Made by a program: the position numbers and the translations under genes
Notes under the pieces: model-generated
The model's input: the letters and a program-made list of their open reading frames with translations, nothing else
The model's database searches: none
Told to the model about the DNA's origin: nothing
Shown here: piece after piece, positions 1-64,000 of the stretch
Layout of the letters: each line of letters begins with the position of its first letter
How positions within the stretch are numbered: position 1 is the stretch's first letter
DNA from: Thalassospiraceae bacterium LMO-JJ14
Lineage (GTDB): Bacteria > Pseudomonadota > Alphaproteobacteria > Rhodospirillales > Casp-alpha2
Length of the DNA stretch: 64,000 nucleotides
Direction: 5' to 3'
Assembly (NCBI GenBank): GCA_021555105.2
Contig: CP134604.1
Coordinates: 1,054,001 to 1,118,000, forward strand

Positions 1-406
1 CGGCAAGACCCACGCCTTCGATGCCGGCGATCGCGGCCAGCTCGTCATTGCCTGAATTGTCGCCGCTGATGCCGACGGCGCCGACGATCATGCCGTTCGC
101 ATCCTTGATCAGCACACCGCCCGGGACCGGCACCATGCGCCCGCCCGATGCTGCCGCGACGGCACCCAGGAACGTCGGATTTTTTTCCTTGAGGTCGCGT
201 CCGTCGAGCCCGAAACCGAGCGCGCCGTACGCTTTCCCCATGGCGATTTCCGGGCGCAGGATGCCGCTGTTGTCTTCGCGCTTGAAGGCGACCATGTGGC
301 CGCCGGCATCCATCACGCAGACGGTCAGCGGATCGAAATTTTTATCTGCGGCATAGGCCAGCGCGCCGTCGACGATCCGGCTCGCCTGATCGAGAGTCAG
401 TGTCAT
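1..406 (-). CDS. GlcG/HbpS-family (DUF336) protein, 3' end beyond window
   Basis: Reading leftwards from the ATG at 406 gives a protein that begins MTLTLDQASRIVDGALAYAA and continues without a stop to the window edge, about 135 residues. The segments VCVMDAGGHMVAFKREDNS, the conserved FLGAVAAASGGRMVPVPGGV stretch and GMIVGAVGISG are hallmarks of the GlcG/HbpS (DUF336) fold. Members are small proteins reported to bind haem or cobalamin, or of unknown role beside glycolate and dehydrogenase genes. It lies 9 bp downstream of the class V aminotransferase on the same strand, so the two are probably co-transcribed, perhaps in glyoxylate or serine metabolism (inference). Family is confident; function is not. 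Confidence 0.85.
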   Translation of the reverse strand, partial: MTLTLDQASRIVDGALAYAADKNFDPLTVCVMDAGGHMVAFKREDNSGILRPEIAMGKAYGALGFGLDGRDLKEKNPTFLGAVAAASGGRMVPVPGGVLIKDANGMIVGAVGISGDNSGNDELAAIAGIEGVGLA

Positions 407-415
407 CGTCTTCTC

Positions 416-1621
416 CTATTCCCTTAAAGCGTCACCGAGATAGGCGGTGGCGGCGGCGATGCCGCCTTTCGAGCCGTCATCGGTCAGCCCCAGCACATCG
501 AGTGCGATTTCCAGCACGCCGAGCGTTCCCAGCATCATCGGCGCGTTGACGTGGCCCATGTGCGCGACGCGGAAGGCCTTGCCGGACAACTCGCCGATGC
601 CAAGACCTAGCGTCACGCCCATATTGTCGAAACAGTAGGCACGGATCGGCTCGGGGCGCAGGTCCTCGCGCAATTTCAGCGTGGTCACCGAGGCCGAGCG
701 TTCGGACGGTTCAGTAATATTGAAGTCGAACGCGCCGCTCTCGCGCCAGACGCCGACGGCGGCATGCGCCGCACCGGCCAGCAGGGCGTGGCGGCGGAAA
801 ATGTTCTCAAGACCTTCTTCAAGGATCATATCCATTGCCTTGCGCAAGGCGAACAGCAGGTGCACGGGCGGCGTGCCGCAGTATTTGCGGTAATGCTCTT
901 CCATGTCGCGGGTTTCCCAGTCCCAATAGGACGTACGCAAACCGGCTTTCTTGTGCGCGGCCTTGGCTTTCGGGCCGGCGGCGACAAAGCCCAGACCCGG
1001 CGGGGTCATCAGGCCCTTCTGCGAGCCGCCGACGGCGACGTCGACGCCCCAGCCGTCCATGTCGAAAGGCATGCACGCCAGCGAGGCGATGGTATCGACC
1101 ATCAAAAGCGCATCGTGACCCGCAGCATCCATGGCGGCGCGGATCGCCGGAATATCGTTGACGCAGCCGCTGGCGGTGTCGATCTGCACAACGAGAACGG
1201 CCTTGATCCGGCCTTCCGTATCGGCGCGGAGCGCGGCTTCGACTTTTGCGGGATCGACGGCGCGCCGCCAGTCACCGGCAAGGCTTTCGATATTGACGCC
1301 CATGGAGCGTGCCATCTCGCCCCAGCCGACGGCAAAGCGGCCGCTTTCAAGCACCAGCACGGTGTCGCCGGCGTTGAGCACGTTCGAGACCGCGCCCTGC
1401 CATGCACCATGTCCGTTGGCGACATAGATATAGGTGTCGCCCTGGGTTTTGAAGATGGCCTTCAGATCCTTCAGGCAGCTCGTGGTGATGGCGAGAAGCT
1501 CGCCGCCGCCTTCGCCGCCGTAGATGTCGATGGCCGGCCGGTGCATGGCACTGAGAACTTCATCGGGGACCGTTGTCGGTCCGGGAATGCTGAGAAACTG
1601 TCGTCCGTTACGAAGCGTCAT
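416..1621 (-). CDS. Class V aminotransferase, serine/alanine-glyoxylate type
   Basis: A 401-residue PLP-dependent fold-type I aminotransferase. The start at 1621 (MTLRNGRQFLSIPGPTTVP) is chosen because FLSIPGPT is the usual N-terminus of serine- and alanine-glyoxylate aminotransferases; the upstream in-frame extension looks non-coding. The PLP lysine is K202 in VGGSQKGLMTPPGLGF, and DTIASL carries the cofactor-contacting aspartate. The expected reaction is amino transfer from serine or alanine to glyoxylate in the cytosol. It is followed by a GlcG-like gene, which fits glyoxylate or C2 metabolism. It is divergent from the GMC oxidoreductase across about 185 bp. Exact amino donor cannot be told from the sequence. 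Confidence 0.9.
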   Translation of the reverse strand: MTLRNGRQFLSIPGPTTVPDEVLSAMHRPAIDIYGGEGGGELLAITTSCLKDLKAIFKTQGDTYIYVANGHGAWQGAVSNVLNAGDTVLVLESGRFAVGWGEMARSMGVNIESLAGDWRRAVDPAKVEAALRADTEGRIKAVLVVQIDTASGCVNDIPAIRAAMDAAGHDALLMVDTIASLACMPFDMDGWGVDVAVGGSQKGLMTPPGLGFVAAGPKAKAAHKKAGLRTSYWDWETRDMEEHYRKYCGTPPVHLLFALRKAMDMILEEGLENIFRRHALLAGAAHAAVGVWRESGAFDFNITEPSERSASVTTLKLREDLRPEPIRAYCFDNMGVTLGLGIGELSGKAFRVAHMGHVNAPMMLGTLGVLEIALDVLGLTDDGSKGGIAAATAYLGDALRE

Positions 1622-1806
1622 GGCGGGGCTCTGCTGAGAGGGGTTGGAAGTATTCGCCGATGATCCTTCCCGACCGGCGCGCACTTGTCCAGAACCTAAA
1701 TCCCCTTTCGGATACTGCACGGTGGGGAATGGCGGACGGTACCAAGCAGAGATTGCGTCGCCGGTTTCGGGCGTTAAAGTATGACCCTGGTTTGGGAGGG
1801 GTATCC

Positions 1807-3402
1807 ATGGAATTCGACTTTATCATCGTCGGCGGCGGTTCCGCCGGATGCGTGCTGGCCAACCGTTTGAGCGCGGACCCGCGTCACAGTGCCTGTTTGC
1901 TGGAAGCCGGCGGCGAGGACAGGAACCCGCTGATCCATATCCCGGCGGGCTATGTCAAAACCATGGTCGACCCGGCCATCAACTGGCTGTTTGAAACCAG
2001 TCCCGATGAAAAGACGGGCAACCGTTCGATCCCGGTGCCGCGCGGCAAGGTGTTGGGCGGTTCGAGTGCCATCAACGGTATGCTTTATGTCCGGGGGCAG
2101 GCCACGGATTACGACACCTGGGGGCAGATGGGCTGCCGTGGCTGGTCGTACTCGGATGTGCTGCCGTACTTCAAGCGCTCCGAAAACCGCGAAGAAGGTG
2201 GCGACGATTTTCACGGCACCGGCGGCCCGCTCAACGTCACCATGCCGACGGTCACCTATGAGACGCTGGACAAGGTCATCGATGCCGGTGGTGAACTCGG
2301 CTATCCGACGCATGTCGATTATAACGGCGCCGATCAGGAAGGCTTCGCCTACTACCAGGTGACGCAGCGCCACGGAAAGCGCTTCAGTGCCAAGAACGCC
2401 TACCTTGATCCGGTGCGCGGTGTCCGGAAAAACCTGCACGTCGAGACCCGTGCCTTCGCGCGGAAAGTGCTGATCGAAAACGGCCGCGCCATCGGCGTCG
2501 TCTATCTGAAAAACGGCAGGGAACAAATCGTGCGGGCGCGCCGCGAGGTTGTCCTGGCGGCCGGGGCAATCCAGTCGCCGCAGTTGCTGGAGCTGTCCGG
2601 TATCGGCCAGGGGGAGTTGCTGCAGAAACTCGGCCTCGACGTGGTGCATGAGCTCAAGGGCGTAGGTGAGAACCTGCAGGACCACTATATTTCACGCGTG
2701 TCTTACCGTCTCGCGGGCCTCGACAGCCTCAACCAGCTGACGCGCGGGCCACGTCTTGTGATAGAGGCTTTGAAGTTTTTCACGCAGCGCAAGGGCGCGC
2801 TGACGATGCCGGCCGGGATCATCGCCGGTTTCGTGAAAAGCCGGCCCGACATGCAGGACCCGGACATCCAGTTCCATATCGCGCATGCGACGTTCGCCAA
2901 CCCGCACAAACGGGTTTTCGACAAGTTCCCGGGGATCACCATCGGGCCTTGTCAGTTACGCCCGGAAAGCCGCGGCTATCTGCATGCGACATCGCCGGAC
3001 ATGTCGGTGAAGCCGGATATCCAGCCGAATTTCCTGGCGACCCGGACCGATTGCGAGGTGCATGTCGAAGGCCTGCGCATTGCCAGGAAGCTGATGGCGA
3101 CCAGCATCATGGGGCCGCACGCGGCGGAGGAACTATCCCCCGGCAGCGGTGCGGACGACGATGAGGCGCTGCTCGAACACGCCCGGCAAACCGGTGCAAC
3201 GCTCTATCATCCGGTCGGCACCTGCAAGATGGGCACCGATGCCATGGCCGTCGTCGATCCGACGTTGAAAGTCGTCGGGCTTGAGGGCTTGCGTGTCGCC
3301 GATGCGTCGATCATGCCGAACCTGGTCAGCGGCAACACCAATGCGCCGACGATGATGATCGCCGAAAAGGCTTCCGACATGATGCTGGCCGACGCAACGT
3401 AG
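1807..3402 (+). CDS. GMC-family FAD oxidoreductase (choline dehydrogenase-like)
   Basis: A 531-residue glucose-methanol-choline oxidoreductase. The N-terminal dinucleotide-binding motif DFIIVGGGSAGCVLANRLS, the GMC signature around GKVLGGSSAINGMLYVRG, and the C-terminal active-site region YHPVGTCKMG plus SGNTNAPTMMIAEK (histidine and asparagine of the alcohol-oxidising site) are all present. The ATG at 1807 is preferred because it opens directly on the FAD motif and follows a GGGAGGGG ribosome binding site; the open frame extends upstream but lacks family similarity. Members oxidise primary alcohols to aldehydes with FAD. Length matches choline dehydrogenases, but no betaine genes are nearby, so the substrate is open. 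Confidence 0.92.
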   Translation: MEFDFIIVGGGSAGCVLANRLSADPRHSACLLEAGGEDRNPLIHIPAGYVKTMVDPAINWLFETSPDEKTGNRSIPVPRGKVLGGSSAINGMLYVRGQATDYDTWGQMGCRGWSYSDVLPYFKRSENREEGGDDFHGTGGPLNVTMPTVTYETLDKVIDAGGELGYPTHVDYNGADQEGFAYYQVTQRHGKRFSAKNAYLDPVRGVRKNLHVETRAFARKVLIENGRAIGVVYLKNGREQIVRARREVVLAAGAIQSPQLLELSGIGQGELLQKLGLDVVHELKGVGENLQDHYISRVSYRLAGLDSLNQLTRGPRLVIEALKFFTQRKGALTMPAGIIAGFVKSRPDMQDPDIQFHIAHATFANPHKRVFDKFPGITIGPCQLRPESRGYLHATSPDMSVKPDIQPNFLATRTDCEVHVEGLRIARKLMATSIMGPHAAEELSPGSGADDDEALLEHARQTGATLYHPVGTCKMGTDAMAVVDPTLKVVGLEGLRVADASIMPNLVSGNTNAPTMMIAEKASDMMLADAT

Positions 3403-3403
3403 G

Positions 3404-4003
3404 CTATTTTGGCAGGTCTTCTGGGGTGTCGACATCGAACAACGTGCCGGGATCGTCGACCGGTACGGCGCAGACCCGTTCCGGGTGAGCATTCAGGATA
3501 TCGCGCGCGCCGGTATCGCCACTGAGCGCACAGAGCCGTGTGAAGTAACGTGCCGCGAATAAAACCGGGTGGCCCCGCTTGCCGTCATAGACCGGAACCA
3601 CGATATCGTGGCCGCCCTTCGGATCGAGGGATTGCAGCAACGCAAAGATCGTCTCCCCCTTCAGGTTCGGCATATCGCCGAGCACAATGAACATGCCGTC
3701 GGCGCCAGGCTTGATCGCATTCGCGCCTGTCGCCAGTGATGTTCCCATCCCGGCCCAGGGGGTAGCATTGCGGGCGCAGCGGATGTCGAGCCCTTGCAAG
3801 GCGCGCTCCACATCGTCGGCGTCATGGCCCGTCACCACCACCACATCGCCCAGTCCGGCCGCCAGTACATGCCTTGCTGTATGGCGGATCATCGGTTCGC
3901 CGTCGATCGGATGCAGCATCTTGTTGCTCTCGCCGAAGCGTTGCGAACGTCCGGCGGCGAGGATGACTGCCGCAATGTTCGCGGCATCGCGTTGCGGGGT
4001 CAT
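3404..4003 (-). CDS. MocA/MobA-like molybdenum cofactor nucleotidyltransferase
   Basis: A 199-residue NTP-transferase. The N-terminal AAVILAAGRSQRFGESNKML is the signature of the MobA/MocA family, and VLGDMPNL holds the metal-binding aspartate. MocA transfers CMP to molybdopterin-Mo, making the MCD cofactor used by xanthine-dehydrogenase-family enzymes. Its start overlaps the XdhC stop by four bases (ATGA), a sign of translational coupling. It is the last gene of the hydroxylase operon, so a dedicated role in cofactor supply to the upstream Mo subunit is likely. MobA (GMP transfer) is less likely given this context. Confidence 0.85.
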   Translation of the reverse strand: MTPQRDAANIAAVILAAGRSQRFGESNKMLHPIDGEPMIRHTARHVLAAGLGDVVVVTGHDADDVERALQGLDIRCARNATPWAGMGTSLATGANAIKPGADGMFIVLGDMPNLKGETIFALLQSLDPKGGHDIVVPVYDGKRGHPVLFAARYFTRLCALSGDTGARDILNAHPERVCAVPVDDPGTLFDVDTPEDLPK

Positions 4004-4941
4004 ACGGGAAATCTTTCGCGGTACGTCATCAGCACCTCGGCAACCAGCGAGATGGCAATCTCGGGAGGATTGCGCGAGCCGATGGAGATCCCGAGCGGGC
4101 CTTTGATGCGTTTGACATTTGCTTCACTGACGCCGTCTTCAAGGAACCGGCTGACGCGTTCGGCGTGCGTATTGCGGCTGCCAAGCGCTCCGATATAGAA
4201 GGCATCGGATTGCATGGCCGCTTCAAGCACCGGGCCTTCGAGTTCATGCTCGTGAAACAGGGTCGCGACAGCGGTCCATGCATCGATATAACCGGGCGGC
4301 AGCGATTTGGATGTCGTCGCACCGGCACCCTCGCACTGGCGGGCGACGTCGTCCTCGGTCGTGACCGCATGTACGGCAATATCCGATGCACTGGCGATTT
4401 CCGCCGTCGCCACAAGGACCGGCCCCTTGCCGGCGACGGCAAGGCGTAACGGCGGGCGATACAGGCGGTCGAAAGTGTCGCCGTTCAGCGTCAGTTGCAG
4501 GCGGTCGTCACCGCTACCGGCATCCGCCATATGACTCTCGCCGGTTTTCATGTCGGTGATCAGTGAAACCGGTGTCCGTGCCTGCTGCGCGGCAATCAAC
4601 TGGTCGAGCAGGTCGTCGGCAAAACCGATATCGATGTAGACGTCGATGGCACTGCCGCACGGCAACGCAATGTCGAAATAGGGAGAATTGACGCCGTAGC
4701 GGATCGAGCGGTTTCCCCCCGCATCCATGGCGGCTTTGGTTTCTTCGACCAGCGCGCCTTCGACGCAGCCGCCGGACAGGAACCCCGTAAAGTCACCGGC
4801 ATCCGAGACCGCCATCTGGCTGCCCGCCGGTCGCGGCCCGGTCGGCTCCACGTTATAAAGCGTCAGCAAGGCGGCGCGCTTCCCCTCGGACCGCCATTTT
4901 CTGAGGTCCGCAAGTACGTATTCCGAGAAACGCCCGTTCAT
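4000..4941 (-). CDS. XdhC/CoxI-family molybdenum hydroxylase maturation factor
   Basis: A 313-residue protein with the N-terminal XdhC_CoxI domain (GFLSGGCVEGALVEE, around residues 53-67) and a C-terminal Rossmann-like XdhC_C domain (FYIGALGSRNTHAERV, then KGPLGISIGSRNPPEIAISL). Family members bind the molybdenum cofactor, help its sulfuration, and insert it into xanthine-dehydrogenase-type enzymes. It lies 18 bp after the Mo subunit gene and overlaps the MocA-like gene, so the three form one maturation and structural unit. Cytosolic; no signal peptide. Confidence 0.9.
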   Translation of the reverse strand: MNGRFSEYVLADLRKWRSEGKRAALLTLYNVEPTGPRPAGSQMAVSDAGDFTGFLSGGCVEGALVEETKAAMDAGGNRSIRYGVNSPYFDIALPCGSAIDVYIDIGFADDLLDQLIAAQQARTPVSLITDMKTGESHMADAGSGDDRLQLTLNGDTFDRLYRPPLRLAVAGKGPVLVATAEIASASDIAVHAVTTEDDVARQCEGAGATTSKSLPPGYIDAWTAVATLFHEHELEGPVLEAAMQSDAFYIGALGSRNTHAERVSRFLEDGVSEANVKRIKGPLGISIGSRNPPEIAISLVAEVLMTYRERFPV

Positions 4942-4959
4942 GGCCTTGCCGCGCGGGTA

Positions 4960-7311
4960 TCAGCTATCCGATTTTGCATCCTGTATGGCACGCCAGACGC
5001 GCTCCGGAGTCAACGGCATGTCGATGTGGTGCACGCCAAGGTCCTTGAGCGCATCGCAGACCGCATTGACGACGGCAGGCGGCGCACCCACGCATCCGGC
5101 TTCGCCGGCGCCCTTGACCCCGAGCAGGTTCTTCTTCGTCGGCGCATCCTCGTAATACCCGATGACCATTTTCGGCATGTCGTCGGCACGTGGCAGTGCA
5201 TAATCCATCAGCGAGCCGGTCACGAGCTGACCGTTCTCGTCATAGACGATGTTTTCCATCAGCGCCTGACCGATGCCCTGGGCAATGCCGCCCATGACCT
5301 GGCCGTCGGCCAGCATCGGATTGACAATGGTGCCGAAATCGTCGACCACCCAGTAACCGTCGACCTTGACGGTGCCGGTGTCGGCATCGACTTCGACCTC
5401 GCAGGCATGTCCGCCGTTGGGGATCGAGATGATGCCGCGTTCGAAAATGCTGGTGATATTCATGCAGCCGGGTTCCAGATCGCCGGGCAGGTTTTCCGGA
5501 TCGTTCTGGGCATCGATGGCGTCACGGATGGTCAAGGTGTGGTTGGTTCCCGGCACATGGAACCGGCCTTCGTCGAAAGCCACGCTGGCGGCATCGACGT
5601 CGAACCGGTGCGCGGCGATCTTCTTGCCGACTTTGACGATTTCACGCGCCGTTTGCAGCACCGAGCTGCCGCCGACTTCAAGCCCGCGCGAGCCGCCGTG
5701 ACCGCCGCCGATCGACGTCGCGTCGGTGTCGGCCTGGTGAAATTCGATATCCTCGAGCGGCAGGCCGAGGTGCCCGGCCAGCAACTGCGCGAAGGCGGTC
5801 TCGTGGCCCATGCCGGTCGACGAGCTGCCGACGGAAAGCTCGACCTTGCCGTCATCGCGGAACACGACCTTGGCTTCCTCTTTCGGGCCGCCGCCGGTGC
5901 ATTCCATATACATGCAGACACCGAAGCCGCGCTTCAGGCCTTTGGCTTCGGATGCCTCGACCCGGGCCGCGTAGCCTTCGCGGTCGGAAAGCTGAATGGT
6001 GCGCTCGAACACTTCCGGGAAATTGCCGCAGTCGATGTCGAGACCCATCGGCGACTTCATCGGCAGGGATGATTCGGGGATCAGGTTCTTACGGCGAAGC
6101 TCAATCGGGTCCATGCCGAGTTTGGCGGCCGCATAATCGATGATCCGGTCCATCTGGTACGACCCTTCCGGACGTCCCGCGCCACGGTACGGATCGAGTG
6201 GGCAGGTGTTCGTGAACGGTGCGATGGCGGAATAGTAGATCGCATCGAATTTGAACGGGCCGCCCTGTGTGCGGCTTGAGCCGCCGGTCGGCGTGAACGG
6301 GCCGACGGTAGCGCAGAACGCACCCAGGTTGCCGACGGTTTCGGTGCGCAGACCGCGGAATGTGCCGTCATTGTCCAGCGCCAGTTGCACGGTCGAGACC
6401 TGGTCGCGGCCGTGGGTGTCGGACAGAAAGCTCTCGGCGCGATCATTGACCCATTTGACGGGGCGCCCGACCTGTTTGGTTGCGTGCAGGATCAGGATCG
6501 GTTCCTGATAGACGCCGTTCTTGGCGCCGAAGCCGCCACCGACATCGGGTGCGATGTGGTGCAGGTTTTCCTTGCCGATTTTCAGCACCGCATCGGCCAT
6601 GGTGTCGCGGTTGGCGTGAATATTCTGCGACGCGTTCCAAAGCGTATACTTGCCGGTTTCCGCATCATAATCGGCGATGGCGCCGCGTGGCTCGATCGGC
6701 GTCGCGGTGACGCGGTTGTTGACCAGTTCGAGCGTGATAATGTGGTCGGCGGCTGCGAAGGCTTTCTTTTGCGCTTCCTCGTCACCCAGTTCGAAATCCA
6801 GGCAGATGTTGTTGGGGGCGATATCCCAGATCTGCGGCGCGCCGTCCTTGATGGCTTCGGACTGATGCGAAACAGCCGGCAGGCTGGCGTAGTCGACGAC
6901 GATCAGCTCCAGGGCATCGCGGCAGATGTCGAGACTCTCGCCAACCACCAGGGCAACCGGCTGGCCGACATAACGCACACGGTCGATGGCGATGGCATGG
7001 TGCGGCGGCTCTTTAAGATCCGTGCCGTCCTTGAACTTGCGGACACCCGATTTGGTCGGGATCGGCCCATATCCGGCAGCTTTCCAGTCTTCTCCGGTGA
7101 CAATGCAAAGCACACCGTCGAGGGCGAGGGCTTCGGAAACGTCGATGGACGTAATATCCGCATGTGCCTCGGGCGAACGAAGAACCATGGCAAAGGCCTG
7201 ATTCTCCAGGTTGATGTCGTCGATATAATTGCCGTGTCCGGTCAGAAACCTGAAATCTTCAAGTCTTCGCTGGCTTTCACCGATACCGTTACGTGCTACG
7301 AAAGTGCTCAT
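4960..7311 (-). CDS. Molybdopterin-binding large subunit, form-II CODH-like (CoxL family)
   Basis: A 783-residue aldehyde oxidase/xanthine dehydrogenase large subunit. The start at 7311 (MSTFVARNGIGESQRRLEDF) follows a GGGAG ribosome binding site and matches the family. Mo-cofactor segments PDVGGGFGAKNG and GGGHGGSRG are present, and GVKGAGEAGCVGAP near the C-terminus carries the catalytic glutamate. The active-site loop reads PYRGAGR (about residues 374-380). This is the form-II pattern, not the AYxCSFR loop of genuine form-I CO dehydrogenases. Form-II enzymes oxidise various or unknown substrates, so CO oxidation should not be assumed. It is the third gene of the coxS-coxM-coxL-like operon. 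Confidence 0.92.
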   Translation of the reverse strand: MSTFVARNGIGESQRRLEDFRFLTGHGNYIDDINLENQAFAMVLRSPEAHADITSIDVSEALALDGVLCIVTGEDWKAAGYGPIPTKSGVRKFKDGTDLKEPPHHAIAIDRVRYVGQPVALVVGESLDICRDALELIVVDYASLPAVSHQSEAIKDGAPQIWDIAPNNICLDFELGDEEAQKKAFAAADHIITLELVNNRVTATPIEPRGAIADYDAETGKYTLWNASQNIHANRDTMADAVLKIGKENLHHIAPDVGGGFGAKNGVYQEPILILHATKQVGRPVKWVNDRAESFLSDTHGRDQVSTVQLALDNDGTFRGLRTETVGNLGAFCATVGPFTPTGGSSRTQGGPFKFDAIYYSAIAPFTNTCPLDPYRGAGRPEGSYQMDRIIDYAAAKLGMDPIELRRKNLIPESSLPMKSPMGLDIDCGNFPEVFERTIQLSDREGYAARVEASEAKGLKRGFGVCMYMECTGGGPKEEAKVVFRDDGKVELSVGSSSTGMGHETAFAQLLAGHLGLPLEDIEFHQADTDATSIGGGHGGSRGLEVGGSSVLQTAREIVKVGKKIAAHRFDVDAASVAFDEGRFHVPGTNHTLTIRDAIDAQNDPENLPGDLEPGCMNITSIFERGIISIPNGGHACEVEVDADTGTVKVDGYWVVDDFGTIVNPMLADGQVMGGIAQGIGQALMENIVYDENGQLVTGSLMDYALPRADDMPKMVIGYYEDAPTKKNLLGVKGAGEAGCVGAPPAVVNAVCDALKDLGVHHIDMPLTPERVWRAIQDAKSDS

Positions 7312-7333
7312 GTGGTTATCTCCCGCCCTGCGC

Positions 7334-8131
7334 TCAGGAACTGGCTTCCGCAACCGCACGACGGGCGAGAACGCCAATCAGGTGTGCACGGTATTCGCGG
7401 CTTGCGTGAATGTCGTTGTTGAGATCGTCGGCCGGCACCATGTCGTCCTTGATGCTGTCCGGCGAGAAGCTGGCGGTCAGCGCCTGTTCCATTTCAGCGA
7501 CGCGGAACACGCACGGCCCGGCGCCGGTGACGGCGACGCGGACGGTGTTGCCGATCTTGGCCGCCATGACGCCGACCAGCGCATAGCGGGTCGCCGGGTT
7601 CGGGAACTTGATGTAGCCCGCGATCTCGGGGATCGGGAAAACGATTTCGGTGATCAGTTCGTCTTCCTTGAGCGAAGTGTCGAACATGCCGGTGAAAAAG
7701 TTGTCGGCGTCGATCTCGCGTTCGGTCGTCACGATGGTGGCACCAAGACCGAGCACGGCTGCCGGATAATCGGCGGCCGGATCGTTGTTGGCGATGGACC
7801 CGCCGATGGTGCCGCGGTTGCGCACATGCGGATCGCCGATGCCGCCCGCTAGTTTGGCCAGGGCCGGAATGGCGGATTTGATGTCGCTGCTGGCGGCGAC
7901 GTCGGCGTGGGACGTCATCGCCTTGATGGAAATGCTGTCGCCGGCCGCCTGGATGCCGACCAGATCCTTAACGCGTCCCAGCGAAATCAGATCGGACGGC
8001 ATGGCGAGCCGCTGCTTGAGAACCGGGATCAGGGTCTGACCGCCGGCCAGGAATTGCCCGTCATCGGCTTCGTCGAGAGCTGCTTTGACGTCGTCCACGC
8101 TTGATGGTGATTTTACTGCAAATTCATACAT
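7334..8131 (-). CDS. FAD-binding medium subunit (CoxM family)
   Basis: A 265-residue medium subunit of a molybdenum hydroxylase. FAD-binding segments are GGQTLIPVLKQRLAMPSDLI (residues about 32-51) and GDPHVRNRGTIGGSIANNDP, followed by a CO_deh_flav_C domain. It passes electrons from the 2Fe-2S subunit through FAD to an external acceptor. It starts 4 bp after the small subunit stop and ends 22 bp before the large subunit start, the usual S-M-L order. Length is typical of the family. Confidence 0.93.
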   Translation of the reverse strand: MYEFAVKSPSSVDDVKAALDEADDGQFLAGGQTLIPVLKQRLAMPSDLISLGRVKDLVGIQAAGDSISIKAMTSHADVAASSDIKSAIPALAKLAGGIGDPHVRNRGTIGGSIANNDPAADYPAAVLGLGATIVTTEREIDADNFFTGMFDTSLKEDELITEIVFPIPEIAGYIKFPNPATRYALVGVMAAKIGNTVRVAVTGAGPCVFRVAEMEQALTASFSPDSIKDDMVPADDLNNDIHASREYRAHLIGVLARRAVAEASS

Positions 8132-8135
8132 GGCA

Positions 8136-8615
8136 TTAACCCCGCATCGCCTTGGCGCCGGTTTTTACGGCTTCGATGATGTTCTGGTAACCCGTGCAGC
8201 GGCAGATGTTGCCTTCCAGCCCGTAGCGGATACCGTCTTCGTCGATATCCGGATTGTCTTTCACCAGCTGCACGGCGGTCATCACCATGCCGGGGGTACA
8301 GAACCCGCATTGCAAACCATGATGCTCGCGGAATGCCGCCTGCATCGGATGCAGTTCGCCGCCGCTTTCCGAATAATCGCTGAGACCTTCGATGGTGCCG
8401 ATATCGGCGCCATCGGCTTCCCAGGCGAAAACGGCGCAGCTCTTCACTGTCTTGCCGTTCAATGTGACGACACAGGCGCCGCACTGGCTGGTATCGCAGC
8501 CGACATGGGTGCCGGTCAGCTTCAGCTGTTCGCGGATGAATGTGCTTAACAATGTGCGCGTATCGACCTCTTTGGTAACCTCAAGACCGTTGACGCGAAC
8601 CGTAATCGCGGGCAT
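8136..8615 (-). CDS. 2Fe-2S small subunit (CoxS family)
   Basis: A 159-residue iron-sulfur subunit. The plant-type N-terminal cluster motif is [11 protein letters not shown], and the C-terminal all-helical domain carries CGFCTPGM and ICRCTGY for the second 2Fe-2S cluster. The ATG at 8615 is chosen because a strong GGGGGGAG ribosome binding site precedes it and because [10 protein letters not shown] is a typical start; the longer in-frame extension runs into the leader dyads. It is the first gene of the operon and carries electrons from the Mo site to FAD. Confidence 0.93.
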
Positions 8616-8643
8616 CTGAATCTCCCCCCGGAATGTCATTAAA

Positions 8644-8659
8644 GGGCCTGAACAGGCCC
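8644..8659. promoter_or_regulatory. Short hairpin/dyad in the leader of the CODH-like operon
   Basis: GGGCCTG and CAGGCCC (7-bp perfect arms, two-base centre) lie 29 bp upstream of the small-subunit start. Read on the minus strand the stem is followed by TTTAAT, so it could act as an attenuator or as a protein-binding dyad. No direct evidence for either. Confidence 0.4.
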
Positions 8660-8681
8660 CCGGCGCTATAACTCTATACAT

Positions 8682-8739
8682 AGAAACACCGCCCGCACGG
8701 CTTCCCGGTCTTGCCGAGTGGCACAGGCGAGGTGTTTCT
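8682..8739. promoter_or_regulatory. Inverted repeat AGAAACACC...GGTGTTTCT between coxS-like and coxG genes
   Basis: Perfect 9-bp arms at 8682-8690 and 8731-8739 are separated by 40 bp, in the middle of the 243-bp divergent region. Well-separated symmetric arms between divergent units of one pathway suggest two half-operators of a shared regulator. No regulator gene adjoins the cluster in this window. Confidence 0.4.
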
Positions 8740-8858
8740 CCTATATAAAAATTGGGGATGACGCCGGGTGTTGCAAGTCTTTATACAGGATGTCGCTGCA
8801 CAATTTTCAATTTAGGCCCGGAAAGTCCGGTCCCGGCAGACAAAACAGGAGACCCTGA

Positions 8859-9467
8859 ATGAAGTTATCCGACGAGAAACGTATCGACGCGCCAAGAGAA
8901 GACGTCTGGCGCGGGCTGAACGATCCGGAAATCCTCAAACAGTCGATCCCGGGTTGCGAAGAGCTTGAACGTGTCTCCGACACCGAATTCAATGCCACCG
9001 TTCAGGCCAAGGTCGGTCCTGTCAAAGCCCGTTTCAAAGGCAGCGTGCAGCTCAGCGATCTCAATCCGCCGGAGAGTTACCGTATTTCCGGCGAAGGCAA
9101 GGGGGGCGCCGCCGGCTTCGCCAAGGGCGGTGCGACCATCACGCTCAGCGAAGACGGTGCGGCAACGATCCTCAAATACGATGTGGATGCCGACGTCGGC
9201 GGCAAGCTGGCGCAAATCGGCGGACGCCTCCTCGAGGGGACATCGAAAAAGCTCGCCGGTGAATTCTTCGACAATTTCGAAACCGCGCTCAAGGGCGGTG
9301 CGGATGAGCCATCGCCTGACGGCGGGGATGCCGCAGAGGATGCCGCCGGGGCGGCGGCGCCGGAACCGCGCACGGTCGGTGAACCGGCCTCGGGCTCGTC
9401 AAAAATGTGGCTGATCATCGGGGTTGTCTTCGTGCTCGGGGCGCTCGCGCTTACGCTCATTAAATAA
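8859..9467 (+). CDS. CoxG-family SRPBCC protein, membrane-anchored
   Basis: A 202-residue protein with an N-terminal CoxG/SRPBCC domain (residues about 1-145; KRIDAPREDVWRGLNDPEILKQSIPGC is characteristic) and a low-complexity Ala/Pro linker. A C-terminal hydrophobic helix, MWLIIGVVFVLGALALTLI, probably anchors it to the inner membrane facing the cytosol. In Oligotropha, CoxG is implicated in recruiting CO dehydrogenase to the membrane. Here it is divergent from the hydroxylase operon rather than inside it and probably docks that enzyme to the respiratory membrane (inference). A GGAG site precedes the ATG. Confidence 0.88.
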   Translation: MKLSDEKRIDAPREDVWRGLNDPEILKQSIPGCEELERVSDTEFNATVQAKVGPVKARFKGSVQLSDLNPPESYRISGEGKGGAAGFAKGGATITLSEDGAATILKYDVDADVGGKLAQIGGRLLEGTSKKLAGEFFDNFETALKGGADEPSPDGGDAAEDAAGAAAPEPRTVGEPASGSSKMWLIIGVVFVLGALALTLIK

Positions 9468-9499
9468 ACCTTCAGGAACGGGATATCCGGCGGGGCGGC

Positions 9500-9967
9500 A
9501 TGAGTGAAAAGACTCTTCTGATTGTCGGCCATGTGCCGTCCGCGAATACCCGGGCGCTGCGCGATGCCGTTCAGGCGGGCGCGGCGTCGGATCAGGTTGA
9601 TGGTATCGACGTGCGTGTGCTCAGCCCGTTCGATGCGGGGGTGGCGGATGTTCTCGGCGCCGATGCCGTCATTCTCGGCACCACGGAAAACCTCGGCTAC
9701 ATGTCCGGCGCACTGAAGGATTTTTTCGACCGCACGTACTATGGCGTCCTCGAAGAAAAGCAGGGATTGCCCTATGCCCTTTATGTGCGCGCCGGACTGG
9801 ACGGCACCGGCACCATCCGCGGTGTTGAGAGCATCACCACCGGGCTGCGCTGGAAAGCGGTGCGTGCGCCGCTTTTGCTGAAGGGCACGTGGCAGGACGG
9901 CTTTGTTGACGAGGCGCACGAACTCGGCCTCCTGGTCGCGGCCGGCCTGGAGGCGGGGGTCTTTTAA
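9500..9967 (+). CDS. Flavodoxin-like/NAD(P)H-dependent oxidoreductase family protein
   Basis: A 155-residue flavodoxin-fold protein. It has an N-terminal strand and phosphate loop (LLIVGHVPSANTRALRDAV), a middle GADAVILGTTENLGYMSGALKDFFDR segment typical of flavodoxin and NADPH:FMN reductase families, and a C-terminal helix. Probably binds FMN and acts in the cytosol as a small reductase or electron carrier. It follows coxG by 32 bp and may be co-transcribed with it, possibly as an electron acceptor for the hydroxylase (inference). Confidence 0.75.
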   Translation: MSEKTLLIVGHVPSANTRALRDAVQAGAASDQVDGIDVRVLSPFDAGVADVLGADAVILGTTENLGYMSGALKDFFDRTYYGVLEEKQGLPYALYVRAGLDGTGTIRGVESITTGLRWKAVRAPLLLKGTWQDGFVDEAHELGLLVAAGLEAGVF

Positions 9968-10320
9968 GTCTCTAAAATCCCACAATCTTGACGCAAAACT
10001 GCTTCAGTGCCTCGTTCCATAACCAGGGCACCGGTCCGACTACGGCGTATACGATAAGGATGTTTTCACCGAGATGTTCTACCGGGACCTGGATCAGGTC
10101 GAGAAAATCGTTCAACTCTTTTGGAGCGCGGCATTGCGGGAGAGACACGGGGCGTGCCGAATCGTCCATGCACAAAACAGCAGCACATAATGCGCGCGTC
10201 TCATATTCCTTTGCCCTGCAGTATGGCGGCCACTATTTCTGTGGCGCAGGGGTATTGTAAAGCTGCGAGGGTTTGGTCACATTGTGCGTCCAGATTTTTT
10301 ATGTCTAAAGGAGCCCCCCG
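9968..10320. other. 353-bp region between flavodoxin-like and D-amino-acid transaminase genes
   Basis: No well-supported gene. A weak minus-strand reading frame (9972-10169) is listed separately. The right end has an AAAGGAG ribosome binding site for the transaminase. No clear terminator hairpin or promoter could be picked by eye. Confidence 0.5.
9972..10169 (-). CDS. Possible small hypothetical protein
   Basis: A 65-residue frame starting MDDSARPVSLPQ and ending KQFCVKIVGF, antisense to its neighbours and beginning from ATG (or TTG at 10175). It has a hydrophobic central stretch (NILIVYAVVGPVPWLW). No family was recognised and no strong ribosome binding site was seen. It fills an otherwise empty intergenic region, the only reason to list it. 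It may be spurious. Confidence 0.22.
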   Translation of the reverse strand: MDDSARPVSLPQCRAPKELNDFLDLIQVPVEHLGENILIVYAVVGPVPWLWNEALKQFCVKIVGF

Positions 10321-11169
10321 ATGAGCAGGATCGTCTACGTCAACGGCGAGTATCTACCGGAAGAAGACGCAAAGATTTCGGTATTCGATCGCGGCTTTCT
10401 GTTTGCCGATGCCGTGTACGAGGTTTCTGCCGTGATCGGCGGCAAGCTGGTCGACAACGATGCGCACATGGCCCGGCTGCAGCGCTCCATGAACGAGTTG
10501 AAAATGACACCGCCCGCCACCGGTGAAGAGATCACCGCGGTCATGCTCGAATTGGTCAAGCGCAACGATATCGAAGAGGGGCTTGTATATCTGCAGGTCA
10601 CGCGCGGCGCCGCCGACCGTGATTTTGCTTTTCCCAAGGATGCGACGCCGTCGCTGATCATGTTCACGCAGAAAAAGACCCTTTCCGAAAACCCTGTCGC
10701 CAGGACGGGGATTTCCGTGATCACGGTGCCCGACATCCGCTGGAAACGCCGCGACATCAAGACCGTCGGGCTGCTGCCGGCATCAATGGCCAAACAGGCA
10801 GCGCTGGATGCGGGGGCCAACGATGCCTGGTTCGTCGAGGACGGCTTCGTCAACGAGGGCAGCTCCAACAATGCCTTTATCGTCACCGAGGACGGCAAGA
10901 TCATTACCCGGCATCTGGGCACGGAAATCCTACACGGCATCACCCGCAAGGCGGTGATGGAACTTGCGAAACGCGAAAACCTCGAGATTGAGGAACGTCC
11001 GTTCACACCCGAAGAGGCACAGGAAGCGCGCGAAGCGTTCTCGACCAGTGCCTCCGCCTTCGTCATGCCGGTGGTCAAGATCGACGGGCATATTCTGGGT
11101 AACGGCGTGCCGGGTCCGGTCACGGAAAAGATGCGCAAGCTCTACATCGAGATGGCGAAGGCAGGCTGA
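10321..11169 (+). CDS. dat: D-amino-acid transaminase (class IV aminotransferase)
   Basis: A 282-residue fold-type IV PLP enzyme. The N-terminal VYVNGEYLPEEDAKISVFDRGFLFADAVYEV is diagnostic for D-alanine aminotransferase and its relatives. The PLP lysine is K147 in RRDIKTVGLLP, and EGSSNNAFIV is the conserved cofactor loop. The reaction interconverts D-alanine and 2-oxoglutarate with pyruvate and D-glutamate, serving peptidoglycan or D-amino-acid catabolism. A clear AAAGGAG site precedes the ATG. The SDR gene begins 3 bp after the stop, so they form a pair. A branched-chain aminotransferase is unlikely given length and motifs. Confidence 0.88.
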   Translation: MSRIVYVNGEYLPEEDAKISVFDRGFLFADAVYEVSAVIGGKLVDNDAHMARLQRSMNELKMTPPATGEEITAVMLELVKRNDIEEGLVYLQVTRGAADRDFAFPKDATPSLIMFTQKKTLSENPVARTGISVITVPDIRWKRRDIKTVGLLPASMAKQAALDAGANDAWFVEDGFVNEGSSNNAFIVTEDGKIITRHLGTEILHGITRKAVMELAKRENLEIEERPFTPEEAQEAREAFSTSASAFVMPVVKIDGHILGNGVPGPVTEKMRKLYIEMAKAG

Positions 11170-11172
11170 TCC

Positions 11173-11967
11173 GTGCGCCTTCAGAGTAAAACCGCGATCG
11201 TCGTCGGCGCCGGTCAGCAGCCGGGCGAAACCATGGGCAACGGCCGCGCCACGGCGTTGCGCTTCGCTCAGGAAGGCGCGCGCGTCCTGTGTGTCGACAT
11301 CTCCGAGGAACGGGCCCGCGAAACCGTCGACATCATTGTCAATGAAGGGGGCAAGGCCGAAGCTTTCGGCGTCGATGTCACCGACGAGGACTCATGCCGC
11401 ACCGTCGCCGAGGCGGCGCAGAAACGCTTCGGGCGTATCGACATCCTGCATAACAACGTCGGCCGCTCCGAAGGCGACCGGCAGACGGTCGAGATGGACG
11501 CCGACATGTGGGATACGCTGATGGCGCTGAACCTCAAGTCCATGTTCCTGATGTGCAAGCACGTGCTGCCGGTGATGCAGGATCAGGGCTCGGGGGCGAT
11601 CATCAACGTCTCGTCGACATCGTCGGTGGCTGCGCGCCAGACCGTGACCTACAAGACGTCGAAAGGCGCGGTGAATACGTTCACTCAGCATCTGGCCTGG
11701 GAAAATGCGCGGCACGGGATTCGCGCCAATGCGATCCTGCCGGGCCTGATGGACACACCGATGGCGATCGAGCGCCGCGCGCGCGAGCAGGGTGTGGACC
11801 GTGAAGAGGTCCGCGATGCCCGTAACAAGCTGGTGCCGTTGCAGAATCAGATGGGCACGGCGTGGGATGTCGCCAACGCGGCGCTGTTCCTGGCGTCCGA
11901 CGAGGCGCGCTACATCACCGGCGTTCTTTTACCGGTCGACGGCGGACTGCTGATCAAGATCGGCTGA
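11173..11967 (+). CDS. Short-chain dehydrogenase/reductase (SDR)
   Basis: A 264-residue classical SDR starting with GTG, 3 bp after the transaminase stop. The nucleotide-binding region is degenerate but recognisable (VVGAGQQPGETMGNGRATAL, a longer loop than the usual TGxxxGIG). NNVG, the catalytic serines at SSTSS and the YKTSK active site follow, with GVLLPVDGGL at the C-terminus. The acidic residue after the second strand (CVDISEE) suggests NAD preference. Substrate unknown; coupling to the transaminase suggests reduction or oxidation of a keto/hydroxy acid (inference). Confidence 0.85.
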   Translation: MRLQSKTAIVVGAGQQPGETMGNGRATALRFAQEGARVLCVDISEERARETVDIIVNEGGKAEAFGVDVTDEDSCRTVAEAAQKRFGRIDILHNNVGRSEGDRQTVEMDADMWDTLMALNLKSMFLMCKHVLPVMQDQGSGAIINVSSTSSVAARQTVTYKTSKGAVNTFTQHLAWENARHGIRANAILPGLMDTPMAIERRAREQGVDREEVRDARNKLVPLQNQMGTAWDVANAALFLASDEARYITGVLLPVDGGLLIKIG

Positions 11968-11970
11968 TTG

Positions 11971-11992
11971 AATATGCATGAACCTGCATATT
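11971..11992. terminator. Stem-loop after the transaminase-SDR pair
   Basis: AATATGCA and TGCATATT form an 8-bp perfect stem with a 6-nt loop, starting 3 bp after the SDR stop. There is no good T-run, so it may be a 3' stabilising hairpin rather than an intrinsic terminator. Confidence 0.35.
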
Positions 11993-12062
11993 TCGCGGAT
12001 TCCCCGCCCGGCGTTAACCTTTTTAAGCGCGTTTAGCGTCTTTCAGGCGTTTTTCGTAAAAA

Positions 12063-12461
12063 TCAGGTGCCGCCGGGCTTGGTGGCGATTTCCGTCGAGC
12101 GGTGTTTGTGTTGCAGCGCGATGCCGATTCCCTTGAGCCGCGGCAACAGCCACAACGTCATCAATAACCCGATCGGCCCCCACAAGACGAAGTGCACCCA
12201 GATCGCGGGCTCGTATTTGAATTCGACCCAAAGCGCCAGGCCGACGAGAACGGTGCCGAGAATCAGCAGCGCCGGCACCACGGCGCCATCGCCGGCGTCG
12301 TGTTCGCTCAGCACCAGGCCGCACACCGGACATTCATCGACGACTTCCAGGCGGCCCTTGAAAATCCGCCCCTGCGCACATCGCGGGCAGCGCCCGGCAA
12401 AGCCGAGACGGATGGTCTCCTTGACGGAACGTTCGGGATAGTCTGCGTTGCTGTCGGTCAT
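12063..12461 (-). CDS. DUF983 family membrane protein
   Basis: A 132-residue protein with a zinc-ribbon-like N-terminus (CPRCAQGRIFKG, then CPVCG about 20 residues later) and two hydrophobic segments (VPALLILGTVLVGLALWV and IWVHFVLWGPIGLLMTLWLL). This is the layout of DUF983, a common alphaproteobacterial inner-membrane family of unknown function, sometimes near cytochrome oxidase genes. It is convergent with the SDR gene and divergent from the ABC-F gene. Confidence 0.85.
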   Translation of the reverse strand: MTDSNADYPERSVKETIRLGFAGRCPRCAQGRIFKGRLEVVDECPVCGLVLSEHDAGDGAVVPALLILGTVLVGLALWVEFKYEPAIWVHFVLWGPIGLLMTLWLLPRLKGIGIALQHKHRSTEIATKPGGT

Positions 12462-12581
12462 GCGGATACCCTCTGAATTTCAAATGTGATAACAATATAT
12501 ATTTTATGAATATGTTTTAAAGTCCTGATCGTGAAATAAGCATCCCTTGCCAGTCCCCGACGCTAGAACTAAAACCCGCTG

Positions 12582-14402
12582 ATGGCACCCCCACTTCTGA
12601 TTTTAACCGATATTGCCCTGACGTTCGGCGGCACACCTTTGCTGGATGGCGCCGAGATGTCGGTGGCGCCCGGCGCACGTATTTGCCTGGTCGGGCGCAA
12701 CGGGTCGGGCAAGTCGACGTTTCTGAAAATCGCCGCCGCCAAGATCGATCCGGATTCCGGCGATGTCTATCGCCAGCCCGATGCGACGATCCGCTATCTG
12801 CCCCAGGAACCGGACCTCGCCGGGTTCGCGAGCGTGCGTGAATATGTCGTTGCCGGTTTGGCGCCGGGTGACGAGCCGTATGTCGCGGATATGCTTCTGG
12901 GCGATCTCGGGCTCAGCGGCGACGAGGACCCGGCGCACCTGTCGGGCGGCGAAAAACGGCGCGCGGCACTGGCGCGGACCCTGGCACCGCAGCCGGATAT
13001 CCTGTTGCTCGATGAGCCGACCAACCACCTCGACCTGCCGGCCATCGAGTGGCTTGAGCGCGAACTGAAGAGCCGCCGCTCGGCCATGGTCCTGATCTCG
13101 CACGACCGCCGTTTTCTCGAGAACCTGTCCGATACCGTGGTCTGGCTCGACCGCGGCCGCACCATGCGCCTCGACAAGGGCTTTGCTCACTACGACGAAT
13201 GGCGCGACGAAATACTGGAACGCGAGCAGACCGAACGCCACAAGCTCGACCGCAAGCTGGTCGCCGAAACGTCCTGGCTGCACAAGGGCGTGACGGCCCG
13301 GCGCAAACGCAACATGGGCCGCCTGCGCGCACTCATGGACCTGCGCAAGACCCGCCAGGAACTGCGCCAGGTGGCGGGCGCGGTCAAGATCACCGCAAGC
13401 GACGCCGGTGCGTCCGGCAAGCGGGTGATCGAGGCCGAGGGTATCTGCAAGACCTACGGCGATCGTAAAATCGTCGACGATTTCTCGACCCGTATCCTGC
13501 GCGGCGACCGCGTCGGGCTGATCGGGCCGAACGGGGCGGGCAAGACGACGCTGCTGAACATGCTGACCGGTGCACTTGCGCCGGACAGCGGAAAAGTGAC
13601 GCTCGGCACCACGCTCGAAATTGCAACGCTGGACCAGAGCCGGGAATCGCTTTCGCCGAACACGACGACGCGCGATGCGCTGACCGGCGGCAGCGGCGAC
13701 AGCGTCACCGTCGGCGGGCAACAACGCCACGTCATCGGTTACATGAAGGATTTCCTGTTCGACCCGGCGCAGGCGTCGACGCCGGTCTCGGCGCTGTCGG
13801 GCGGCGAGCGCGGCAGATTGATGCTGGCCCGTGCCATGACCCGGCCGTCCAATCTTTTGGTGCTGGACGAGCCGACCAACGACCTCGATCTGGAGACGCT
13901 GGATCTTTTGCAGGAAATGATCGCCGATTACGCCGGCACGGTGCTGGTCGTCAGCCACGACCGCGATTTCCTCGACCGGGTGGTGACGTCTGTCATCAAC
14001 TTCGAAGGGGACGGGAAATGGCTTGAATATGCCGGGGGCTACAGCGACATGGTCCGCCAGCGCGGCCACGGTGTGGAAAAGCGGACGGATGGCATTACCG
14101 GTGCCAAACCGGGGAAGAAGCCGAAGTCCGGGAAGCCGGCAAAAACGCAGGGCACGTCAAAACAGCGGATGACGTTCAAGGACAAGCACGCGCTGGAAAC
14201 CCTGCCCGGGCGGATCGCCGGGATGGAGGCGGAAATCGCGAAGCTGCAAAAGGCCCTCGCCGATCCTTCGCTTTATGCGAAGGATGCCGCCGGTTTCGAT
14301 GCGACGAGCCGCAAGCTGGCCGATATCAGCGCCGACCTCGCCAAAGCCGAGGACGAATGGTTGCGCCTGGAAGTGCTGCGCGACGAGATCGAAAACGCCT
14401 GA
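12582..14402 (+). CDS. ABC-F family ATPase (Uup-like)
   Basis: A 606-residue soluble protein with two tandem ABC domains and no membrane segments. Walker A motifs are GRNGSGKS (38-45) and GPNGAGKT (315-322), with LSGGE signatures at 120 and 405 and Walker B DEPTNHLDL and DEPTNDLDL. The charged linker between domains is the ABC-F feature that reaches the ribosome. The C-terminal 70 residues are predicted coiled coil (ETLPGRIAGMEAEIAKLQ...), which is typical of Uup. ABC-F proteins act on stalled ribosomes or DNA-related processes. No strong ribosome binding site is visible before the ATG. Confidence 0.92.
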   Translation: MAPPLLILTDIALTFGGTPLLDGAEMSVAPGARICLVGRNGSGKSTFLKIAAAKIDPDSGDVYRQPDATIRYLPQEPDLAGFASVREYVVAGLAPGDEPYVADMLLGDLGLSGDEDPAHLSGGEKRRAALARTLAPQPDILLLDEPTNHLDLPAIEWLERELKSRRSAMVLISHDRRFLENLSDTVVWLDRGRTMRLDKGFAHYDEWRDEILEREQTERHKLDRKLVAETSWLHKGVTARRKRNMGRLRALMDLRKTRQELRQVAGAVKITASDAGASGKRVIEAEGICKTYGDRKIVDDFSTRILRGDRVGLIGPNGAGKTTLLNMLTGALAPDSGKVTLGTTLEIATLDQSRESLSPNTTTRDALTGGSGDSVTVGGQQRHVIGYMKDFLFDPAQASTPVSALSGGERGRLMLARAMTRPSNLLVLDEPTNDLDLETLDLLQEMIADYAGTVLVVSHDRDFLDRVVTSVINFEGDGKWLEYAGGYSDMVRQRGHGVEKRTDGITGAKPGKKPKSGKPAKTQGTSKQRMTFKDKHALETLPGRIAGMEAEIAKLQKALADPSLYAKDAAGFDATSRKLADISADLAKAEDEWLRLEVLRDEIENA

Positions 14403-14645
14403 GCGACGCTCGGCGATCAAGGTCGGCTTTCAGGGCAAGAGACGCCAAGACCGGCGCCGCCGCTGAACGGCAGGGTTTAGCCAAAAGCGGACAATTCATT
14501 TGATCTGATTGAGGCAAATCAATTCTCAAGACGAATGCGTTGGGTAGGGTTGATTGCCCAGATATTTATTTAGAAACCATGTTCTGTAGAATTGACTTAA
14601 GATGCTTGATCATAGTGGAGTTGTAAGCCGGAAGGGTTTGTAGAA

Positions 14646-16730
14646 ATGAAGGATCTTATCGGACGGGCGTTTGATTTTAAAACTATCCGCTTATTATCGA
14701 AACTCTTAGTAAATGTAATACTGCTATTTTTCCTGCCTTTCATCGGCAATGCGTTAGCCCAAAGCCCACTTGAAAACAAAGTCAATCTGACCCCCTCAGA
14801 AGAAGCATGGCTGGCGGAACACTCAAAAATACGATTAGCCATCGATGTTAACTGGGCGCCGTTCGAATTCGTTGATGATCAGAAGCAATATCGGGGCATG
14901 GCTGCTGAATACATCCGTTTAGTCGAAAACCGCCTTGGTATTGAATTGGAAATCGATAAAGAACGGCCCTGGCCGAAGATGGTAGAAGCGGTCAAAAATC
15001 GCGAACTCGATGCTTTTTCCCTGGTTGTCAGAACCCCTCAAAGAGATGAATTCGTTAACTTCACTCGACCTTATATTTCATTTCCTATGGTCATCGTGAC
15101 GCAGGAAAACCAACCGTACATTGACGGTATTGAGCCCCTAAATACCAAGAGTGTTGGTGTTGTTAGAAGCTACGCCTCCCATGACTTGCTGGCTGCAAAC
15201 CACCCAGAACTTGACCTGCGGCTTGCAGATAACGTCCGCAAGGGCCTGGAAGCGGTTTCAAATGGAGAGACTTACGCGTTTGTTGGTAACCTGGCGGTCG
15301 TTGGCCATGTCATAGAATCAACAGGTCTCAGCAACCTCAAGATATCCGGTCAAACCCCGTATCGCTTTGAGCTTAGCATGGCAGTTCGCAACGATTGGCC
15401 CGAGCTTATCCCTATACTGCAAAAAGCTTTGGATTCAATAACCGCGGATGAACGCAGAGCCATTCTCGGTCGATGGATTCAGGTGAAGTATCAAAATGAG
15501 GTCGATTATACACTGGCCATATTGATAATCGTCATAGCATCGGTGATCATTCTTGCAATTTATGGATGGAACAAAAAACTTCGGCGCGAAATCGAACATC
15601 GCCAGAAGGCAGAGAAAGCACTGAAAGCTAGTGAGCAAAAATACCGTGCAATATTTACCTCCTCAAATGTCGGTCTGGCATTGTGTAAAATGGACGGAGC
15701 CTTGCTGGAGGTGAACCAGGGATTTTCTGATATCCTTGGAAGAACTAAAACCGACACGCTTCAACTCTCATACTGGGATATCACACCACGTGAGTATGAA
15801 CTTCAAGAAAAAGAGCAGTTGGCATCCCTGCATGAGCGAGGAACTTACGGTCCTTATGAGAAAGAGTACATACGTGCAGATGGCACAAGGGTTCCTGTTC
15901 TATTAAACGGTTCATTGGTTCTCGGCGATGACGGCGAACCGCTCATATGGTCGATTGTACAAGATATATCCGGTCGAAAAAAAGCGGAGGAACAAATCGA
16001 ATTAGCTTTGGCAAATGCCGAAGTAGCCAGCAAGGCGAAGTCAGAATTCTTGGCAAGTATGAGCCATGAGTTGCGAACACCGATGAACGCAGTTCTAGGG
16101 TACGCCCAAATGCTGAAATTAGACCTCGATAAAAATTTATTGTCTACGCAACACGATTATATCGCGTCAATTATTGATGGGGGCAATCATCTGCTGTCAT
16201 TGATAAATCAGGTGCTGGATTTGGCCAGCATCGAGGCAGGGGTTGTTGAGCTAAAGATCGAGAAAACATCGGCCAAAAAATGCATAGCAGAAGCCATTGG
16301 CATGATAATGCCGATGGCACAAAAGCGCAGCATCCGGATTGAAGATGGATTTAGTGCTCAGCCTGAAGTGTTCTTGCTCGCTGACCACATCCGGTTACAT
16401 CAGGTGCTTCTTAATCTGCTTTCTAACGCGGTTAAATTCAATAAACCGGATGGTACAGTTACGCTTTTTCAAGGTGAATGCAAAAGCGGCTTTTTGCGAA
16501 TTTGCATTGAAGATACAGGGATTGGTATTTCCGAGAGAGATTGTTTGGAAATTTTCCAAATGTTTCATCGAATTAATTCGGATCCTATGCAGCCAAGTGA
16601 AGGAACAGGCATCGGGCTCGCGGTCACCAAAGATCTGGTCGAAAAAATGAATGGTGAGATCGGGTTGAAAAGCGAATTAGGGATTGGCACAATTTTTTGG
16701 TTTGACCTGCCAGTAGCGCCGTTGACGTGA
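14646..16730 (+). CDS. BvgS/EvgS-like hybrid-type sensor histidine kinase with periplasmic SBP_bac_3 domain
   Basis: A 694-residue membrane sensor. Order: signal or membrane segment (residues 14-38), periplasmic amino-acid-binding-protein-like SBP_bac_3 domain (about 52-275), one transmembrane helix (289-309), PAS with PAC (about 328-448), HisKA with phospho-accepting H474 in SHELRTPMNAVLGYA, and HATPase_c with DTGIG (623-627) and GTGIGL. There is no receiver or HPt domain and no response regulator beside it, so it is an orphan. Base composition is clearly more AT-rich than all neighbours up to the ABC-F gene, suggesting transfer. An IS element begins about 17 bp after its stop and may have separated it from a partner. 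Confidence 0.9.
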   Translation: MKDLIGRAFDFKTIRLLSKLLVNVILLFFLPFIGNALAQSPLENKVNLTPSEEAWLAEHSKIRLAIDVNWAPFEFVDDQKQYRGMAAEYIRLVENRLGIELEIDKERPWPKMVEAVKNRELDAFSLVVRTPQRDEFVNFTRPYISFPMVIVTQENQPYIDGIEPLNTKSVGVVRSYASHDLLAANHPELDLRLADNVRKGLEAVSNGETYAFVGNLAVVGHVIESTGLSNLKISGQTPYRFELSMAVRNDWPELIPILQKALDSITADERRAILGRWIQVKYQNEVDYTLAILIIVIASVIILAIYGWNKKLRREIEHRQKAEKALKASEQKYRAIFTSSNVGLALCKMDGALLEVNQGFSDILGRTKTDTLQLSYWDITPREYELQEKEQLASLHERGTYGPYEKEYIRADGTRVPVLLNGSLVLGDDGEPLIWSIVQDISGRKKAEEQIELALANAEVASKAKSEFLASMSHELRTPMNAVLGYAQMLKLDLDKNLLSTQHDYIASIIDGGNHLLSLINQVLDLASIEAGVVELKIEKTSAKKCIAEAIGMIMPMAQKRSIRIEDGFSAQPEVFLLADHIRLHQVLLNLLSNAVKFNKPDGTVTLFQGECKSGFLRICIEDTGIGISERDCLEIFQMFHRINSDPMQPSEGTGIGLAVTKDLVEKMNGEIGLKSELGIGTIFWFDLPVAPLT

Positions 16731-16749
16731 GATTTCTAAATGACTGCTA

Positions 16750-16828
16750 ATGGGATGGACCGGCTGCTCCACTGAAGTGGCAGGTTAATGTTTCACATTA
16801 CCTGCAAGAGCAAGGAGCAGCATCCCAT
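16750..16828 (+). promoter_or_regulatory. Long hairpin covering the left end, RBS and start codon of the transposase
   Basis: The 15 bases at 16814-16828, which contain the ribosome binding site (GGAGCAGC) and the first two bases of the ATG, are complementary to ATGGGATG (16750-16757) plus GCTGCTCC (16763-16770), with a 5-base bulge. Inside is a second stem, CAGGTTAATGT against ACATTACCTG (16781-16804). A transcript entering from the upstream kinase gene would fold and hide the start; a transcript starting inside the left end would not carry the 5' arm. Confidence 0.6.
16755..16768 (+). repeat. Left subterminal inverted repeat of the IS
   Basis: ATGGACCGGCTGCT is the exact reverse complement of 18103-18116. 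Subterminal rather than terminal repeats distinguish the IS1111 subgroup from other IS110 elements. Confidence 0.85.
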
Positions 16829-17882
16829 GACAAAGACATCAACTGCATCTGTTACCGTTGTTGGCATCGATATCGGCAAGGACGTGTTTCACTTAGTCGG
16901 CTTTGATGCCGTCGGCACGGTCGTTCTGCGGCGGAAGATCAAGCGTTTAGCGCTTGAGACGGAGTTCAAGAAGCTCCCATCATGTATCGTCGGCATGGAG
17001 GCGTGTCTTAGCGCTCACTTTGTTAGCCGGACACTGCGGACGCTGGGCTTCGAGCCGCGTATCATTCCCGCCAAATACACGAAGCCGTTCGTCAAAGGTC
17101 AGAAGAACGACTTCAATGATGCGGAAGCCATTGCAGAGGCAGCACTTCGCCCAAACCTCAATCTTGTCCAGGAAAAGACACAGGATCAGCTCGATCTGCA
17201 GGCACTGCATCGTGTCCGCTCTCGGTTGGTCTCTCGTCGAACGGCCACGATCAATCAGATCCGTGCCTTCCTGATCGAGCAGGGCATCGCCGTTCGATCC
17301 GGTGCCCATGCGCTTCGTAAATCTCTCTTTCCTATCCTGCAGAACCGAGCGGATGAGATATCACCGCGCCTGAGCGCGATCATCGTCGGTCTTTATGAGG
17401 ATTGGTTGTGGCTGGATGAACGTATCGAAAGTACGACCAACGAGATCGAGATGATCAGCAAACGTGAAGGACATTGCCAGCGTCTGATGACGATACCCGG
17501 GATCGGGCCGATGATATCTACGGCGATGGTCGCGGCGGTTGGCACTGGCGAAGCCTTTGAGCGAGGCAGGGACTTTGGTGCCTGGCTCGGCCTTGTGCCA
17601 CGCCAGTACAGCACCGGCGGCAGGCCAATCCTCGGACGGATATCAAAACGGGGTAGTAAATATCTGCGAAGTCTGTTCGTGCAGGCAGCTCATATTATCC
17701 TGATGCGGCCAAAGAACTGGGACAGGTTTAGCTTCGGGCCCTGGCTCGAACAGGCATCGGAGAGGATGCACAAAAACAAACTGGCCGTGGCGCTGGCGAA
17801 TAAGCCCGCCCGTATTGCCTGGAGCGTTCTCAGAAACGACCAAGACTTCGACGCAACCAAGATTGAGGTAGAGGCCATCTGA
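16827..17882 (+). CDS. IS110-family transposase (IS1111 group, DEDD recombinase)
   Basis: A 351-residue recombinase starting MTKTSTASVTVVGIDIGKDV. The N-terminal RuvC-like DEDD domain shows D15 (GIDIGKD), E58 (VGMEAC), D95 and D98 (KNDFNDAEAIAEA). The C-terminal Transposase_20 domain contains the HhH-like TIPGIGPMISTAMVAAVG and the conserved LGLVPRQYSTGGRPILGRISKRG region with the candidate catalytic serine, followed by LRSLFVQAA. The frame is intact and full length, so the element may be active. The ATG at 16827 is preferred: it has a GGAGCAGC site, which lies inside a hairpin. It works with an RNA guide in current IS110 models. Confidence 0.95.
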   Translation: MTKTSTASVTVVGIDIGKDVFHLVGFDAVGTVVLRRKIKRLALETEFKKLPSCIVGMEACLSAHFVSRTLRTLGFEPRIIPAKYTKPFVKGQKNDFNDAEAIAEAALRPNLNLVQEKTQDQLDLQALHRVRSRLVSRRTATINQIRAFLIEQGIAVRSGAHALRKSLFPILQNRADEISPRLSAIIVGLYEDWLWLDERIESTTNEIEMISKREGHCQRLMTIPGIGPMISTAMVAAVGTGEAFERGRDFGAWLGLVPRQYSTGGRPILGRISKRGSKYLRSLFVQAAHIILMRPKNWDRFSFGPWLEQASERMHKNKLAVALANKPARIAWSVLRNDQDFDATKIEVEAI

Positions 17883-17904
17883 GCCAACGCCTCCCGGTAC
17901 TCGC

Positions 17905-18025
17905 GATTGAGATGACTGCATGGAACGGATCAAGAAACGCACCCGAAGCCTGATGACCCAAATGACCGCTCGCCGGTCGGTCCGCTAATGAGGCAAATGG
18001 CGCGTGCGTATTCCCATCAAGGCCA
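17905..18025 (+). ncRNA. Candidate bridge RNA (seekRNA) of the IS element
   Basis: The non-coding right end carries two target guides. ATGACTGCAT (17912-17921) equals the top strand of the left target (16740-16747) continued into the right flank. TGACCCAAATG (17954-17964) is the exact reverse complement of the right flank at 18118-18128. Orientation (first guide same-strand, second complementary) and their small overlap at the junction match the target-binding loop of IS110-family bridge RNAs. Tentative donor guides follow: GGTCCGCTAATG (17979-17990) resembles the joined right and left ends, and TCCCAT (18012-18017) complements the left end. RNA ends are approximate. Confidence 0.7.
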
Positions 18026-18102
18026 CAGCCCGCGTGCCGATCAAACAGGCCGGATACATATCAGCGACTTCCGAAATCTAGCAGAAATTCTCTATTGCGA
18101 TC

Positions 18103-18116
18103 AGCAGCCGGTCCAT
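18103..18116 (-). repeat. Right subterminal inverted repeat of the IS
   Basis: AGCAGCCGGTCCAT, exact inverse of 16755-16768. It is followed almost at once by the right target flank. Confidence 0.85.
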
Positions 18117-18248
18117 ACATTTGGGTCAGACCCAGACTTTACCCGCCTTGCCATCCTCTGTCTGCTTCCGGAACTTCAGCGGACGGGAAAGTCTCAGTTT
18201 GAAATCAGGACAGCATTGACACGGTATCGCATCCGTTCCTTCCTCCTG

Positions 18249-18254
18249 TATAAT
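18249..18254 (+). promoter_or_regulatory. Possible -10 box of the small hypothetical gene
   Basis: A perfect TATAAT lies 27 bp before the ATG at 18281. A perfect TTGACA occurs at 18216-18221, but 27 bp away, which is too far for a standard promoter. Only the -10 box is suggestive. Confidence 0.3.
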
Positions 18255-18280
18255 GCTGAACGGAAAGCATAGGAGGGCGT

Positions 18281-18463
18281 ATGCCGCTTAAATATGAAGT
18301 CTATGGTGTTCGTGAGAATCACGACGAACTGCGGAAGCTCCTGAATGATATCGCAGCACGGGGCGAGCGCGTCATAAGCGTAACCTCTCAGGAAGGGATG
18401 CCGAACGGCATTCACATAGTACCCAGATTCACCGTCGTCACGGAAATAGAAACCGATTCATAG
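18281..18463 (+). CDS. Small DUF4177-like hypothetical protein
   Basis: A 60-residue protein, MPLKYEVYGVRENHDELRKL..., preceded by a strong AGGAGGG ribosome binding site. The pattern of a short strand, then ELRKLLNDIAARGERVISVTSQ, then a final strand resembles the DUF4177 fold (EWEYK...LNELGAEGWELVSV), though the aromatic WEL core is replaced by ERVISV. Function is unknown. It lies immediately right of the IS and outside it, and belongs to the same AT-richer segment. The fit to DUF4177 is by pattern only. Confidence 0.6.
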   Translation: MPLKYEVYGVRENHDELRKLLNDIAARGERVISVTSQEGMPNGIHIVPRFTVVTEIETDS

Positions 18464-18540
18464 AAGTGCCTGACGACAGACACCGCCCCGAAGTTCTAAT
18501 CCCTCGCTGCCAGGAAGCGGCAGGCTTTGGCGGTTCCCCC

Positions 18541-19218
18541 TCACCGCGTGATCACCCGCATGTCGATGCGAACAAGGTTGTCGCTGACCTGAAAGCCAGC
18601 GTCCTGCGGTAGGGTATAGAAGATGTGCCGGCCGATCTTGGCGACCTTCTCCTTGGCCCCGGCCCAGTGCGGCGTCACGTAATCGGCATGATACCAGAGC
18701 GCACCCCGGGTCGGATCGTCGATCACACCGGAACTGGCCAGCCTGGCCAGTGTCGTCGCCCGCCGCCACGCGTTCATGTCCAGCGGATCGTCTTTTTTGC
18801 CGTCGCACCACCACGAGAACTGGCAGCGATGGCGGCGCACCTCGCCGCCCTGACGGACCACGTCGCAGACGCTGGCCGGAAAGCGCGGGCTTTCAACCCG
18901 GTTCAGGGTCACGGCGGCGACCGCGAGCTGACCGGGAATCGATTCCGAGCGGGCTTCCCAATAGATATTCAGCGCCAGGCAGCGCAACTCCGCCAGACGT
19001 GCGGTGTCATCGTCATGAATGATAAAATTTGCTGCGGATGCGAAAAGCCGTTCCGTCTGTGCGGAGCGGGACTCCGCCTCAACCTGATCGCGGAACAGGC
19101 CGGGCATGAGAAAAACGCTGACAGTAAGGCCAAAAGCCAGTGCCAGCGCGACATTCTGACGCGACATTTTGCGCTGTCTCCTCTTTCCTGCTTCTTTCCC
19201 AGAGAAGAAGCGAGACAT
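18541..19218 (-). CDS. SleB-like cell wall hydrolase (Hydrolase_2 family)
   Basis: A 225-residue secreted or anchored peptidoglycan hydrolase. The N-terminal basic stretch and hydrophobic helix (VALALAFGLTVSVFLMPGLF) form an uncleaved or signal anchor. The catalytic domain (about 75-200) has the family signature LNIYWEARSESIPGQLAVAAVTLNRV with the catalytic glutamate, then CQFSWWCDGK and ALWYHADYVTPHW. Family members are lytic transglycosylases or amidases of the cell wall. It is convergent with the small hypothetical gene and divergent from galU. Start choice between MSRFF at 19218 and a downstream MSRQN is open. Confidence 0.88.
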   Translation of the reverse strand: MSRFFSGKEAGKRRQRKMSRQNVALALAFGLTVSVFLMPGLFRDQVEAESRSAQTERLFASAANFIIHDDDTARLAELRCLALNIYWEARSESIPGQLAVAAVTLNRVESPRFPASVCDVVRQGGEVRRHRCQFSWWCDGKKDDPLDMNAWRRATTLARLASSGVIDDPTRGALWYHADYVTPHWAGAKEKVAKIGRHIFYTLPQDAGFQVSDNLVRIDMRVITR

Positions 19219-19377
19219 TCAAACGGGTCGTCATTCCGGGGGATATATAGGGACCTGCGGATACTTTTCAAGTATTTTTTGTGCAGTGCACAATATTGAC
19301 ATATTTCAGTACCTTGCGGCGTTCGGCACGGCGTGGCATTACGAAACGGACCTGCGCCGATCCTTGGGGGAAATCCT

Positions 19378-20247
19378 TTGAAGACGACCGTTCGCAAAGC
19401 CGTACTGCCCGTGGCCGGATTAGGCACGCGCTTCCTGCCGGCCACCAAATGCATGCCGAAGGAAATGCTGCCGGTTGTCGACAAACCGCTGATCCAGTAC
19501 GCCATCGAGGAAGCCGAAGCCGCCGGGATCGAGCAGTTCATGCTGATCACCGGGCGCGGCAAGAACCTGATGGAAGACCATTTCGATCATGCCTTCGAAC
19601 TGGAGCAGATTCTCGAGCAGCGCGGCAAGACAAGGGAACTGGACATGGTGCGCCAGTTCCCCGAACCCAGCAGAATCCGCTACACGCGCCAGCAAAAGGC
19701 GCTCGGGCTTGGGCATGCGATCTGGTGCGCCAAGGATTTCGTCCGCGATGAGCCGTTCGCGGTGCTGCTGCCCGATGACATGGTGCTGGCGGAAAAGGGC
19801 TGTCTCGCGCAGATGATGGATGCCTACGCAGAGGTCGGCGGCAATATCGTCGCCGTCACCGAAGTGCCGCGCGCGCACACCAACCGCTACGGCATTCTCG
19901 ATATCGAAAGCGATGACGGACGGCTGGCCAAAGCCTGCGGGCTTGTCGAAAAACCGGCCCCCGAGGATGCGCCGTCGACGCTGTCGATCATCGGGCGTTA
20001 TATCCTGCAGCCGGAAGTCTTCGAACATCTGGACAAGAAGATCGCAGGCGCCGGCGGCGAGATCCAGTTGACCGATGCGATTGCCGCGACGCTTGACGAT
20101 GTGCCTTTCCATGGCCTTCGCTATGCGGGGACAAGGTTCGATTGCGGATCGAAACCGGGGTTTATCGCGGCCAACGTGGCCTATGCGCTTGAGCGCCAGG
20201 ATATGGAAGCGGACGTCCGCGAAGCACTGGCGAAAATCCTGAAGTAG
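19378..20247 (+). CDS. galU: UTP-glucose-1-phosphate uridylyltransferase
   Basis: A 289-residue nucleotidyltransferase. KAVLPVAGLGTRFLPATKCMPKEMLPVVDKPLIQYAIEEA contains the UTP-binding loop and signature lysine, and ALGLGHAIWCAK and IDxxGRYILQPEVF regions are typical of GalU. It makes UDP-glucose for glycans and exopolysaccharide. The preferred start is TTG at 19378, which gives MKTTVRKAVLPV, the standard GalU N-terminus, and follows TTGGGGGAA; a GTG at 19333 would add 15 atypical residues. It is followed by glpK after about 70 bp. Confidence 0.94.
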   Translation: MKTTVRKAVLPVAGLGTRFLPATKCMPKEMLPVVDKPLIQYAIEEAEAAGIEQFMLITGRGKNLMEDHFDHAFELEQILEQRGKTRELDMVRQFPEPSRIRYTRQQKALGLGHAIWCAKDFVRDEPFAVLLPDDMVLAEKGCLAQMMDAYAEVGGNIVAVTEVPRAHTNRYGILDIESDDGRLAKACGLVEKPAPEDAPSTLSIIGRYILQPEVFEHLDKKIAGAGGEIQLTDAIAATLDDVPFHGLRYAGTRFDCGSKPGFIAANVAYALERQDMEADVREALAKILK

Positions 20248-20319
20248 ACCGCCATTCAGGTCTTTTCAGGGCGGTCGTGTCAGGTCTTGAATGGAACGGA
20301 CGTGACGGAGGGGGCCGGT

Positions 20320-21828
20320 ATGACGGGATATATTCTTGCCATCGATCAGGGCACGACATCGTCCAGGGCACTGGTGCTGGACGCCGCGTATAACGTCATC
20401 GGCTCGGCGCAGCAGGAATTCAGGCAGATCTATCCGGCGTCCGGCTGGGTCGAACACGATGCCGGGGATATCTGGGGGTCCGTCGTCGAAACCTGCCGCG
20501 CCGCGATCACCAAGGCCGGGATCGCCAAGCCCGGGCTCAGCGCCGCCGATCTGGCCGCCATCGGCATCACCAACCAGCGCGAAACGACCCTGGTCTGGGA
20601 CCGCGCGACGGGCAAACCGGTTTATAACGCCATCGTCTGGCAGGACCGCCGCACGGCGGACGAAACCAACAGCTTGCGCGAACGGGGGTTCGAGGCCGCC
20701 GTGACGGACAAGACCGGGCTGTTGCTGGATCCGTATTTCTCGGCCTCCAAGATCGCCTGGATTCTCGACAACGTCGCCGGGGCGCGAAAAAAGGCCGAAG
20801 CCGGCAAGCTCGCCTTCGGCACCGTCGACACCTATCTGATCTGGCGCATGACCGGCGGCAAACGGCATGTCACGGATGCGACGAACGCCAGCCGAACGAT
20901 GATTTACGACATTCACAAGGGCGAGTGGTGTTCGGAACTGCTGGACCTGTTCCGGGTGCCCAGGGCGATTTTGCCGGATGTGCTGGACTGCGCCGCCGAC
21001 TTCGGCGTCTGCGATGCGGAAATTCTGGGTGCGGCGGTGCCGATTTCGGGGGTTGCCGGCGATCAACAGGCGGCGACCATCGGCCAGGCGTGTTTTTCAC
21101 CGGGGATGGTCAAATCCACCTACGGCACCGGCTGCTTCGCGATGCTGAATACGGGCAAGCAGGCGGTAAAATCCGAAAACCGGCTGCTGACGACCATCGC
21201 CTACCGGCTGGGCGGCGAGGTGACCTACGCGCTGGAAGGCTCGATCTTCGTCGCCGGGGCCGCCGTGCAATGGCTCCGCGACGGGCTTGGGATTATCGAA
21301 CGCGCCGATCAGTCCGGCCCGCTCGCCGATACGGCCGAAGACGACGAGGTTTATCTGGTGCCGGCGTTCGTCGGTCTCGGCGCGCCGCACTGGGACCCGG
21401 ACTGCCGGGGCGCGCTGTATGGCCTGACCCGCGCCACGGGACCGGCCGAGCTGGCCCGTGCGGCCCTGGAAAGTGTCTGCTTCCAGACCCTCGACCTGAT
21501 CGACGCCATGCACGCCGACTGGACTCCTGAACAGGAATTTGGTGGCGAAACGGTGTTGCGCGTCGATGGCGGCATGGTGGCGTCGGAATGGATGCTGCAG
21601 CGTCTCGCCGATATTCTGGCAGCGCCCATCGACCGCCCGAAAATGCTCGAGACCACGGCCTTGGGGGCCGCCTACCTCGCCGGCATGCAGGCCGGCATCT
21701 ATGGCGATCCGGCGTCGTTCGCGCGCGAGTGGGCCTGTGACCGGCGCTACGCGGCGCGGATGGATTCCGATACACGTGCGCGTAAAATCCAGGGCTGGCA
21801 AACGGCCGTGCGCCGTACGTTGCTGTAA
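20320..21828 (+). CDS. glpK: Glycerol kinase
   Basis: A 502-residue FGGY-family kinase. The N-terminal phosphate loop [13 protein letters not shown], the [30 protein letters not shown] block that contacts glycerol, and the C-terminal ATP motif around [19 protein letters not shown] are all as in GlpK. It phosphorylates glycerol to glycerol 3-phosphate. The ATG at 20320 is chosen from the GGAGGGGGCC ribosome binding site and the family N-terminus. No glpF or glpD is adjacent. Converges on the LysR gene with only 7 bp between stops. Confidence 0.95.
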
Positions 21829-21835
21829 GTCTGTT

Positions 21836-22714
21836 TCAGCTCCGCTGGCCCAGACTGACGGCGATCAGTTCCTCGTAAAATCCCTGGGCGATGTGCGCCA
21901 GCGGTGAATCCGTCAATTCGACCAGACCGATGGTCCGGGTCACCGGCGGGTCGCCGAACGGCAGTTGCTTGAGCGGCAGCGGAAACGGCGAGGCAATGCA
22001 GTGCTTCGGGATGATGGAGACACCGAGACCGTTGTAGACCATCGTCGCCACCGCTTCGAGGTTGTCGAGCTCCATGGTCATGTTGACCTTCAGGCCGCGC
22101 TTTTTCAGGCTCTCGGCAATGATCTTGCCGGTCCACGCACGGCTGTTGAAGCGAATGTAGGGATAATCTTCGAGGACCTGCGTATCGAGCGTCGCCTTGG
22201 TATGGGCCGGGGCGATCACCACGAAAGGTTCCTTGGCGATCGGCCGCCATTTGATCGTGCCGTCGTTTTCGGGCGGGGCACTGGTGATCGCGGCGCCGAT
22301 CTTGCCCTCGTGCAGCCGTGCGACAAGCTCGCCTGAGTGATCGTCGATGACGTGGATGACCAGATTGGGAAACCGGCGCTGGCACGCGACCATGGCCTTC
22401 GGCAGGATTCCCGTCAGTGTCGTCGGCATCGCGCCGATGGCGAACTCGCCGGATATTTCCTTCGACGCGGTCGCACTGGTCAGCTTGTCGTATTGCAGGA
22501 CGACCTCCTGAACCAGCCCGAGGATGGATCGTCCGCGCTGGTTGAGAGCGGGCGGCCGTTTTGTGCGATCAAACAGTTCAGCGCCCAAGGCTTGCTCGAC
22601 GGTCTTCATCTGCAGGCTGACGGCCGAGGGCGTGCGGTTGAGAATCTCGGCCGTCGTAATAAAGCTGCCGGTTTCCGCGACCGTCAAAAAAGTCTTCAAG
22701 TAGCTGATTCGCAT
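21836..22714 (-). CDS. LysR-family transcriptional regulator
   Basis: A 292-residue regulator. The N-terminal winged HTH is MRISYLKTFLTVAETGSFITTAEILNRTPSAVSLQMKTVEQALGAELFDR (residues 1-50), followed by a type-2 periplasmic-binding-like effector domain (about 90-290). It is divergent from the TRAP transporter genes, with a symmetric site between them, so it very likely controls the transporter and its own gene. The ligand is unknown and is probably the TRAP substrate or a product. Confidence 0.93.
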   Translation of the reverse strand: MRISYLKTFLTVAETGSFITTAEILNRTPSAVSLQMKTVEQALGAELFDRTKRPPALNQRGRSILGLVQEVVLQYDKLTSATASKEISGEFAIGAMPTTLTGILPKAMVACQRRFPNLVIHVIDDHSGELVARLHEGKIGAAITSAPPENDGTIKWRPIAKEPFVVIAPAHTKATLDTQVLEDYPYIRFNSRAWTGKIIAESLKKRGLKVNMTMELDNLEAVATMVYNGLGVSIIPKHCIASPFPLPLKQLPFGDPPVTRTIGLVELTDSPLAHIAQGFYEELIAVSLGQRS

Positions 22715-22805
22715 ATGAATTTTCTCCTGTGACCGGGCGCGGCAGGTGGTGCCGGGAAATTCCTGGAAGGCGGAACGAACAATATTTGAACAAACTAATT
22801 ATAAA

Positions 22806-22832
22806 GTAAAAATAGTTTACGATAACCGTAAA
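22806..22832. promoter_or_regulatory. Probable LysR-type operator (three TTTAC/GTAAA half-sites)
   Basis: GTAAA-AATAG-TTTAC (22806-22820) overlaps TTTACG-ATAAC-CGTAAA (22816-22832), giving three half-sites spaced about one helical turn apart. The second dyad has perfect 6-bp arms, contains a T-N11-A pattern and lies in an AT-rich stretch between the divergent LysR and TRAP genes. This is the layout of LysR-type recognition and activation sites. Confidence 0.55.
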
Positions 22833-22968
22833 TATAACTCGTTTGCTTGATGATGGAGTCCTGACCTAGCCTTTTTACTGAAATTCGACAAGGCGGTCCG
22901 CGACAAGAATACCGCCGTCGATACCGATTTATTCCCTGAGTCGGGTCAAACAGAGAGGTATCAAAACC

Positions 22969-24183
22969 ATGACATTAGACAGAGAAAAGAACGAAGCCGA
23001 GCTTCATAGCCGCCGCGAGTTTTTGCAGGCCGGTGCCAAGTACGGGATGACCGCTGCGTTTCTGGCGGCCGCTTCGACAGCGGGTGGCGTTTCCATTGCC
23101 GAGGCAGCCGAAGCGGCTTCAGCCGTGGAAAAGGCCAAGAAGAAAGCCGCCGATCACTCGTTGCTGTTCGGTTGCGGCGGCACGCCGAACCGTTGGCCGC
23201 AGGGGCAGATCTTCAAGCAGAACTTCGATCTGACGGGTCTTCTGCAACTCAAGGAAGGCATTGAGCGCAACACCGCCGGCAAGGTCCACGTCGACATCAA
23301 GTTCGGCGGCGCGCTGGGCGGCCAGGTCGCTGTCGGGCGCAAGGTCCAGCAGGGTATCGTCGCCGGTTCGCAGTCGTCGTCGCAGAACATGGCGGCGCAC
23401 GCCCCGGTCTGGAACGTCACCGATTTTCCGTACGTCATCGGCTCGGTCGAGAACTACTGGCGTTGCGTGTTCTCGAAAGAAGTCAACGACACGCTGCGTG
23501 CCTCGTCGATGAAACAGGGCGTCATTCCGCTCTGCATCTTCCCGCAGACGCGCTGGCTCGAACTGAAGATGGGCCTGCCCGCCGAGGTTCGCCATCCCCA
23601 GCAGCTCGATGGGCTGAAGATGCGGGTTACCGGCTCCAAGCTGGAACAGACGGCCTTCAACATCCTGCCCGCCAACCCGACGCCCATCAACTGGGGAGAG
23701 GTTTATTCCGCGGTCAAGGAAGGCGCGGTCGACGGCATCCACGTCGGCACCGGGTCGGTTGCCGATGCCGGCATTTACGAAGTCGTCGGTCAGCTTGTGG
23801 ACACCGAATGGATGTTCAATGCCGACACACTTTATATGAGCACCAAGTGGTTCAGCGGCCTGCCGTCTGAAGTGCAGGGCGGTATCATGGAAGGCGCTTA
23901 CGAAGCGCAGGTTTACAACTATGCGATCTATGAGCCGGCGTTCAAGTTCCAGGCGGGGATCCGCAAGGATTCGCCTGCGGATGCGGCCTGGAATACAGTC
24001 AAGGCCAAGAAGGTGTATCTGACGGAATCGGAACGGGCCGAATGGGTCGATGCGTTGTCGTATGAACGTAACAAGAAGATCTACGATCCGCTTATCGAGC
24101 GTTTCGGCAAGACCGAATACGAAACGGTCAAGCGGGTTGCCAGCTCGGGCGATCCCGTTATTCCACGCCGTTGGTGGATGTAA
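22969..24183 (+). CDS. TRAP transporter substrate-binding protein (DctP family), Tat-exported
   Basis: A 404-residue periplasmic binding protein. The N-terminus carries a twin-arginine signal (HSRREFLQAGAKYGMTAAFLAAASTAG) with cleavage probably after AEAAEA. The body has the DctP fold: PQGQIFKQNFDL, the GGALGGQVAVGRKVQQGIV region and LKMRVTGSKLEQTAFNILPANPTPINWGEVYSAVKEGAVDGIHVG, which matches the TRAP substrate-contact segment. Tat export suggests folding with a cofactor or metal before secretion, as with some TAXI/TRAP binding proteins. It is first of a P-Q-M operon controlled by the divergent LysR. Ligand unknown. Confidence 0.92.
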   Translation: MTLDREKNEAELHSRREFLQAGAKYGMTAAFLAAASTAGGVSIAEAAEAASAVEKAKKKAADHSLLFGCGGTPNRWPQGQIFKQNFDLTGLLQLKEGIERNTAGKVHVDIKFGGALGGQVAVGRKVQQGIVAGSQSSSQNMAAHAPVWNVTDFPYVIGSVENYWRCVFSKEVNDTLRASSMKQGVIPLCIFPQTRWLELKMGLPAEVRHPQQLDGLKMRVTGSKLEQTAFNILPANPTPINWGEVYSAVKEGAVDGIHVGTGSVADAGIYEVVGQLVDTEWMFNADTLYMSTKWFSGLPSEVQGGIMEGAYEAQVYNYAIYEPAFKFQAGIRKDSPADAAWNTVKAKKVYLTESERAEWVDALSYERNKKIYDPLIERFGKTEYETVKRVASSGDPVIPRRWWM

Positions 24184-24279
24184 CATCTTCGCGATACGCG
24201 GCTCCGGGGCGGTCCGCCGTTCCCGGGGCTGCGGTCCACCCTGCCGGATATCCCGGCGGATAAAGGGAGGCCGGGTTTC

Positions 24280-24807
24280 TTGAATATGCGTTGGAAAGCC
24301 ATGTGGTCATGGCTGGATGAAAAGATCGAGTACGTCGTGAATTCGATGTTCTACGGTTATCTCGCAAGCATTGTCGTTATCGAGGTGTTTCGCCGCTACG
24401 TGCTGAGCGATGCGAGTTCCTGGGGCGAGGAAACCGCGATCTATGCCTTTATCTGGATGACCTATATCGGTGCCGCGCGCGGGGTCCGAAACCGCAGTCA
24501 CCTGACCATCGATATCCTGCGCCGGCATTTCAACCGCGTCGGCCAGTTCTGTCTGCACATGTTGAGCGACATATGCTTCCTTGTGCTGGCGGTGGTGATC
24601 GTCTTCACCTCGATCAAGGCCGTCGACGGCGTCATGCAGTTCGGCCAGACTTTTCAGGGCGCCGATGTGCCGATGTGGCTGGCCATGATCGGTGTGCCGA
24701 TCGGCTGGACACTGATCGCCATCCGCGTCGTTCAGCGCTCGGTCCATGCCATCGGCGTTTTCCGCAGCGGCGAGGCCGAAGAAGAAGCCAGAGTTATCAG
24801 CGAGTAA
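24280..24807 (+). CDS. TRAP transporter small permease (DctQ family)
   Basis: A 175-residue small membrane subunit with four hydrophobic helices. The WGEETAIYAFIWMTYIGAARGVRNRSHLTID segment (about 49-79) is the DctQ signature. The start may be TTG at 24280, which is well spaced from AAAGGGAGG, or ATG at 24286, which is spaced too far for that site; TTG is preferred. It lies between the binding protein and the large permease and stabilises the latter in the membrane. Confidence 0.9.
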   Translation: MNMRWKAMWSWLDEKIEYVVNSMFYGYLASIVVIEVFRRYVLSDASSWGEETAIYAFIWMTYIGAARGVRNRSHLTIDILRRHFNRVGQFCLHMLSDICFLVLAVVIVFTSIKAVDGVMQFGQTFQGADVPMWLAMIGVPIGWTLIAIRVVQRSVHAIGVFRSGEAEEEARVISE

Positions 24808-24812
24808 TGTAA

Positions 24813-26090
24813 ATGGATGCGAGCGTACTCATTTCCCTGTCGATCATCGGTGTCCTGCTGTTACTGGGTGTCGAGATATTTGTCTGTCTCGGTATCGGCG
24901 CCATTCTGCTGATCGTGCTGACCGGCACCTTCACGCTGGACAATGTCGGCATTGCGGCATTTTCGTCGATCGAGATTTTCCCGCTTCTGGCGATGCCGCT
25001 GTATATCCTCACCGGCGACCTGATCTCGGAATCCGGCATCGCACGGCAACTGGTCCGCTTCGCCCGCGCCACGGTCGGCTGGATCAGCGGCGGCCTGGCG
25101 TTGACGGTGCTGGTGGCGTCGGGGCTGTTCGCGGCGATCAGCGGCTCGAACTCGGCAACGGTTGCAGCCATGGGCAAGATGCTGGTCCCCGAGATGGAGG
25201 AAGACGGCTACCCGAAGGATTTCGCCGGCGCCGTCACGGCGTGCGGCGGCACGGTCGGGATCATCATTCCGCCCAGCATCGTCTTCGTGCTGTACGGCGT
25301 TGCCGCAGGCGTGCCGGTCGGCGATCTGTTCATCGGCGGTATTATCCCCGGTGTTCTCATGATCGCGTCAATGGCGGCCGTCGGCTGGTTCATGGCCAAG
25401 CGCAACGGCTGGGGCACGAAAACGCCGTTCACGCTCCGCAACGTGCTGGTCAGCGCCTGGGACGCAAAACTCGCGTTCGGTGCCAGCTTCATCATCCTCG
25501 CCGGGATTTACGGCGGCGTCTTCACCCCGACGGAAGCGGCCGCGGTGGCCGTCGCCTACTGCGTGATCGGCGGCCTGTTCATTACCCGCGAGTTGAAGGT
25601 CAGGGACCTGCCGGACATCATGAACCGCAGCGCCGACATCAATGGGCTGATTGCCCCGGTCATCGCCATGGCGTTGATTCTGTCGCAGATCCTGGCGGTG
25701 CTCGGTGTGCCGGAACTCGGGGTCAATGCGCTGCTTGGGTTTTCCGACGATCCGATTGTGCTGACACTGTGTATCCTCTGCATCCTGCTCGTCGCCGGGG
25801 CGATCATGGAGGCAACGCCGAACATCTTGCTGCTGGTCCCGCTTTTGGTCCCCGTGGCGACCAAGATCGGCATCGACCCGGTGCATTTCGGCGTCATCAT
25901 GGTGGTGGCGCTGGCGATCGGTTTCGTGACGCCGCCGGTGGGGCTGAACCTGTTCGTTGCGTCGTCTATTACAGGGGTGCCGTTTACCCGGATCGCATGG
26001 AAGGCGACGCCTTTCATCCTCGCTTTGCTGTTCTCGTTGCTGATGATCACTTTCGTGCCGTCATTGACGACGATGCTGCTTGCACGCTAG
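24813..26090 (+). CDS. TRAP transporter large permease (DctM family)
   Basis: A 425-residue membrane protein with about twelve hydrophobic helices, matching DctM. Conserved stretches include LLAMPLYILTGDLISESGIARQLV, AISGSNSATVAAMGKMLVPEME, and the PPSIVFVLYGVAAGVPVGDLFIGGIIPG region. It is the sodium-coupled translocation subunit for the substrate delivered by the DctP-type protein. It starts 5 bp after the small permease stop. The next gene, DUF3604, follows after about 130 bp and is probably transcribed with it. Confidence 0.93.
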   Translation: MDASVLISLSIIGVLLLLGVEIFVCLGIGAILLIVLTGTFTLDNVGIAAFSSIEIFPLLAMPLYILTGDLISESGIARQLVRFARATVGWISGGLALTVLVASGLFAAISGSNSATVAAMGKMLVPEMEEDGYPKDFAGAVTACGGTVGIIIPPSIVFVLYGVAAGVPVGDLFIGGIIPGVLMIASMAAVGWFMAKRNGWGTKTPFTLRNVLVSAWDAKLAFGASFIILAGIYGGVFTPTEAAAVAVAYCVIGGLFITRELKVRDLPDIMNRSADINGLIAPVIAMALILSQILAVLGVPELGVNALLGFSDDPIVLTLCILCILLVAGAIMEATPNILLLVPLLVPVATKIGIDPVHFGVIMVVALAIGFVTPPVGLNLFVASSITGVPFTRIAWKATPFILALLFSLLMITFVPSLTTMLLAR

Positions 26091-26218
26091 CGAACGGATC
26101 GGGTATTCGGGCTGCGATACATCCACTGAGAATATCGGGATAAATCACTGGCCTCACCACTGCCTGCACCGGCACAATACAGAAAACAAAAAGCCAAGAA
26201 GAGGAAGGAAACAAGAAA

Positions 26219-28558
26219 ATGTCCGAACAACCGCTCGGCAGCCCGGATGACGCCGCAGGCGCACCGTCCGGCGGCATACAAAGCACCCCGGTCCGCGCCA
26301 CCATACCGGCGCATGAAATCGGCACCGTCACGCTGAGCCCGTTGGGTGATTTCGAAGCCGGCAGCTATCAGACGTTCACGCTGGTCTATACGGCGGGCAA
26401 GTTCGGCATCGACGATTCCGGCTCCATGCGCATCTGCTTCCGGTTTGCCAGCGATCAGACGCGCCCGCAATTCGAAAATCCCACGGGGCCGAATTTCACG
26501 ACCATCGTCGCGTCGAATTCGGCGGTGCTGCAATACCACTACGACCCCAAGGGCAACGTCCGGCCGTGGGACCGCACGCTGTATATCAAGGTCGTGAAGG
26601 GCTTCCTGACCGAAGGCGACACGATCACGGTGACCTTCGGCGATACCTCGCAAGGCTCGCCCGGCATGCGCCTGCAGACGTTCTGCGAGGACACCTTCGA
26701 GTTTCATACCCTGATCGATCCGATTGCCACCTATTGTTATCAGCCGGTCCCCGAACAGCCGGTGATCCGCATCGTTTCCGGCCCGCCCGAAGTGTATCTG
26801 GCCGTCGCCCCGACGCTGGTCGCGGTGGGCGATAAATTCGCGCTGAAGATGAAGGGCGAGGACAAGTGGGGCAATCCGTCCGACAAGTGCGATGCGGCGT
26901 TTACGGTGCGCGTCGCCGGTGACGCCGAAATCGGCGGCCTGCCCGAAAGCGTGACGTTCCGTCCGGGGGCGTTTACCAACATCATTGACGGCCTTTCCAT
27001 GCCCGGCGCCGGCGAGGCGGTGATCGAACTGGTCGATACCGACGGCAACGTCGCCGCGCACACCAACCCGATCCGCGCCGCCAAGGCCCCGGCCCTCAAG
27101 CATTTCTGGGGCGACCTGCACGGCCAGTCGGAAGAAACCATCGGCACCGGCAGCGCCGAAGAGTACTTCGCCTATGCCCGCGACCTGGCCTTCGTCGACG
27201 CCACCGGACACCAGGGCAACGATTTCCAGATCACCTCGCCGTTCTGGCTGGAGCTGGACGAGCTGTGCGAAAAATTCGACAAGCCCGGATCGTTCATCGC
27301 CATTCCCGGTTACGAATGGTCGGGCAACACCGGGCTGGGCGGCGACCGCAACATCTATTTCCCCGATGAAGGGCGCACGCTCAGACGTTCGTCGCATGCG
27401 CTTGTTCAGGACCACAGCGATATCCATAACGACGCCAACAGCGCGCAGGAACTTTTCGATGCGCTGGCCGCCAACAAGGAATGGGACGTTGTCGGGTATG
27501 CACATTGCGGCGGCCGCTATGCCGACGTGAAGATGGCGCACGACGGGCGTTTCGAAAAATCGATGGAGGTGCACAGCTCGTGGGGCACCTTCGAATGGTT
27601 GGTGCACGATGCCTTTGAGATGGGCTACCGCGTCGGCATCGTCGCCAATTCCGACGGCCACAAGGGGCGCCCCGGCGCCAGCTATCCCGGGGCATCGCTG
27701 TTCGGCGCCGTCGGCGGGCTGACGTGTTTCCTGTCGCACGACCTGACCCGCGACGGCATTCTCGACAGCATGCGCAAGCGCCGTCATTACGCGACCACCG
27801 GCGGTCACGGCGGGCGCATGTTCATCGATGTGAAGGCGTCTTTCTCAGCGCCCGCGACAATCTATCATGACGATCCGAGGGACGGGCCGAGCGAGGGACA
27901 CACGCAGAGCACTGCGCTGATGGGCGACATCGTGCATCTGCCGACCGGCGAAGCGACGCTCGATATCGATATCACCGGGGCCAAGCCGATTGAGCGGGTC
28001 GATATCTATAACGGGCTGGATCATATCGAAACGGTCCGCCCCTATACGACGGAAGATCTCGGCAACCGTATCCGCGTGATGTGGGAAGGTGCGGAATACC
28101 GGGGCCGTTTCCGCCAGGTGATCTGGGACGGCGAGGCGCACCTGTCCGATAACCGCATCCTCGATGCCAGGCCGATCAACTTCTTCAACCGCGACAAGAC
28201 GCTGGACCGGACGTCCGATACGTCGCTGGCGTGGCGCGCCCTGACGACCGGGAACATCGGCGGTTTCGATCTGTGGGTCGAGGATGCCTTCGCAGGCACG
28301 CTGAAGATCGAGACGCCGCTGGTGAAATGCGGGGTGCCGCTCGAAGAAATCGACATCAACGACGAGGTCTTCGACAAGAGCGATATCCTGCCGCGCTATC
28401 TTAAGATTTTCCGTCTGCCTGCGGAAAATCCGCACCGGAAGATGAAAATCACCCGCAGCCTCGATCTCAAACCGAGCGGCGACAACCCGATCTTCATCCG
28501 TGTGACGCAGGAAGACGGGACGCTTGCCTGGACCAGCCCGATCTACATCTATCGCTGA
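26219..28558 (+). CDS. DUF3604/PHP-like domain protein, possibly metal-dependent hydrolase
   Basis: A 779-residue protein. The N-terminal third is beta-rich with no recognised domain. The middle (about 290-560) is DUF3604, related to the PHP phosphoesterase superfamily: KHFWGDLHGQSEETIGTGSAEEYF carries the metal-binding DLHGQ, followed by FVDATGHQGNDF, PGYEW, VGYAHCGGRYAD and ANSDGHKGRPG histidines and aspartates suited to a multi-metal site. There is no signal peptide. It follows the TRAP operon on the same strand with an AGGAAGGA ribosome binding site, so it may act on the imported compound. Reaction is unknown. Confidence 0.8.
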   Translation: MSEQPLGSPDDAAGAPSGGIQSTPVRATIPAHEIGTVTLSPLGDFEAGSYQTFTLVYTAGKFGIDDSGSMRICFRFASDQTRPQFENPTGPNFTTIVASNSAVLQYHYDPKGNVRPWDRTLYIKVVKGFLTEGDTITVTFGDTSQGSPGMRLQTFCEDTFEFHTLIDPIATYCYQPVPEQPVIRIVSGPPEVYLAVAPTLVAVGDKFALKMKGEDKWGNPSDKCDAAFTVRVAGDAEIGGLPESVTFRPGAFTNIIDGLSMPGAGEAVIELVDTDGNVAAHTNPIRAAKAPALKHFWGDLHGQSEETIGTGSAEEYFAYARDLAFVDATGHQGNDFQITSPFWLELDELCEKFDKPGSFIAIPGYEWSGNTGLGGDRNIYFPDEGRTLRRSSHALVQDHSDIHNDANSAQELFDALAANKEWDVVGYAHCGGRYADVKMAHDGRFEKSMEVHSSWGTFEWLVHDAFEMGYRVGIVANSDGHKGRPGASYPGASLFGAVGGLTCFLSHDLTRDGILDSMRKRRHYATTGGHGGRMFIDVKASFSAPATIYHDDPRDGPSEGHTQSTALMGDIVHLPTGEATLDIDITGAKPIERVDIYNGLDHIETVRPYTTEDLGNRIRVMWEGAEYRGRFRQVIWDGEAHLSDNRILDARPINFFNRDKTLDRTSDTSLAWRALTTGNIGGFDLWVEDAFAGTLKIETPLVKCGVPLEEIDINDEVFDKSDILPRYLKIFRLPAENPHRKMKITRSLDLKPSGDNPIFIRVTQEDGTLAWTSPIYIYR

Positions 28559-28652
28559 ATTGCGGTGGAAAAAGCCGGGCGGGCGGAGTAGGTTCCTGCC
28601 AACCCCGGCTTTAGCCGGTTCAGTATATGTCCAAGAGGGTGCGATCGACGCT

Positions 28653-30419
28653 ATGAAAGCTTCGCAAATCGGTATTCAGGTTCTTCGTGAAATGCCTTCC
28701 GACGCCGACGATCTGGCGGCGGCATGGCTGATCCGCGGTGGTTACATCCATCGCCATGCGTCCGGGATTTTCACGTTCGCGCCGCTGATCTACCGGGTGG
28801 AGAAAAAAGTCTCCGACATCATCAACGAGGAAATCACCCGTTTCGGCGGTATCCAGGTGCGGTTCCCGTTGCTGCAGAGCGCCGAAATCTGGAAACAGTC
28901 CGGCCGCTGGGCGGTCTATGAACACGCCAACCTGATGTTCCAGTCGGAAGACCGCCGGGGCCGTTTGTTCGGACTCAGCCCGACGGCCGAAGAGGTCGCC
29001 TGCGATCTCGGCAAGCATTTGATCCGCAGCCCCAACCAGCTGCCGCTCAACGTATTCCAGAACCACATGAAATTTCGTGACGAATTGCGCCCCCGCTCGG
29101 GTCTGCTGCGGTCGCGCGAATTCATCATGATGGATGCCTACTCGTTCGACATCGACGAAGACGGCCTCGACCTGTCGTATCGCAAGATGCGCCAGGCCTA
29201 TCACGCGATCTATAAGAAAATGGGTTTTGATTACATCGTCGTGCAGGCGGATTCCGGTGCCATCGGCGGCTCGGCCTCCGAAGAATTCATGGCCGTTTCC
29301 GAGGCCGGCGAGGATACGCTGCTCTATACCGATGAAGGCTACGCCGCCAATCTCGAGCGCGCCATGAGCGAAGCCCCGGCACCCGTGAAGGCCGAAGACG
29401 GCGAGATGGAAATCATCGACACGCCGGACAGCGAGACGATCAAGAAGGTCGCCGACTTTGTCGGCGTGCATCCGTCCGCCGTGCTCAAGACGCTGGTTTT
29501 CGATCTGGTCTATCAGGGCCGCGTCGAACAGGTGGTGGTGCTGATCCGCGGCGATTGCGACGTCAACGAAGTCAAGCTGGGCAACCATTTCGGCGCCATC
29601 GCCGCACAGCCGTCCGACGCCGACACGGTGCGCAACGTGACCGGCTGCGAGCCCGGTTACGTCGGCCCCATCGGCATCAAGGCAGGCGCGAAAATGATCG
29701 CCGATACGACCATCGCGGGCTTGACCAGCCTCGTTTCCGGCTGCTGCGAAAAGGATCGTCACGCGATCCGCGTCTGCCCGGGCCGGGATTTCGAGATGCC
29801 CGAGGTCGTCGATCTGCGCACCGCGCACCCGGGGGAAATTGCGCCCAACGGTCAGCCTTTGCAGCAGTGCAAGGGGATCGAGATCGGCCACGTCTTCAAG
29901 CTCGGCACCAAGTATTCCGAGCCCCTGAATGCGGGGGTCATCGATTCCAATCAGGTCTTCCAGAACTTCCACATGGGCTGCTACGGCATCGGCACGACGC
30001 GCATCCTGCAGACCATCGTCGATCAGAACTGCGACGCCGAGACCGGTATCAAATGGCCGGTCGTGCTGGCGCCGTTCCACGCGCACCTGATCCCGGTGAA
30101 GGCGGATAATCCGGAAATGATGCAGGCCGCCGAAGACATGGGCGCCAAGCTTGAAGCGCTCGGCTGCGAGTGCATCGTCGACGACCGCAAGGGCTCGCTC
30201 GGCTCGAAGCTGAAAGATGCGGACATTCTCGGCATGCCGTTGCGGGTCGTGTTCGGCCGCGATCTGGCGGACGGCAAGGTGGAAATCTACAACCGCCTGA
30301 CCGACGAAAAAGACATCGTCCTGATCGATGACGCCATCGAGCGGCTCGCCGGGTTTGTCCGAAGCGAACTCGATGCCGCCGACGCACGCCGCGATGCGGT
30401 GGTCGACGAAGGGGTTTAG
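28653..30419 (+). CDS. proS: Prolyl-tRNA synthetase, long bacterial type with editing domain
   Basis: A 588-residue class II synthetase that charges tRNA-Pro. Motif 2 is FRDELRPRSGLLRSREFIMMDAYSF (142-166), motif 3 GCYGIGTTRI (442-451), and an anticodon-binding domain ends the chain. An inserted YbaK-like editing domain lies at about 235-385, with lysine K279 in SAVLKTLVF, the key deacylation residue of E. coli ProRS. The ATG at 28653 is chosen because MKASQIGIQVLREMPSDADD matches the bacterial N-terminus; upstream sequence is non-coding. Most alphaproteobacteria use a shorter ProRS without this domain, so this may be a second or acquired copy. Confidence 0.93.
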   Translation: MKASQIGIQVLREMPSDADDLAAAWLIRGGYIHRHASGIFTFAPLIYRVEKKVSDIINEEITRFGGIQVRFPLLQSAEIWKQSGRWAVYEHANLMFQSEDRRGRLFGLSPTAEEVACDLGKHLIRSPNQLPLNVFQNHMKFRDELRPRSGLLRSREFIMMDAYSFDIDEDGLDLSYRKMRQAYHAIYKKMGFDYIVVQADSGAIGGSASEEFMAVSEAGEDTLLYTDEGYAANLERAMSEAPAPVKAEDGEMEIIDTPDSETIKKVADFVGVHPSAVLKTLVFDLVYQGRVEQVVVLIRGDCDVNEVKLGNHFGAIAAQPSDADTVRNVTGCEPGYVGPIGIKAGAKMIADTTIAGLTSLVSGCCEKDRHAIRVCPGRDFEMPEVVDLRTAHPGEIAPNGQPLQQCKGIEIGHVFKLGTKYSEPLNAGVIDSNQVFQNFHMGCYGIGTTRILQTIVDQNCDAETGIKWPVVLAPFHAHLIPVKADNPEMMQAAEDMGAKLEALGCECIVDDRKGSLGSKLKDADILGMPLRVVFGRDLADGKVEIYNRLTDEKDIVLIDDAIERLAGFVRSELDAADARRDAVVDEGV

Positions 30420-30450
30420 TTTCGCGGGTCCTGGTATGGATTAATCCGTC

Positions 30451-30470
30451 ACCCCGGCGTAGGCCGGGGT
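30451..30470. repeat. REP-like palindrome 1
   Basis: ACCCCGGC and GCCGGGGT, 8-bp perfect arms with a GTAG loop, lies between the converging proS and LLM oxidoreductase genes. It is the familiar alphaproteobacterial 'CACCCCGGCGTAGGCCGGGGTCC' type of dispersed palindrome. Hairpin could also end transcription from both sides. Confidence 0.65.
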
Positions 30471-30512
30471 CCAGGTCTGCCGTTCCATCACAGGCCGTGC
30501 CGATTGCACTGG

Positions 30513-30532
30513 ATTCCGGCCTTCGCCGGAAT
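30513..30532. repeat. REP-like palindrome 2
   Basis: ATTCCGGC and GCCGGAAT, 8-bp perfect arms with a CTTC loop, followed by GACGG. A partial copy (GGAATGACGGC) follows at about 30550. With palindrome 1 it forms the common paired-REP arrangement. Confidence 0.65.
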
Positions 30533-30571
30533 GACGGTATAGAGTGCTGGAATGACGGCTTCCTGGATTGC

Positions 30572-31570
30572 CTATTTCGCCTCCGCCAACAACCGGTATG
30601 AATTGCGGCGGTCTTCCTGGGCATGGGTCCAGGTCAGGACCACGGCTTCGTCGATGCCGAGTTTCCCAGCCAGCGTTTCCAGTTGCTGATAAACGCTTTG
30701 CCCGGTGCCGATGATGGCGCCGGCACGCAGCTCGGCGATGCGGGCTTTCTCGCCCTGGGTGTATTCGAAGCCTTCGATGCTGTCCGGTGACTGGATGGGG
30801 AGAAGATCGCCCATCTCGCGCCGTACCTTCCAGTGTGCGCGTGACGTGAACAGGCGCTCGGCGTCGGCGTCGGTTTCCGCCGCCAATGCCCAGACACAGA
30901 CATTGGCGATGGGGTCGGGATAGCGTTCGCTGGGCTGGTAGTTGTCGCGATAGACCTGAAACGCGCGTTCGACACCGCGCCCGTCGGTGATGAAATGCGC
31001 AAAGCAATAGGGCATGCCGAAATGCGCCGCGACCCGGGCGCCGTAATCGGACGTGCCGAGCATCCACATTTCCGGCGCCGTCTCACCCTGGGGCTGGGCT
31101 ACCAGCCCGTTGAAGGGATGGCCGGCGATCAGCGGTTCGCCGGTGACCCAGGCCATCAGATCGCGGACGTTGGCGGGGAAGTGCTCGGCATCTTCGTGGG
31201 CGTTGGGGTTCAGCGCAAAGGCCGTCTTGCCGTCCGAGCCCGGCGCGCGGCCGAGACCGAGATCGATACGCCCCGGCGCCAGGGCGTCGAGGACGCGGAA
31301 CTGTTCGGCGACTTTCAGCGATGCATAGTGCGGCAGCATGATCCCGGCGCTGCCGATACGGATGCGTGCGGTTGTCTGGGCGATCGCCGCCATGACGATT
31401 TCCGGCGCCGAGCCGACGATCGTCGGATGGTTGTGGTGCTCCGACACCCAGAATCGTTTGTAGCCTAGATCTTCGCAGTATTTCGCCAGCGCCACGGTGT
31501 CGCGAATGGCCTGCGCCTGAGGGACGCCGGCGGCGGCGGTCGACTGGTCGAGAACGGAAAGGGCGACCAT
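30572..31570 (-). CDS. LLM-class flavin-dependent oxidoreductase
   Basis: A 332-residue luciferase-like monooxygenase. The TIM-barrel N-terminus LSVLDQSTAAAGVPQAQAIRDTVALAKYCEDLGYKRFWVSEHH, then VGSAPEIVMAAIAQTTARIRIGSAGIMLPHYASLKVAEQFRVLDALAPGR, is typical of the MsnO8/YhbW-type LLM family. Uses reduced FMN or F420. Its ATG shares one base with the preceding gene's stop (TGATG), so the two are translationally coupled. Substrate unknown. Confidence 0.9.
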   Translation of the reverse strand: MVALSVLDQSTAAAGVPQAQAIRDTVALAKYCEDLGYKRFWVSEHHNHPTIVGSAPEIVMAAIAQTTARIRIGSAGIMLPHYASLKVAEQFRVLDALAPGRIDLGLGRAPGSDGKTAFALNPNAHEDAEHFPANVRDLMAWVTGEPLIAGHPFNGLVAQPQGETAPEMWMLGTSDYGARVAAHFGMPYCFAHFITDGRGVERAFQVYRDNYQPSERYPDPIANVCVWALAAETDADAERLFTSRAHWKVRREMGDLLPIQSPDSIEGFEYTQGEKARIAELRAGAIIGTGQSVYQQLETLAGKLGIDEAVVLTWTHAQEDRRNSYRLLAEAK

Positions 31571-31953
31571 CAGCCGGCCGCGTCTGCGTCTTCGAAGGCT
31601 TTCTTGACGTGGCGCATGCTGTCCAGCGCCGCGGGCAGGCCGCAGTAGATCGCGGTCTGCAGCACGGCCTCGACGATTTCCTCGCGGCTCAGGCCGTTGT
31701 TCATCGCGCCTTTCAGGTGCACCGCCAACTCGTGCGGCCGGTTCAGCGCCGTCAGCATGGCGATGTTCATGAAGCTGCGGGTGCGGCGGTCAAGCCCGGG
31801 CCGCGTCCAGCACGCGCCCCAGCCGTACTCGTTGACCAGATCCTGCAGCGGTTTCGTCAGTTCGTCGGTGGCGGCGACGGCGCGGTCGACGTATTCATCG
31901 CCCAGCACTTCGCGGCGTACCTTCATGCCGGCATCGTATTGCGATTGATCCAT
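31570..31953 (-). CDS. Carboxymuconolactone decarboxylase family protein
   Basis: A 127-residue AhpD/CMD-fold protein. The segment RRTRSFMNIAMLTALNRPHELAVHLKGAMNNGLSREEIVEAVLQTAIYCGLPAA is the CMD signature. The short length matches PcaC-like 4-carboxymuconolactone decarboxylases. The ATG at 31953 (MDQSQYDAGMKVRREVLGDEYV, the standard PcaC start) follows a GGGAGG site. No other protocatechuate genes are nearby, so it may act as a peroxidase or a decarboxylase of another lactone. It is first of a two-gene unit with the LLM enzyme. Confidence 0.85.
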   Translation of the reverse strand: MDQSQYDAGMKVRREVLGDEYVDRAVAATDELTKPLQDLVNEYGWGACWTRPGLDRRTRSFMNIAMLTALNRPHELAVHLKGAMNNGLSREEIVEAVLQTAIYCGLPAALDSMRHVKKAFEDADAAG

Positions 31954-32025
31954 GAGTCCCTCCCGTGTGTTCGGATTTGCAGGGCAGCATACCCGACCGT
32001 CGCCCGGCGGCAAGCGGCGCGAGGG

Positions 32026-33057
32026 CTATTGCGGCGGCGGTGCCGTGGTGCCGCGGACCATGATGTCGGTCGGCAGTTCGTTGCGGGGCTCGGGCATCTC
32101 GCCGGCAATACAGTCAAGAAGGTACTCGGCGGCGCGTTCGCCCATGCGGCGGCTCGGGACATGCACCGTGGTCAGGCCCGGCGACAGGTGCTCGGCCAGC
32201 GGCAGATCGTCGAAGCCGACGATGGAAACATCCTCGGGGACCCGGATGCCGAGGTGCTGGGCTTCCAAGATGGCGCCGACGGCAAGCACATCGTTGCCGC
32301 AGAAGATACCGCTCGGGCGGTGTTTTTTCGGCAACCGCATCAGGGTGCGAAAGGCATCGCGGCCTTCGCTGACTTCGTAAGGTTTTTCGATCAACGCGTC
32401 AGGCGCCAGCTCGATGCCGCGGGCATGCAAGGCCGTCCTGACGCCGATGACGCGTTCGCGTGCCCGGTCGTTGCTGTCGCCAAGGCCGGCGATGACGCCG
32501 ATCCGCTTGTGGCCGAGATCAAGAAGGTGCTCGGTGATGCGCCGTGCCGCCCCCGGATTGTCGAAGCCGACGCAGGGATATGCGGCATCGGGGGCATAGG
32601 TCCATGTGGTGACGAACGGGCAGTCCTGGCGCGACAGCATGGTCAGGGTGTCGGCGTTATGCTGGCTGCCGACCAGAATCATGCCGTCGACACCGCGTTC
32701 GATCAATGCCTGCACCTGTTCGTATTCATGATCCAGATCGTAATTGGTGACTGCCAGCAAAAGGGTGTAACGGGCTTCTGTCAGTCGGTTTTCGACGGCA
32801 TTGACGCCGCTGGCGAAAATTGCGCTCTCAAGGGTCGGGATGACGGCGCCGATGGTGTGCGAGCGTGCCGACGCCAGTGCCCGTGCCGCACCGTGGCGGA
32901 CATAACCAAGGGCGCGGATCTGCGTCTCGACCCGTTCGCGCAGGATAGGGCGCACATCGGCGGGGCTGTTCAGCACCCGCGACACCGTTGCCGTCGAGAC
33001 GCCGGCGGCGGTGGCGATATCCTGCAGGTTGGGGGTGTTCGGATGCTTGTCCGGCAT
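32026..33057 (-). CDS. LacI-family transcriptional regulator
   Basis: A 343-residue repressor. The HTH and hinge (LQDIATAAGVSTATVSRVLNSPADVRPILRERV, residues 10-42) are followed by a periplasmic-binding-like effector domain (about 62-330). The ATG at 33057 (MPDKHPNTPNLQDIA) is chosen because the HTH must be N-terminal. It is divergent from the TRAP/HisD-like operon and a canonical LacI-type palindrome lies between, so it very likely represses that operon and itself. Inducer unknown, probably the transported substrate. Confidence 0.93.
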   Translation of the reverse strand: MPDKHPNTPNLQDIATAAGVSTATVSRVLNSPADVRPILRERVETQIRALGYVRHGAARALASARSHTIGAVIPTLESAIFASGVNAVENRLTEARYTLLLAVTNYDLDHEYEQVQALIERGVDGMILVGSQHNADTLTMLSRQDCPFVTTWTYAPDAAYPCVGFDNPGAARRITEHLLDLGHKRIGVIAGLGDSNDRARERVIGVRTALHARGIELAPDALIEKPYEVSEGRDAFRTLMRLPKKHRPSGIFCGNDVLAVGAILEAQHLGIRVPEDVSIVGFDDLPLAEHLSPGLTTVHVPSRRMGERAAEYLLDCIAGEMPEPRNELPTDIMVRGTTAPPPQ

Positions 33058-33121
33058 GGGGAACCCTGATGCTCCAGAACAGAATTGACTCTGCAAATTG
33101 ATAATGCGATGCTGCAATTCT

Positions 33122-33135
33122 TGTAAGCGCTTACA
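33122..33135. promoter_or_regulatory. LacI-family operator palindrome
   Basis: TGTAAGCGCTTACA is a perfect 14-bp palindrome with the central CG typical of LacI/GalR-family sites. It is 64 bp upstream of the LacI gene start in the divergent region, an autoregulatory position. Confidence 0.8.
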
Positions 33136-33393
33136 TTTTTGATGCAAGATATATTTTGCGCGGAGAGCAGAAGCATGCAATAATGGGATGTATAGTCTCA
33201 TTATTGAGATTTGTAAGAAGAGGCAGGCAATGCCCGATAAAAAATCCCCGGGTACGGGGCGATTTGGGAGGTTTAATGTTGGGGTGGGGAGTCAAAGACT
33301 CTGATGCCATGGGGACCGGTACTTGGCCGGCCTTTTCGCATCGCGCCTTCTTCCTTCTTTCGGTTTTACTTTCCAATCCCTGTTTGACGATCC

Positions 33394-33430
33394 CTAGCGC
33401 AGGCCCGGGCGGATTTTCTCTGCGCACTAG
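33394..33430. promoter_or_regulatory. Inverted repeat upstream of the TRAP binding-protein gene
   Basis: CTAGCGCAG (33394-33402) and CTGCGCACTAG (33420-33430) pair with two extra bases in the second arm and a 17-nt spacer. It ends 38 bp before the ATG at 33469 and could be a leader hairpin or operator. Confidence 0.3.
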
Positions 33431-33468
33431 GCGGAACCAAAAACGACAGCAATTGGAGGAGACGATTT

Positions 33469-34587
33469 ATGTTTCGTGTAAGTAAAACCATCAAGGGGCT
33501 TTGCGCTGCCGCGCTCGCGGTTGCCTTTGTCTCGGCGCCCGGCATTGCCGACGCAAAGACCAAAATCCGCGTTCAGTCGGTGATCCCGGCTAAGGCCGAC
33601 GAAGTCTTCATGTTGAACGATTTCGCAAAGGACGTGAAGGCTTTGACGAGCGGCTCGCTTGAAATCGAAGTGTTGCCCGCTGGGGCCGTCGTGGGTGTTA
33701 AAGAAACCCTCGACGCCGTTGATAGCGGTTTGATCGAAGGCGGGTTCGCATGGACTCACTACTGGTCCGGTAAGCACCCGGCGGCCATGCTGTTCGGCTC
33801 GCCGGTTGCAGGTGCCGGTGTCGGCATCGACAACATCGCCTTCGTTTCCTGGTTCCAGTACGGCGGCGGTAAAGAGCTGTACGACCAACTCTGGAAAGAA
33901 ATGGGCGTCAATGTGAAGGGCTTCATGCTGCAGCCGGTCGGTCCGGAAGCGCTCGGCTGGTTCAAAGAGCCGATCAATTCCATGGACGACTTCCGCAAGT
34001 ACCGCTTCCGCACGCCGCCGGGCATTCCGGGTCAGACCTACAAAGACATCGGTGTTGCCTCCGTCGCCATGGGTGGCGGGGATATTCTGCCGGCGCTTGA
34101 AAAAGGCACGATCGATGCTGCCGAGTGGTGCTGCCCGAAACCGGACAGCGTGTTCGGCTTCCAGAAAGTGCTCAAGCACTACTATCTGCAAGGCCTGCAC
34201 CAGGTCGTCGTGAACGCCGACATGTATATCAATGGCGACGTTTACAACAAACTCTCGGCTCTCGAGAAGAAAGCCCTCGAAGTTGCAGCCAATGCATCGC
34301 TCTCGAAGGCTATGTCTTATCGGATCTACGAGAACGGCAAGGCCCTCAAGGACCTGACCGAAAATCACGGCGTGCAGCTTCATGATACCCCGGCCGACTA
34401 TTTCCCGGCGTACATGAACGCGGCGAAAGCTGCCCTCGAGAAGAATGCGGCCGAGAACGCATTCTTCGCCAAAGTCTGGCAAAGCCAGAAGGATTTCGCA
34501 GCGATCGCGGTTCCTTTCTGGGCTGGTGCCCAAGCGTCAAATGCGAGCCTGGGTAAGGCGTTCGCAGACAGCGTGAAAAAGAAGTAA
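33469..34587 (+). CDS. TRAP transporter substrate-binding protein (DctP family), candidate sulfopropanediol binding
   Basis: A 372-residue periplasmic protein. A Sec signal peptide (MFRVSKTIKGLCAAALAVAFVSAPGIADA) precedes KTKIRVQSVIPAKADEVFMLNDF. The conserved DctP features include the FRTPPGIPG arginine region that coordinates acidic substrates and the AEWCCPKPDSVFGFQ segment. Preceded by GGAGGAGAC. It is the first gene of the operon with the fused permease, HisD-like enzyme, USP, SDR and ADH. Given the hps-like neighbours, an organic sulfonate such as DHPS is a likely ligand, but this is inference. Confidence 0.92.
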   Translation: MFRVSKTIKGLCAAALAVAFVSAPGIADAKTKIRVQSVIPAKADEVFMLNDFAKDVKALTSGSLEIEVLPAGAVVGVKETLDAVDSGLIEGGFAWTHYWSGKHPAAMLFGSPVAGAGVGIDNIAFVSWFQYGGGKELYDQLWKEMGVNVKGFMLQPVGPEALGWFKEPINSMDDFRKYRFRTPPGIPGQTYKDIGVASVAMGGGDILPALEKGTIDAAEWCCPKPDSVFGFQKVLKHYYLQGLHQVVVNADMYINGDVYNKLSALEKKALEVAANASLSKAMSYRIYENGKALKDLTENHGVQLHDTPADYFPAYMNAAKAALEKNAAENAFFAKVWQSQKDFAAIAVPFWAGAQASNASLGKAFADSVKKK

Positions 34588-34599
34588 GACCAAATTGGG

Positions 34600-34632
34600 A
34601 GGCGGGGCCGTCAAGGCCCCGCCTTTCTCTTT
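34600..34632 (+). terminator. Rho-independent terminator/attenuator between dctP and dctQM
   Basis: AGGCGGGGCC (34600-34609) and GGCCCCGCCT (34615-34624) form a perfect 10-bp GC stem with a 5-nt loop, followed by TTCTCTTT. It sits 13 bp after the binding-protein stop, so most transcripts may end here, giving more binding protein than permease. Confidence 0.85.
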
Positions 34633-34678
34633 AAACATTTCAAAATGATAACGCCGAATTTATCGGGTGGGGGGCATC

Positions 34679-36997
34679 ATGGCCGACAAAGTCGAGATGG
34701 ATAAACTTGATACGACGGACGAATTGATCGCCGAAGCGCGCACGGAAGCGCCGGGCGAGACGCCGGAAGACATGACGCCCTGGCAGCGCCCGATCACGGC
34801 CTCCATTGATGTTCTCAACCTGTGGGTAGGCCGCATCATCTGCGTTCTGATGATCCCATTGGTTTTGGCCATTGTTTACGAAGTTTTCTCGCGCAATGCG
34901 TTCGCGGTATTGACAGAGATGGACATGAACGACGTGGCCATTTCGTGGGGACTTGGTCCGACTTTATGGGTTTACGATATCAGCCGAATGCTGGGCGGCG
35001 TCATATTTATGGCAGCGTCCGGTTACGCATTGATGCGCGGTGTTCATATTCGCGCCGACTTCTTGTATCGAAACTGGTCCCCCAAGACGCAGGCGACCGT
35101 CGATGCAACGCTGTATTTGGCACTCTATATTCCTGCAATGTTGTTCTTTACCTGGGTCTCGGCGGAGTACTGGTACAAGGCATTTGCCATCGGTGAACAA
35201 GCGAGTGACTCGACGTGGGCGCCGATCTTATGGCCGGCCCGTCTTGCGATGCCGGTGGGCGGTTTTCTGCTTCTTTTGCAAGGCTTCCCGGAACTGTTTC
35301 GCGCATTCCATAAAATGGGCAAGGAACGCGAACGGCTCTTCCTGCGCGTACTCCCTCTTTATGGCGTTGCCTTGCTTGTGTTGGTCGGTGCGGTGTTCTT
35401 CCCCGATGTTGTGCCAATCACAGACTGGTGGAACGAAACGTTTAACCACGAGGGACAGGTCGACATTTCTAAACCGGTAATCGGCCTCATCATGCTCGCG
35501 GTGATGCTGTTCTCGATCTTCGTCGGTTTTCCGATTTCCTTCACCCTCATTTTCCTCGGGTTCGCCTTTGGGACTTGGGGTGCGAACTTCAAACTCGCCA
35601 CATTCCTTATGGCCCTGCAAACCAATTCCGTGATGCTGAGCGACCAGTTGGTTGCGGTTCCGCTCTTCATCTTGATGGGGATTGTGATGGAGAAAGCCGG
35701 ATTGATGGAACGTTTGTTCCAGGCCGTTCAAATGATGATGAGCCGGACAAGGGGCGCGCTATTCATCGCCATCCTGTTCGTGTCGACCATCTTCGCGGCC
35801 GCAACGGGCATCGTCGGCGCATCGGTCACGATCCTCGGGATCATGGCTGCGCGCACGATGAACCGCTCTGGGTATGATGTGAAACTCGCCGCAGGGACGA
35901 TCACAGCGGGCGGGACGCTCGGTATTCTGATCCCGCCTTCGATCATGTTGATTGTCATGGGGCCGGTCCTCGAGGTGCCTGTCACGGATTTGTTCCGCGC
36001 GGCGATCATCCCCGGCATCATGCTCGCGGGGCTCTACATGCTGTATGCGCTCGGACGGTGTTTCATCAATCCAAGCCTCGGCCCCATTCTGCCGCCGGAC
36101 GAGCAGCCTGAAACGTCCAGCTTCTATCTGCTCGAAGTGGCGATGGTTATGGGCGCGCTCGTCTTCCTGATCTGGCTGATCACGCATGGGATAACGAACG
36201 GCTTCGGCTTCCCCATGGGTGCGTTGATTGTTCCGTTCGCCTGGATTGGCGTGATGTGGGCCGTCTATAGGTGGCTCGGGAAAACACGCCCCGGTGGCTT
36301 CTATTTCTCGGACCTTTGGTACGAGTTTTTCATGGGCCTCGTGCCGCCGACCGTGCTCATCGCATTTGCGCTGGGCTCAATCCTTGCCGGTTGGGCGACA
36401 CCTGCCGAAGCTTCGGCCTGCGGCGCATTCGGTGCGGTGCTTCTATCCATGCTTTATGGCAAGTTTTCGATCGAGGAGCTTTATAGCGCTTTGATCAAAA
36501 GCCTGGAGATCACGGTTCTGATCATGTTCCTGGTGGCGGCGTCGAACTTCTTTGGGGCCGTGTTCTCGAACCTCGGTACGCCAACGATGCTGACAGAGCT
36601 TCTACTGACGCTCGATATGTCGCCCGTTTTTATTCTGATCTTGATCATGGCGTTGATCTTCCTGCTCGGATGGCCGCTGGAATGGGTGCCGATCGTCCTT
36701 ATTATCGTTCCCATCCTGGTCCCGACGGTAACGTCGCTTGATCTTGGATTTGAGAACCAGAACGACTTGTTGATCTGGTTCGCGATACTTGTCGCTGTCA
36801 ATTTGCAAACGGCATGGCTGAGCCCACCCGTTGCGCTTTCCGCATACTTCCTGAAGGGCGTTGTCCCGGAGTGGGACCTGCGCGATATCTATTTGGGAAT
36901 GATGCAGTTCATGGTGATCCAGCTGATTGGGCTCACGTTGATCTTCGTGTTCCCGCAAATTGCCTTGTGGCTTCCTAACTATATTTACGGAAATTAG
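34679..36997 (+). CDS. Fused TRAP transporter permease (DctQM)
   Basis: A 772-residue membrane protein joining the small and large TRAP subunits. After a charged cytosolic N-terminus (about 1-45) comes a DctQ-like part (about 45-260), then a DctM part with many helices: GIVMEKAGLMERLFQAVQMMMSRTRGALF, ILFVSTIFAAATGIVGASVTILG, GGTLGILIPPSIMLIVMGPVLEVPVTDLFRAAIIPG. The last third has the family's NLGTPTMLTELLL block. The ATG at 34679 follows GGTGGGGGGC. Fusion of Q and M into one chain is a known TRAP variant. Transports the substrate of the preceding binding protein. Confidence 0.93.
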   Translation: MADKVEMDKLDTTDELIAEARTEAPGETPEDMTPWQRPITASIDVLNLWVGRIICVLMIPLVLAIVYEVFSRNAFAVLTEMDMNDVAISWGLGPTLWVYDISRMLGGVIFMAASGYALMRGVHIRADFLYRNWSPKTQATVDATLYLALYIPAMLFFTWVSAEYWYKAFAIGEQASDSTWAPILWPARLAMPVGGFLLLLQGFPELFRAFHKMGKERERLFLRVLPLYGVALLVLVGAVFFPDVVPITDWWNETFNHEGQVDISKPVIGLIMLAVMLFSIFVGFPISFTLIFLGFAFGTWGANFKLATFLMALQTNSVMLSDQLVAVPLFILMGIVMEKAGLMERLFQAVQMMMSRTRGALFIAILFVSTIFAAATGIVGASVTILGIMAARTMNRSGYDVKLAAGTITAGGTLGILIPPSIMLIVMGPVLEVPVTDLFRAAIIPGIMLAGLYMLYALGRCFINPSLGPILPPDEQPETSSFYLLEVAMVMGALVFLIWLITHGITNGFGFPMGALIVPFAWIGVMWAVYRWLGKTRPGGFYFSDLWYEFFMGLVPPTVLIAFALGSILAGWATPAEASACGAFGAVLLSMLYGKFSIEELYSALIKSLEITVLIMFLVAASNFFGAVFSNLGTPTMLTELLLTLDMSPVFILILIMALIFLLGWPLEWVPIVLIIVPILVPTVTSLDLGFENQNDLLIWFAILVAVNLQTAWLSPPVALSAYFLKGVVPEWDLRDIYLGMMQFMVIQLIGLTLIFVFPQIALWLPNYIYGN

Positions 36998-37071
36998 GGG
37001 GCGTGAGTGACGTATACCATTCGATTGGATGAGCTTCTCGTCTGTCGGCACTTACAAGAGGACCAGGAAAA

Positions 37072-38379
37072 ATGACCCGCGAGTACCTTAAGAAAGCCAC
37101 GTTGACATCGCGCTCGGATTCTAGCGAAACGGCTGAAATCGTTTCCACGATCCTTGCCGAGATTGAAGCGGGCGGTGAAGAAAAAGCGCTCGAGTATGCC
37201 GCGAAGTTCGATAAGTACGAGGGCAATATCGTACTGTCGCCAGAAGAGATCGAAGCCGCGGGGGCAAAGCTTCCGCAAAAGCTTAAGGACGATATTCTCT
37301 TTGCTTACGACAACGTCCGCCGGTTCGCGGAAGCCCAAAAGAACACGGTTGCGGATTTCGAGTACGAGATAAATGAGGGACTGATTGCCGGACAAAAAGC
37401 GATACCGGTATCCGCCGCCGGCTGTTACGTGCCGGCGGGGCGGTACCGCCATATCGCCAGCGCCATCATGACGGTGACGACGGCTGCTGTCGCCGGGTGC
37501 CAGCATATTTCGGTTTGTTCCGCGCCTCAGCCTGAAACGGGCGTCGATCCGGGGGTCGCTTATGCGGCGCATGTTTGCGGCGCGGATACGATTATGGCCA
37601 TCGGCGGAGTGCAGGCTGTGGCGTCCATGGCGTTCGGCTTGTTCGGACAGCCCAAGGCGAACATCATTGTCGGTCCGGGCAATCAGTTTGTCGCTGAGGC
37701 AAAGCGCATGCTGTATGGCCGTGTCGGCATCGACATGATCGCCGGTCCGACGGACAGCTTGATCCTGGCCGACAAGGATGCCGATGCCCATATCGTTGCC
37801 ACCGATCTCGTTAGCCAGGCGGAGCACGGTTACAACTCACCGGTTTGGCTGGTTACCGACCATCGGCCGTTGGCTGAGGATGTCATGGCCCGTGTGCCGG
37901 ACCTTATCGCTGACCTGCCGGAACTCAACCGTGGGAATGCAGAAGCGGCATGGCGCGATTATGCCGAGGTGATTGTCTGTTCAGACCGCGAGGAAATGGC
38001 CAGAACGTCGGACGAATATGCGCCGGAGCATCTGACCGTTCAGGCGGATGATCTGGATTGGTGGCTGGGTCGGTTACAATGTTATGGGTCGCTGTTTCTC
38101 GGCGAAGAAACCACTGTCTCTTATGGGGACAAGGCTTCCGGGACCAACCATGTTCTGCCAACCTCGGGAGCAGCCACGTATACGGGCGGCCTCAGTGTCC
38201 ACAAGTATATGAAGATCGTGACCTGGCAACGGGCCACCCGCGAAGGCGCCAAGAAAGTTGCCGAAGCGACCGCGCGGATTTCGAGACTGGAAGGGATGGA
38301 AGGCCATGCACGGGCTGCGGATGTCAGGCTTGCCAAGTACTTCCCAGGTGAAAACTTCGACCTTACAGCCAAAGGATAG
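37072..38379 (+). CDS. hpsN: Histidinol-dehydrogenase-family enzyme, likely sulfopropanediol 3-dehydrogenase (HpsN type)
   Basis: A 435-residue HisD-fold zinc dehydrogenase. Zinc and catalytic residues are conserved: Q249 and H252 (SQAEHG), E319-H320 (APEHL), D353 (YGDKASGTNHVLPTSG) and H412 (EGMEGH). The C-terminus LEGMEGHARAADVRLAKYFP and the AAGCYVPAGRYRHIASAIMTVTTA core are, from memory, closer to the HpsN group than to biosynthetic HisD. It sits in a TRAP/USP/SDR/ADH operon under LacI control, not a his operon. HpsN oxidises R-2,3-dihydroxypropane-1-sulfonate to sulfolactate with NAD. Function is inferred; a different 1,2-diol or amino alcohol is possible. Confidence 0.7.
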   Translation: MTREYLKKATLTSRSDSSETAEIVSTILAEIEAGGEEKALEYAAKFDKYEGNIVLSPEEIEAAGAKLPQKLKDDILFAYDNVRRFAEAQKNTVADFEYEINEGLIAGQKAIPVSAAGCYVPAGRYRHIASAIMTVTTAAVAGCQHISVCSAPQPETGVDPGVAYAAHVCGADTIMAIGGVQAVASMAFGLFGQPKANIIVGPGNQFVAEAKRMLYGRVGIDMIAGPTDSLILADKDADAHIVATDLVSQAEHGYNSPVWLVTDHRPLAEDVMARVPDLIADLPELNRGNAEAAWRDYAEVIVCSDREEMARTSDEYAPEHLTVQADDLDWWLGRLQCYGSLFLGEETTVSYGDKASGTNHVLPTSGAATYTGGLSVHKYMKIVTWQRATREGAKKVAEATARISRLEGMEGHARAADVRLAKYFPGENFDLTAKG

Positions 38380-38415
38380 TTTGGCGTAGGGCACGGAAAA
38401 TCAAAGGGAGCAACG

Positions 38416-38826
38416 ATGTATCAAAAGGTCCTAGTACCCATGGCATTGGACCATGGAATTTCACCACAGACTTTGGAGATCGCCCGGGCACTTTTGTCGC
38501 CGGGAGGGTCGATCGTCGCCCTGCATGTATTCGAGGTGCCGAAGGGTTCGGTCTCCGCCTATGTTGGTGACGATGTCATCCAAAAGGGTTTCGATAAGGC
38601 AGCCGAGATTTTGCGGGAGAAGGTCTCTCATCTTGACGGTGTCGTCACAGACATCATTCGCGGAGAAGCCCATCGCAAGATCATCGATTACGCCGTCGAG
38701 CATGGTTGTGATTGTATCGTCATCGGGTCCCATAAACCGGATATCACTGACTACTTTATCGGTTCGACCGCCGCGCGGGTGGTCAGGCACGCGCCCTGCG
38801 CAGTCCATGTGCATCGCGACTCCTGA
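38416..38826 (+). CDS. Universal stress protein (UspA family)
   Basis: A 136-residue USP-fold protein (MYQKVLVPMALDH...). The ATP-binding tail is DCIVIGSHKPDITDYFIGSTAARVVRHAPCAVHV, the GxxxxxxxxxGS/T motif of nucleotide-binding USPs. USP domains are often encoded beside TRAP transporters (for example TeaD with TeaABC) and are thought to tune uptake. It lies 36 bp after the HpsN-like gene, in the same operon. Confidence 0.92.
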   Translation: MYQKVLVPMALDHGISPQTLEIARALLSPGGSIVALHVFEVPKGSVSAYVGDDVIQKGFDKAAEILREKVSHLDGVVTDIIRGEAHRKIIDYAVEHGCDCIVIGSHKPDITDYFIGSTAARVVRHAPCAVHVHRDS

Positions 38827-38901
38827 CGGTGTGGCAGGATCGGTGATTGCACCTGGCTGAAGCGTTGCTGGCTGAAATAGTCTTACGTCATCCTTGAAGG
38901 G

Positions 38902-39684
38902 ATGGGATTGGAAAAACGACCTATGCCGTCGCAATTTGATCTTACTGGTTCTGTCGCTCTGGTCACCGGCGCATCTTCCGGCATCGGCCGGCGCATGGCC
39001 GGTGCGCTGGCGGGGGCCGGTGCCAAGGTGATACTTGCCGGTCGGAACGAAGCGCGTCTTGGCGAGGCGCAGGCGTCGATTACAGAGGCAGGCGGCGCGG
39101 CAGAGACCGTGACCGCCGACCTGAACGACAAGGCCGTCATCGACGATCTGTATGCCCGCGCCACCGCACCGTTCGGGGCGCCGACGATCCTCGTCAATGC
39201 GGCGGGCATAAACCTGCGTGAACCGTGGGCCGAGATCAGCATGGAAAGTTGGGACAGGACCATTCACCTGAACCTGAGCGTGCCGTTTTTCCTGGCCCGC
39301 GCCTGTGTGCCGGGGATGGCCGATAAGGGCTATGGCCGGATCATCAACATCGCATCGCTGCAAAGCTACCGGGCGTTTGCCAACTCCATGCCGTATGGCG
39401 CGTCGAAGGGCGGGGTCGTGCAATTGACCCGCGCCATGGCCGAAGCGTGGTCGAAGGATAAAATCAACGCCAACGCCGTTGCCCCCGGGTTTTTTCCGAC
39501 CGAGCTGACTCAGGCGGTTTTCAACAATCCGCAACTCGTCGCGCACAATGCGAAAATGACGGCCATCGGGCGCAACGGCGAACTCGCGGACCTTGACGGC
39601 ATAACGGTATTTCTGGCCTCGCCCGCGTCGGCCTACATCACCGGCCAGACGATCCCCGTCGACGGCGGCTTTACCGCCAAGTAG
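38902..39684 (+). CDS. SDR, possible HpsO-type sulfopropanediol 2-dehydrogenase
   Basis: A 260-residue classical SDR: TGASSGIG at the N-terminus, NAAGINLREP, SLQSYRAFANSMPYGASK with catalytic serine, tyrosine and lysine, and ITGQTIPVDGGF. It resembles the gluconate 5-dehydrogenase subgroup. The start may be 38902 or ATG 38923 (MPSQFDLTG, closer to the family start). In hps-type clusters, an SDR and an ADH act as 2-dehydrogenases that interconvert the DHPS enantiomers; this gene and the next fit those two slots. That role is inferred from context only. Confidence 0.85.
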   Translation: MGLEKRPMPSQFDLTGSVALVTGASSGIGRRMAGALAGAGAKVILAGRNEARLGEAQASITEAGGAAETVTADLNDKAVIDDLYARATAPFGAPTILVNAAGINLREPWAEISMESWDRTIHLNLSVPFFLARACVPGMADKGYGRIINIASLQSYRAFANSMPYGASKGGVVQLTRAMAEAWSKDKINANAVAPGFFPTELTQAVFNNPQLVAHNAKMTAIGRNGELADLDGITVFLASPASAYITGQTIPVDGGFTAK

Positions 39685-39693
39685 GAGGCTTCG

Positions 39694-40698
39694 ATGAAAG
39701 CACTCGTCTATACCGGTCCGAAACAGATCGTCTTTCAGGATTCCCCGGACCCCGAAGCCGAAGCAGGCGATGTCCTGATCGAGGTCGGTGCGGTCGGCAT
39801 TTGCGGATCGGACATGCATGCCTATCTCGGTCATGACGAGCGCCGTCCGGCGCCGCTGATCCTGGGACACGAGGCCGCGGGCGTGGTCCGTGGCGGCATG
39901 CATGACGGCAAGCGCGTGGTCGTCAATCCGCTGGTGACATGCGGGGTGTGCCGCGATTGTCTGTCGGGCCGCGAGAACCTGTGCGCCAAGCGGGAAATCA
40001 TCTCGATGCCGCCACGCCAGGGCGCGTTCGCCGAAAAGATCGTGATCCCGGCGCGCAACATGATCGAGGTGCCGGAAAATCTCGACCTGACCCATGCCGC
40101 GCTGGCCGAGCCGCTGGCGACGTCGTGGCACGGGGTGGCGCTGGCCGACCGTCACGCGGCGAGGCCGCTGGCCGAAGCCCGTGCACTGGTCATGGGATCG
40201 GGGGCCGTCGGGCTGGGGGCGGCACTGGCGCTCAGGGCCTTCGGCTGCTCAGACGTGACGGTTGGCGAAACCAACGAATTGCGCCGCAAGACGGCCTTCT
40301 CGCAGGGCTTCGACAAGGTCGTCGATCCCACTGTTGACGGCGCGCTGGATGCGGGCTTCGCCGATGTCGTCATCGATGCGGTGGGCAACAAGCATACCCG
40401 CGCCGCGGCGGTGCGTTCGGCCCGGCCCGGTTCGGTGATCGTGCATATCGGCTTGGGCGATGGGACCGACGGCTTCGATGCCCGGCGCGTAACGCTGCAG
40501 GAAATCACCTTCGTCGGCGCCTACACCTATACCATGACGGATTTTCGCGCCACGCTGGCGGCGATGGCGTCAGGCGCGCTCGGCGATCTCGACTGGATCG
40601 AGGCACGCGGCCTCGAAGACGGTATTCAGGCCTTCGACGACCTGCTCGAAGGCCGCACCGGGGCGGCCAAGATCATCCTCCACCCGGCTTCTTTGTAG
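39694..40698 (+). CDS. Zinc-dependent alcohol dehydrogenase, possible HpsP
   Basis: A 334-residue medium-chain dehydrogenase. Catalytic zinc ligands C37 (GICGSD), H59-E60 (GHE); structural zinc cysteines C83, C86, C89 and C97 (CGVCRDCLSGRENLC). The NAD-binding motif is GSGAVGLGAALALRA. It begins 9 bp after the SDR stop with AGGAGG before the ATG, so it ends the operon. It would be the second 2-dehydrogenase in a DHPS pathway (inference); other polyols are possible substrates. Confidence 0.9.
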   Translation: MKALVYTGPKQIVFQDSPDPEAEAGDVLIEVGAVGICGSDMHAYLGHDERRPAPLILGHEAAGVVRGGMHDGKRVVVNPLVTCGVCRDCLSGRENLCAKREIISMPPRQGAFAEKIVIPARNMIEVPENLDLTHAALAEPLATSWHGVALADRHAARPLAEARALVMGSGAVGLGAALALRAFGCSDVTVGETNELRRKTAFSQGFDKVVDPTVDGALDAGFADVVIDAVGNKHTRAAAVRSARPGSVIVHIGLGDGTDGFDARRVTLQEITFVGAYTYTMTDFRATLAAMASGALGDLDWIEARGLEDGIQAFDDLLEGRTGAAKIILHPASL

Positions 40699-40701
40699 GT
40701 T

Positions 40702-41532
40702 CTAATCCGTCTCGAAAGCCTTGAAGGCATCGCCGTAACCGCCGTGCCAGCGCGACAGCGCCGGACGGTTTTCGGTGACGTCGCCGGCGCTCCACAGGAT
40801 GCGGGCGCGGTCCATGCCCGGCGTCACTTCGCCGTCGGGGCAGACGATATAGAAATCGCCGTTCTCGATCCGGGGCATCATCACGTCGACGACCTGTTCG
40901 GGCAGCCACGCGCCGGGTTTGTGTTCGCGGTGCCCGGTGGTTGTCCAGCCGGGGATCACCAGATGCGCCGAGACGTTCGGATTATCGCCGTTGCGCAGTT
41001 CGTGTTGCAGGCTTTCCGTGAAGGATTTGATCGCCGCCTTGGTCAGGTTATAGACGGTGTTGCCGGGCGGATTGGTGATGCCCTGTTTGGAGCCCATGTT
41101 GATGACGTATCCCGGCCGGCCGCTTTCGATCATCCCGGGTACAAAGGCCCTGACGCCATGAATGACACCCCACAGGTTGACGTCGACGGTGCGCCGCCAG
41201 TCATTGAGGTCATCCCAGAAACCGGGGCCGACACGGCTCACGGCATTGTTCATCAGGACATCGACAGGGCCGAACCTGCCGGTGACGGTGTCGCGCAGTT
41301 TGCTCATCTGGCCCAAGTCGGCGACGTCGGCGCTGACGGCCATGACGTGTTCCGGATCGGCGGCGGCTTTGCGGACGACGTCCAGTGCGGCATCGAAATC
41401 TTCGGACGCCAGATCGGCCATGCAAACCCGCATGCCGAGAGCGGCGAAACGGTGCGCGGCGGCACGGCCGATGCCGAGCGCGGCACCGGTGATAACGGCG
41501 GTGTTGCCGGCCTTGAAAAGGGTTTCGGGCAT
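40702..41532 (-). CDS. SDR family oxidoreductase
   Basis: A 276-residue classical SDR: TGAALGIGRAAAHRFA, NNAVSRVGPG, NMGSKQG then YNLTK (catalytic tyrosine and lysine), and a family-typical C-terminal extension (PEQVVDVMMPRIENGDFYIVCPDGEVT). The aspartate after the second strand (ADLASED) suggests NAD. The ATG at 41532 follows GGGAGG. It converges on the ADH operon with 3 bp between stops and is divergent from the next SDR. Substrate unknown. Confidence 0.88.
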   Translation of the reverse strand: MPETLFKAGNTAVITGAALGIGRAAAHRFAALGMRVCMADLASEDFDAALDVVRKAAADPEHVMAVSADVADLGQMSKLRDTVTGRFGPVDVLMNNAVSRVGPGFWDDLNDWRRTVDVNLWGVIHGVRAFVPGMIESGRPGYVINMGSKQGITNPPGNTVYNLTKAAIKSFTESLQHELRNGDNPNVSAHLVIPGWTTTGHREHKPGAWLPEQVVDVMMPRIENGDFYIVCPDGEVTPGMDRARILWSAGDVTENRPALSRWHGGYGDAFKAFETD

Positions 41533-41671
41533 ATGGACCTCCCTCGTTTTCGATTCCGTAAGCATGCCATGCCGAGGATCGTGGTCAACGCTCAACGCAT
41601 CAAGGTACACTCTTGAAAGACGCCGTTACAGGCAGCACCTATGAACAAACACATTTGGGGAGGACACATTC

Positions 41672-42454
41672 ATGGAAGTACGTATGGACGGCCGCAACGC
41701 GATCATCACCGGCGGCAGCGCCGGTCTCGGCAAGGCCATGGCCCGGGAATTCGTAAGCTCGGGCGGCAATGTCGCCATCGTTGCGCGGCGTCAGGAAATT
41801 CTCGATCAGGCCAAGGCGGAAATCACCTCGGCGGGTGGCGGCAAGGTGGTGGCGATCTCGGCGGATATCCGCCAGGCATCCGAATGCACCCGTGCCTTCA
41901 GCGAAGCCCAGGCAGCGCTCGGCCAGATCGACATTCTGGTTAATAACGCCGGCACGTCCCGGCGCGGTCCGTTTCTCGACATCAGCGACGAAGACTGGCA
42001 GGAAGATTTCGACCTCAAGGTTTTCTCGGCGATCCGTTTCGCCCGCCTTGTCATCCCCGGCATGCGTGAACGGAAATGGGGGCGCATCATCAACGTGCTG
42101 AATTCCGGCGCCAAGACCCCGCCCGCCGAAGGGGCGCCGACCGCCGTTACCAGGGCTGCCGGCATGGCCATCATGAAGGTGCTGGCAAACGAGAATGCCG
42201 CGCACAACGTGCTCGTCAACTCGCTGCACGTCGGCAAGATCCGCAGCGAACAATGGGAAAAACGCCATGAAAAAGACGAGCGCGGGCTGACGCTCGACGA
42301 GTGGTACGACGAAGAAGGCAAAACCCAGCCCATGGGGCGGCTCGGCACGCCCGAGGAATTTGCCGCCATCGCGTGCCTGCTGTGCTCGGACCGGGGGTCT
42401 TATATTTCCGGTGCGGCGATCAACGTCGACGGTGGTCTCTCGAAGGCTGTGTGA
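41672..42454 (+). CDS. SDR-like protein lacking the catalytic Tyr-Lys pair
   Basis: A 260-residue SDR fold: TGGSAGLGKAMAREF at the N-terminus, NNAGTSRRGPF, and the C-terminal YISGAAINVDGGLSK. At the active site the usual YxxxK reads TAVTR (in SGAKTPPAEGAPTAVTRAAG): tyrosine and lysine are replaced by threonine and arginine, while the serine remains. SDRs with this change are known in some groups and may use another mechanism or none. A GGGGAGGA site precedes the ATG. Its stop TGA abuts the stop of the convergent monooxygenase. Confidence 0.85.
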   Translation: MEVRMDGRNAIITGGSAGLGKAMAREFVSSGGNVAIVARRQEILDQAKAEITSAGGGKVVAISADIRQASECTRAFSEAQAALGQIDILVNNAGTSRRGPFLDISDEDWQEDFDLKVFSAIRFARLVIPGMRERKWGRIINVLNSGAKTPPAEGAPTAVTRAAGMAIMKVLANENAAHNVLVNSLHVGKIRSEQWEKRHEKDERGLTLDEWYDEEGKTQPMGRLGTPEEFAAIACLLCSDRGSYISGAAINVDGGLSKAV

Positions 42455-44242
42455 TCAGGTGTCGTGTGTGATCAGGCCTTCTTCGAGGGCCTTGATCTGC
42501 AACGCCAGGAAGCGGGAATAGATCCGGCACTGCGCCAGCGAGCCGGCGGTGAACCATAACCCCGGCTGCGGCGTGCGGCACCACATGTTGTTCAACTCGC
42601 CGCCGTCGCTGAATCCCCAGACCGGGCCGACCTTGTCGGCGATCTCGTCGCCCATGAACTGGCGCACGGTTTCCTGCTGCATCTTGTAGCCGGTGGCCAT
42701 GACGATCAGATCGGCCTCAAGAACGGTGCCGTCCTTGAGCCGGGCGCCCTTGTCGCAGAAGCTATCGATGTCGGCATAATTGACGATATCGATTTCACCG
42801 TCGGCGATCAGTTCCGAGCAGCCGACGTCGAAATAATATCCGCCGCCGCGCTGCAGATAGCTCATCTGGAAGCCGCAGTCGTCGACCCCGTCATTGGTGC
42901 GAAAGCCGCGTGCTTCCAGTCTGTCGAGCAGGGGCTTGTCGATCTCCTTCGACATCTGCGTGGCGCGTTTGTAGGCGACCTTGAGAACCGGAAACGGGAA
43001 CGATGTCGCCAGCAAGTCGCAATCGTCGATCGACGGTCCTTCGGCATACAGCAGATACACCCGCTGCGCTTCCTTAAGGCTGACGATGTGCGACGATGCG
43101 CGCTGGATCATCGTCGTCTTGACGCCGCAGGCGTGCAGGTCCTGGGCAACATCGTGCGCGCTGTTGCCGGTGCCGATGACCATCGCTTTCTTGCCGGCCC
43201 ATTTGTGGCCGATTTCATAGGCGCCGGAATGCATCACCTCGCCCTTGAAATCCTTCAGCCCCGGCAGCTCCGGCATGATCGGAATGCCGCTGGCGCCGGT
43301 CGCCATGATGACGTGGCGCGGGCGGACGATACGTTCGCTGCCGTCGCTCTTTTTCAGTGTGACGATCCACTCATTCCTGTCGTCGTCGTAATCGGCCGAC
43401 GTCATCTCGGTGCCGGTCCAGTAATTCAGTTCCAGCGCCTCGACATAACATTCGAACCAGTTGGCCAGCATGTCTTTCGGGATATACACCGGCCACGTCG
43501 GCGGGAACGGCATATAGGGCATGTGGTTGACGTAGACTTCGTTGTGCAGCGTCAGCGAGTGGTAGCGCTTTCGCCAGTTGTCGCCGATGCGTTCATGCTT
43601 GTCGATGATCAGCGTATCCACGCCCAGGTGCGTCAGCCGCGCCGCCACGCCAAGCCCGGCCTGACCGCCGCCGACAACCAGCACCGCCGGGTCGCGGTCT
43701 TCATAGGCGCGCTGGCGGTCGCGAAAATCCTGCCAGTTCTCGCCACCCCATTCGCGGCTGAAGGCATCGCCGCCGGCGCGCTCGGCGCTGGTGCGCTCGG
43801 GAAAACCGTTCAGCGCCTGCAACGTTGTCGACAGGGTCCAGGCGCGCCATTCATTATCCGCATCCATGTCCTCACGCAGCCGGAGCACACCCGAGCCGGT
43901 GCCGACGGCTGTTGAAAAATCGAAGATAACCTCGATGGAATCGCTGCCCGCGCGCGTCACCATGCGCGGTCCCGCGTGGTCGTCGCTGAGATGAAAATCG
44001 GAGGGTTTCGCCGTGGCCAGTGTGGCGGCCAGTTTTGCGGCGATGGCTTCAGGGCCGCTGACCGTCGCAATCCGCCAGTCGAACGCCAGAACATCGCGCC
44101 AGTGGCCGTCTTTCATGAAAAGCGCGGCGGCGGCGGCTGTGTCGCCCGATGCCAGGGCATCGTTGAACGCGGCGAGCCAGGTTTCGGCGATTTCCAGCAG
44201 CGGAAGGTCGGTATCGGCGTCTTTGGGCATGTTCGAATCCAT
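42455..44242 (-). CDS. Flavin-containing monooxygenase with N-terminal NTF2-like domain
   Basis: A 595-residue two-domain protein. Residues about 12-145 form an NTF2/SnoaL-like domain (ETWLAAFNDALASGDTAAAAALFMKDGHWRDVLAFDWRI). Residues 185-590 form a class B flavoprotein monooxygenase: FAD motif GGGQAG (191-196), FMO/BVMO fingerprint FKGEVMHSGAY (332-342), NADP motif VIGTGNS (355-361) and the C-terminal VMATGYK. Uses FAD and NADPH to oxygenate a soft nucleophile or ketone. The fused NTF2 domain is a known arrangement in bacterial FMO-like proteins. Substrate unknown. Confidence 0.9.
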   Translation of the reverse strand: MDSNMPKDADTDLPLLEIAETWLAAFNDALASGDTAAAAALFMKDGHWRDVLAFDWRIATVSGPEAIAAKLAATLATAKPSDFHLSDDHAGPRMVTRAGSDSIEVIFDFSTAVGTGSGVLRLREDMDADNEWRAWTLSTTLQALNGFPERTSAERAGGDAFSREWGGENWQDFRDRQRAYEDRDPAVLVVGGGQAGLGVAARLTHLGVDTLIIDKHERIGDNWRKRYHSLTLHNEVYVNHMPYMPFPPTWPVYIPKDMLANWFECYVEALELNYWTGTEMTSADYDDDRNEWIVTLKKSDGSERIVRPRHVIMATGASGIPIMPELPGLKDFKGEVMHSGAYEIGHKWAGKKAMVIGTGNSAHDVAQDLHACGVKTTMIQRASSHIVSLKEAQRVYLLYAEGPSIDDCDLLATSFPFPVLKVAYKRATQMSKEIDKPLLDRLEARGFRTNDGVDDCGFQMSYLQRGGGYYFDVGCSELIADGEIDIVNYADIDSFCDKGARLKDGTVLEADLIVMATGYKMQQETVRQFMGDEIADKVGPVWGFSDGGELNNMWCRTPQPGLWFTAGSLAQCRIYSRFLALQIKALEEGLITHDT

Positions 44243-44419
44243 CTCTTATTGAGGAGGCGATGGTAAGGCACAGGCCACAGGGATCAAGGGCCGAGAGACC
44301 GGTAACAGGGCTTTGCATGGTCTGTCCGCGCTATATACTTGCCCGTCAGAACTTGAATGCAAGAATGGACACATTACGTGTCATAACGGATCAAGAAGAC
44401 AGAAATTCCGGGGGGACTT

Positions 44420-45394
44420 ATGGATTACAAATGGCTCGGCAGCACCGGCGTCAAGGTGTCGCAACTGTGTTTCGGCACCATGTCTTTCGGCGGCGATGCC
44501 GATGAGGCGGAATCCGCGAAAATGTATGCCGCGTGCCGCGATCGGGGGATCAACTTCTTCGACTGCGCCAACGGCTATTCGCAGGGCAAGGCGGAAACCA
44601 TCCTCGGCAAGCTGATGGCGTCCGAACGCGACGATCTGGTGATCACGTCGAAATGCTTCGTCCCCATGGGCGACGACATCAACATGCGTGGCGGCAACCG
44701 CCGCCATATCGCCACGGCCGTCGAGGCCAGCCTGAAGCGCCTGAAAACGGACCGGCTCGACGTTCTGTTCATGCACCGCTGGGACACGCAGGTGCCGCTC
44801 GAGGAAACGCTCCGCGCACTGGAAAATCTCGTCTCCCAGGGCAAGGTCATTTACCTCGGCGCCAGCAACTATACCGCCTGGCAGACCGCCAAGGGTCTCG
44901 GCATATCGGAACGCATGGGCTGGCCGCGCTTCGACGTCATTCAGCCGATGTACTCGCTGGTCAAGCGTCAGGTGGAATCCGAGATATTCCCGCTGGCGCT
45001 GGAGGAAAACCTCGGCGTCATCACCTACAGCCCGGTTGGCGGCGGCCTGCTCAGCGGCAAGTACGGTCCCGGCCAGCGCCCCGAACAGGGCCGTCTGATG
45101 ACGAACAAACAGTACACCGACCGTTACGGCGAGGAATGGGTGTTCGAGACCGCCGGCAAGTTCACCGAACTGGCGAAATCGAAGGGGGTGCATCCGGTCA
45201 GCCTTGCGGTCGCCTGGGCGGCGGCACATCCGGCGGTGACGTGCCCGATCATCGGCGCCCGAAGCCTGGAGCAGCTTCAGCCGTCACTGGACTCGCCAAG
45301 CATCGACATGACGCCGGAACTGCACGCAGAGATCGCCCAGCTCGGGCGCACACCGCCGCTGGCAACGGATCGGCTCGAAGAACAGCAAAGCTGA
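44420..45394 (+). CDS. Aldo/keto reductase (YdjG/GSP69-like)
   Basis: A 324-residue AKR. Catalytic residues are seen at FFDCANGYSQGKAE (aspartate and tyrosine), ITSKCF (lysine) and LFMHRWD (histidine), with the NADPH loop YSPVGGGLLSGKYG and the C-terminal CPIIGARSLEQL. GGGGGA lies 4 bp before the ATG. Reduces carbonyls with NADPH. Another AKR follows after 34 bp, suggesting a pair. Confidence 0.9.
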   Translation: MDYKWLGSTGVKVSQLCFGTMSFGGDADEAESAKMYAACRDRGINFFDCANGYSQGKAETILGKLMASERDDLVITSKCFVPMGDDINMRGGNRRHIATAVEASLKRLKTDRLDVLFMHRWDTQVPLEETLRALENLVSQGKVIYLGASNYTAWQTAKGLGISERMGWPRFDVIQPMYSLVKRQVESEIFPLALEENLGVITYSPVGGGLLSGKYGPGQRPEQGRLMTNKQYTDRYGEEWVFETAGKFTELAKSKGVHPVSLAVAWAAAHPAVTCPIIGARSLEQLQPSLDSPSIDMTPELHAEIAQLGRTPPLATDRLEEQQS

Positions 45395-45428
45395 CGCGGG
45401 TGCGTCCGCGTGCGAATGGGGGAATAGC

Positions 45429-46439
45429 ATGAAATACGCCGGGCTCGGGACCAGCGGTCTCAAGGTGTCGCCGATTTGTCTCGGTGCGATGACGTTCGGT
45501 AAACAGACCAGCCCCCAGGTCGCGGCGAAGATGGTCGGGCTGGCGCGGGACGCCGGGGTCAACTTCATCGATACGGCTGAATCCTATGTCATGGGGGAAT
45601 CCGAAAAGATCGTCGGCAAGCTGATCAAGAAGGATCGGTCCGACTGGGTCGTCGCGACCAAGCTCGGCTCCAAGGCCGTTGGCGACGGCCCCAACCAGCG
45701 CGGCCTCAGCCGGGCGTGGATGATCGACGGATTGAACGCAAGCCTGAAGCGGCTTGGCACGGATTACGTCGATATCTATTACCTGCACCGGGCCGACCCG
45801 ACGACGCCGCTGGTTGAAACCCTCGAGACGATGGGCGAGCTGATCCGTGCCGGCAAGGTCCGCTATTGGGGGTTCAGCAATTTCCGCGCCTGGAAGATCG
45901 CCGACATGGTGCACCTGTGCAGGGAACTGGGCGTGCCCAAGCCAGTCATCGCGCAGCCGTTCTATAACGCGATCTATCGCGTGCCGGAACTGGAATATCT
46001 GCCGGCCTGTCAAGAATTCGGCATTGGCGTTGTCCCTTACAGCCCGCTGGCGCGGGGCGTGCTGACGGGGAAATACGGTCTGGATGTCGGATCCGCCAAG
46101 GACACCAAGCGCGGCGCCGGGGAAATCGATACCTATGGCGATGTCTATACCCGCGATTGCCTGCGCATAGCGGCGAAGATCAAGGCCCGTGCCCAGGCGC
46201 GCGGCATGACGGCGGGCGACATGGCGATCAACTGGCTTTTGAACAACAGGATCGTCAGTTCGATTGTCACCGGCCCGCGTACGCTGGCGCACTGGAAAGC
46301 GTATCTCGGCGCGCTCGAGCACGCATTCACCGCCGCAGACGAAGCGTTCTTCGAAAAGCTCGTGCCGGGATGCTATCCGCTGGGAATCGGTTACACCGAA
46401 CAAAAGGATCCGCCGCAGGGCCGCGTCACATATACATGA
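45429..46439 (+). CDS. Aldo/keto reductase, second of a pair
   Basis: A 336-residue AKR: FIDTAESYVMGESEK, VATKLGSK, IYYLHRADPTTPLVETLETMGELI, YSPLARGVLTGKYG and SSIVTGPRTLAHWK. The catalytic tetrad residues (D, Y, K, H) are in place. It is related to, but clearly distinct from, the preceding AKR, so it is not a recent duplication. It is likely co-transcribed with it. Confidence 0.9.
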   Translation: MKYAGLGTSGLKVSPICLGAMTFGKQTSPQVAAKMVGLARDAGVNFIDTAESYVMGESEKIVGKLIKKDRSDWVVATKLGSKAVGDGPNQRGLSRAWMIDGLNASLKRLGTDYVDIYYLHRADPTTPLVETLETMGELIRAGKVRYWGFSNFRAWKIADMVHLCRELGVPKPVIAQPFYNAIYRVPELEYLPACQEFGIGVVPYSPLARGVLTGKYGLDVGSAKDTKRGAGEIDTYGDVYTRDCLRIAAKIKARAQARGMTAGDMAINWLLNNRIVSSIVTGPRTLAHWKAYLGALEHAFTAADEAFFEKLVPGCYPLGIGYTEQKDPPQGRVTYT

Positions 46440-46460
46440 GCTAAGCGTATATCAGACAGA

Positions 46461-46497
46461 GTGTGATTAATTATTTATGAATAAAATTTAATCACAC
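46461..46497. promoter_or_regulatory. Symmetric dyad GTGTGATTAA...TTAATCACAC upstream of urtA
   Basis: Perfect 10-bp arms with a 17-bp AT-rich spacer, starting 22 bp after the aldo/keto reductase stop. It could be an operator for the urt-ure block or a terminator hairpin for the AKR pair. The TGTGA half resembles CRP-type half-sites, but the spacer is too long for CRP. Confidence 0.45.
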
Positions 46498-46655
46498 CGT
46501 ATAAAATGCCTATTAAATAATCTGTTTTTGCCATGGCAAGCCTTGCGGTCGCCCGTATAGACCCCTTGATCCGGCCCCTGCCTCTTCCCGTTTATCCATT
46601 TTTATCAATCTTCTAGGTGCGGCCTTCGGGGTTATACACAGCGTCCCCGGATTCT

Positions 46656-46670
46656 TGGCCCATTTTTTGT
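46656..46670 (+). promoter_or_regulatory. Possible sigma-54 promoter of urtA
   Basis: TGGCCCATTTTTTGT fits TGGCAC-N5-TTGC in the -24 GG and the spacing, but the -12 element is GT instead of GC. It ends 43 bp before the urtA start. Nitrogen-scavenging urea uptake is often under NtrC/sigma-54, which supports it. Confidence 0.35.
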
Positions 46671-46713
46671 AATGCCTTGCTGCAGTGCAACAACATCCTA
46701 GGGGAGTCACTTC

Positions 46714-48000
46714 ATGCAAATGAGATGTAAATCACTCGTCACTGCCGGCGTTCTTGCCGCGTCCATGGCGATCAGCAGCGTCGCATCGGCGGCGGACACG
46801 ATTAAGGTCGGCATTCTTCACTCGCTTTCCGGCACCATGGCGATCAGCGAAACCACGCTGAAAGACGCCATGCTGATGCTCATCGAAGATCAGAACAAAA
46901 AGGGCGGCATACTCGGCAAGAAACTTGAAGCCGTCGTCGTCGACCCGGCCTCCAACTGGCCGCTGTTCGCCGAAAAAGCCCGCGAACTCATCTCCGTCAA
47001 CAAGGTTGATGTTGTTTTCGGTTGCTGGACGTCCGTTTCGCGCAAATCCGTTCTGCCGGTGTTCGAGGAACTGAACAGCATTCTGTTCTACCCGGTGCAG
47101 TACGAAGGTGAAGAAAGCCAGAAGAACGTTTTCTATACCGGTGCGGCCCCGAACCAGCAGGCTATTCCGGCTGTCGATTACCTGATGGAAGAAGGCGTAA
47201 AGCGTTGGGTGCTTGCCGGTACCGACTATGTGTACCCGCGGACCACCAACAAAATTCTTGAAGCCTATCTCAAGGACAAGGGTGTCGCCGCTGGCGACAT
47301 CATGATCAACTACACGCCGTTCGGTCATTCCGATTGGCAGACGATCGTCTCCGACATCAAGAAGTTCGGCTCGGCCGGCAAGAAAACCGCTGTGGTTTCG
47401 ACCATCAACGGTGACGCCAACGTACCGTTCTACAAGGAACTGGGTAACCAGGGCCTCAAGGCCGAAGACATTCCGGTCGTCGCGTTCTCGGTCGGCGAAG
47501 AAGAACTCGCCGGTCTCGATACCGCACCGCTGGTCGGTCACCTGGCTGCATGGAACTATTTCATGTCCGTCGACAGCCCGGAAAACGCCGACTTCATCAA
47601 AAAGTGGAAAGCCTTCACCAAGGATCCGAAGCGCGTATCCAACGACCCGATGGAAGCACACTACATCGGTTTCAACATGTGGGTTAAGGCCGTTGAAATC
47701 GCCGGGACCACCGACGCCGACGCGGTCATCGACTCGCTCGTCGGTGTTGCGGTGCCGAACCTGACGGGCGGTTACTCGGCGATGATGCCGAACCACCACA
47801 TCACCAAGCCGGTCCTGATCGGCGAAATTCAGGCCGACGGCCAGTTCGAGGTCGTGACCTCGACGCCGGGCCTGGTCCCGGGTGATGCCTGGTCCGACTT
47901 CCTGCCGGGTTCCAAGGACCTGATCAGCGATTGGCGTGCGCCTATGTCGTGCGGCAACTTCAACACCAAGACCGGCAAATGCGGCGGTCAAGGCAGCTAA
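46714..48000 (+). CDS. urtA: Urea ABC transporter substrate-binding protein
   Basis: A 428-residue periplasmic protein. A Sec signal (MQMRCKSLVTAGVLAASMAISSVASA) precedes ADTIKVGILHSLSGTMAISETTLKDAMLMLIEDQN, the canonical UrtA start. GCWTSVSRKSVLPVFEELNSILFYPVQYEGEE and the ending CNFNTKTGKCGG are diagnostic of UrtA rather than of amide- or branched-chain-amino-acid-binding proteins. Captures urea in the periplasm and delivers it to UrtBC. A GGGGAG site precedes the ATG. A strong hairpin follows the gene. Confidence 0.96.
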   Translation: MQMRCKSLVTAGVLAASMAISSVASAADTIKVGILHSLSGTMAISETTLKDAMLMLIEDQNKKGGILGKKLEAVVVDPASNWPLFAEKARELISVNKVDVVFGCWTSVSRKSVLPVFEELNSILFYPVQYEGEESQKNVFYTGAAPNQQAIPAVDYLMEEGVKRWVLAGTDYVYPRTTNKILEAYLKDKGVAAGDIMINYTPFGHSDWQTIVSDIKKFGSAGKKTAVVSTINGDANVPFYKELGNQGLKAEDIPVVAFSVGEEELAGLDTAPLVGHLAAWNYFMSVDSPENADFIKKWKAFTKDPKRVSNDPMEAHYIGFNMWVKAVEIAGTTDADAVIDSLVGVAVPNLTGGYSAMMPNHHITKPVLIGEIQADGQFEVVTSTPGLVPGDAWSDFLPGSKDLISDWRAPMSCGNFNTKTGKCGGQGS

Positions 48001-48014
48001 GCACATGATCGTTC

Positions 48015-48037
48015 GGGGGTGGCATCATGCCACCCCC
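48015..48037 (+). terminator. Strong hairpin between urtA and urtB
   Basis: An 11-bp perfect stem, GGGGGTGGCAT against ATGCCACCCCC, with a one-base centre, starts 14 bp after the urtA stop. There is no T-run, so it is more likely a 3'-end stabiliser or processing site that raises urtA mRNA over urtB-E, although partial termination is possible. Confidence 0.6.
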
Positions 48038-48081
48038 GGGCATCTGCTCTTCACATCTTTACTGATGGCGGACCTGCCTCC

Positions 48082-49698
48082 ATGAATACGCCTACAAAGA
48101 CCGGAACACCCTTCTTCCTTTTCCTGTTTATTCTTTTTCTGATCTCGCCGGTGCGTGCCGACGATCTGGGCGCACAGATCGATGCTCTGGCCGAAGGCGG
48201 ATTCAGTGCCCGCGCCAAAGTCATCGACGCGCTCGCGGCAACCGGCGATAGCCGCGTCATCCCGGCGCTCGAAGCGCTCGGTGACGGCAAGCTCTACCAG
48301 CAAAAACTCGGCGGCAAGGTCTTCATTACCGAAAAGACCGGCAGCCAATACAAACTGATCGATCCGCTGACGCTGGCGCCCGGCGAGACCGTCGCCAAGG
48401 GCGCGCTCAAGAAAATCAAGGTCAACAACCGGCTGCGGCGTGCCGTCCGGGACGCGCTGGGCGGGCTGCAGCTTCGCTCCAAAAAACCCGAAGACCGTAT
48501 GGCGGCAGCCGAGTCCGTCTTTAAATCCAAGGATCCGAACGCCATTCCGCTGCTCGACAAGGCGCTTGCGCAGGAAGCCGATGACGCCGTGAAAAAGGTC
48601 ATGCGCGAGGCGCGCGCCACGGCGGTGCTGGCGAGCGGGCTGGACGAAGCGGCCAAGCTCGACGCCATCAAAGTCCTGACCGAACGGTCCGGGCGCGATT
48701 CACGCTCGATCCTTCTGGCCTTCGCCAACACCGCCGAGGGCACGCTGAAAACCGCGGCCACCGAAGCCGCCGCGCTGATCGAACGCTCGCTCGCCGCCTG
48801 GGCGACGGCACAGAACGTCTGGTACGGCCTGTCGCTGGGCTCGGTGCTTTTGCTTGCCGCCATCGGCCTTGCCATCACCTTCGGCGTGATGGGCGTGATC
48901 AACATGGCGCACGGCGAGATGGTGATGCTCGGCGCCTATACGACGTTCGTCGTGCAGGACGTGATCCGAACGTCATATCCGCAACTGTTCGAAATTTCCC
49001 TGCTGATCTCGATCCCGCTGGCGTTCCTTGTCGCCGGCGGCATCGGCGTCGCCATCGAACGCGGCATTATCCGGTATCTGTACGGCCGGCCGTTGGAAAC
49101 GCTGCTTGCGACATGGGGCATTTCACTAGCGCTGCAGCAGACCGTGCGCTCGATCTTCGGGCCGACCAACCAGGAAGTCGGCACCCCCGATTTCATGTCC
49201 GGCGCCTTCGAGATCGGTCAGATGACGATCACCTATAATCGGCTTTATATTCTTATCTTCGCGATGGTCGTGCTTTTCGTCCTCATGCTGGTCATGAAAA
49301 AAACGCCCTACGGTCTGCAGATGCGCGCGGTCACGCAAAACCGTTCGATGGCCGGGGCCATGGGAATTCGCACCGACTGGGTCGACGCGCTGACCTTCGG
49401 ACTCGGCTCCGGCATCGCCGGGATCGCCGGTGTCGCGCTCAGCCAGATCGATAACGTCAGCCCCAACCTGGGCCAGTCTTATATCATCGACAGTTTCATG
49501 GTCGTCGTCTTCGGCGGTGTCGGAAATCTGTGGGGGACGCTGGTCGGCGCCATGACGCTGGGGGTCGCCAACAAATTTCTTGAACCCTTCGCGGGCGCCG
49601 TGCTCGGCAAGATCGTCGTGCTCGTCTTCATCATCCTGTTCATTCAGAAGAAGCCCCGCGGCATGTTCGCGCTCAAGGGCAGGGCGGTGGAAGCATGA
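48082..49698 (+). CDS. urtB: Urea ABC transporter permease UrtB
   Basis: A 538-residue permease. A signal-like hydrophobic N-terminus (PFFLFLFILFLISPVRA) and a charged helical-repeat domain (about 25-245, containing repeated ALxxAxxPDAVKKV-like units) precede the membrane part. The latter begins WYGLSLGSVLLLAAIGLAITFGVMGVINMAHGEMVMLGAY, the branched-chain-permease signature. The long N-terminal extension is normal for UrtB. ATG at 48082 (MNTPTKTG) is chosen; the upstream in-frame part overlaps the hairpin region. The stop overlaps the urtC start. Confidence 0.94.
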   Translation: MNTPTKTGTPFFLFLFILFLISPVRADDLGAQIDALAEGGFSARAKVIDALAATGDSRVIPALEALGDGKLYQQKLGGKVFITEKTGSQYKLIDPLTLAPGETVAKGALKKIKVNNRLRRAVRDALGGLQLRSKKPEDRMAAAESVFKSKDPNAIPLLDKALAQEADDAVKKVMREARATAVLASGLDEAAKLDAIKVLTERSGRDSRSILLAFANTAEGTLKTAATEAAALIERSLAAWATAQNVWYGLSLGSVLLLAAIGLAITFGVMGVINMAHGEMVMLGAYTTFVVQDVIRTSYPQLFEISLLISIPLAFLVAGGIGVAIERGIIRYLYGRPLETLLATWGISLALQQTVRSIFGPTNQEVGTPDFMSGAFEIGQMTITYNRLYILIFAMVVLFVLMLVMKKTPYGLQMRAVTQNRSMAGAMGIRTDWVDALTFGLGSGIAGIAGVALSQIDNVSPNLGQSYIIDSFMVVVFGGVGNLWGTLVGAMTLGVANKFLEPFAGAVLGKIVVLVFIILFIQKKPRGMFALKGRAVEA

Positions 49699-50834
49699 TG
49701 ACCAACTTCATGGCCGGGGCGCTGGGACTGCGCACGTATCTGTTCATCGGCATTCTGGCGGCGGTTATCGTGACGGTCGGCATCCTCAATCTCGCCGTGC
49801 CGGAAAGCCACCCGCTGCACACCTCGACGTACGTCGTATCTCTGTTCGGCAAATATCTCTGCTACGCCATGCTGGCGCTGGCGATCGATCTGGTGTGGGG
49901 CTTCTGCGGCGTGCTGTCGCTGGGGCACGGCGCGTTCTTCGCGCTCGGCGGCTACGCCATGGGCATGTATCTGATGCGCCAGATCGGCACGCGCGGCGTT
50001 TACGGTCACCCGGAGCTGCCGGACTTCATGGTGTTTTTGAACTGGAAGGAACTGCCCTGGTACTGGTATGGCTTCGACAGTTTCTGGTTCGCCGCCCTGA
50101 TGGCGGTTTTGGTGCCGGGGCTGCTGGCGTTCGCCTTCGGCTGGTTCGCGTTTCGCTCTCGCGTGACCGGCGTTTATCTGTCGATCATCACCCAGGCCAT
50201 GACCTTTGCCCTGTTGCTGGCGTTCTTCAGGAACGACATGGGCTTCGGCGGCAACAACGGCCTGACCGACTTTAAGGACATCCTCGGCTTCGACGTGCAG
50301 ACCGACGCCACGCGGTTCGGCCTGTTCGCGGCCAGCGGCATCGCACTGATCGCCGCCTTCCTGATCGCCCAGGCGATCGTGCATTCCAAGCTCGGCAAGA
50401 TCCTGATCGGTGTTCGTGATGCCGAAAGCCGGACCCGTTTCCTTGGCTACCGGGTCGAACACTACAAGCTGTTCGTGTGGGTGTTGTCGGCGATGATCGC
50501 GGGGGTCGCAGGGGCGCTTTATGTGCCGCAGGTCGGTATTATCAACCCGTCCGAGTTCTCGCCCGCCAACTCCATCGAAGCGGTGATCTGGGTCGCCGTC
50601 GGCGGGCGTGGCACGCTGGTCGGCGCGGCGCTGGGCGCGGTGCTGGTCAACGGCGCCAAGACGATCTTCACCGGCATCCTGCCGGAAGTCTGGCTGTTTG
50701 CGCTGGGCGCGTTGTTCATCGCCGTCACCCTGTTCCTGCCGAAAGGCATCCTCGGTCTGGCGAACCAGATCATCGCCCGGCGCAAGACCCGTGCCGCGAC
50801 AAGTGCGCAACCGCAACCGCAAGAGGCCGACTGA
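49695..50834 (+). CDS. urtC: Urea ABC transporter permease UrtC
   Basis: A 379-residue permease with about ten hydrophobic helices. The block LAIDLVWGFCGVLSLGHGAFFALGGYAMGMYLMRQIG is the UrtC signature, and YLSIITQAMTFALLLAFFRNDMGFGGNNGLTDFK follows. Its start overlaps the urtB stop by four bases, and its stop overlaps the urtD start by one, so translation is coupled. The C-terminus is a Q/A-rich tail. Confidence 0.95.
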   Translation: MMTNFMAGALGLRTYLFIGILAAVIVTVGILNLAVPESHPLHTSTYVVSLFGKYLCYAMLALAIDLVWGFCGVLSLGHGAFFALGGYAMGMYLMRQIGTRGVYGHPELPDFMVFLNWKELPWYWYGFDSFWFAALMAVLVPGLLAFAFGWFAFRSRVTGVYLSIITQAMTFALLLAFFRNDMGFGGNNGLTDFKDILGFDVQTDATRFGLFAASGIALIAAFLIAQAIVHSKLGKILIGVRDAESRTRFLGYRVEHYKLFVWVLSAMIAGVAGALYVPQVGIINPSEFSPANSIEAVIWVAVGGRGTLVGAALGAVLVNGAKTIFTGILPEVWLFALGALFIAVTLFLPKGILGLANQIIARRKTRAATSAQPQPQEAD

Positions 50835-51583
50835 TGACGCAAATGGGCGATACGCTTTTGTATGTGGATAACGTCTCCGTCAGTTTTGACGGGTTCAAGG
50901 CGTTGAACGGTCTGTCGCTGTATATCGCCGAAGGAGAGATGCGCGCCATCATCGGCCCCAACGGCGCCGGCAAGACAACGATGATGGATGTCATCACCGG
51001 CAAGACCCGGCCGGATACCGGCATCGTCGCCTTCGGCGCATCGCACGATCTGACGAAAATGGATGAAGCCGAGATCGCCAAGCTCGGCATCGGCCGCAAG
51101 TTCCAAAAACCGACGGTGTTCGAAAGCCATACGGTGTACGACAACATCCTGCTGGCGCTGGACCGGCCGCGCGGCGTGCTCAGCACCCTGTTCGACAAAT
51201 CGAACGGCGCCGATCACAAGCGGATCGACGAGATTCTCGAAATTACGCGCCTCGGCGATCTCAAGAACGAGCTGGGCGCCAACCTGTCGCACGGTCAGAA
51301 ACAGTGGCTGGAAATCGGCATGTTGCTGGCGCAGGACCCGATGCTGTTGCTGGTCGACGAGCCGGCCGCGGGCATGACGGATGCGGAAACCGCCGAGACG
51401 GCAAGGCTTCTCAAGGAAATCGCCAGGACCCACTCCGTCGTCGTCGTCGAACACGACATGGATTTCGTCCGCGATCTCGGCGTCAAGGTGACGGTGCTGC
51501 ACGAAGGTTCCGTGTTGGCGGAAGGCTCGCTTGAACAGGTGAGCGCAAATCAGGACGTCATCGACGTGTACTTGGGGCGCTAG
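50834..51583 (+). CDS. urtD: Urea ABC transporter ATP-binding protein UrtD
   Basis: A 249-residue ABC ATPase of the LivG type. Walker A GPNGAGKT, signature LSHGQKQWLEIGMLLAQDPMLLLVDEPAAGMTDAET with Walker B, and VVEHDMDFV (H-loop). The LSHGQKQWLEIGM form is typical of UrtD. Start TGATG overlap with urtC. Pairs with UrtE to energise urea import. Confidence 0.95.
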   Translation: MTQMGDTLLYVDNVSVSFDGFKALNGLSLYIAEGEMRAIIGPNGAGKTTMMDVITGKTRPDTGIVAFGASHDLTKMDEAEIAKLGIGRKFQKPTVFESHTVYDNILLALDRPRGVLSTLFDKSNGADHKRIDEILEITRLGDLKNELGANLSHGQKQWLEIGMLLAQDPMLLLVDEPAAGMTDAETAETARLLKEIARTHSVVVVEHDMDFVRDLGVKVTVLHEGSVLAEGSLEQVSANQDVIDVYLGR

Positions 51584-51587
51584 GAAC

Positions 51588-52283
51588 ATGCTGAACGTTG
51601 AAAACGTCGATCTTTTCTATGGCGCGGCGCAGGCGCTGAAAAGCGTTTCGTTACAGGCCGAAACCGGCAAGGTCACCTGCGTCATGGGCCGCAACGGCGT
51701 CGGCAAGACCAGTCTGATGCGCGCTGTCGTCGGCCAGCAGCCGCTGACGCGGGGCGCCGTCAAATGGGATGATAAGGATATCTCGACAATGCCCGTGTTC
51801 GAGCGTGCGCGGCTCGGGATCGCCTTTGTGCCGCAGGGGCGCGAGATTTTTCCGCTGCTTAGCGTCGAGGAAAATCTCGAAACCGGCTACGCGTGTCTGC
51901 CGCGCGGTGAGCGATCCGTGCCCGACGAAGTGTTCGAACTTTTCCCGGTGCTGAAGGACATGCTGAAACGCCGGGGCGGCGATCTGTCCGGCGGCCAGCA
52001 GCAGCAACTCGCCATCGGCCGCGCGTTGGTGACACGGCCGAAGCTGCTGATCCTCGACGAGCCGACCGAAGGCATTCAGCCATCCATCATTCAGGATATC
52101 GGCCGCGCGATATCTTATCTCAGGGATACCGGCGAAATGGCGATCGTCCTGGTTGAGCAGTATTTTGAGTTTGCGCGTGACCTTGCGGACCGCTTCACTG
52201 TCATGGACAGGGGCGAGGTTGTTCTCGCCGGCGACAAGGCGGATATGAACGAAGCCGATGTTCGACGACACCTCACCGTTTAA
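51588..52283 (+). CDS. urtE: Urea ABC transporter ATP-binding protein UrtE
   Basis: A 231-residue LivF-type ABC ATPase. Walker A GRNGVGKTSLMRAVVG, signature LSGGQQQQLAIGRALVTRPKLLILDEPTEGIQPSIIQDI, and LVEQYFEFARDLADRF. The phrase DEPTEGIQPSI distinguishes UrtE from LivF. Its 3' end overlaps the ureD start by 26 bp, physically linking uptake and urease genes. Confidence 0.95.
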   Translation: MLNVENVDLFYGAAQALKSVSLQAETGKVTCVMGRNGVGKTSLMRAVVGQQPLTRGAVKWDDKDISTMPVFERARLGIAFVPQGREIFPLLSVEENLETGYACLPRGERSVPDEVFELFPVLKDMLKRRGGDLSGGQQQQLAIGRALVTRPKLLILDEPTEGIQPSIIQDIGRAISYLRDTGEMAIVLVEQYFEFARDLADRFTVMDRGEVVLAGDKADMNEADVRRHLTV

Positions 52284-53124
52284 TGCGTCCGCGATCGATG
52301 CCGCACCGGCCCTGCAACGGACCCGGGGCCGGGCCGAATGCACCTTCAAACAACGCGACGGCAAAACGGTTCTGGACCGGCTGCATCAGTCCGGGTCGTT
52401 CAAGGTCAGAATGCCGCGTCTCGATCCCGGCCAGTCCCCGGAAGCGGTTTTGCTGAACACGGCGGGCGGCCTGACCGGCGGCGACGTGCTGTCGTTCGAG
52501 GGTGGCGTCGATAGCGGGGGCGATGCGGTCTTCACGACCCAGGCCAGCGAGCGGGCGTATCGATCCATATCGGGTTGGGCTCGGGTGACGACAAAGCTTC
52601 ACGCCGGGGCGGGTAGCCGTCTCGCCTGGCTGCCGCAGGAAACAATTCTGTTCGACGGCGCGCGGCTCAAACGGTCCTTCGACGTCGATCTTGCCGGCGA
52701 CGCCGTACTGATCGCGCACGAGTCCGTTATTTTCGGCCGCGCCGCCATGGGCGAAGTGATACGCTCGGGCGCGTTTTCCGATATCTGGCGCATCCGCCGC
52801 GATGGCACACTGATCCATGCCGATGCGCTGCGCGTCTCGGGCGACGTTGCCGGAACGCTGGCGGGTGCTGCCGCGCTGGACGGTGCGCACGCCATGGCGA
52901 CGATCCTGTACGCTGCCGCCGATGCCACGGAACGGCTGGACGCGGTACGCGAACGCATCGACACTATCACCCCCGCAACGGGCGTCGCCGGGGCCAGCGC
53001 ATGGTCCGGCAAGCTGGTCATCCGCTGCATCGCCGAAAGCGGCCGGCATTTGAGAAAAATCGTGGAACCGCTGATTTCCGAACTGCGCGACGGGCAGCCG
53101 ATGCCCCGCGTGTGGTCGACATAA
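52258..53124 (+). CDS. ureD: Urease accessory protein UreD
   Basis: A 288-residue UreD (UreH). Family features include LHQSGSFKVRMPRLDPGQSPEAVLLNTAGGLTGGDVL, then TQASERAYRS and WLPQETILFDGARLKR. It is a scaffold that docks apo-urease and, with UreF and UreG, delivers nickel. The ATG at 52258 lies inside the urtE end (+1 frame). UreD N-termini vary, and a downstream start is possible, but none is better supported. Confidence 0.93.
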   Translation: MFDDTSPFNASAIDAAPALQRTRGRAECTFKQRDGKTVLDRLHQSGSFKVRMPRLDPGQSPEAVLLNTAGGLTGGDVLSFEGGVDSGGDAVFTTQASERAYRSISGWARVTTKLHAGAGSRLAWLPQETILFDGARLKRSFDVDLAGDAVLIAHESVIFGRAAMGEVIRSGAFSDIWRIRRDGTLIHADALRVSGDVAGTLAGAAALDGAHAMATILYAAADATERLDAVRERIDTITPATGVAGASAWSGKLVIRCIAESGRHLRKIVEPLISELRDGQPMPRVWST

Positions 53125-53142
53125 AAGAGTGAGGAGAGGGAC

Positions 53143-53445
53143 ATGAACCTGACCCCCAGGGAAAAGGACAAGCTTCTGGTGTCGATGGCGGCGATGGTCG
53201 CCAGACGCCGATTGGAACGTGGTGTCAAGTTGAACCACCCGGAAGCGATTGCGCTGATCACCGATTACGTGATCGAAGGCGCACGCGACGGACGCTCGGT
53301 CGCCGATCTGATGGAAGCAGGGGCAAGCGTCATCACCCGCGATCAGGTCATGGAGGGCATCGCCGAAATGATCCACGACGTGCAGGTCGAAGCGACCTTC
53401 CCCGACGGCACCAAACTCGTCACCGTTCACGAACCGATCCGCTGA
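53143..53445 (+). CDS. ureA: Urease gamma subunit
   Basis: A 100-residue Ure[51 protein letters not shown], with [24 protein letters not shown] at the end. Length and sequence are standard for a separate gamma subunit. Preceded by GAGGAGAGG. Part of the urease trimer-of-trimers. Confidence 0.97.
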
Positions 53446-53458
53446 GGAGAACGCCGAT

Positions 53459-53762
53459 ATGATCCCAGGAGAAATCATCCCCGCCGACGGCGAGATCGAA
53501 CTGAACGCCGGGCAGCCCACCGTCACCATCGAGGTTTCGAACACCGGCGACCGCCCGATCCAGGTCGGCAGCCATTATCATTTCCATGAAACCAATTCGG
53601 GCCTCGACTTCGAGCGCGAAAAAGCACGCGGCATGCGGCTCGATATCGCCGCCGGCACGGCTGTGCGTTTCGAGCCGGGGCAAAGCCGCGAAGTGACGCT
53701 GGTGCCGTTGCTGGGCGTGCGCGCCGTATACGGCTTCAACCAGAAAATCATGGGAGGCCTCG

Positions 53763-53773
<11 letters not shown>
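53459..53773 (+). CDS. ureB: Urease beta subunit
   Basis: A 104-residue Ure[47 protein letters not shown] is diagnostic, with [14 protein letters not shown] near the end. Starts 13 bp after ureA and overlaps ureC by 11 bp. Separate gamma, beta and alpha genes are the usual arrangement outside Helicobacter and fungi/plants. Confidence 0.97.
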
Positions 53774-55475
<1,702 letters not shown>

Positions 55476-55483
55476 GGTCCGTC

Positions 55484-55993
55484 ATGCTGCGCGCCACCGA
55501 CATCAAACGCAAAGGTACCTGGGACGGCATCGCCGTGGATACCGTGGTGCTCGGCTATGACGACCGTTATCGCCGGCGCATGGCGATGACCGGCACCGGC
55601 GGGTTGGGCTTCGTGCTCGACATGGCAAGCGCCAGCGTTCTCGCCGACGGCGATGCGCTGGTCCTCACGGACGGACGGCTGGTTGCGGTCAAGGCCGCCG
55701 CCGAGCCGTTGTTGGAAATCACCTGTGCCGACCCGGTGCATCTGGCCCGTGTCGCCTGGCATCTCGGCAACCGGCATCTGCCGACCGAAATCGACGGGAC
55801 GCGTATCCTGATCCGCGAAGATCACGTCATTGCCGACATGGTGCGCGGGCTGGGCGCCGACGTGAAGCGTGTAGACGCACCCTTCACGCCGGAAGGCGGC
55901 GCGTATTCGGGCGGTGGACATCACCATCATCACCACGACGACGAGGACAGCGACGGGCACGGTCATCATCACGCAGGACACCATCATGGATAA
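55484..55993 (+). CDS. ureE: Urease nickel metallochaperone UreE with histidine-rich tail
   Basis: A 169-residue UreE: an N-terminal peptide-binding domain, a C-terminal metal-binding domain with [17 protein letters not shown] containing the dimer-bridging histidine, and a tail [18 protein letters not shown] then HHHAGHHHG that can store several nickel ions. It hands nickel to UreG/UreDF. The His tail occurs in some bacteria only and suggests nickel buffering. Its stop overlaps the ureF start (TAATG). Confidence 0.95.
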
Positions 55994-56673
55994 TGCCCAT
56001 GAATAATTCCGGTCTTTATCGCCTGATGGCGTGGCTGTCGCCGAGCTATCCGGTCGGTGCCTTTGCCTATTCGCACGGCATCGAGTGGGCGATCGAGGAC
56101 GGCCGCATCCGCGACGAAGCTACCCTCGCCCATTGGATCGGCGGCATCGTCCGCTTTGGCGCCGGGTGGAGCGACGCCGTACTGTTTTCGGAGACGTATG
56201 CCTGTGACGGCGATGCCGCGGCACTCGGTGCGTTGAACGCGTTCGCCGTCGCGCTCGCGCCGTCGTCGGAACGGCATCTGGAAACGACGGCGCAGGGCAC
56301 CGCGTTCCTCAAGGCCACAAGGGACGCCTGGCCATGGGACGGCGTCGAGGACATCAAGGCCTCGCTCGGTGCCGAAATCGCCTATCCGCTCGCTGTCGCC
56401 GCCGCCGCGCACGGACACGGTATCGACAAGGCACCGGCGATCCATGCCTACCTGCACGGCTTCGCCGCCAATCTGGTATCGGCGGGCGTGCGGCTGATCC
56501 CGCTCGGTCAAAGCGCCGGACAGCGCGTGCTGGCCGGATTGGAGGGCGTCATCGACGAAACTGCGGCTGCAGCCCTGGAAGCCACGCTCGACGACGTCGG
56601 CGGCATCGCGGTGCTTAGCGATATCGCCGCCATGCAACACGAAACCCAATACACGAGGTTATTCAGATCATGA
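55993..56673 (+). CDS. ureF: Urease accessory protein UreF
   Basis: A 226-residue all-helical Ure[31 protein letters not shown] at the N-terminus, [19 protein letters not shown] at the C-terminal half. Forms the UreDF-UreG complex that governs GTP-dependent nickel insertion. Start ATG at 55993 overlaps ureE; ATG at 55999 (MNNSG) is an alternative. It overlaps the ureG start by 4 bp. Confidence 0.94.
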
Positions 56674-57323
56674 GTTCTTCGCATAACGGACCTTTGCGGG
56701 TCGGAATCGGCGGGCCGGTCGGCTCGGGCAAGACGGCATTGATGGAGCGGTTATGCCAGACCTTCCGCGACGTCTATGACATCTGCGCCATTACCAACGA
56801 TATCTATACCAAGGAAGACGCGCTGATCCTCAACCGCGCCGGCGCGCTGCCGGAGGAACGCATCATGGGCGTCGAAACCGGCGGCTGTCCGCACACCGCA
56901 ATCCGCGAAGATGCGTCGATCAACCTTGCCGCTATCGACACCATGAATGCCAAGTTCCCGAACCTGGACCTGATCCTGATCGAAAGCGGCGGCGACAACC
57001 TGGCGGCGACCTTCTCGCCGGAGTTGGCCGATATCACGATTTATGTGATCGATGTATCGGCGGGCGAAAAAATCCCCCGCAAAGGCGGCCCCGGCATCAC
57101 GCGCTCCGACCTTCTGGTCATCAACAAGACCGACCTGGCGCCGTTGGTCGGCGCCTCGCTCGAAGTCATGGACAGCGACACCAAGCGCATGCGGGCAGAC
57201 CGGCCCTATGTCTTCACCAACATGAAGACCCGCGACGGCGTCGACACCATCGCCGATTTCATCGTCGCCGCCGGCGGGCTCGGCCCGGTTTCCCTGGATA
57301 AGCCGCTATCTCAAACGCAATAA
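56670..57323 (+). CDS. ureG: Urease accessory GTPase UreG
   Basis: A 217-residue SIMIBI GTPase. P-loop [18 protein letters not shown], nickel-binding [14 protein letters not shown] (CPH motif), guanine-specific NKTD, and [12 protein letters not shown]. Powers nickel delivery to urease. Last gene of the urt-ure block, overlapping ureF by 4 bp (ATGA). Confidence 0.97.
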
Positions 57324-57485
57324 GGGCTTATCGACGGCTCTGTGATAAATGATTGCGGATTATTAGAAGCTTACCTCCCGGTATTCTCGCCATGCACCGA
57401 TTGCGGCGGAGTCTTATGAGTAAACGGCGACCCCTGAGCAATGTTCGAACTTTTTTGTGTCTCCGTCGCAGAAATCCAAACAAAA

Positions 57486-57517
57486 CGCCGGTGCAAGGGT
57501 TGCGGCTCGCACCGGCG
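57486..57517. terminator. Hairpin downstream of ureG
   Basis: CGCCGGTGC (57486-57494) and GCACCGGCG (57509-57517) pair perfectly over 9 bp with a 14-nt loop. On the minus strand it is followed by TTTTGTTT. It could mark the end of the urease operon or be a structure in the leader of the next gene. Confidence 0.4.
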
Positions 57518-57551
57518 GCAGGGAAACTGTCAGCGATGATTATCCGCGTGC

Positions 57552-57571
57552 CGCATGCATATATGCATGCG
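57552..57571. promoter_or_regulatory. 20-bp perfect palindrome upstream of LLM oxidoreductase
   Basis: CGCATGCATATATGCATGCG is its own reverse complement over 20 bp with no gap, ending 26 bp before the ATG at 57598. Such long uninterrupted symmetry close to a start is typical of an operator for a dimeric regulator. No regulator gene adjoins it. Confidence 0.5.
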
Positions 57572-57597
57572 CCGCAGGCTCGGAATGGTGATAGACG

Positions 57598-58566
57598 ATG
57601 AGCGGCAAGGTCAAATTCGGTATCCGTCTGGCGGTACAGGGCGAAATGGGCGCGACGTCGGCGGGCTTCACGTATGCCCTTGAAATGGCGCAAATCGCCG
57701 AGGATCTGGGATTCGATTCCGTGTGGATTCCCGATCACGTCGAAAATGCGCATCTCGACCGTTCCAAGCCGATCCTCGAATACTGGACCGCGATGTCGGC
57801 CATCGGCGCGCTGACCAAGCGGGTTCGGCTCGGCGGGCATTCCATCAACAACACCTTCCGCCATCCGGGTCTGACGGCGAAGATCGTCTGCACGCTCGAT
57901 GAAATCACCGGCGGCCGGGTGATTTTGGCTCCCGGTTCCGGCTGGTTCGCAACCGAGGCAAAATCCTACGGCTTTACGGAATGGTCGGACGATGGCCTGA
58001 CGCGGATCGCACGTCTCGATGAATGCCTCTCGATCATTCGCGGCTTGATCACGAACGAAGAACCGGAAGGATTCAGTTTTTCGGGCGAGTTCTATAACCT
58101 GAAGGATGCTTTCTGTAACCCGAAGCCCCCGCAGAAACCCTATCCGCCGATCTGGATCGCGGGCGATTCGCCACCGACGCAGGAACTCATGGTCAAACAT
58201 GGCGACGTCTGGTTCATGTACTCGAAGGCGCCGGCGATTGTCGCGGAACTCATCAAGGGTATGAAGGAGAAATTGACGGACCGGGCCTGGGAAACCGCGA
58301 TCTCGACCGTCGGGTTGACGGGAACAAGCGAAGCGGAAACCCTGAAATGGGCCGAGATGTACGCGGAAGAGCGCAAACACCGTTTTCCGATTCCGCCGAC
58401 CGTCGATGATATTCTGCAATCCAACCTGTATGGCGATGTCGGGCAGGTCTGCGGCCGGATCGATGAATGGATCGATGCCGGCGTCACCAACATCGTCATT
58501 CAACCGATGCCGCCGATGGACGGGATGCGGTTCTTCGGCGAGAAAATCATTCACCGCTATAGTTGA
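57598..58566 (+). CDS. LLM-class flavin-dependent oxidoreductase (F420/FMN type)
   Basis: A 322-residue TIM-barrel enzyme. KFGIRLAVQGEMGATSAGFTYALEMAQIAEDLGFDSVWIPDHVEN, then GALTKRVRLGGHSINNTFRHPGLTAKIVCTLDEITGGRVILAPGSGWF, and PPIWIAGDSPPTQELMVKHGD are typical of the F420/FMN-dependent bacterial luciferase-like family. Followed after 46 bp by a hydroxyacid dehydrogenase. Different subfamily from the other LLM protein in this window. Substrate unknown. Confidence 0.9.
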   Translation: MSGKVKFGIRLAVQGEMGATSAGFTYALEMAQIAEDLGFDSVWIPDHVENAHLDRSKPILEYWTAMSAIGALTKRVRLGGHSINNTFRHPGLTAKIVCTLDEITGGRVILAPGSGWFATEAKSYGFTEWSDDGLTRIARLDECLSIIRGLITNEEPEGFSFSGEFYNLKDAFCNPKPPQKPYPPIWIAGDSPPTQELMVKHGDVWFMYSKAPAIVAELIKGMKEKLTDRAWETAISTVGLTGTSEAETLKWAEMYAEERKHRFPIPPTVDDILQSNLYGDVGQVCGRIDEWIDAGVTNIVIQPMPPMDGMRFFGEKIIHRYS

Positions 58567-58612
58567 TGCGGCTTCGGGTTCGTGCCACTTTCGCCGCCGA
58601 AAGGGCATATCC

Positions 58613-59575
58613 ATGACTTATAAAATCCACGTCGAAGGGCCGATCCACGCGCATGGGCGCGCCATGCTGGAGGCGCGGTCGGACATCGACTTCGAGGTAC
58701 ACGAGAAGCTCGCGCCGGACGAGATCAAGGATGCGCTCAGGGACGCGGATGGCATGATCCTGCGCCTGTCGCCGCTCACCGCGGACATGATCGAAACCGC
58801 AGCCAGTCTGAAAATCGTGTCGCGCTATGGCGTTGGCTACGACCATGTCGATGTCCAGGCCTTGAGCAAGCGCGGGGTTCCTCTGGCCATATGCGGCGAT
58901 GCGCTGTCGTCATCGGTGGCCGAACACACGCTGCTTTTGATGCTGGGCGTCTCGCGCCGGATCGCCATCCTGGACCGCAATTCGCGCAACAGGGATTACG
59001 CCGAGCGCTATACCATCCCCGGCCACGATATCTTCGAAAAGACCGTTCTGCTGATCGGTCTGGGAAAGATCGGGTTGGAAACGGCGAAGCGATGCCGGGC
59101 GTTCGGCATGCGGGTCATCGTCGCAGGCCGTGAAAGCTCCCGCGTCCGCGCGCGCGAACACGGCTATGAATTCGTCGACGATTTCCACGACGCCCTCGGC
59201 GAGGCGGATTACATCAGCCTGCATCTGCCGGGCCAGGAAGAACTGGTCGTTCTGGGCGCCGCCGAGTTCCAGGCGATGAAGCCCGGCGCCTATGTCATCA
59301 ATACCGCGCGCGGATCGCTGATCGACGAGGATGCGCTTTATCATGCCCTGACGGCGGGCACGCTCGGCGGTGCCGGGCTCGATGTCACCGTAAACGAACC
59401 GCCGCTGGCGGATTGTCCGCTGCTGGGGCTGGATAACGTTTTGTTCACGCCGCACAACGCGGCACTGACCGAAGAAACCGGCCTGCGCGTCAGCGATGTC
59501 TGTGTGCGGAATCTGTTCGATGGCCTCGACGGCAAGCTGGATGCAAGCTGTGTCGTCAATCCGGAAACCCTTTGA
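58613..59575 (+). CDS. D-isomer-specific 2-hydroxyacid dehydrogenase
   Basis: A 320-residue NAD(P)-dependent dehydrogenase. The catalytic-domain SLKIVSRYGVGYDHVDVQALSKRGVPLAICGDALSSSVAEHTLLLML is followed by NAD motif LIGLGKIGLETAKRC, catalytic arginine in NTARGSLIDEDAL, glutamate in VTVNEPP and histidine in FTPHNAALTEE. The ATG at 58613 follows AAGGG. It reduces a 2-keto acid or oxidises a D-hydroxy acid, such as glyoxylate/glycerate or phosphoglycerate. Convergent with dadA. Confidence 0.9.
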   Translation: MTYKIHVEGPIHAHGRAMLEARSDIDFEVHEKLAPDEIKDALRDADGMILRLSPLTADMIETAASLKIVSRYGVGYDHVDVQALSKRGVPLAICGDALSSSVAEHTLLLMLGVSRRIAILDRNSRNRDYAERYTIPGHDIFEKTVLLIGLGKIGLETAKRCRAFGMRVIVAGRESSRVRAREHGYEFVDDFHDALGEADYISLHLPGQEELVVLGAAEFQAMKPGAYVINTARGSLIDEDALYHALTAGTLGGAGLDVTVNEPPLADCPLLGLDNVLFTPHNAALTEETGLRVSDVCVRNLFDGLDGKLDASCVVNPETL

Positions 59576-59596
59576 AACAAGATTTCGGCCGCTTTT

Positions 59597-60829
59597 CTAA
59601 GGGGCGTCCGCGTCAATGATTTCGGCAATGCGCTGCGCCGTTCCGGCCGACAGGGTCCAGCCCAGATGTCCGTGCCCGGTGTTGTAATAGACGCCTGGCA
59701 ATCTGCCACGCCCGATATGGGGCACCATTCTGGGCATCATCGGCCGCAGACCGGCCCAGGGGGTGGTGTTTTCCTGTGCTAAGTCCGGGAAACGCGCCCG
59801 GCACCAATGCGACAGAATGCCGATCCGCCGCGCATCGATGGTTTTGTCGGCGCCGTTGAATTCCGCCAGTCCGGCAATGCGCAACCGGTTGGCGAGCCTG
59901 CTGGTGACGATCTTTGCGGCTTCATCCAGCAGGCAGACACGGGGGGCTGCGTCCGGCGCATCGGACAGATCGATATCGACGCTCAGGGAATACCCCTTGA
60001 CCGGATAGACATTGACGCGATCGCCCAACATGCGGGCCAGTCTGCGCGATCCGACACCGGCACAGACGACGATTTTGTCGAAGACCGCAACGGCGGGCCG
60101 GTCGTTTGCCGGTGCCGTAACATTGCGATGGTGGACATGAATGCGGTCGCTGTCCGCTTCAAGGGCCAGAACGTCATGCTCCAGACAGGCGCGCATCCCG
60201 AGGGTGCGGCAGACATCGAAAAGGCCCCGGGTGAAAAGGTGAACGTCGCCGGCAAAATCGTCGGGTGAGAACAATCCGGCATAAAAATCGCCTCGTAGCG
60301 CGGGTTCGATGGATTTTATTTCGTCTTTTGTGACGGCGTAGCGTTTGAGGCCTGATTGCGTCAGCAACACATTGGCCTTGGCGGCGTCAGCAAACTGTTC
60401 TTGCGTCTTATAAACGTGCAGCAGGCCGCTTTCATTCATGTCGAAGGCGATTTTCTCCCGCGCCGCGATCTCACGCAGGGCGCGCCGGCCGTGCATGGCC
60501 ATGGCCGCCAGTTCGGCGGTATTGCGGCGGTGATGAAAACCGGCAGTCAGGAAGGCGGCAAACCAGCTGATTTTGTGCCAATCGGGCAGGGGGTGGATGC
60601 GGATCGGCGCGTTGCGGTCGAATGCCGCGCCCAAGGCCTTGCGGATGGAAGGCCAATTATTCCAGACTTCGGCATTGGAGACGGAAATTTGGCCGCCATT
60701 GGCGAAGGACGTTTCCATCGCTGCGCTGTCATGAGCATCGAAAACACACACCTCATGGCCGTTTTTCAAAAGCTGATAGGCGGTCGTAATGCCGGTCACA
60801 CCGGCGCCGATGACGGCTATTCGGGGCAT
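59597..60829 (-). CDS. dadA: D-amino-acid dehydrogenase (DadA family)
   Basis: A 410-residue FAD oxidoreductase. The FAD motif IAVIGAGVTGITTAYQLLKNGHEVCVFD is followed by FANGGQISVSNAEVWNNWPSI (the DadA-specific block), PLPDWHKISWFAAFL, and a C-terminal GLRPMMPRMVPHIGRG and YYNTGHGHLGWTLS. It oxidatively deaminates D-amino acids at the membrane to feed respiration. The D-amino-acid transaminase at 10.3 kb is a separate locus. Dyads upstream could regulate it. Confidence 0.88.
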   Translation of the reverse strand: MPRIAVIGAGVTGITTAYQLLKNGHEVCVFDAHDSAAMETSFANGGQISVSNAEVWNNWPSIRKALGAAFDRNAPIRIHPLPDWHKISWFAAFLTAGFHHRRNTAELAAMAMHGRRALREIAAREKIAFDMNESGLLHVYKTQEQFADAAKANVLLTQSGLKRYAVTKDEIKSIEPALRGDFYAGLFSPDDFAGDVHLFTRGLFDVCRTLGMRACLEHDVLALEADSDRIHVHHRNVTAPANDRPAVAVFDKIVVCAGVGSRRLARMLGDRVNVYPVKGYSLSVDIDLSDAPDAAPRVCLLDEAAKIVTSRLANRLRIAGLAEFNGADKTIDARRIGILSHWCRARFPDLAQENTTPWAGLRPMMPRMVPHIGRGRLPGVYYNTGHGHLGWTLSAGTAQRIAEIIDADAP

Positions 60830-61209
60830 GGGGTACTCATTAGCGGAGGCATGTGGCGGTCACGCAAGAAAATCATTCATTCGTCGCCGCGGACAATCGT
60901 ATGTAGAGCTGTAAGTGTCAAATCGAGGCTTCATGGTGCGCATAAAATACAGTCGAAACACACTGTTGCCTGTTGGCGCTTCAATTTTCTTGAAGATCGG
61001 CGTGCCGCTTTGAACAAGCTGGTGCACGTCAGAATGCAATCCAACTCTGCCAAACGTGTTGCCTCGACGGAGCAAACAGGGGAAAACCCTATTCCCTGAA
61101 AAGACAATCATCGTTCTGATATCGAACAGTTAGCTGTTTCCGGGATTTTATGGCTATTTCATGCAAACCGTGCATGCTAGTGGGCTTTGTTTCTTGAGTT
61201 AGGATTTTG
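60830..61209. other. 380-bp divergent region of dadA and helicase
   Basis: Contains two short dyads. CTTCAATTTTCTTGAAG (60979-60995) has 6-bp arms and a 5-nt spacer. CATGCA-AACCG-TGCATG (61160-61176) lies 33 bp before the helicase start. No gene is supported. Confidence 0.55.
60979..60995. promoter_or_regulatory. Dyad CTTCAA-N5-TTGAAG upstream of dadA
   Basis: Symmetric 6-bp arms about 150 bp upstream of the dadA start, in the divergent region. Possible operator; weak evidence. Confidence 0.25.
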
Positions 61210-63030
61210 ATGCAGCTCCGCAATTGGCAGCAGAAGATCATCGACGATTTTCCGACGATCACGGCCAACTACAAACGGTTTATTCTGAAAGCGCCGACCG
61301 GTGCGGGTAAAACCGTGCTCGCCCGGCAGATCATCGATCAGTTTTACGCCGACAAGAAAGTTATCGTGCTCTGCCATCGGCTGGTGCTGCTGGACCAGCT
61401 GCAATTGGCATTGGGCGAAAGCCGGCGGGTCCGCACGCTGGCCGTCTCTGAAAAGGGAACGGCTTTCGACGACTACGATATCCTTCTGTCCACCAGCATG
61501 CGCGCGAAGGATGTCCTTGATGATGCGATACCCAAAGCGGACCTGATTATCGTCGACGAGGCGCACCGTGTATCGCCGAACGGCCGAGGATACCGGCGGA
61601 TCATCGAGAAGTTCTATCAGGAAGGTAAGCGGGAAGCTCATTTCATGGGGCTGACCGCCTCGCCGGAACGCCGTACGGGCGATCAGCGCGATCAGTTGAG
61701 CCTGGCGTTCGATGCGATCATCGACTGTGCGGATATCCAGGAACTGATATCCGAAGGCATTCTTGTCCAGCCGGAATACCGCCCGCACTTCGTCCACGAT
61801 CTGGATCTGGACGATATCGACGTCAGCGCAGGCGAGTATCCGGTCTCGCGGCTGACCGATGAGATCATCAAGTCATCCATGCTCGATTACGCCATGCATG
61901 CTTATCAGGAAGAGCGGGCGGCAATTGGTACATTGCCGATTTCCGCCTGGTTCTGCCCCGATATCCGCGTTGCCGAAATCACCCGCGACAGGATCGAAAG
62001 CTCCGGCATCACCGCGGCGATCATCACGGCCGGGACACCGTTGAAGGAACGCCGGCGTATTCTCGCCGGGCATGACTGCGGTGATATTGAAGCGCTGGTT
62101 TCAGTCGGGGTGCTGACGGAAGGCTGGGACAATCCCGAGTGCAATATCATCGTACATATGCGGCCGACGTTGTCGAAAGTGTTGTGGGGGCAGTCGGTCG
62201 GTCGTGGATTGCGCTCTTCGCCAGGCAAAACGAAATGCGTCGTCATCGACGTCAGCTCGAACTGGACGACGTTCGGGCCGGTGGAAAAGCTGAAGTGGAC
62301 CCTGTGGTCGCCGCCAAGATCGTTTTTGCAGTATAAGAACCGCTTTAACTGGATCGGACAGCAACAGGACGATGAAGAAGAGTCGGAGACCTATCTGCTG
62401 TGCAAGAACGATATCGCGCGTGGCCGGCCTTGTTCGCATATTTATAAAAAGAACGAGACTGAAGGCGATGCCTGCCCCGTATGCGGGACGTACTCGGCGG
62501 TGGATATCTATAAGGAGCGCAGGCTCGATCTGACGATCAACGACAACAAGCTGCATAAAATCTTCTTCACCAAGGTGCCTGAAATTTATGACGGGCTGAA
62601 TATCTCGGTCTGGAACAGTCTCGGTGACAGTGCATGGCGCACGGCGACGCGCCAGGAAATCGCTTATCTGCTGTTTTGCGATGCCTTTGTACGGGCCTCG
62701 GCCGAGACGGCGGCGTCTGAAGGCGAGTACTGGGAGGCAACGTTGCAGACAGAAGCCGAGATGCGGGCCGATATTCTTGAACGCGGCTACAGTGTCGACA
62801 AGCAGATGGAGTTCGACCTGGGCTGGATTGCCGACGGTCTGGAAACCCGCCGTGAAGTGCGGACTCTGCAGGCCAATTACGGCGTCGCCATCGTCGGCCC
62901 TGTTCTGAATGCAGTGTCACGCAGCGAAAGCGAGACGAAATACCAGCGTGCGGTCAAAATTACCGAACGCCTGGTGACGCTCGGCTGCACGGTGAATGAC
63001 GACTTGCCGTACTTCAAGGCGCAGCCCTGA
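61210..63030 (+). CDS. DEAD/DEAH-box superfamily 2 helicase with zinc ribbon
   Basis: A 606-residue SF2 helicase. Walker A APTGAGKT (28-35), DEAH box VDEAHR (115-120), motif III MGLTASPER (146-154) and motif VI QSVGRGLRS (328-336) are intact. After the helicase core a zinc-binding cluster (C398, C408, C422, C425: LLCKN...PCSHIY...CPVCG) and a charged C-terminal domain of no known family follow. It resembles bacterial SSL2/RecQ-like ATPases encoded singly. The start is ATG at 61210 (MQLRNWQQKIID); a TTG lies just before. Restriction or repair role cannot be decided; no nuclease domain is fused. Confidence 0.88.
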   Translation: MQLRNWQQKIIDDFPTITANYKRFILKAPTGAGKTVLARQIIDQFYADKKVIVLCHRLVLLDQLQLALGESRRVRTLAVSEKGTAFDDYDILLSTSMRAKDVLDDAIPKADLIIVDEAHRVSPNGRGYRRIIEKFYQEGKREAHFMGLTASPERRTGDQRDQLSLAFDAIIDCADIQELISEGILVQPEYRPHFVHDLDLDDIDVSAGEYPVSRLTDEIIKSSMLDYAMHAYQEERAAIGTLPISAWFCPDIRVAEITRDRIESSGITAAIITAGTPLKERRRILAGHDCGDIEALVSVGVLTEGWDNPECNIIVHMRPTLSKVLWGQSVGRGLRSSPGKTKCVVIDVSSNWTTFGPVEKLKWTLWSPPRSFLQYKNRFNWIGQQQDDEEESETYLLCKNDIARGRPCSHIYKKNETEGDACPVCGTYSAVDIYKERRLDLTINDNKLHKIFFTKVPEIYDGLNISVWNSLGDSAWRTATRQEIAYLLFCDAFVRASAETAASEGEYWEATLQTEAEMRADILERGYSVDKQMEFDLGWIADGLETRREVRTLQANYGVAIVGPVLNAVSRSESETKYQRAVKITERLVTLGCTVNDDLPYFKAQP

Positions 63031-63065
63031 CGCATGGCGCCTGACGGTCCGCCGATTTCCTTTTT

Positions 63066-63326
63066 TCAGTAATCGACCTGTAAGGCCTGCCGAAGGCGGT
63101 CCCTGAGGGCGCGGTCTTTTTTCAAATACCACTCGCGGCTCATGGCTTCGCTGCGAGTCTCGTATTTTTCCAGATACAGAAGCTGCCAGTCGCGCCCCCG
63201 TGTGCTTTTCGCGCCTTGCCCGGCGTTGTGCGCGCCAAGCCGCGCTTCCGGGTCGACCGTCCAGCCGACATAAGTCCGGGACGCCGGTTTGTTTTTCGAT
63301 CCGATGACGTAAACGTAGGCTGCCAT
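63066..63326 (-). CDS. GIY-YIG nuclease family small protein
   Basis: An 86-residue protein: AAYVYVIGSKNKPASRTYVGWTVDPEARLGAHNAGQGAKSTRGRDWQLLYLEKYETRSEAMSREWYLKK is the UPF0213/COG2827 pattern, with GIY (YVIGS), YVG, the catalytic arginine and glutamate. Such single-domain GIY-YIG proteins are common in proteobacteria, and their role is unclear. Faces the helicase gene convergently, with 35 bp between stops. Confidence 0.9.
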   Translation of the reverse strand: MAAYVYVIGSKNKPASRTYVGWTVDPEARLGAHNAGQGAKSTRGRDWQLLYLEKYETRSEAMSREWYLKKDRALRDRLRQALQVDY

Positions 63327-63437
63327 GAATGCCTGCCGGTACAATTGATGCTCACCCTGACAAGGGCGTCATTTTATAGCAGTGAAATAGGTAATGCCGG
63401 GTTAATCCTCTGTTTTGCCGACAACCTGTAAAACATG

Positions 63438-64000
63438 TCAAACGTGCGGCAGGAACGATCCGTTCAGGCTGATGACAAAATCGCGGCAGTGCGTCGCGGC
63501 AGGCGTCAGCTTCCTGTCTGCGCTGTGCACGACAAACCAGCGACGGACAATCGGCAGGCCTTGCATGTCGATGGTCATGAGCCGGCCGCTTTCCAGTTCC
63601 GCAATGACCGTATGTGCGGAAATAAGCGCAATCCCGAGACCGGCAATCACCGCCTGCTTGATGGTCTCGTTGGTCCCCAGTTCGATCTTGTCGTACGGTT
63701 GACCTTCACCGATCCGGTCCAGATAGCGTTCCATCAGAATACGCGTCCCGGATCCCAGTTCACGGCAAAGGAACGTCTCTTTCAGCAAATCTTCTGCCTG
63801 GACCTGTTTGCGCGCAAGCAGGGGATGGCCCGGCGGGGCAATCAACAGATGCGGGTGCGGCCCAAGGTCTTCGGCATCGACGACGGGCTCGCGCGGCGGG
63901 CGCCCCATGATCGCCAGATCGACATCGTGATTCCGCAGCTTTTCAATGATTTCGCCACGGTTGCCGACGACCAACTCCAGATCGATATCGGGCAGCGCCT
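63438..64000 (-). CDS. LysR-family transcriptional regulator (CbbR-like effector domain), 5' end beyond window
   Basis: The C-terminal part of a LysR regulator. The reading frame from the window edge begins ...LPDIDLELVVGNRGEIIEKLRNHDVDLAIMGRPPREPVVDAEDL, the effector-domain start of CbbR-type proteins, and includes CRELGSGTRILMERYLDRIG and LGTNETIKQAVIAGLGIALISAHTV. The N-terminal HTH is outside the window. CbbR regulates the Calvin cycle in some relatives, but this domain is shared by many LysR regulators. Confidence 0.88.
   Translation of the reverse strand, partial: ALPDIDLELVVGNRGEIIEKLRNHDVDLAIMGRPPREPVVDAEDLGPHPHLLIAPPGHPLLARKQVQAEDLLKETFLCRELGSGTRILMERYLDRIGEGQPYDKIELGTNETIKQAVIAGLGIALISAHTVIAELESGRLMTIDMQGLPIVRRWFVVHSADRKLTPAATHCRDFVISLNGSFLPHV

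What the first reader, a model, noticed from the sequence alone, without database searches (positions are those of the whole stretch)
17905..18128. Bridge-RNA guides matching both flanks of an IS1111-type element
The downstream non-coding region carries ATGACTGCAT, identical to the left target and its continuation, and TGACCCAAATG, exact reverse complement of the right flank. Joining the flanks gives ATGACTGCATTTGGGTCA, fully covered by the two guides (10 and 11 nt, overlapping by 3). Opposite polarity of the guides is what the IS110 bridge-RNA model predicts. A chance match of this length at both sides in one short region is very unlikely.
Basis: partly seen in the sequence, partly recalled or inferred. 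Interest (0 to 1): 0.85.

Follow-up and report, generated by a model that had tools for sequence, protein, structure and literature searches.

The report
Jumping gene with RNA address label

Summary
Window 16748-18119 is a complete 1,372-bp IS1111-group insertion sequence: a DEDD transposase, a 14-bp subterminal repeat pair, 7-bp and 3-bp end extensions, and a downstream non-coding region. It is the only copy in its genome.

TGACCCAAA (17954-17962) is the reverse complement of the right flank, and across 33 dereplicated relatives this segment tracks each element's own right flank (z 8.05, 0/1000 permutations).

The left guide is misassigned. ATGACTGCAT (17912-17921) recurs unchanged in relatives with different left flanks, shows only background association, and is an 8-nt match of a kind expected in 1-2% of random tests. 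The left guide is GTCCGC (17980-17985), 3' of the right guide (z 7.5, 0/1000).

A covarying structure holds a target loop with both target guides and a second loop matching the element's own ends. A model built from this clade finds the same RNA in IS5075.

New member of a known kind. RNA expression and activity are untested.

The parts
16740..16747 (+). Left half of the insertion site, ATGACTGC; its last 6 bases match the left guide at 4 of 6
16748..16754 (+). Left 7-base extension of the element, TAATGGG
   Evidence: same length and nearly same sequence in all relatives with both repeats
16755..16768 (+). Left subterminal inverted repeat ATGGACCGGCTGCT
   Evidence: perfect 14-bp pair with 18103-18116
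16827..17882 (+). IS1111-group DEDD transposase, 351 aa
   Evidence: Pfam DEDD_Tnp_IS110 and Transposase_20; ISCro4 and IS621 chains in PDB; motif GLVPRQYSTG in translation
17901..17912 (+). 5' strand of the closing stem of the RNA
   Evidence: pairs with 18089-18100; 87% of cells paired
17912..17921 (+).
   Evidence: unchanged in relatives with other flanks, background association
17937..18005 (+). Target arm: stems 17937-17940/18002-18005 and 17948-17950/17992-17994 around the target loop
   Evidence: 95-99% paired with two-sided changes
17954..17962 (+). Right target guide TGACCCAAA, reverse complement of right flank 18120-18128
   Evidence: covaries with right flanks, z 8.05, 0/1000; L072 retargeting
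17964..17978 (+). Hairpin between the two target guides
   Evidence: two pairs with 11-12 two-sided changes among 32 sequences
17980..17985 (+). Left target guide GTCCGC, same sense as the left flank, followed by TAATG (17986-17990) as in the left end
   Evidence: covaries with left flanks, z 7.53, 0/1000; per position
18006..18065 (+). Second (donor) arm of the RNA, with hairpin 18021-18051
   Evidence: 98-99% paired, some two-sided changes
18012..18017 (+). Candidate donor guide TCCCAT, complementary to left end ATGGGA (16750-16755)
   Evidence: co-change in L027, L051, L054, L059; exceptions L030, L056
18054..18060 (+). Candidate donor guide ATACATA, equal to the joined ends ATACA|TA (18115-18119 and 16748-16749)
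   Evidence: IS5075 has ATAGAT here with right extension AGA
18089..18100 (+). 3' strand of the closing stem; contains TTGCGA (18095-18100), the -35-like box of the circle-junction promoter
   Evidence: TTGNNN-17 bp-CATAAT or close variant in 33/33 joined ends
18103..18116 (+). Right subterminal inverted repeat AGCAGCCGGTCCAT
18117..18119 (+). Right 3-base extension ACA, end of the element
18120..18128 (+). Right half of the insertion site, TTTGGGTCA

Best explanation
A single-copy IS1111-group insertion sequence whose downstream non-coding region specifies a bridge RNA (seekRNA). Shown by comparison: in the target loop, 17954-17962 matches the right flank as its reverse complement and 17980-17985 matches the left flank in the same sense, with a covarying hairpin between them, and both segments change together with the flanks across relatives. 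Less strongly supported: a second loop (18012-18017 and 18054-18060) matches the element's own joined ends. Inferred from the published mechanism: the transposase-RNA complex circularises the element, the joined ends form a promoter, and the RNA pairs with a GTCCGC|TTTGGGTCA-like site so that the circle inserts there in one orientation without a target duplication. In this genome it sits at GACTGC|TTTGGGTCA, two mismatches from the programmed site, of which the genome holds no copy within one mismatch.
For: Complete IS1111 anatomy. Unsupervised column scan finds one left and one right guide position, both 0/1000 permutations. Co-changes in single elements, including both guides at once in L072. 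Covarying structure, 94.6% paired against 28-38% when slid. Model trained on this clade finds IS5075 with target and donor segments in register. Junction promoter in 33/33. Guide order agrees with experimental IS1111 seekRNAs (PMC11187229). No programmed site within one mismatch in the genome.
Against: No transcript, binding or transposition data. The element's own left flank matches the left guide only 4 of 6, while it matches 17912-17919 8 of 8. Only one copy here, so no internal replicate. No uninterrupted version of this very site was found. Donor-guide co-change has exceptions.
Confidence: 0.9

Rival explanations
1. One reading: ATGACTGCAT at 17912 is the left guide, 5' of the right guide, as in IS110/IS621.
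For: Exact 8-nt match to this element's left flank, better than the 4 of 6 of GTCCGC.
Against: Segment unchanged in relatives with other left flanks and only background association; order opposite to IS1111 seekRNAs; not in the target loop; chance 1-2% and similar coincidences in L013 and L024.
Confidence: 0.04
2. Insertion is set by protein-DNA recognition or a fixed preferred repeat, and the matching segments in the non-coding region are not guides.
For: Many relatives sit in similar GTCCGC|NNTGGGTCA sites, part of which look like a dispersed palindromic motif.
Against: Elements with unusual flanks carry matching unusual segments at the same two columns (L006, L011, L012, L013, L020; L072); permuting flanks removes the match.
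Confidence: 0.03
3. The architecture is as described but this copy is an inactive relic whose left flank has drifted since insertion, so its present flanks say little about target choice.
For: Single copy; left flank 4 of 6.
Against: Intact transposase frame, repeats, structure and right-flank match; 4 of 6 or fewer is seen in 19 of 59 elements.
Confidence: 0.25

Closest known systems
IS1111-family seekRNA elements ISEc11, ISPa11, ISKpn4, ISPst6 (PMC11187229)
   Same: Subterminal repeats with 7- and 3-base extensions, downstream non-coding region, target matches with the top-strand-pairing segment 5' of the bottom-strand-pairing one, circle-junction promoter.
   Different: Different target sequence and clade; here guides are assigned by comparison, not by purified RNA; second-loop guides proposed here were not part of their short seekRNA.
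IS5075/IS4321 (IS1111 group, target in Tn21-family ends)
   Same: Found by the covariance model built from this clade (E 1.9e-6) with target and donor segments in register; same 7- and 3-base extensions.
   Different: Transposase about 37% identical; different target; its left guide continues into the target rather than into the element's left end.
IS110 group, IS621 and ISCro4 bridge RNA recombinases (PMC11208160)
   Same: Related transposase (PDB 8wt6, 9t56); RNA with a target loop and a donor loop.
   Different: Bridge RNA lies upstream of the gene in most IS110-group members, the guide order is reversed and long subterminal repeats are absent.
Bradyrhizobium erythrophlei GAS478 multi-copy relative (L067 group)
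   Same: Same guides and same kind of site at more than a dozen places.
   Different: 56-57% identical transposase; repeats differ.

Membership tests
IS1111 group insertion sequence | DEDD transposase with C-terminal PF02371 domain and GL-P----S/TG motif | tested here: met
   Both Pfam domains above cut-off; GLVPRQYSTG in the translation
IS1111 group insertion sequence | Long subterminal inverted repeats with 7-bp left and 3-bp right extensions | tested here: met
   14-bp perfect pair, TAATGGG and ACA
IS1111 group insertion sequence | Longer non-coding region downstream of the transposase gene | tested here: met
   17883-18102 downstream against 16769-16826 upstream
IS1111 group insertion sequence | No target duplication | tested here: inconclusive
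   Zero-spacer joins fit relatives and IS5075; no empty version of this very site; two interrupted frames in relatives suggest other lengths
IS1111 group insertion sequence | Circle with junction promoter | tested here: inconclusive
   Promoter-like sequence in 33/33 joined ends; circle itself not observed
IS1111 seekRNA | Two target-matching segments, top-strand-pairing one 5' | tested here: met
   17954-17962 then 17980-17985, both covarying with flanks
IS1111 seekRNA | RNA co-purifies with transposase and is needed for transposition | not testable with these tools
   needs experiment
Bridge RNA (two loops, target and donor) | Second loop with guides to both element ends | tested here: inconclusive
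   Loop structure supported; donor-guide co-change in four elements with two exceptions and IS5075, but the ends hardly vary
IS110 group proper (IS621-like) | Bridge RNA upstream of the gene with the opposite guide order | tested here: not met
   RNA is downstream and order is the IS1111 one

The most novel reading that the evidence does not exclude
In this clade the left target guide runs directly into the element's own left end (GTCCGC+TAATG against left flank+TAATG), giving up to 11 nt of match to the left junction of an inserted copy but only about 6-7 nt to an empty target. The same guide could therefore read inserted copies, for excision, more strongly than empty targets, unlike IS5075, whose left guide runs on into the target.
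Probability: 0.2. Interest if true: 0.5.

Novelty: new member of a known kind. Interest (0 to 1): 0.33.

Why it matters
Programmable RNA-guided transposases of this group are being developed as genome-editing tools, and correct guide assignment is the starting point. This clade gives a comparison-based map of both target guides and candidate donor guides, with a natural retargeting case (L072). It also shows that flank matching in a single element can pick the wrong guide.

Tried and rejected
Other copies in the own genome: none by DNA, protein or RNA model. An uninterrupted version of this site in 48 genomes of the family: none. Rfam: nothing at E up to 1. Folding this one sequence alone was not informative (z -1.4). 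RNAalifold pairs between 17920-17929 and the right repeat were not trusted, because the repeat varies between subclades while that segment does not.

Full report
Observation. ATGACTGCAT is at 17912-17921 and TGACCCAAATG at 17954-17964. CATTTGGGTCA, its reverse complement, is at 18118-18128. The left flank ATGACTGC is at 16740-16747. The left match is 8 nt; the next two bases of the 17912 segment (AT) are not in the left flank.

The element. A perfect 14-bp repeat pair, ATGGACCGGCTGCT (16755-16768) and AGCAGCCGGTCCAT (18103-18116), frames the gene. Outside it lie 7 bases (TAATGGG) on the left and 3 (ACA) on the right, so the element is 1,372 bp, 16748-18119. The transposase (16827-17882) has the DEDD and Transposase_20 domains and matches solved ISCro4 and IS621 chains. 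It is the only copy in its 3.89-Mb genome by DNA, protein and RNA model. It lies 17 bp after the stop codon of a sensor histidine kinase gene (14646-16730) and interrupts no gene that I can see.

Relatives. A protein search gave 80 related loci. Including the window, 48 elements have both repeats with the same anatomy, and the left extension is TAATGGG or a one-base variant in all of them. I aligned their non-coding regions and scanned every column for the ability to predict each element's own flanks, against permuted flanks, in 33 dereplicated elements. The left flank is predicted by one place, GTCCGC at 17980-17985 (z 7.53, 0/1000; next column 3.77). The right flank is predicted as reverse complement by one place, 17955-17962 (z 8.05, 0/1000; next 2.98 over both orientations). 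Clear cases are L011 (GGCGGCAAA against TTTGCCGCC), L020 (GCAGAGAAA against TTTCTCTGC), L006 (GGTAA) and L013 (TTCCGA). The permutation test does not remove shared ancestry, but the two peaks stand far above all other columns, which share the same ancestry.

Segment 17912-17919 scores 3.64 of 8 against left flanks, with a null of 3.33 (p 0.012; 0.029 without this element), within the range of unrelated columns. It is identical in L008, L012, L016 and L024, whose left flanks end GTCCGC or TTCTGC. An 8-nt suffix match to some place in the non-coding region occurs for 1.2% of random window 8-mers and 1.8% of mismatched pairs. L024 and L013 show matches of the same length at unrelated places. I conclude coincidence. 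This element's own left flank, GACTGC, matches the left guide at 4 of 6; 19 of 59 elements have 4 or fewer, though that automatic count includes a few wrong guide calls.

Independent tests. In Bradyrhizobium erythrophlei GAS478, more than a dozen copies of a 56-57%-identical relative sit at different places. Their left flanks mostly end in CCG plus one base and their right flanks contain GGGTC, in keeping with their guides GTCCG and GACCC. Bradyrhizobium L072 carries changed guides (GACCTTAAT and TGTAGAC) and correspondingly changed flanks (ATTAAGGTC and CTAGAC). A same-genus element (L003) has left flank GTCCGC.

Junction. IS5075 served as a yardstick. Joining its flanks with no spacer gives a sequence found intact at 100% identity in many plasmids. 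L053's joined flanks match Bradyrhizobium plasmids over 36 nt across the junction, and an intact ATGTCCGCTTTGGGTCATT lies near L008. Interrupted reading frames in relatives gave other lengths, and right-flank length varies by a base in some relatives, so the exact exchange point is less certain for those.

RNA architecture. The consensus structure has a target arm holding the two target guides on either side of a hairpin (17964-17978), and a second arm (18006-18065) with two segments matching the element's own ends on either side of another hairpin; I added a closing stem by eye (17901-17912 with 18089-18100). Counting pairs on 32 sequences gives 94.6% paired against 28-38% when slid by 1-3 columns, and 12 pairs with changes on both sides. 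The closing stem is the weakest helix (87%). A covariance model of the two arms finds the RNA in relatives not used to build it and in IS5075 at E 1.9e-6, with the target and donor segments in register. Rfam has no such family.

Donor guides. TCCCAT (18012-18017) is complementary to the left end ATGGGA, and ATACATA (18054-18060) equals the joined ends ATACA|TA. In L027, L051, L054 and L059, whose left end differs at base 7, the first segment changes to match; L030 and L056 do not fit. IS5075, with right extension AGA, has ATAGAT in the aligned loop. This is supportive but not conclusive. Joining the ends also creates TTGNNN-17 bp-CATAAT (or a one-base variant) in 33 of 33 elements, like the junction promoter reported for ISEc11 (PMC11187229).

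Comparison with what is known. Four IS1111 elements have been shown to make seekRNAs that match both target strands, with the top-strand-pairing segment 5' and the order reversed in IS110 (PMC11187229). Bridge RNAs were predicted in 93% of IS1111 elements, with possible donor-binding nucleotides (PMC11208160). This element is therefore a new member of a known kind.

Target in this genome. The programmed site GTCCGCTTTGGGTCA has no copy within one mismatch and nine with two, against ten for the reversed control. The occupied site has two mismatches, both in the left half. By my arithmetic a random position reaches that level with a probability of about 9 in 10 million. Either the element took an imperfect site, or the flank has changed since insertion.

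Shown: anatomy, guide-flank covariation, structure. Inferred: transcription, RNA binding, activity and the donor-guide role.

Noticed in passing
L037 and L044, right end of the element: The right junction carries one (L037) or two (L044) extra copies of TACA before the flank (ACA-TACATTGGG, ACA-TACATACATTGGG), as if the right end had slipped or been re-used.
   Followed up: no
L018 3001-5106; L066; L028: In L018 the transposase and its RNA are about 900 bases apart with a weak second model match between them; L066 and L028 are similarly irregular, suggesting insertions or tandem remnants inside the element.
   Followed up: no
L042 right flank: The right flank itself contains a repeat-like ATGTACCGGCTGCC and the left extension begins CAATGGG, so this copy's ends are irregular; it interrupts a peptidase-like reading frame.
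   Followed up: partly
L008 near 5300; flanks of L005, L014, L053: The preferred site (ATGTCCGC|TTTGGGTCATTAGCGGA) looks like part of a short palindromic motif with TCCGC and GCGGA arms, possibly a dispersed REP-like repeat of alphaproteobacteria.
   Followed up: partly
window 17988-18272 +: A 94-aa reading frame runs across the RNA and the right end of the element; no Pfam match, most likely spurious.
   Followed up: yes
window 17920-17929: Invariant ATGGAACGGA in the RNA resembles the left repeat ATGGACCGG but does not change with it between subclades; role unexplained.
   Followed up: no

Follow-up and report, generated by a model that had tools for sequence, protein, structure and literature searches.

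The six genes between positions 33469 and 40698 of the window, that is of the 64,000 nucleotides C1:1054001-1118000 of a single-contig 3.89-Mb genome, very probably make up an operon for the catabolism of DHPS, a reading well supported by sequence comparison, and the operon is of a type already described. DHPS is an abundant sulphur compound of algae and plants, and a major sulphur currency between algae and bacteria. What we add here is modest, and leaves the known pathway unchanged: a predicted operator, a fused transporter and a mosaic history. Well-supported DHPS use, as predicted from these genes, is thereby extended to a genus which, judged by its relatives, stands outside the Roseobacteraceae.

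Layout of the operon and identity of its dehydrogenases

All six genes are on the plus strand, tightly spaced, and positioned as a preliminary description of this DNA had given them. An hpsK-like TRAP solute-binding protein (33469..34587; Pfam DctP) is followed by a fused DctQ-DctM TRAP permease, hpsLM (34667..36997), by the HisD-fold enzyme hpsN, a predicted R-DHPS 3-dehydrogenase (37072..38379), by an hpsQ-like universal stress protein or USP (38416..38826; Pfam Usp), and by two further predicted dehydrogenases, hpsO, of the SDR family and acting on R-DHPS (38902..39684), and hpsP, a zinc (MDR) enzyme acting on S-DHPS (39694..40698). An hpsR-like regulator of the LacI family (32026..33057; Pfam LacI and Peripla_BP_3; longest open reading frame to 33201) is transcribed divergently on the minus strand, outside the interval first delimited. 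TRAP genes and lacI thus adjoin the predicted dehydrogenases, and by gene content transporter and regulator belong to the locus. The similarity of HpsN to a solved DHPS enzyme, and the near-identical operons of two species of the genus, put this arrangement well outside what chance would produce. Neither a promoter nor a terminator is claimed, because shuffled sequences gave more promoter sites than the real sequence did, and a roughly equal number of terminators.

The combination of a TRAP transporter with HisD-fold, SDR and zinc alcohol dehydrogenases had been read from the outset as the hps gene set, and closest structures, diagnostic residues, trees and conserved neighbourhoods all bear this out. 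For each of the three dehydrogenases, the top solved structure is the matching Roseobacteraceae DHPS enzyme (8wwe, 8wwf and 8wwd for HpsN, HpsO and HpsP, respectively). It is worth considering at this point whether HpsN could be a second histidinol dehydrogenase, or belong to a catabolic operon using histidinol, as would be suggested by its strong matches to Pfam Histidinol_dh and to TIGR00069, which NCBIfam names histidinol dehydrogenase. This is hardly credible. Among all PDB sequences the best match of HpsN is the R-DHPS dehydrogenase 8wwe (E 1.9e-215) and the second the Cupriavidus enzyme CpHpsN (8v35; E 3.4e-157), against 2.2e-70 for the best histidinol dehydrogenase, 1k75, the other histidinol dehydrogenases being weaker still. 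The roles of the sulfonate-binding histidine and of other residues have been described (PMC11382572, PMC11131964). In the window enzyme H127 corresponds to the sulfonate-binding His126 of CpHpsN, at a position where the five histidinol dehydrogenases of our tree have a tyrosine; E319, H320, D353, K354 and H360 correspond to Glu318, His319, Asp352, Lys353 and His359, the numbering being shifted by one, and Ser226 is replaced by the threonine that is also present in the RpHpsN sequence. HpsN and HisD fall into separate clades (support 100/100), and the window HpsN has neither the tyrosine nor the phylogeny of the his type. Furthermore, the true hisD is elsewhere, at C1:1312214 (best match 4g07, E 2.7e-160; tyrosine at position 127), while the neighbours of the window gene are hpsO and hpsP, with no his genes. 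On PDB ranking, separate hisD, residue 127 and tree together we reject a histidine operon, as the preliminary description had done.

A further clade of HisD-fold proteins, 42-47% identical to HpsN, was observed in five relatives (G028, G035, G051, G038 and G048; loci L123-L126 and L128). Its members have a methionine where HpsN has the sulfonate-binding histidine and HisD the tyrosine, and keep the glutamate, the histidine, the aspartate and the HpsN-type lysine; by these residues, the clade is neither HpsN nor HisD.

In the case of HpsO the best solved structure, 8wwf (HpsO), is practically tied with 6le3, labelled gluconate 5-dehydrogenase. S152, Q154, Y165 and K169 correspond to S145, Q147, Y158 and K162 of RpHpsO, and this set, comprising the catalytic Ser, Tyr and Lys and the glutamine that binds the C2-OH, is kept in 30 of 30 aligned homologues. 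HpsP matches 8wwd with an E value of 8.9e-112, the next PDB chain reaching 3.3e-30; the PDB label of 8wwd says zinc-containing alcohol dehydrogenase only, but its accession series and residues suggest that it is DsHpsP, the HpsP of Dinoroseobacter described in PMC11131964. H59, E60 and E139 of HpsP are conserved, also in 31 of 31 aligned homologues. The initial statement that HpsN is accompanied by two 2-dehydrogenases therefore holds for the identity of the two enzymes and fails for their name: Roseobacteraceae HpsO and HpsP oxidize the C3-OH of R- and S-DHPS to sulfolactaldehyde (PMC11131964), so that the name '2-dehydrogenase' is to be dropped for that type. The USP gene, which had been held to lie outside the minimal set, is indeed present in the operon, yet it is not foreign to it. 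The Ruegeria pomeroyi locus SPO0590-0597 is annotated as hpsR (LacI), hpsK/L/M (TRAP), hpsN, hpsO, hpsP and hpsQ (UspA), hpsR being SPO0590 and hpsQ SPO0597 (PMC4334477), so that neither LacI nor USP is an addition and the system is not new. With a USP in 58 of the 80 hpsN loci that we retrieved, its presence in an hps operon is ordinary.

Downstream genes and the predicted pathway

As first described, the window has no sulfolactate-cleaving genes. They form a cluster, suyA-suyB-slcC-comC, some 1.6 Mb away at C1:2750515-2754136 (L014 7016-10637), with a divergent GntR regulator. Since they are unlinked to the window, the completeness of the pathway has to be judged from an inventory of the genome, and the search suggested at the outset for suyAB, slcCD/comC and xsc returned homologues of suyAB, slcC, comC and xsc; the complete lack of sulfolactate genes that would have spoken against the operon is not what the genome shows. 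It is homology, together with a gene order shared with the hps-suy loci of C. pinatubonensis and of Paracoccaceae, that places a putative SuyAB pathway in this genome; the names SuyB, SlcC and ComC follow from homology and context, no curated cut-off being passed, while SuyA, a candidate frame of 106 aa found by its position beside suyB, is so read from size, position and neighbours, neither a search with PF08666 (SAF) nor the Pfam models giving a match. SuyB has 65% identity with its counterpart encoded after the annotated hpsN-hpsO genes in C. pinatubonensis HN-2, and 72-73% with those adjoining hpsN-O-P on plasmids of Rhodobacteraceae SC52 and Paracoccus seriniphilus (suyAB adjoins hpsN-O-P on CP049030 and CP067132). 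Nearby suyAB genes also accompany hpsN at L042, L053, L069, L087 and L094 and in the relative G014 (L141), while the distance is about 18 kb in the relative G011 (L142). Among 61 relatives, 12 carry both hpsN and suyB, 7 and 7 only one of them, and 35 neither (Fisher p 5e-4, in a test that ignores kinship, uses thresholds set after the table was seen and counts one partial HpsN). Four further genomes of the genus keep the suyA-suyB-slcC-comC block together with cysI. Beyond the regulator (L014 11458-13618), the cluster is flanked by genes for a CysI-like sulfite reductase and a DUF934-type protein, an arrangement found in five genomes of the genus, our own included, which suggests that sulfite from sulfolactate may feed sulphur assimilation.

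Xsc is present (942 bits for a cut-off of 676); for the sulfopyruvate decarboxylase ComDE, which a sulfoacetaldehyde (Xsc) pathway would also need, there are three candidate pairs, all below the cut-off. We could not point to a dedicated sulfolactaldehyde dehydrogenase (GabD-2) in the genome: the best candidate is closest to the succinate-semialdehyde dehydrogenase of Escherichia coli, with 8c54, which we take to be the sulfolactaldehyde dehydrogenase RlGabD, ranking lower, and by these matches it looks like an ordinary enzyme of the SSADH type. Elsewhere, a second Xsc-like enzyme (L013 7651-10497; 678 bits against the cut-off of 676) lies beside a phosphate acetyl/butyryltransferase; the same region has a TauE/SafE exporter (L013 15842-16576), near a Rieske-type oxygenase and TRAP genes, and is perhaps devoted to another sulfonate pathway.

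The picture that emerges, in which we infer substrate, stereospecificity, direction of flux, inducer and repression, would run as follows. DHPS would be imported by the binding protein and the fused DctQM permease. HpsN would convert R-DHPS into R-sulfolactate in a four-electron, NAD+- and metal-dependent oxidation, HpsO would produce sulfolactaldehyde from R-DHPS and HpsP from S-DHPS, and an aldehyde dehydrogenase would take sulfolactaldehyde to sulfolactate. The operon would be repressed by the LacI-type HpsR, probably bound to TGTAAGCGCTTACA as long as neither DHPS nor a product frees it.

Two other accounts of the same genes deserve attention. An operon built in this way might serve another hydroxy-sulfonate or a small anionic polyol, DHPS not being the physiological substrate. 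The specificity of the binding protein is indeed unreadable from its sequence, its closest solved relative being SmoM, of the sorbitol/mannitol type, and the clade with methionine at position 127 illustrates that the HisD-like family does diverge. However, the published DHPS residues that we compared are kept in HpsN, HpsO and HpsP, with the sole exception of the threonine that RpHpsN shares, suyAB is directly linked to hpsN-O-P in several genomes, and the binding-protein family tracks hpsN, all of which makes a different substrate quite unlikely. That the operon is a decayed remnant, as the distance to suyAB could suggest, is most improbable: every reading frame is intact, two species of the same genus have a near-identical operon with the whole gene order kept and HpsN 98-99% conserved, the suy block is conserved as well, and unlinked sulfolyases are common among carriers of hpsN (PMC11382572). 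DHPS catabolism thus remains the preferred reading.

The regulator, its predicted operator and the fused transporter

The likely start of the LacI protein is codon 49 of its 391-aa frame, directly before the helix-turn-helix. About 65 bp upstream of this start lies TGTAAGCGCTTACA (33122..33135, listed without a strand), a perfect palindrome of 14 bp; the entire 3.89-Mb genome has no other site within one mismatch of it. Among 75 lacI homologues from hps loci, the 520-bp start region of 50 contains an exact copy, and that of 67 a copy with one mismatch or none; of 1500 random stretches from the same loci 42 reach this level, and some of these 42 include part of the genuine site. This conservation holds although identity to the window LacI is only 41-48% for most of the 75 proteins. 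The palindrome resembles the general consensus of the LacI family, so that the argument is carried by its conservation and single occurrence and not by the motif itself. We therefore regard TGTAAGCGCTTACA as very probably the operator of LacI (HpsR), on comparative grounds; the LacI control proposed initially is thus matched by a divergent hpsR-like gene with a conserved predicted operator, of use for regulon prediction.

The permease, as noted at the start, is a DctQM fusion, both Pfam domains (DctQ 65-214, DctM 278-765) lying in one frame of 776 aa. The full-length fused protein is found in 14 hpsN loci, that of the window included, and in other genomes hps loci encode homologues of the binding protein that are 72-89% identical. 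Of 241 genomes sampled evenly from the class, taking E <= 1e-100 as the mark of a carrier, five have this binding-protein type, all five among the 20 with hpsN; when our own genome is left out, the four remaining carriers all have hpsN, against a background of 19 in 240 (about 3e-5, hypergeometric, by hand). The two genes are less than 5 kb apart in four of the five carriers, own genome included. We can therefore understand the fused DctQM system as a recurrent alternative to hpsKLM rather than a peculiarity of this genome: as far as gene linkage indicates, this TRAP subtype is tied to DHPS, being linked to hpsN in other alphaproteobacteria. Searches of the openly accessible literature returned no earlier account of this fused TRAP type or of the operator. 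A further membrane protein, of the DUF475/TerC type (PF04332), lies between the fused permease and hpsN at L025 (8926-9972), and a gap of DUF475 size occupies the same place in the fused-TRAP loci L021-L024, L042 and L083, unlike the window and its genus, which have none. It is a possible extra part of the transport system.

Probable mosaic history and related loci

The operon appears, from these comparisons, to be phylogenetically mosaic: hpsN is nested within the Roseobacteraceae and the transporter is like theirs, while hpsO and hpsP do not share that grouping. In the tree the window HpsN lies inside the Roseobacteraceae, with the fused-TRAP group (support 100/98); the tests reject trees that group it with the HpsN of its own family (AU p 2e-4) or with the 75% identical HpsN of two other members of the genus (1.6e-5). 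The binding protein and the permease are 74-89% and 63-86% identical, respectively, to their homologues at Roseobacteraceae loci, these being identities, not trees. HpsO and HpsP, by contrast, mostly share more identity with relatives from this organism's family or order (58-67%) than with Roseobacteraceae (52-62%). For these two enzymes the tests reject a position like that of HpsN, within the fused-TRAP Roseobacteraceae (p < 1e-80), but not one beside the Roseobacteraceae taken as a whole (AU p 0.12 and 0.28). Likewise, LacI is closer to that of relatives of the same family or order (49-59%) than to that of most Roseobacteraceae hps loci (41-48%).

The simplest reading is that of a contiguous foreign block between native flanks. 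We give about an even chance to a displacement in place, by which a Roseobacteraceae block (binding protein, DctQM, hpsN and perhaps the USP) would have replaced a native transporter and hpsN between the native regulator and the native hpsO-hpsP pair, the fused TRAP system then being a second class of DHPS transporter, one that spreads horizontally. Such a block would also explain why the USP gene lies between hpsN and hpsO, as in the Oceanicola locus L025. Transfer in the reverse direction, or displacement of hpsO-hpsP instead, would be less parsimonious. Two other genomes of the genus (G004 and G006; L139 and L140) have another hpsN, 75% identical, beside a TRAP permease of a different type and a USP, and no hpsO or hpsP homologues were found on these stretches, which suggests an independent acquisition.

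Comparison with known systems places the operon among them. Ruegeria pomeroyi DSS-3 hpsRKLMNOPQ (SPO0590-0597; PMC4334477, PMC11131964) has in common with it the LacI HpsR, a TRAP transporter, HpsN, HpsO, HpsP and the UspA-type HpsQ, and the R. pomeroyi strain of L079 has an HpsN 79% identical and the same predicted operator; in the window, however, the permease is a single DctQ-DctM protein belonging to another TRAP subtype, the USP gene separates hpsN from hpsO, and identity in hpsO and hpsP is only about 56%. The hps-suy locus of Cupriavidus pinatubonensis shares LacI, hpsN (56% identical), hpsO, an hpsP-like dehydrogenase and suyAB, but has an MFS transporter and adjacent suyAB where our organism has a TRAP system and unlinked suyAB. 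The Shimia, Aliiroseovarius, Oceanicola and Marinovum loci (L021-L025 and L042) have the same type of binding protein (74-81%), the fused DctQM (63-65%) and HpsN (81-86%), and at L025 hpsN and USP are adjacent as in the window; their hpsO and hpsP, not found in L025, are of the Roseobacteraceae type. The unlinked suy cluster, for its part, presumably has the gene content of the slcC-comC-suyAB cluster of Chromohalobacter salexigens, a likening by content and not by sequence.

Elsewhere in the window, the Rfam family 5_ureB_sRNA (RF02514) scores 128.6 bits at 53916-54204 on the minus strand, in antisense to the beginning of what we take to be ureC (a 570-aa frame, 53763-55475); conservation of the coding sequence, and not a genuine antisense RNA, may account for the match.
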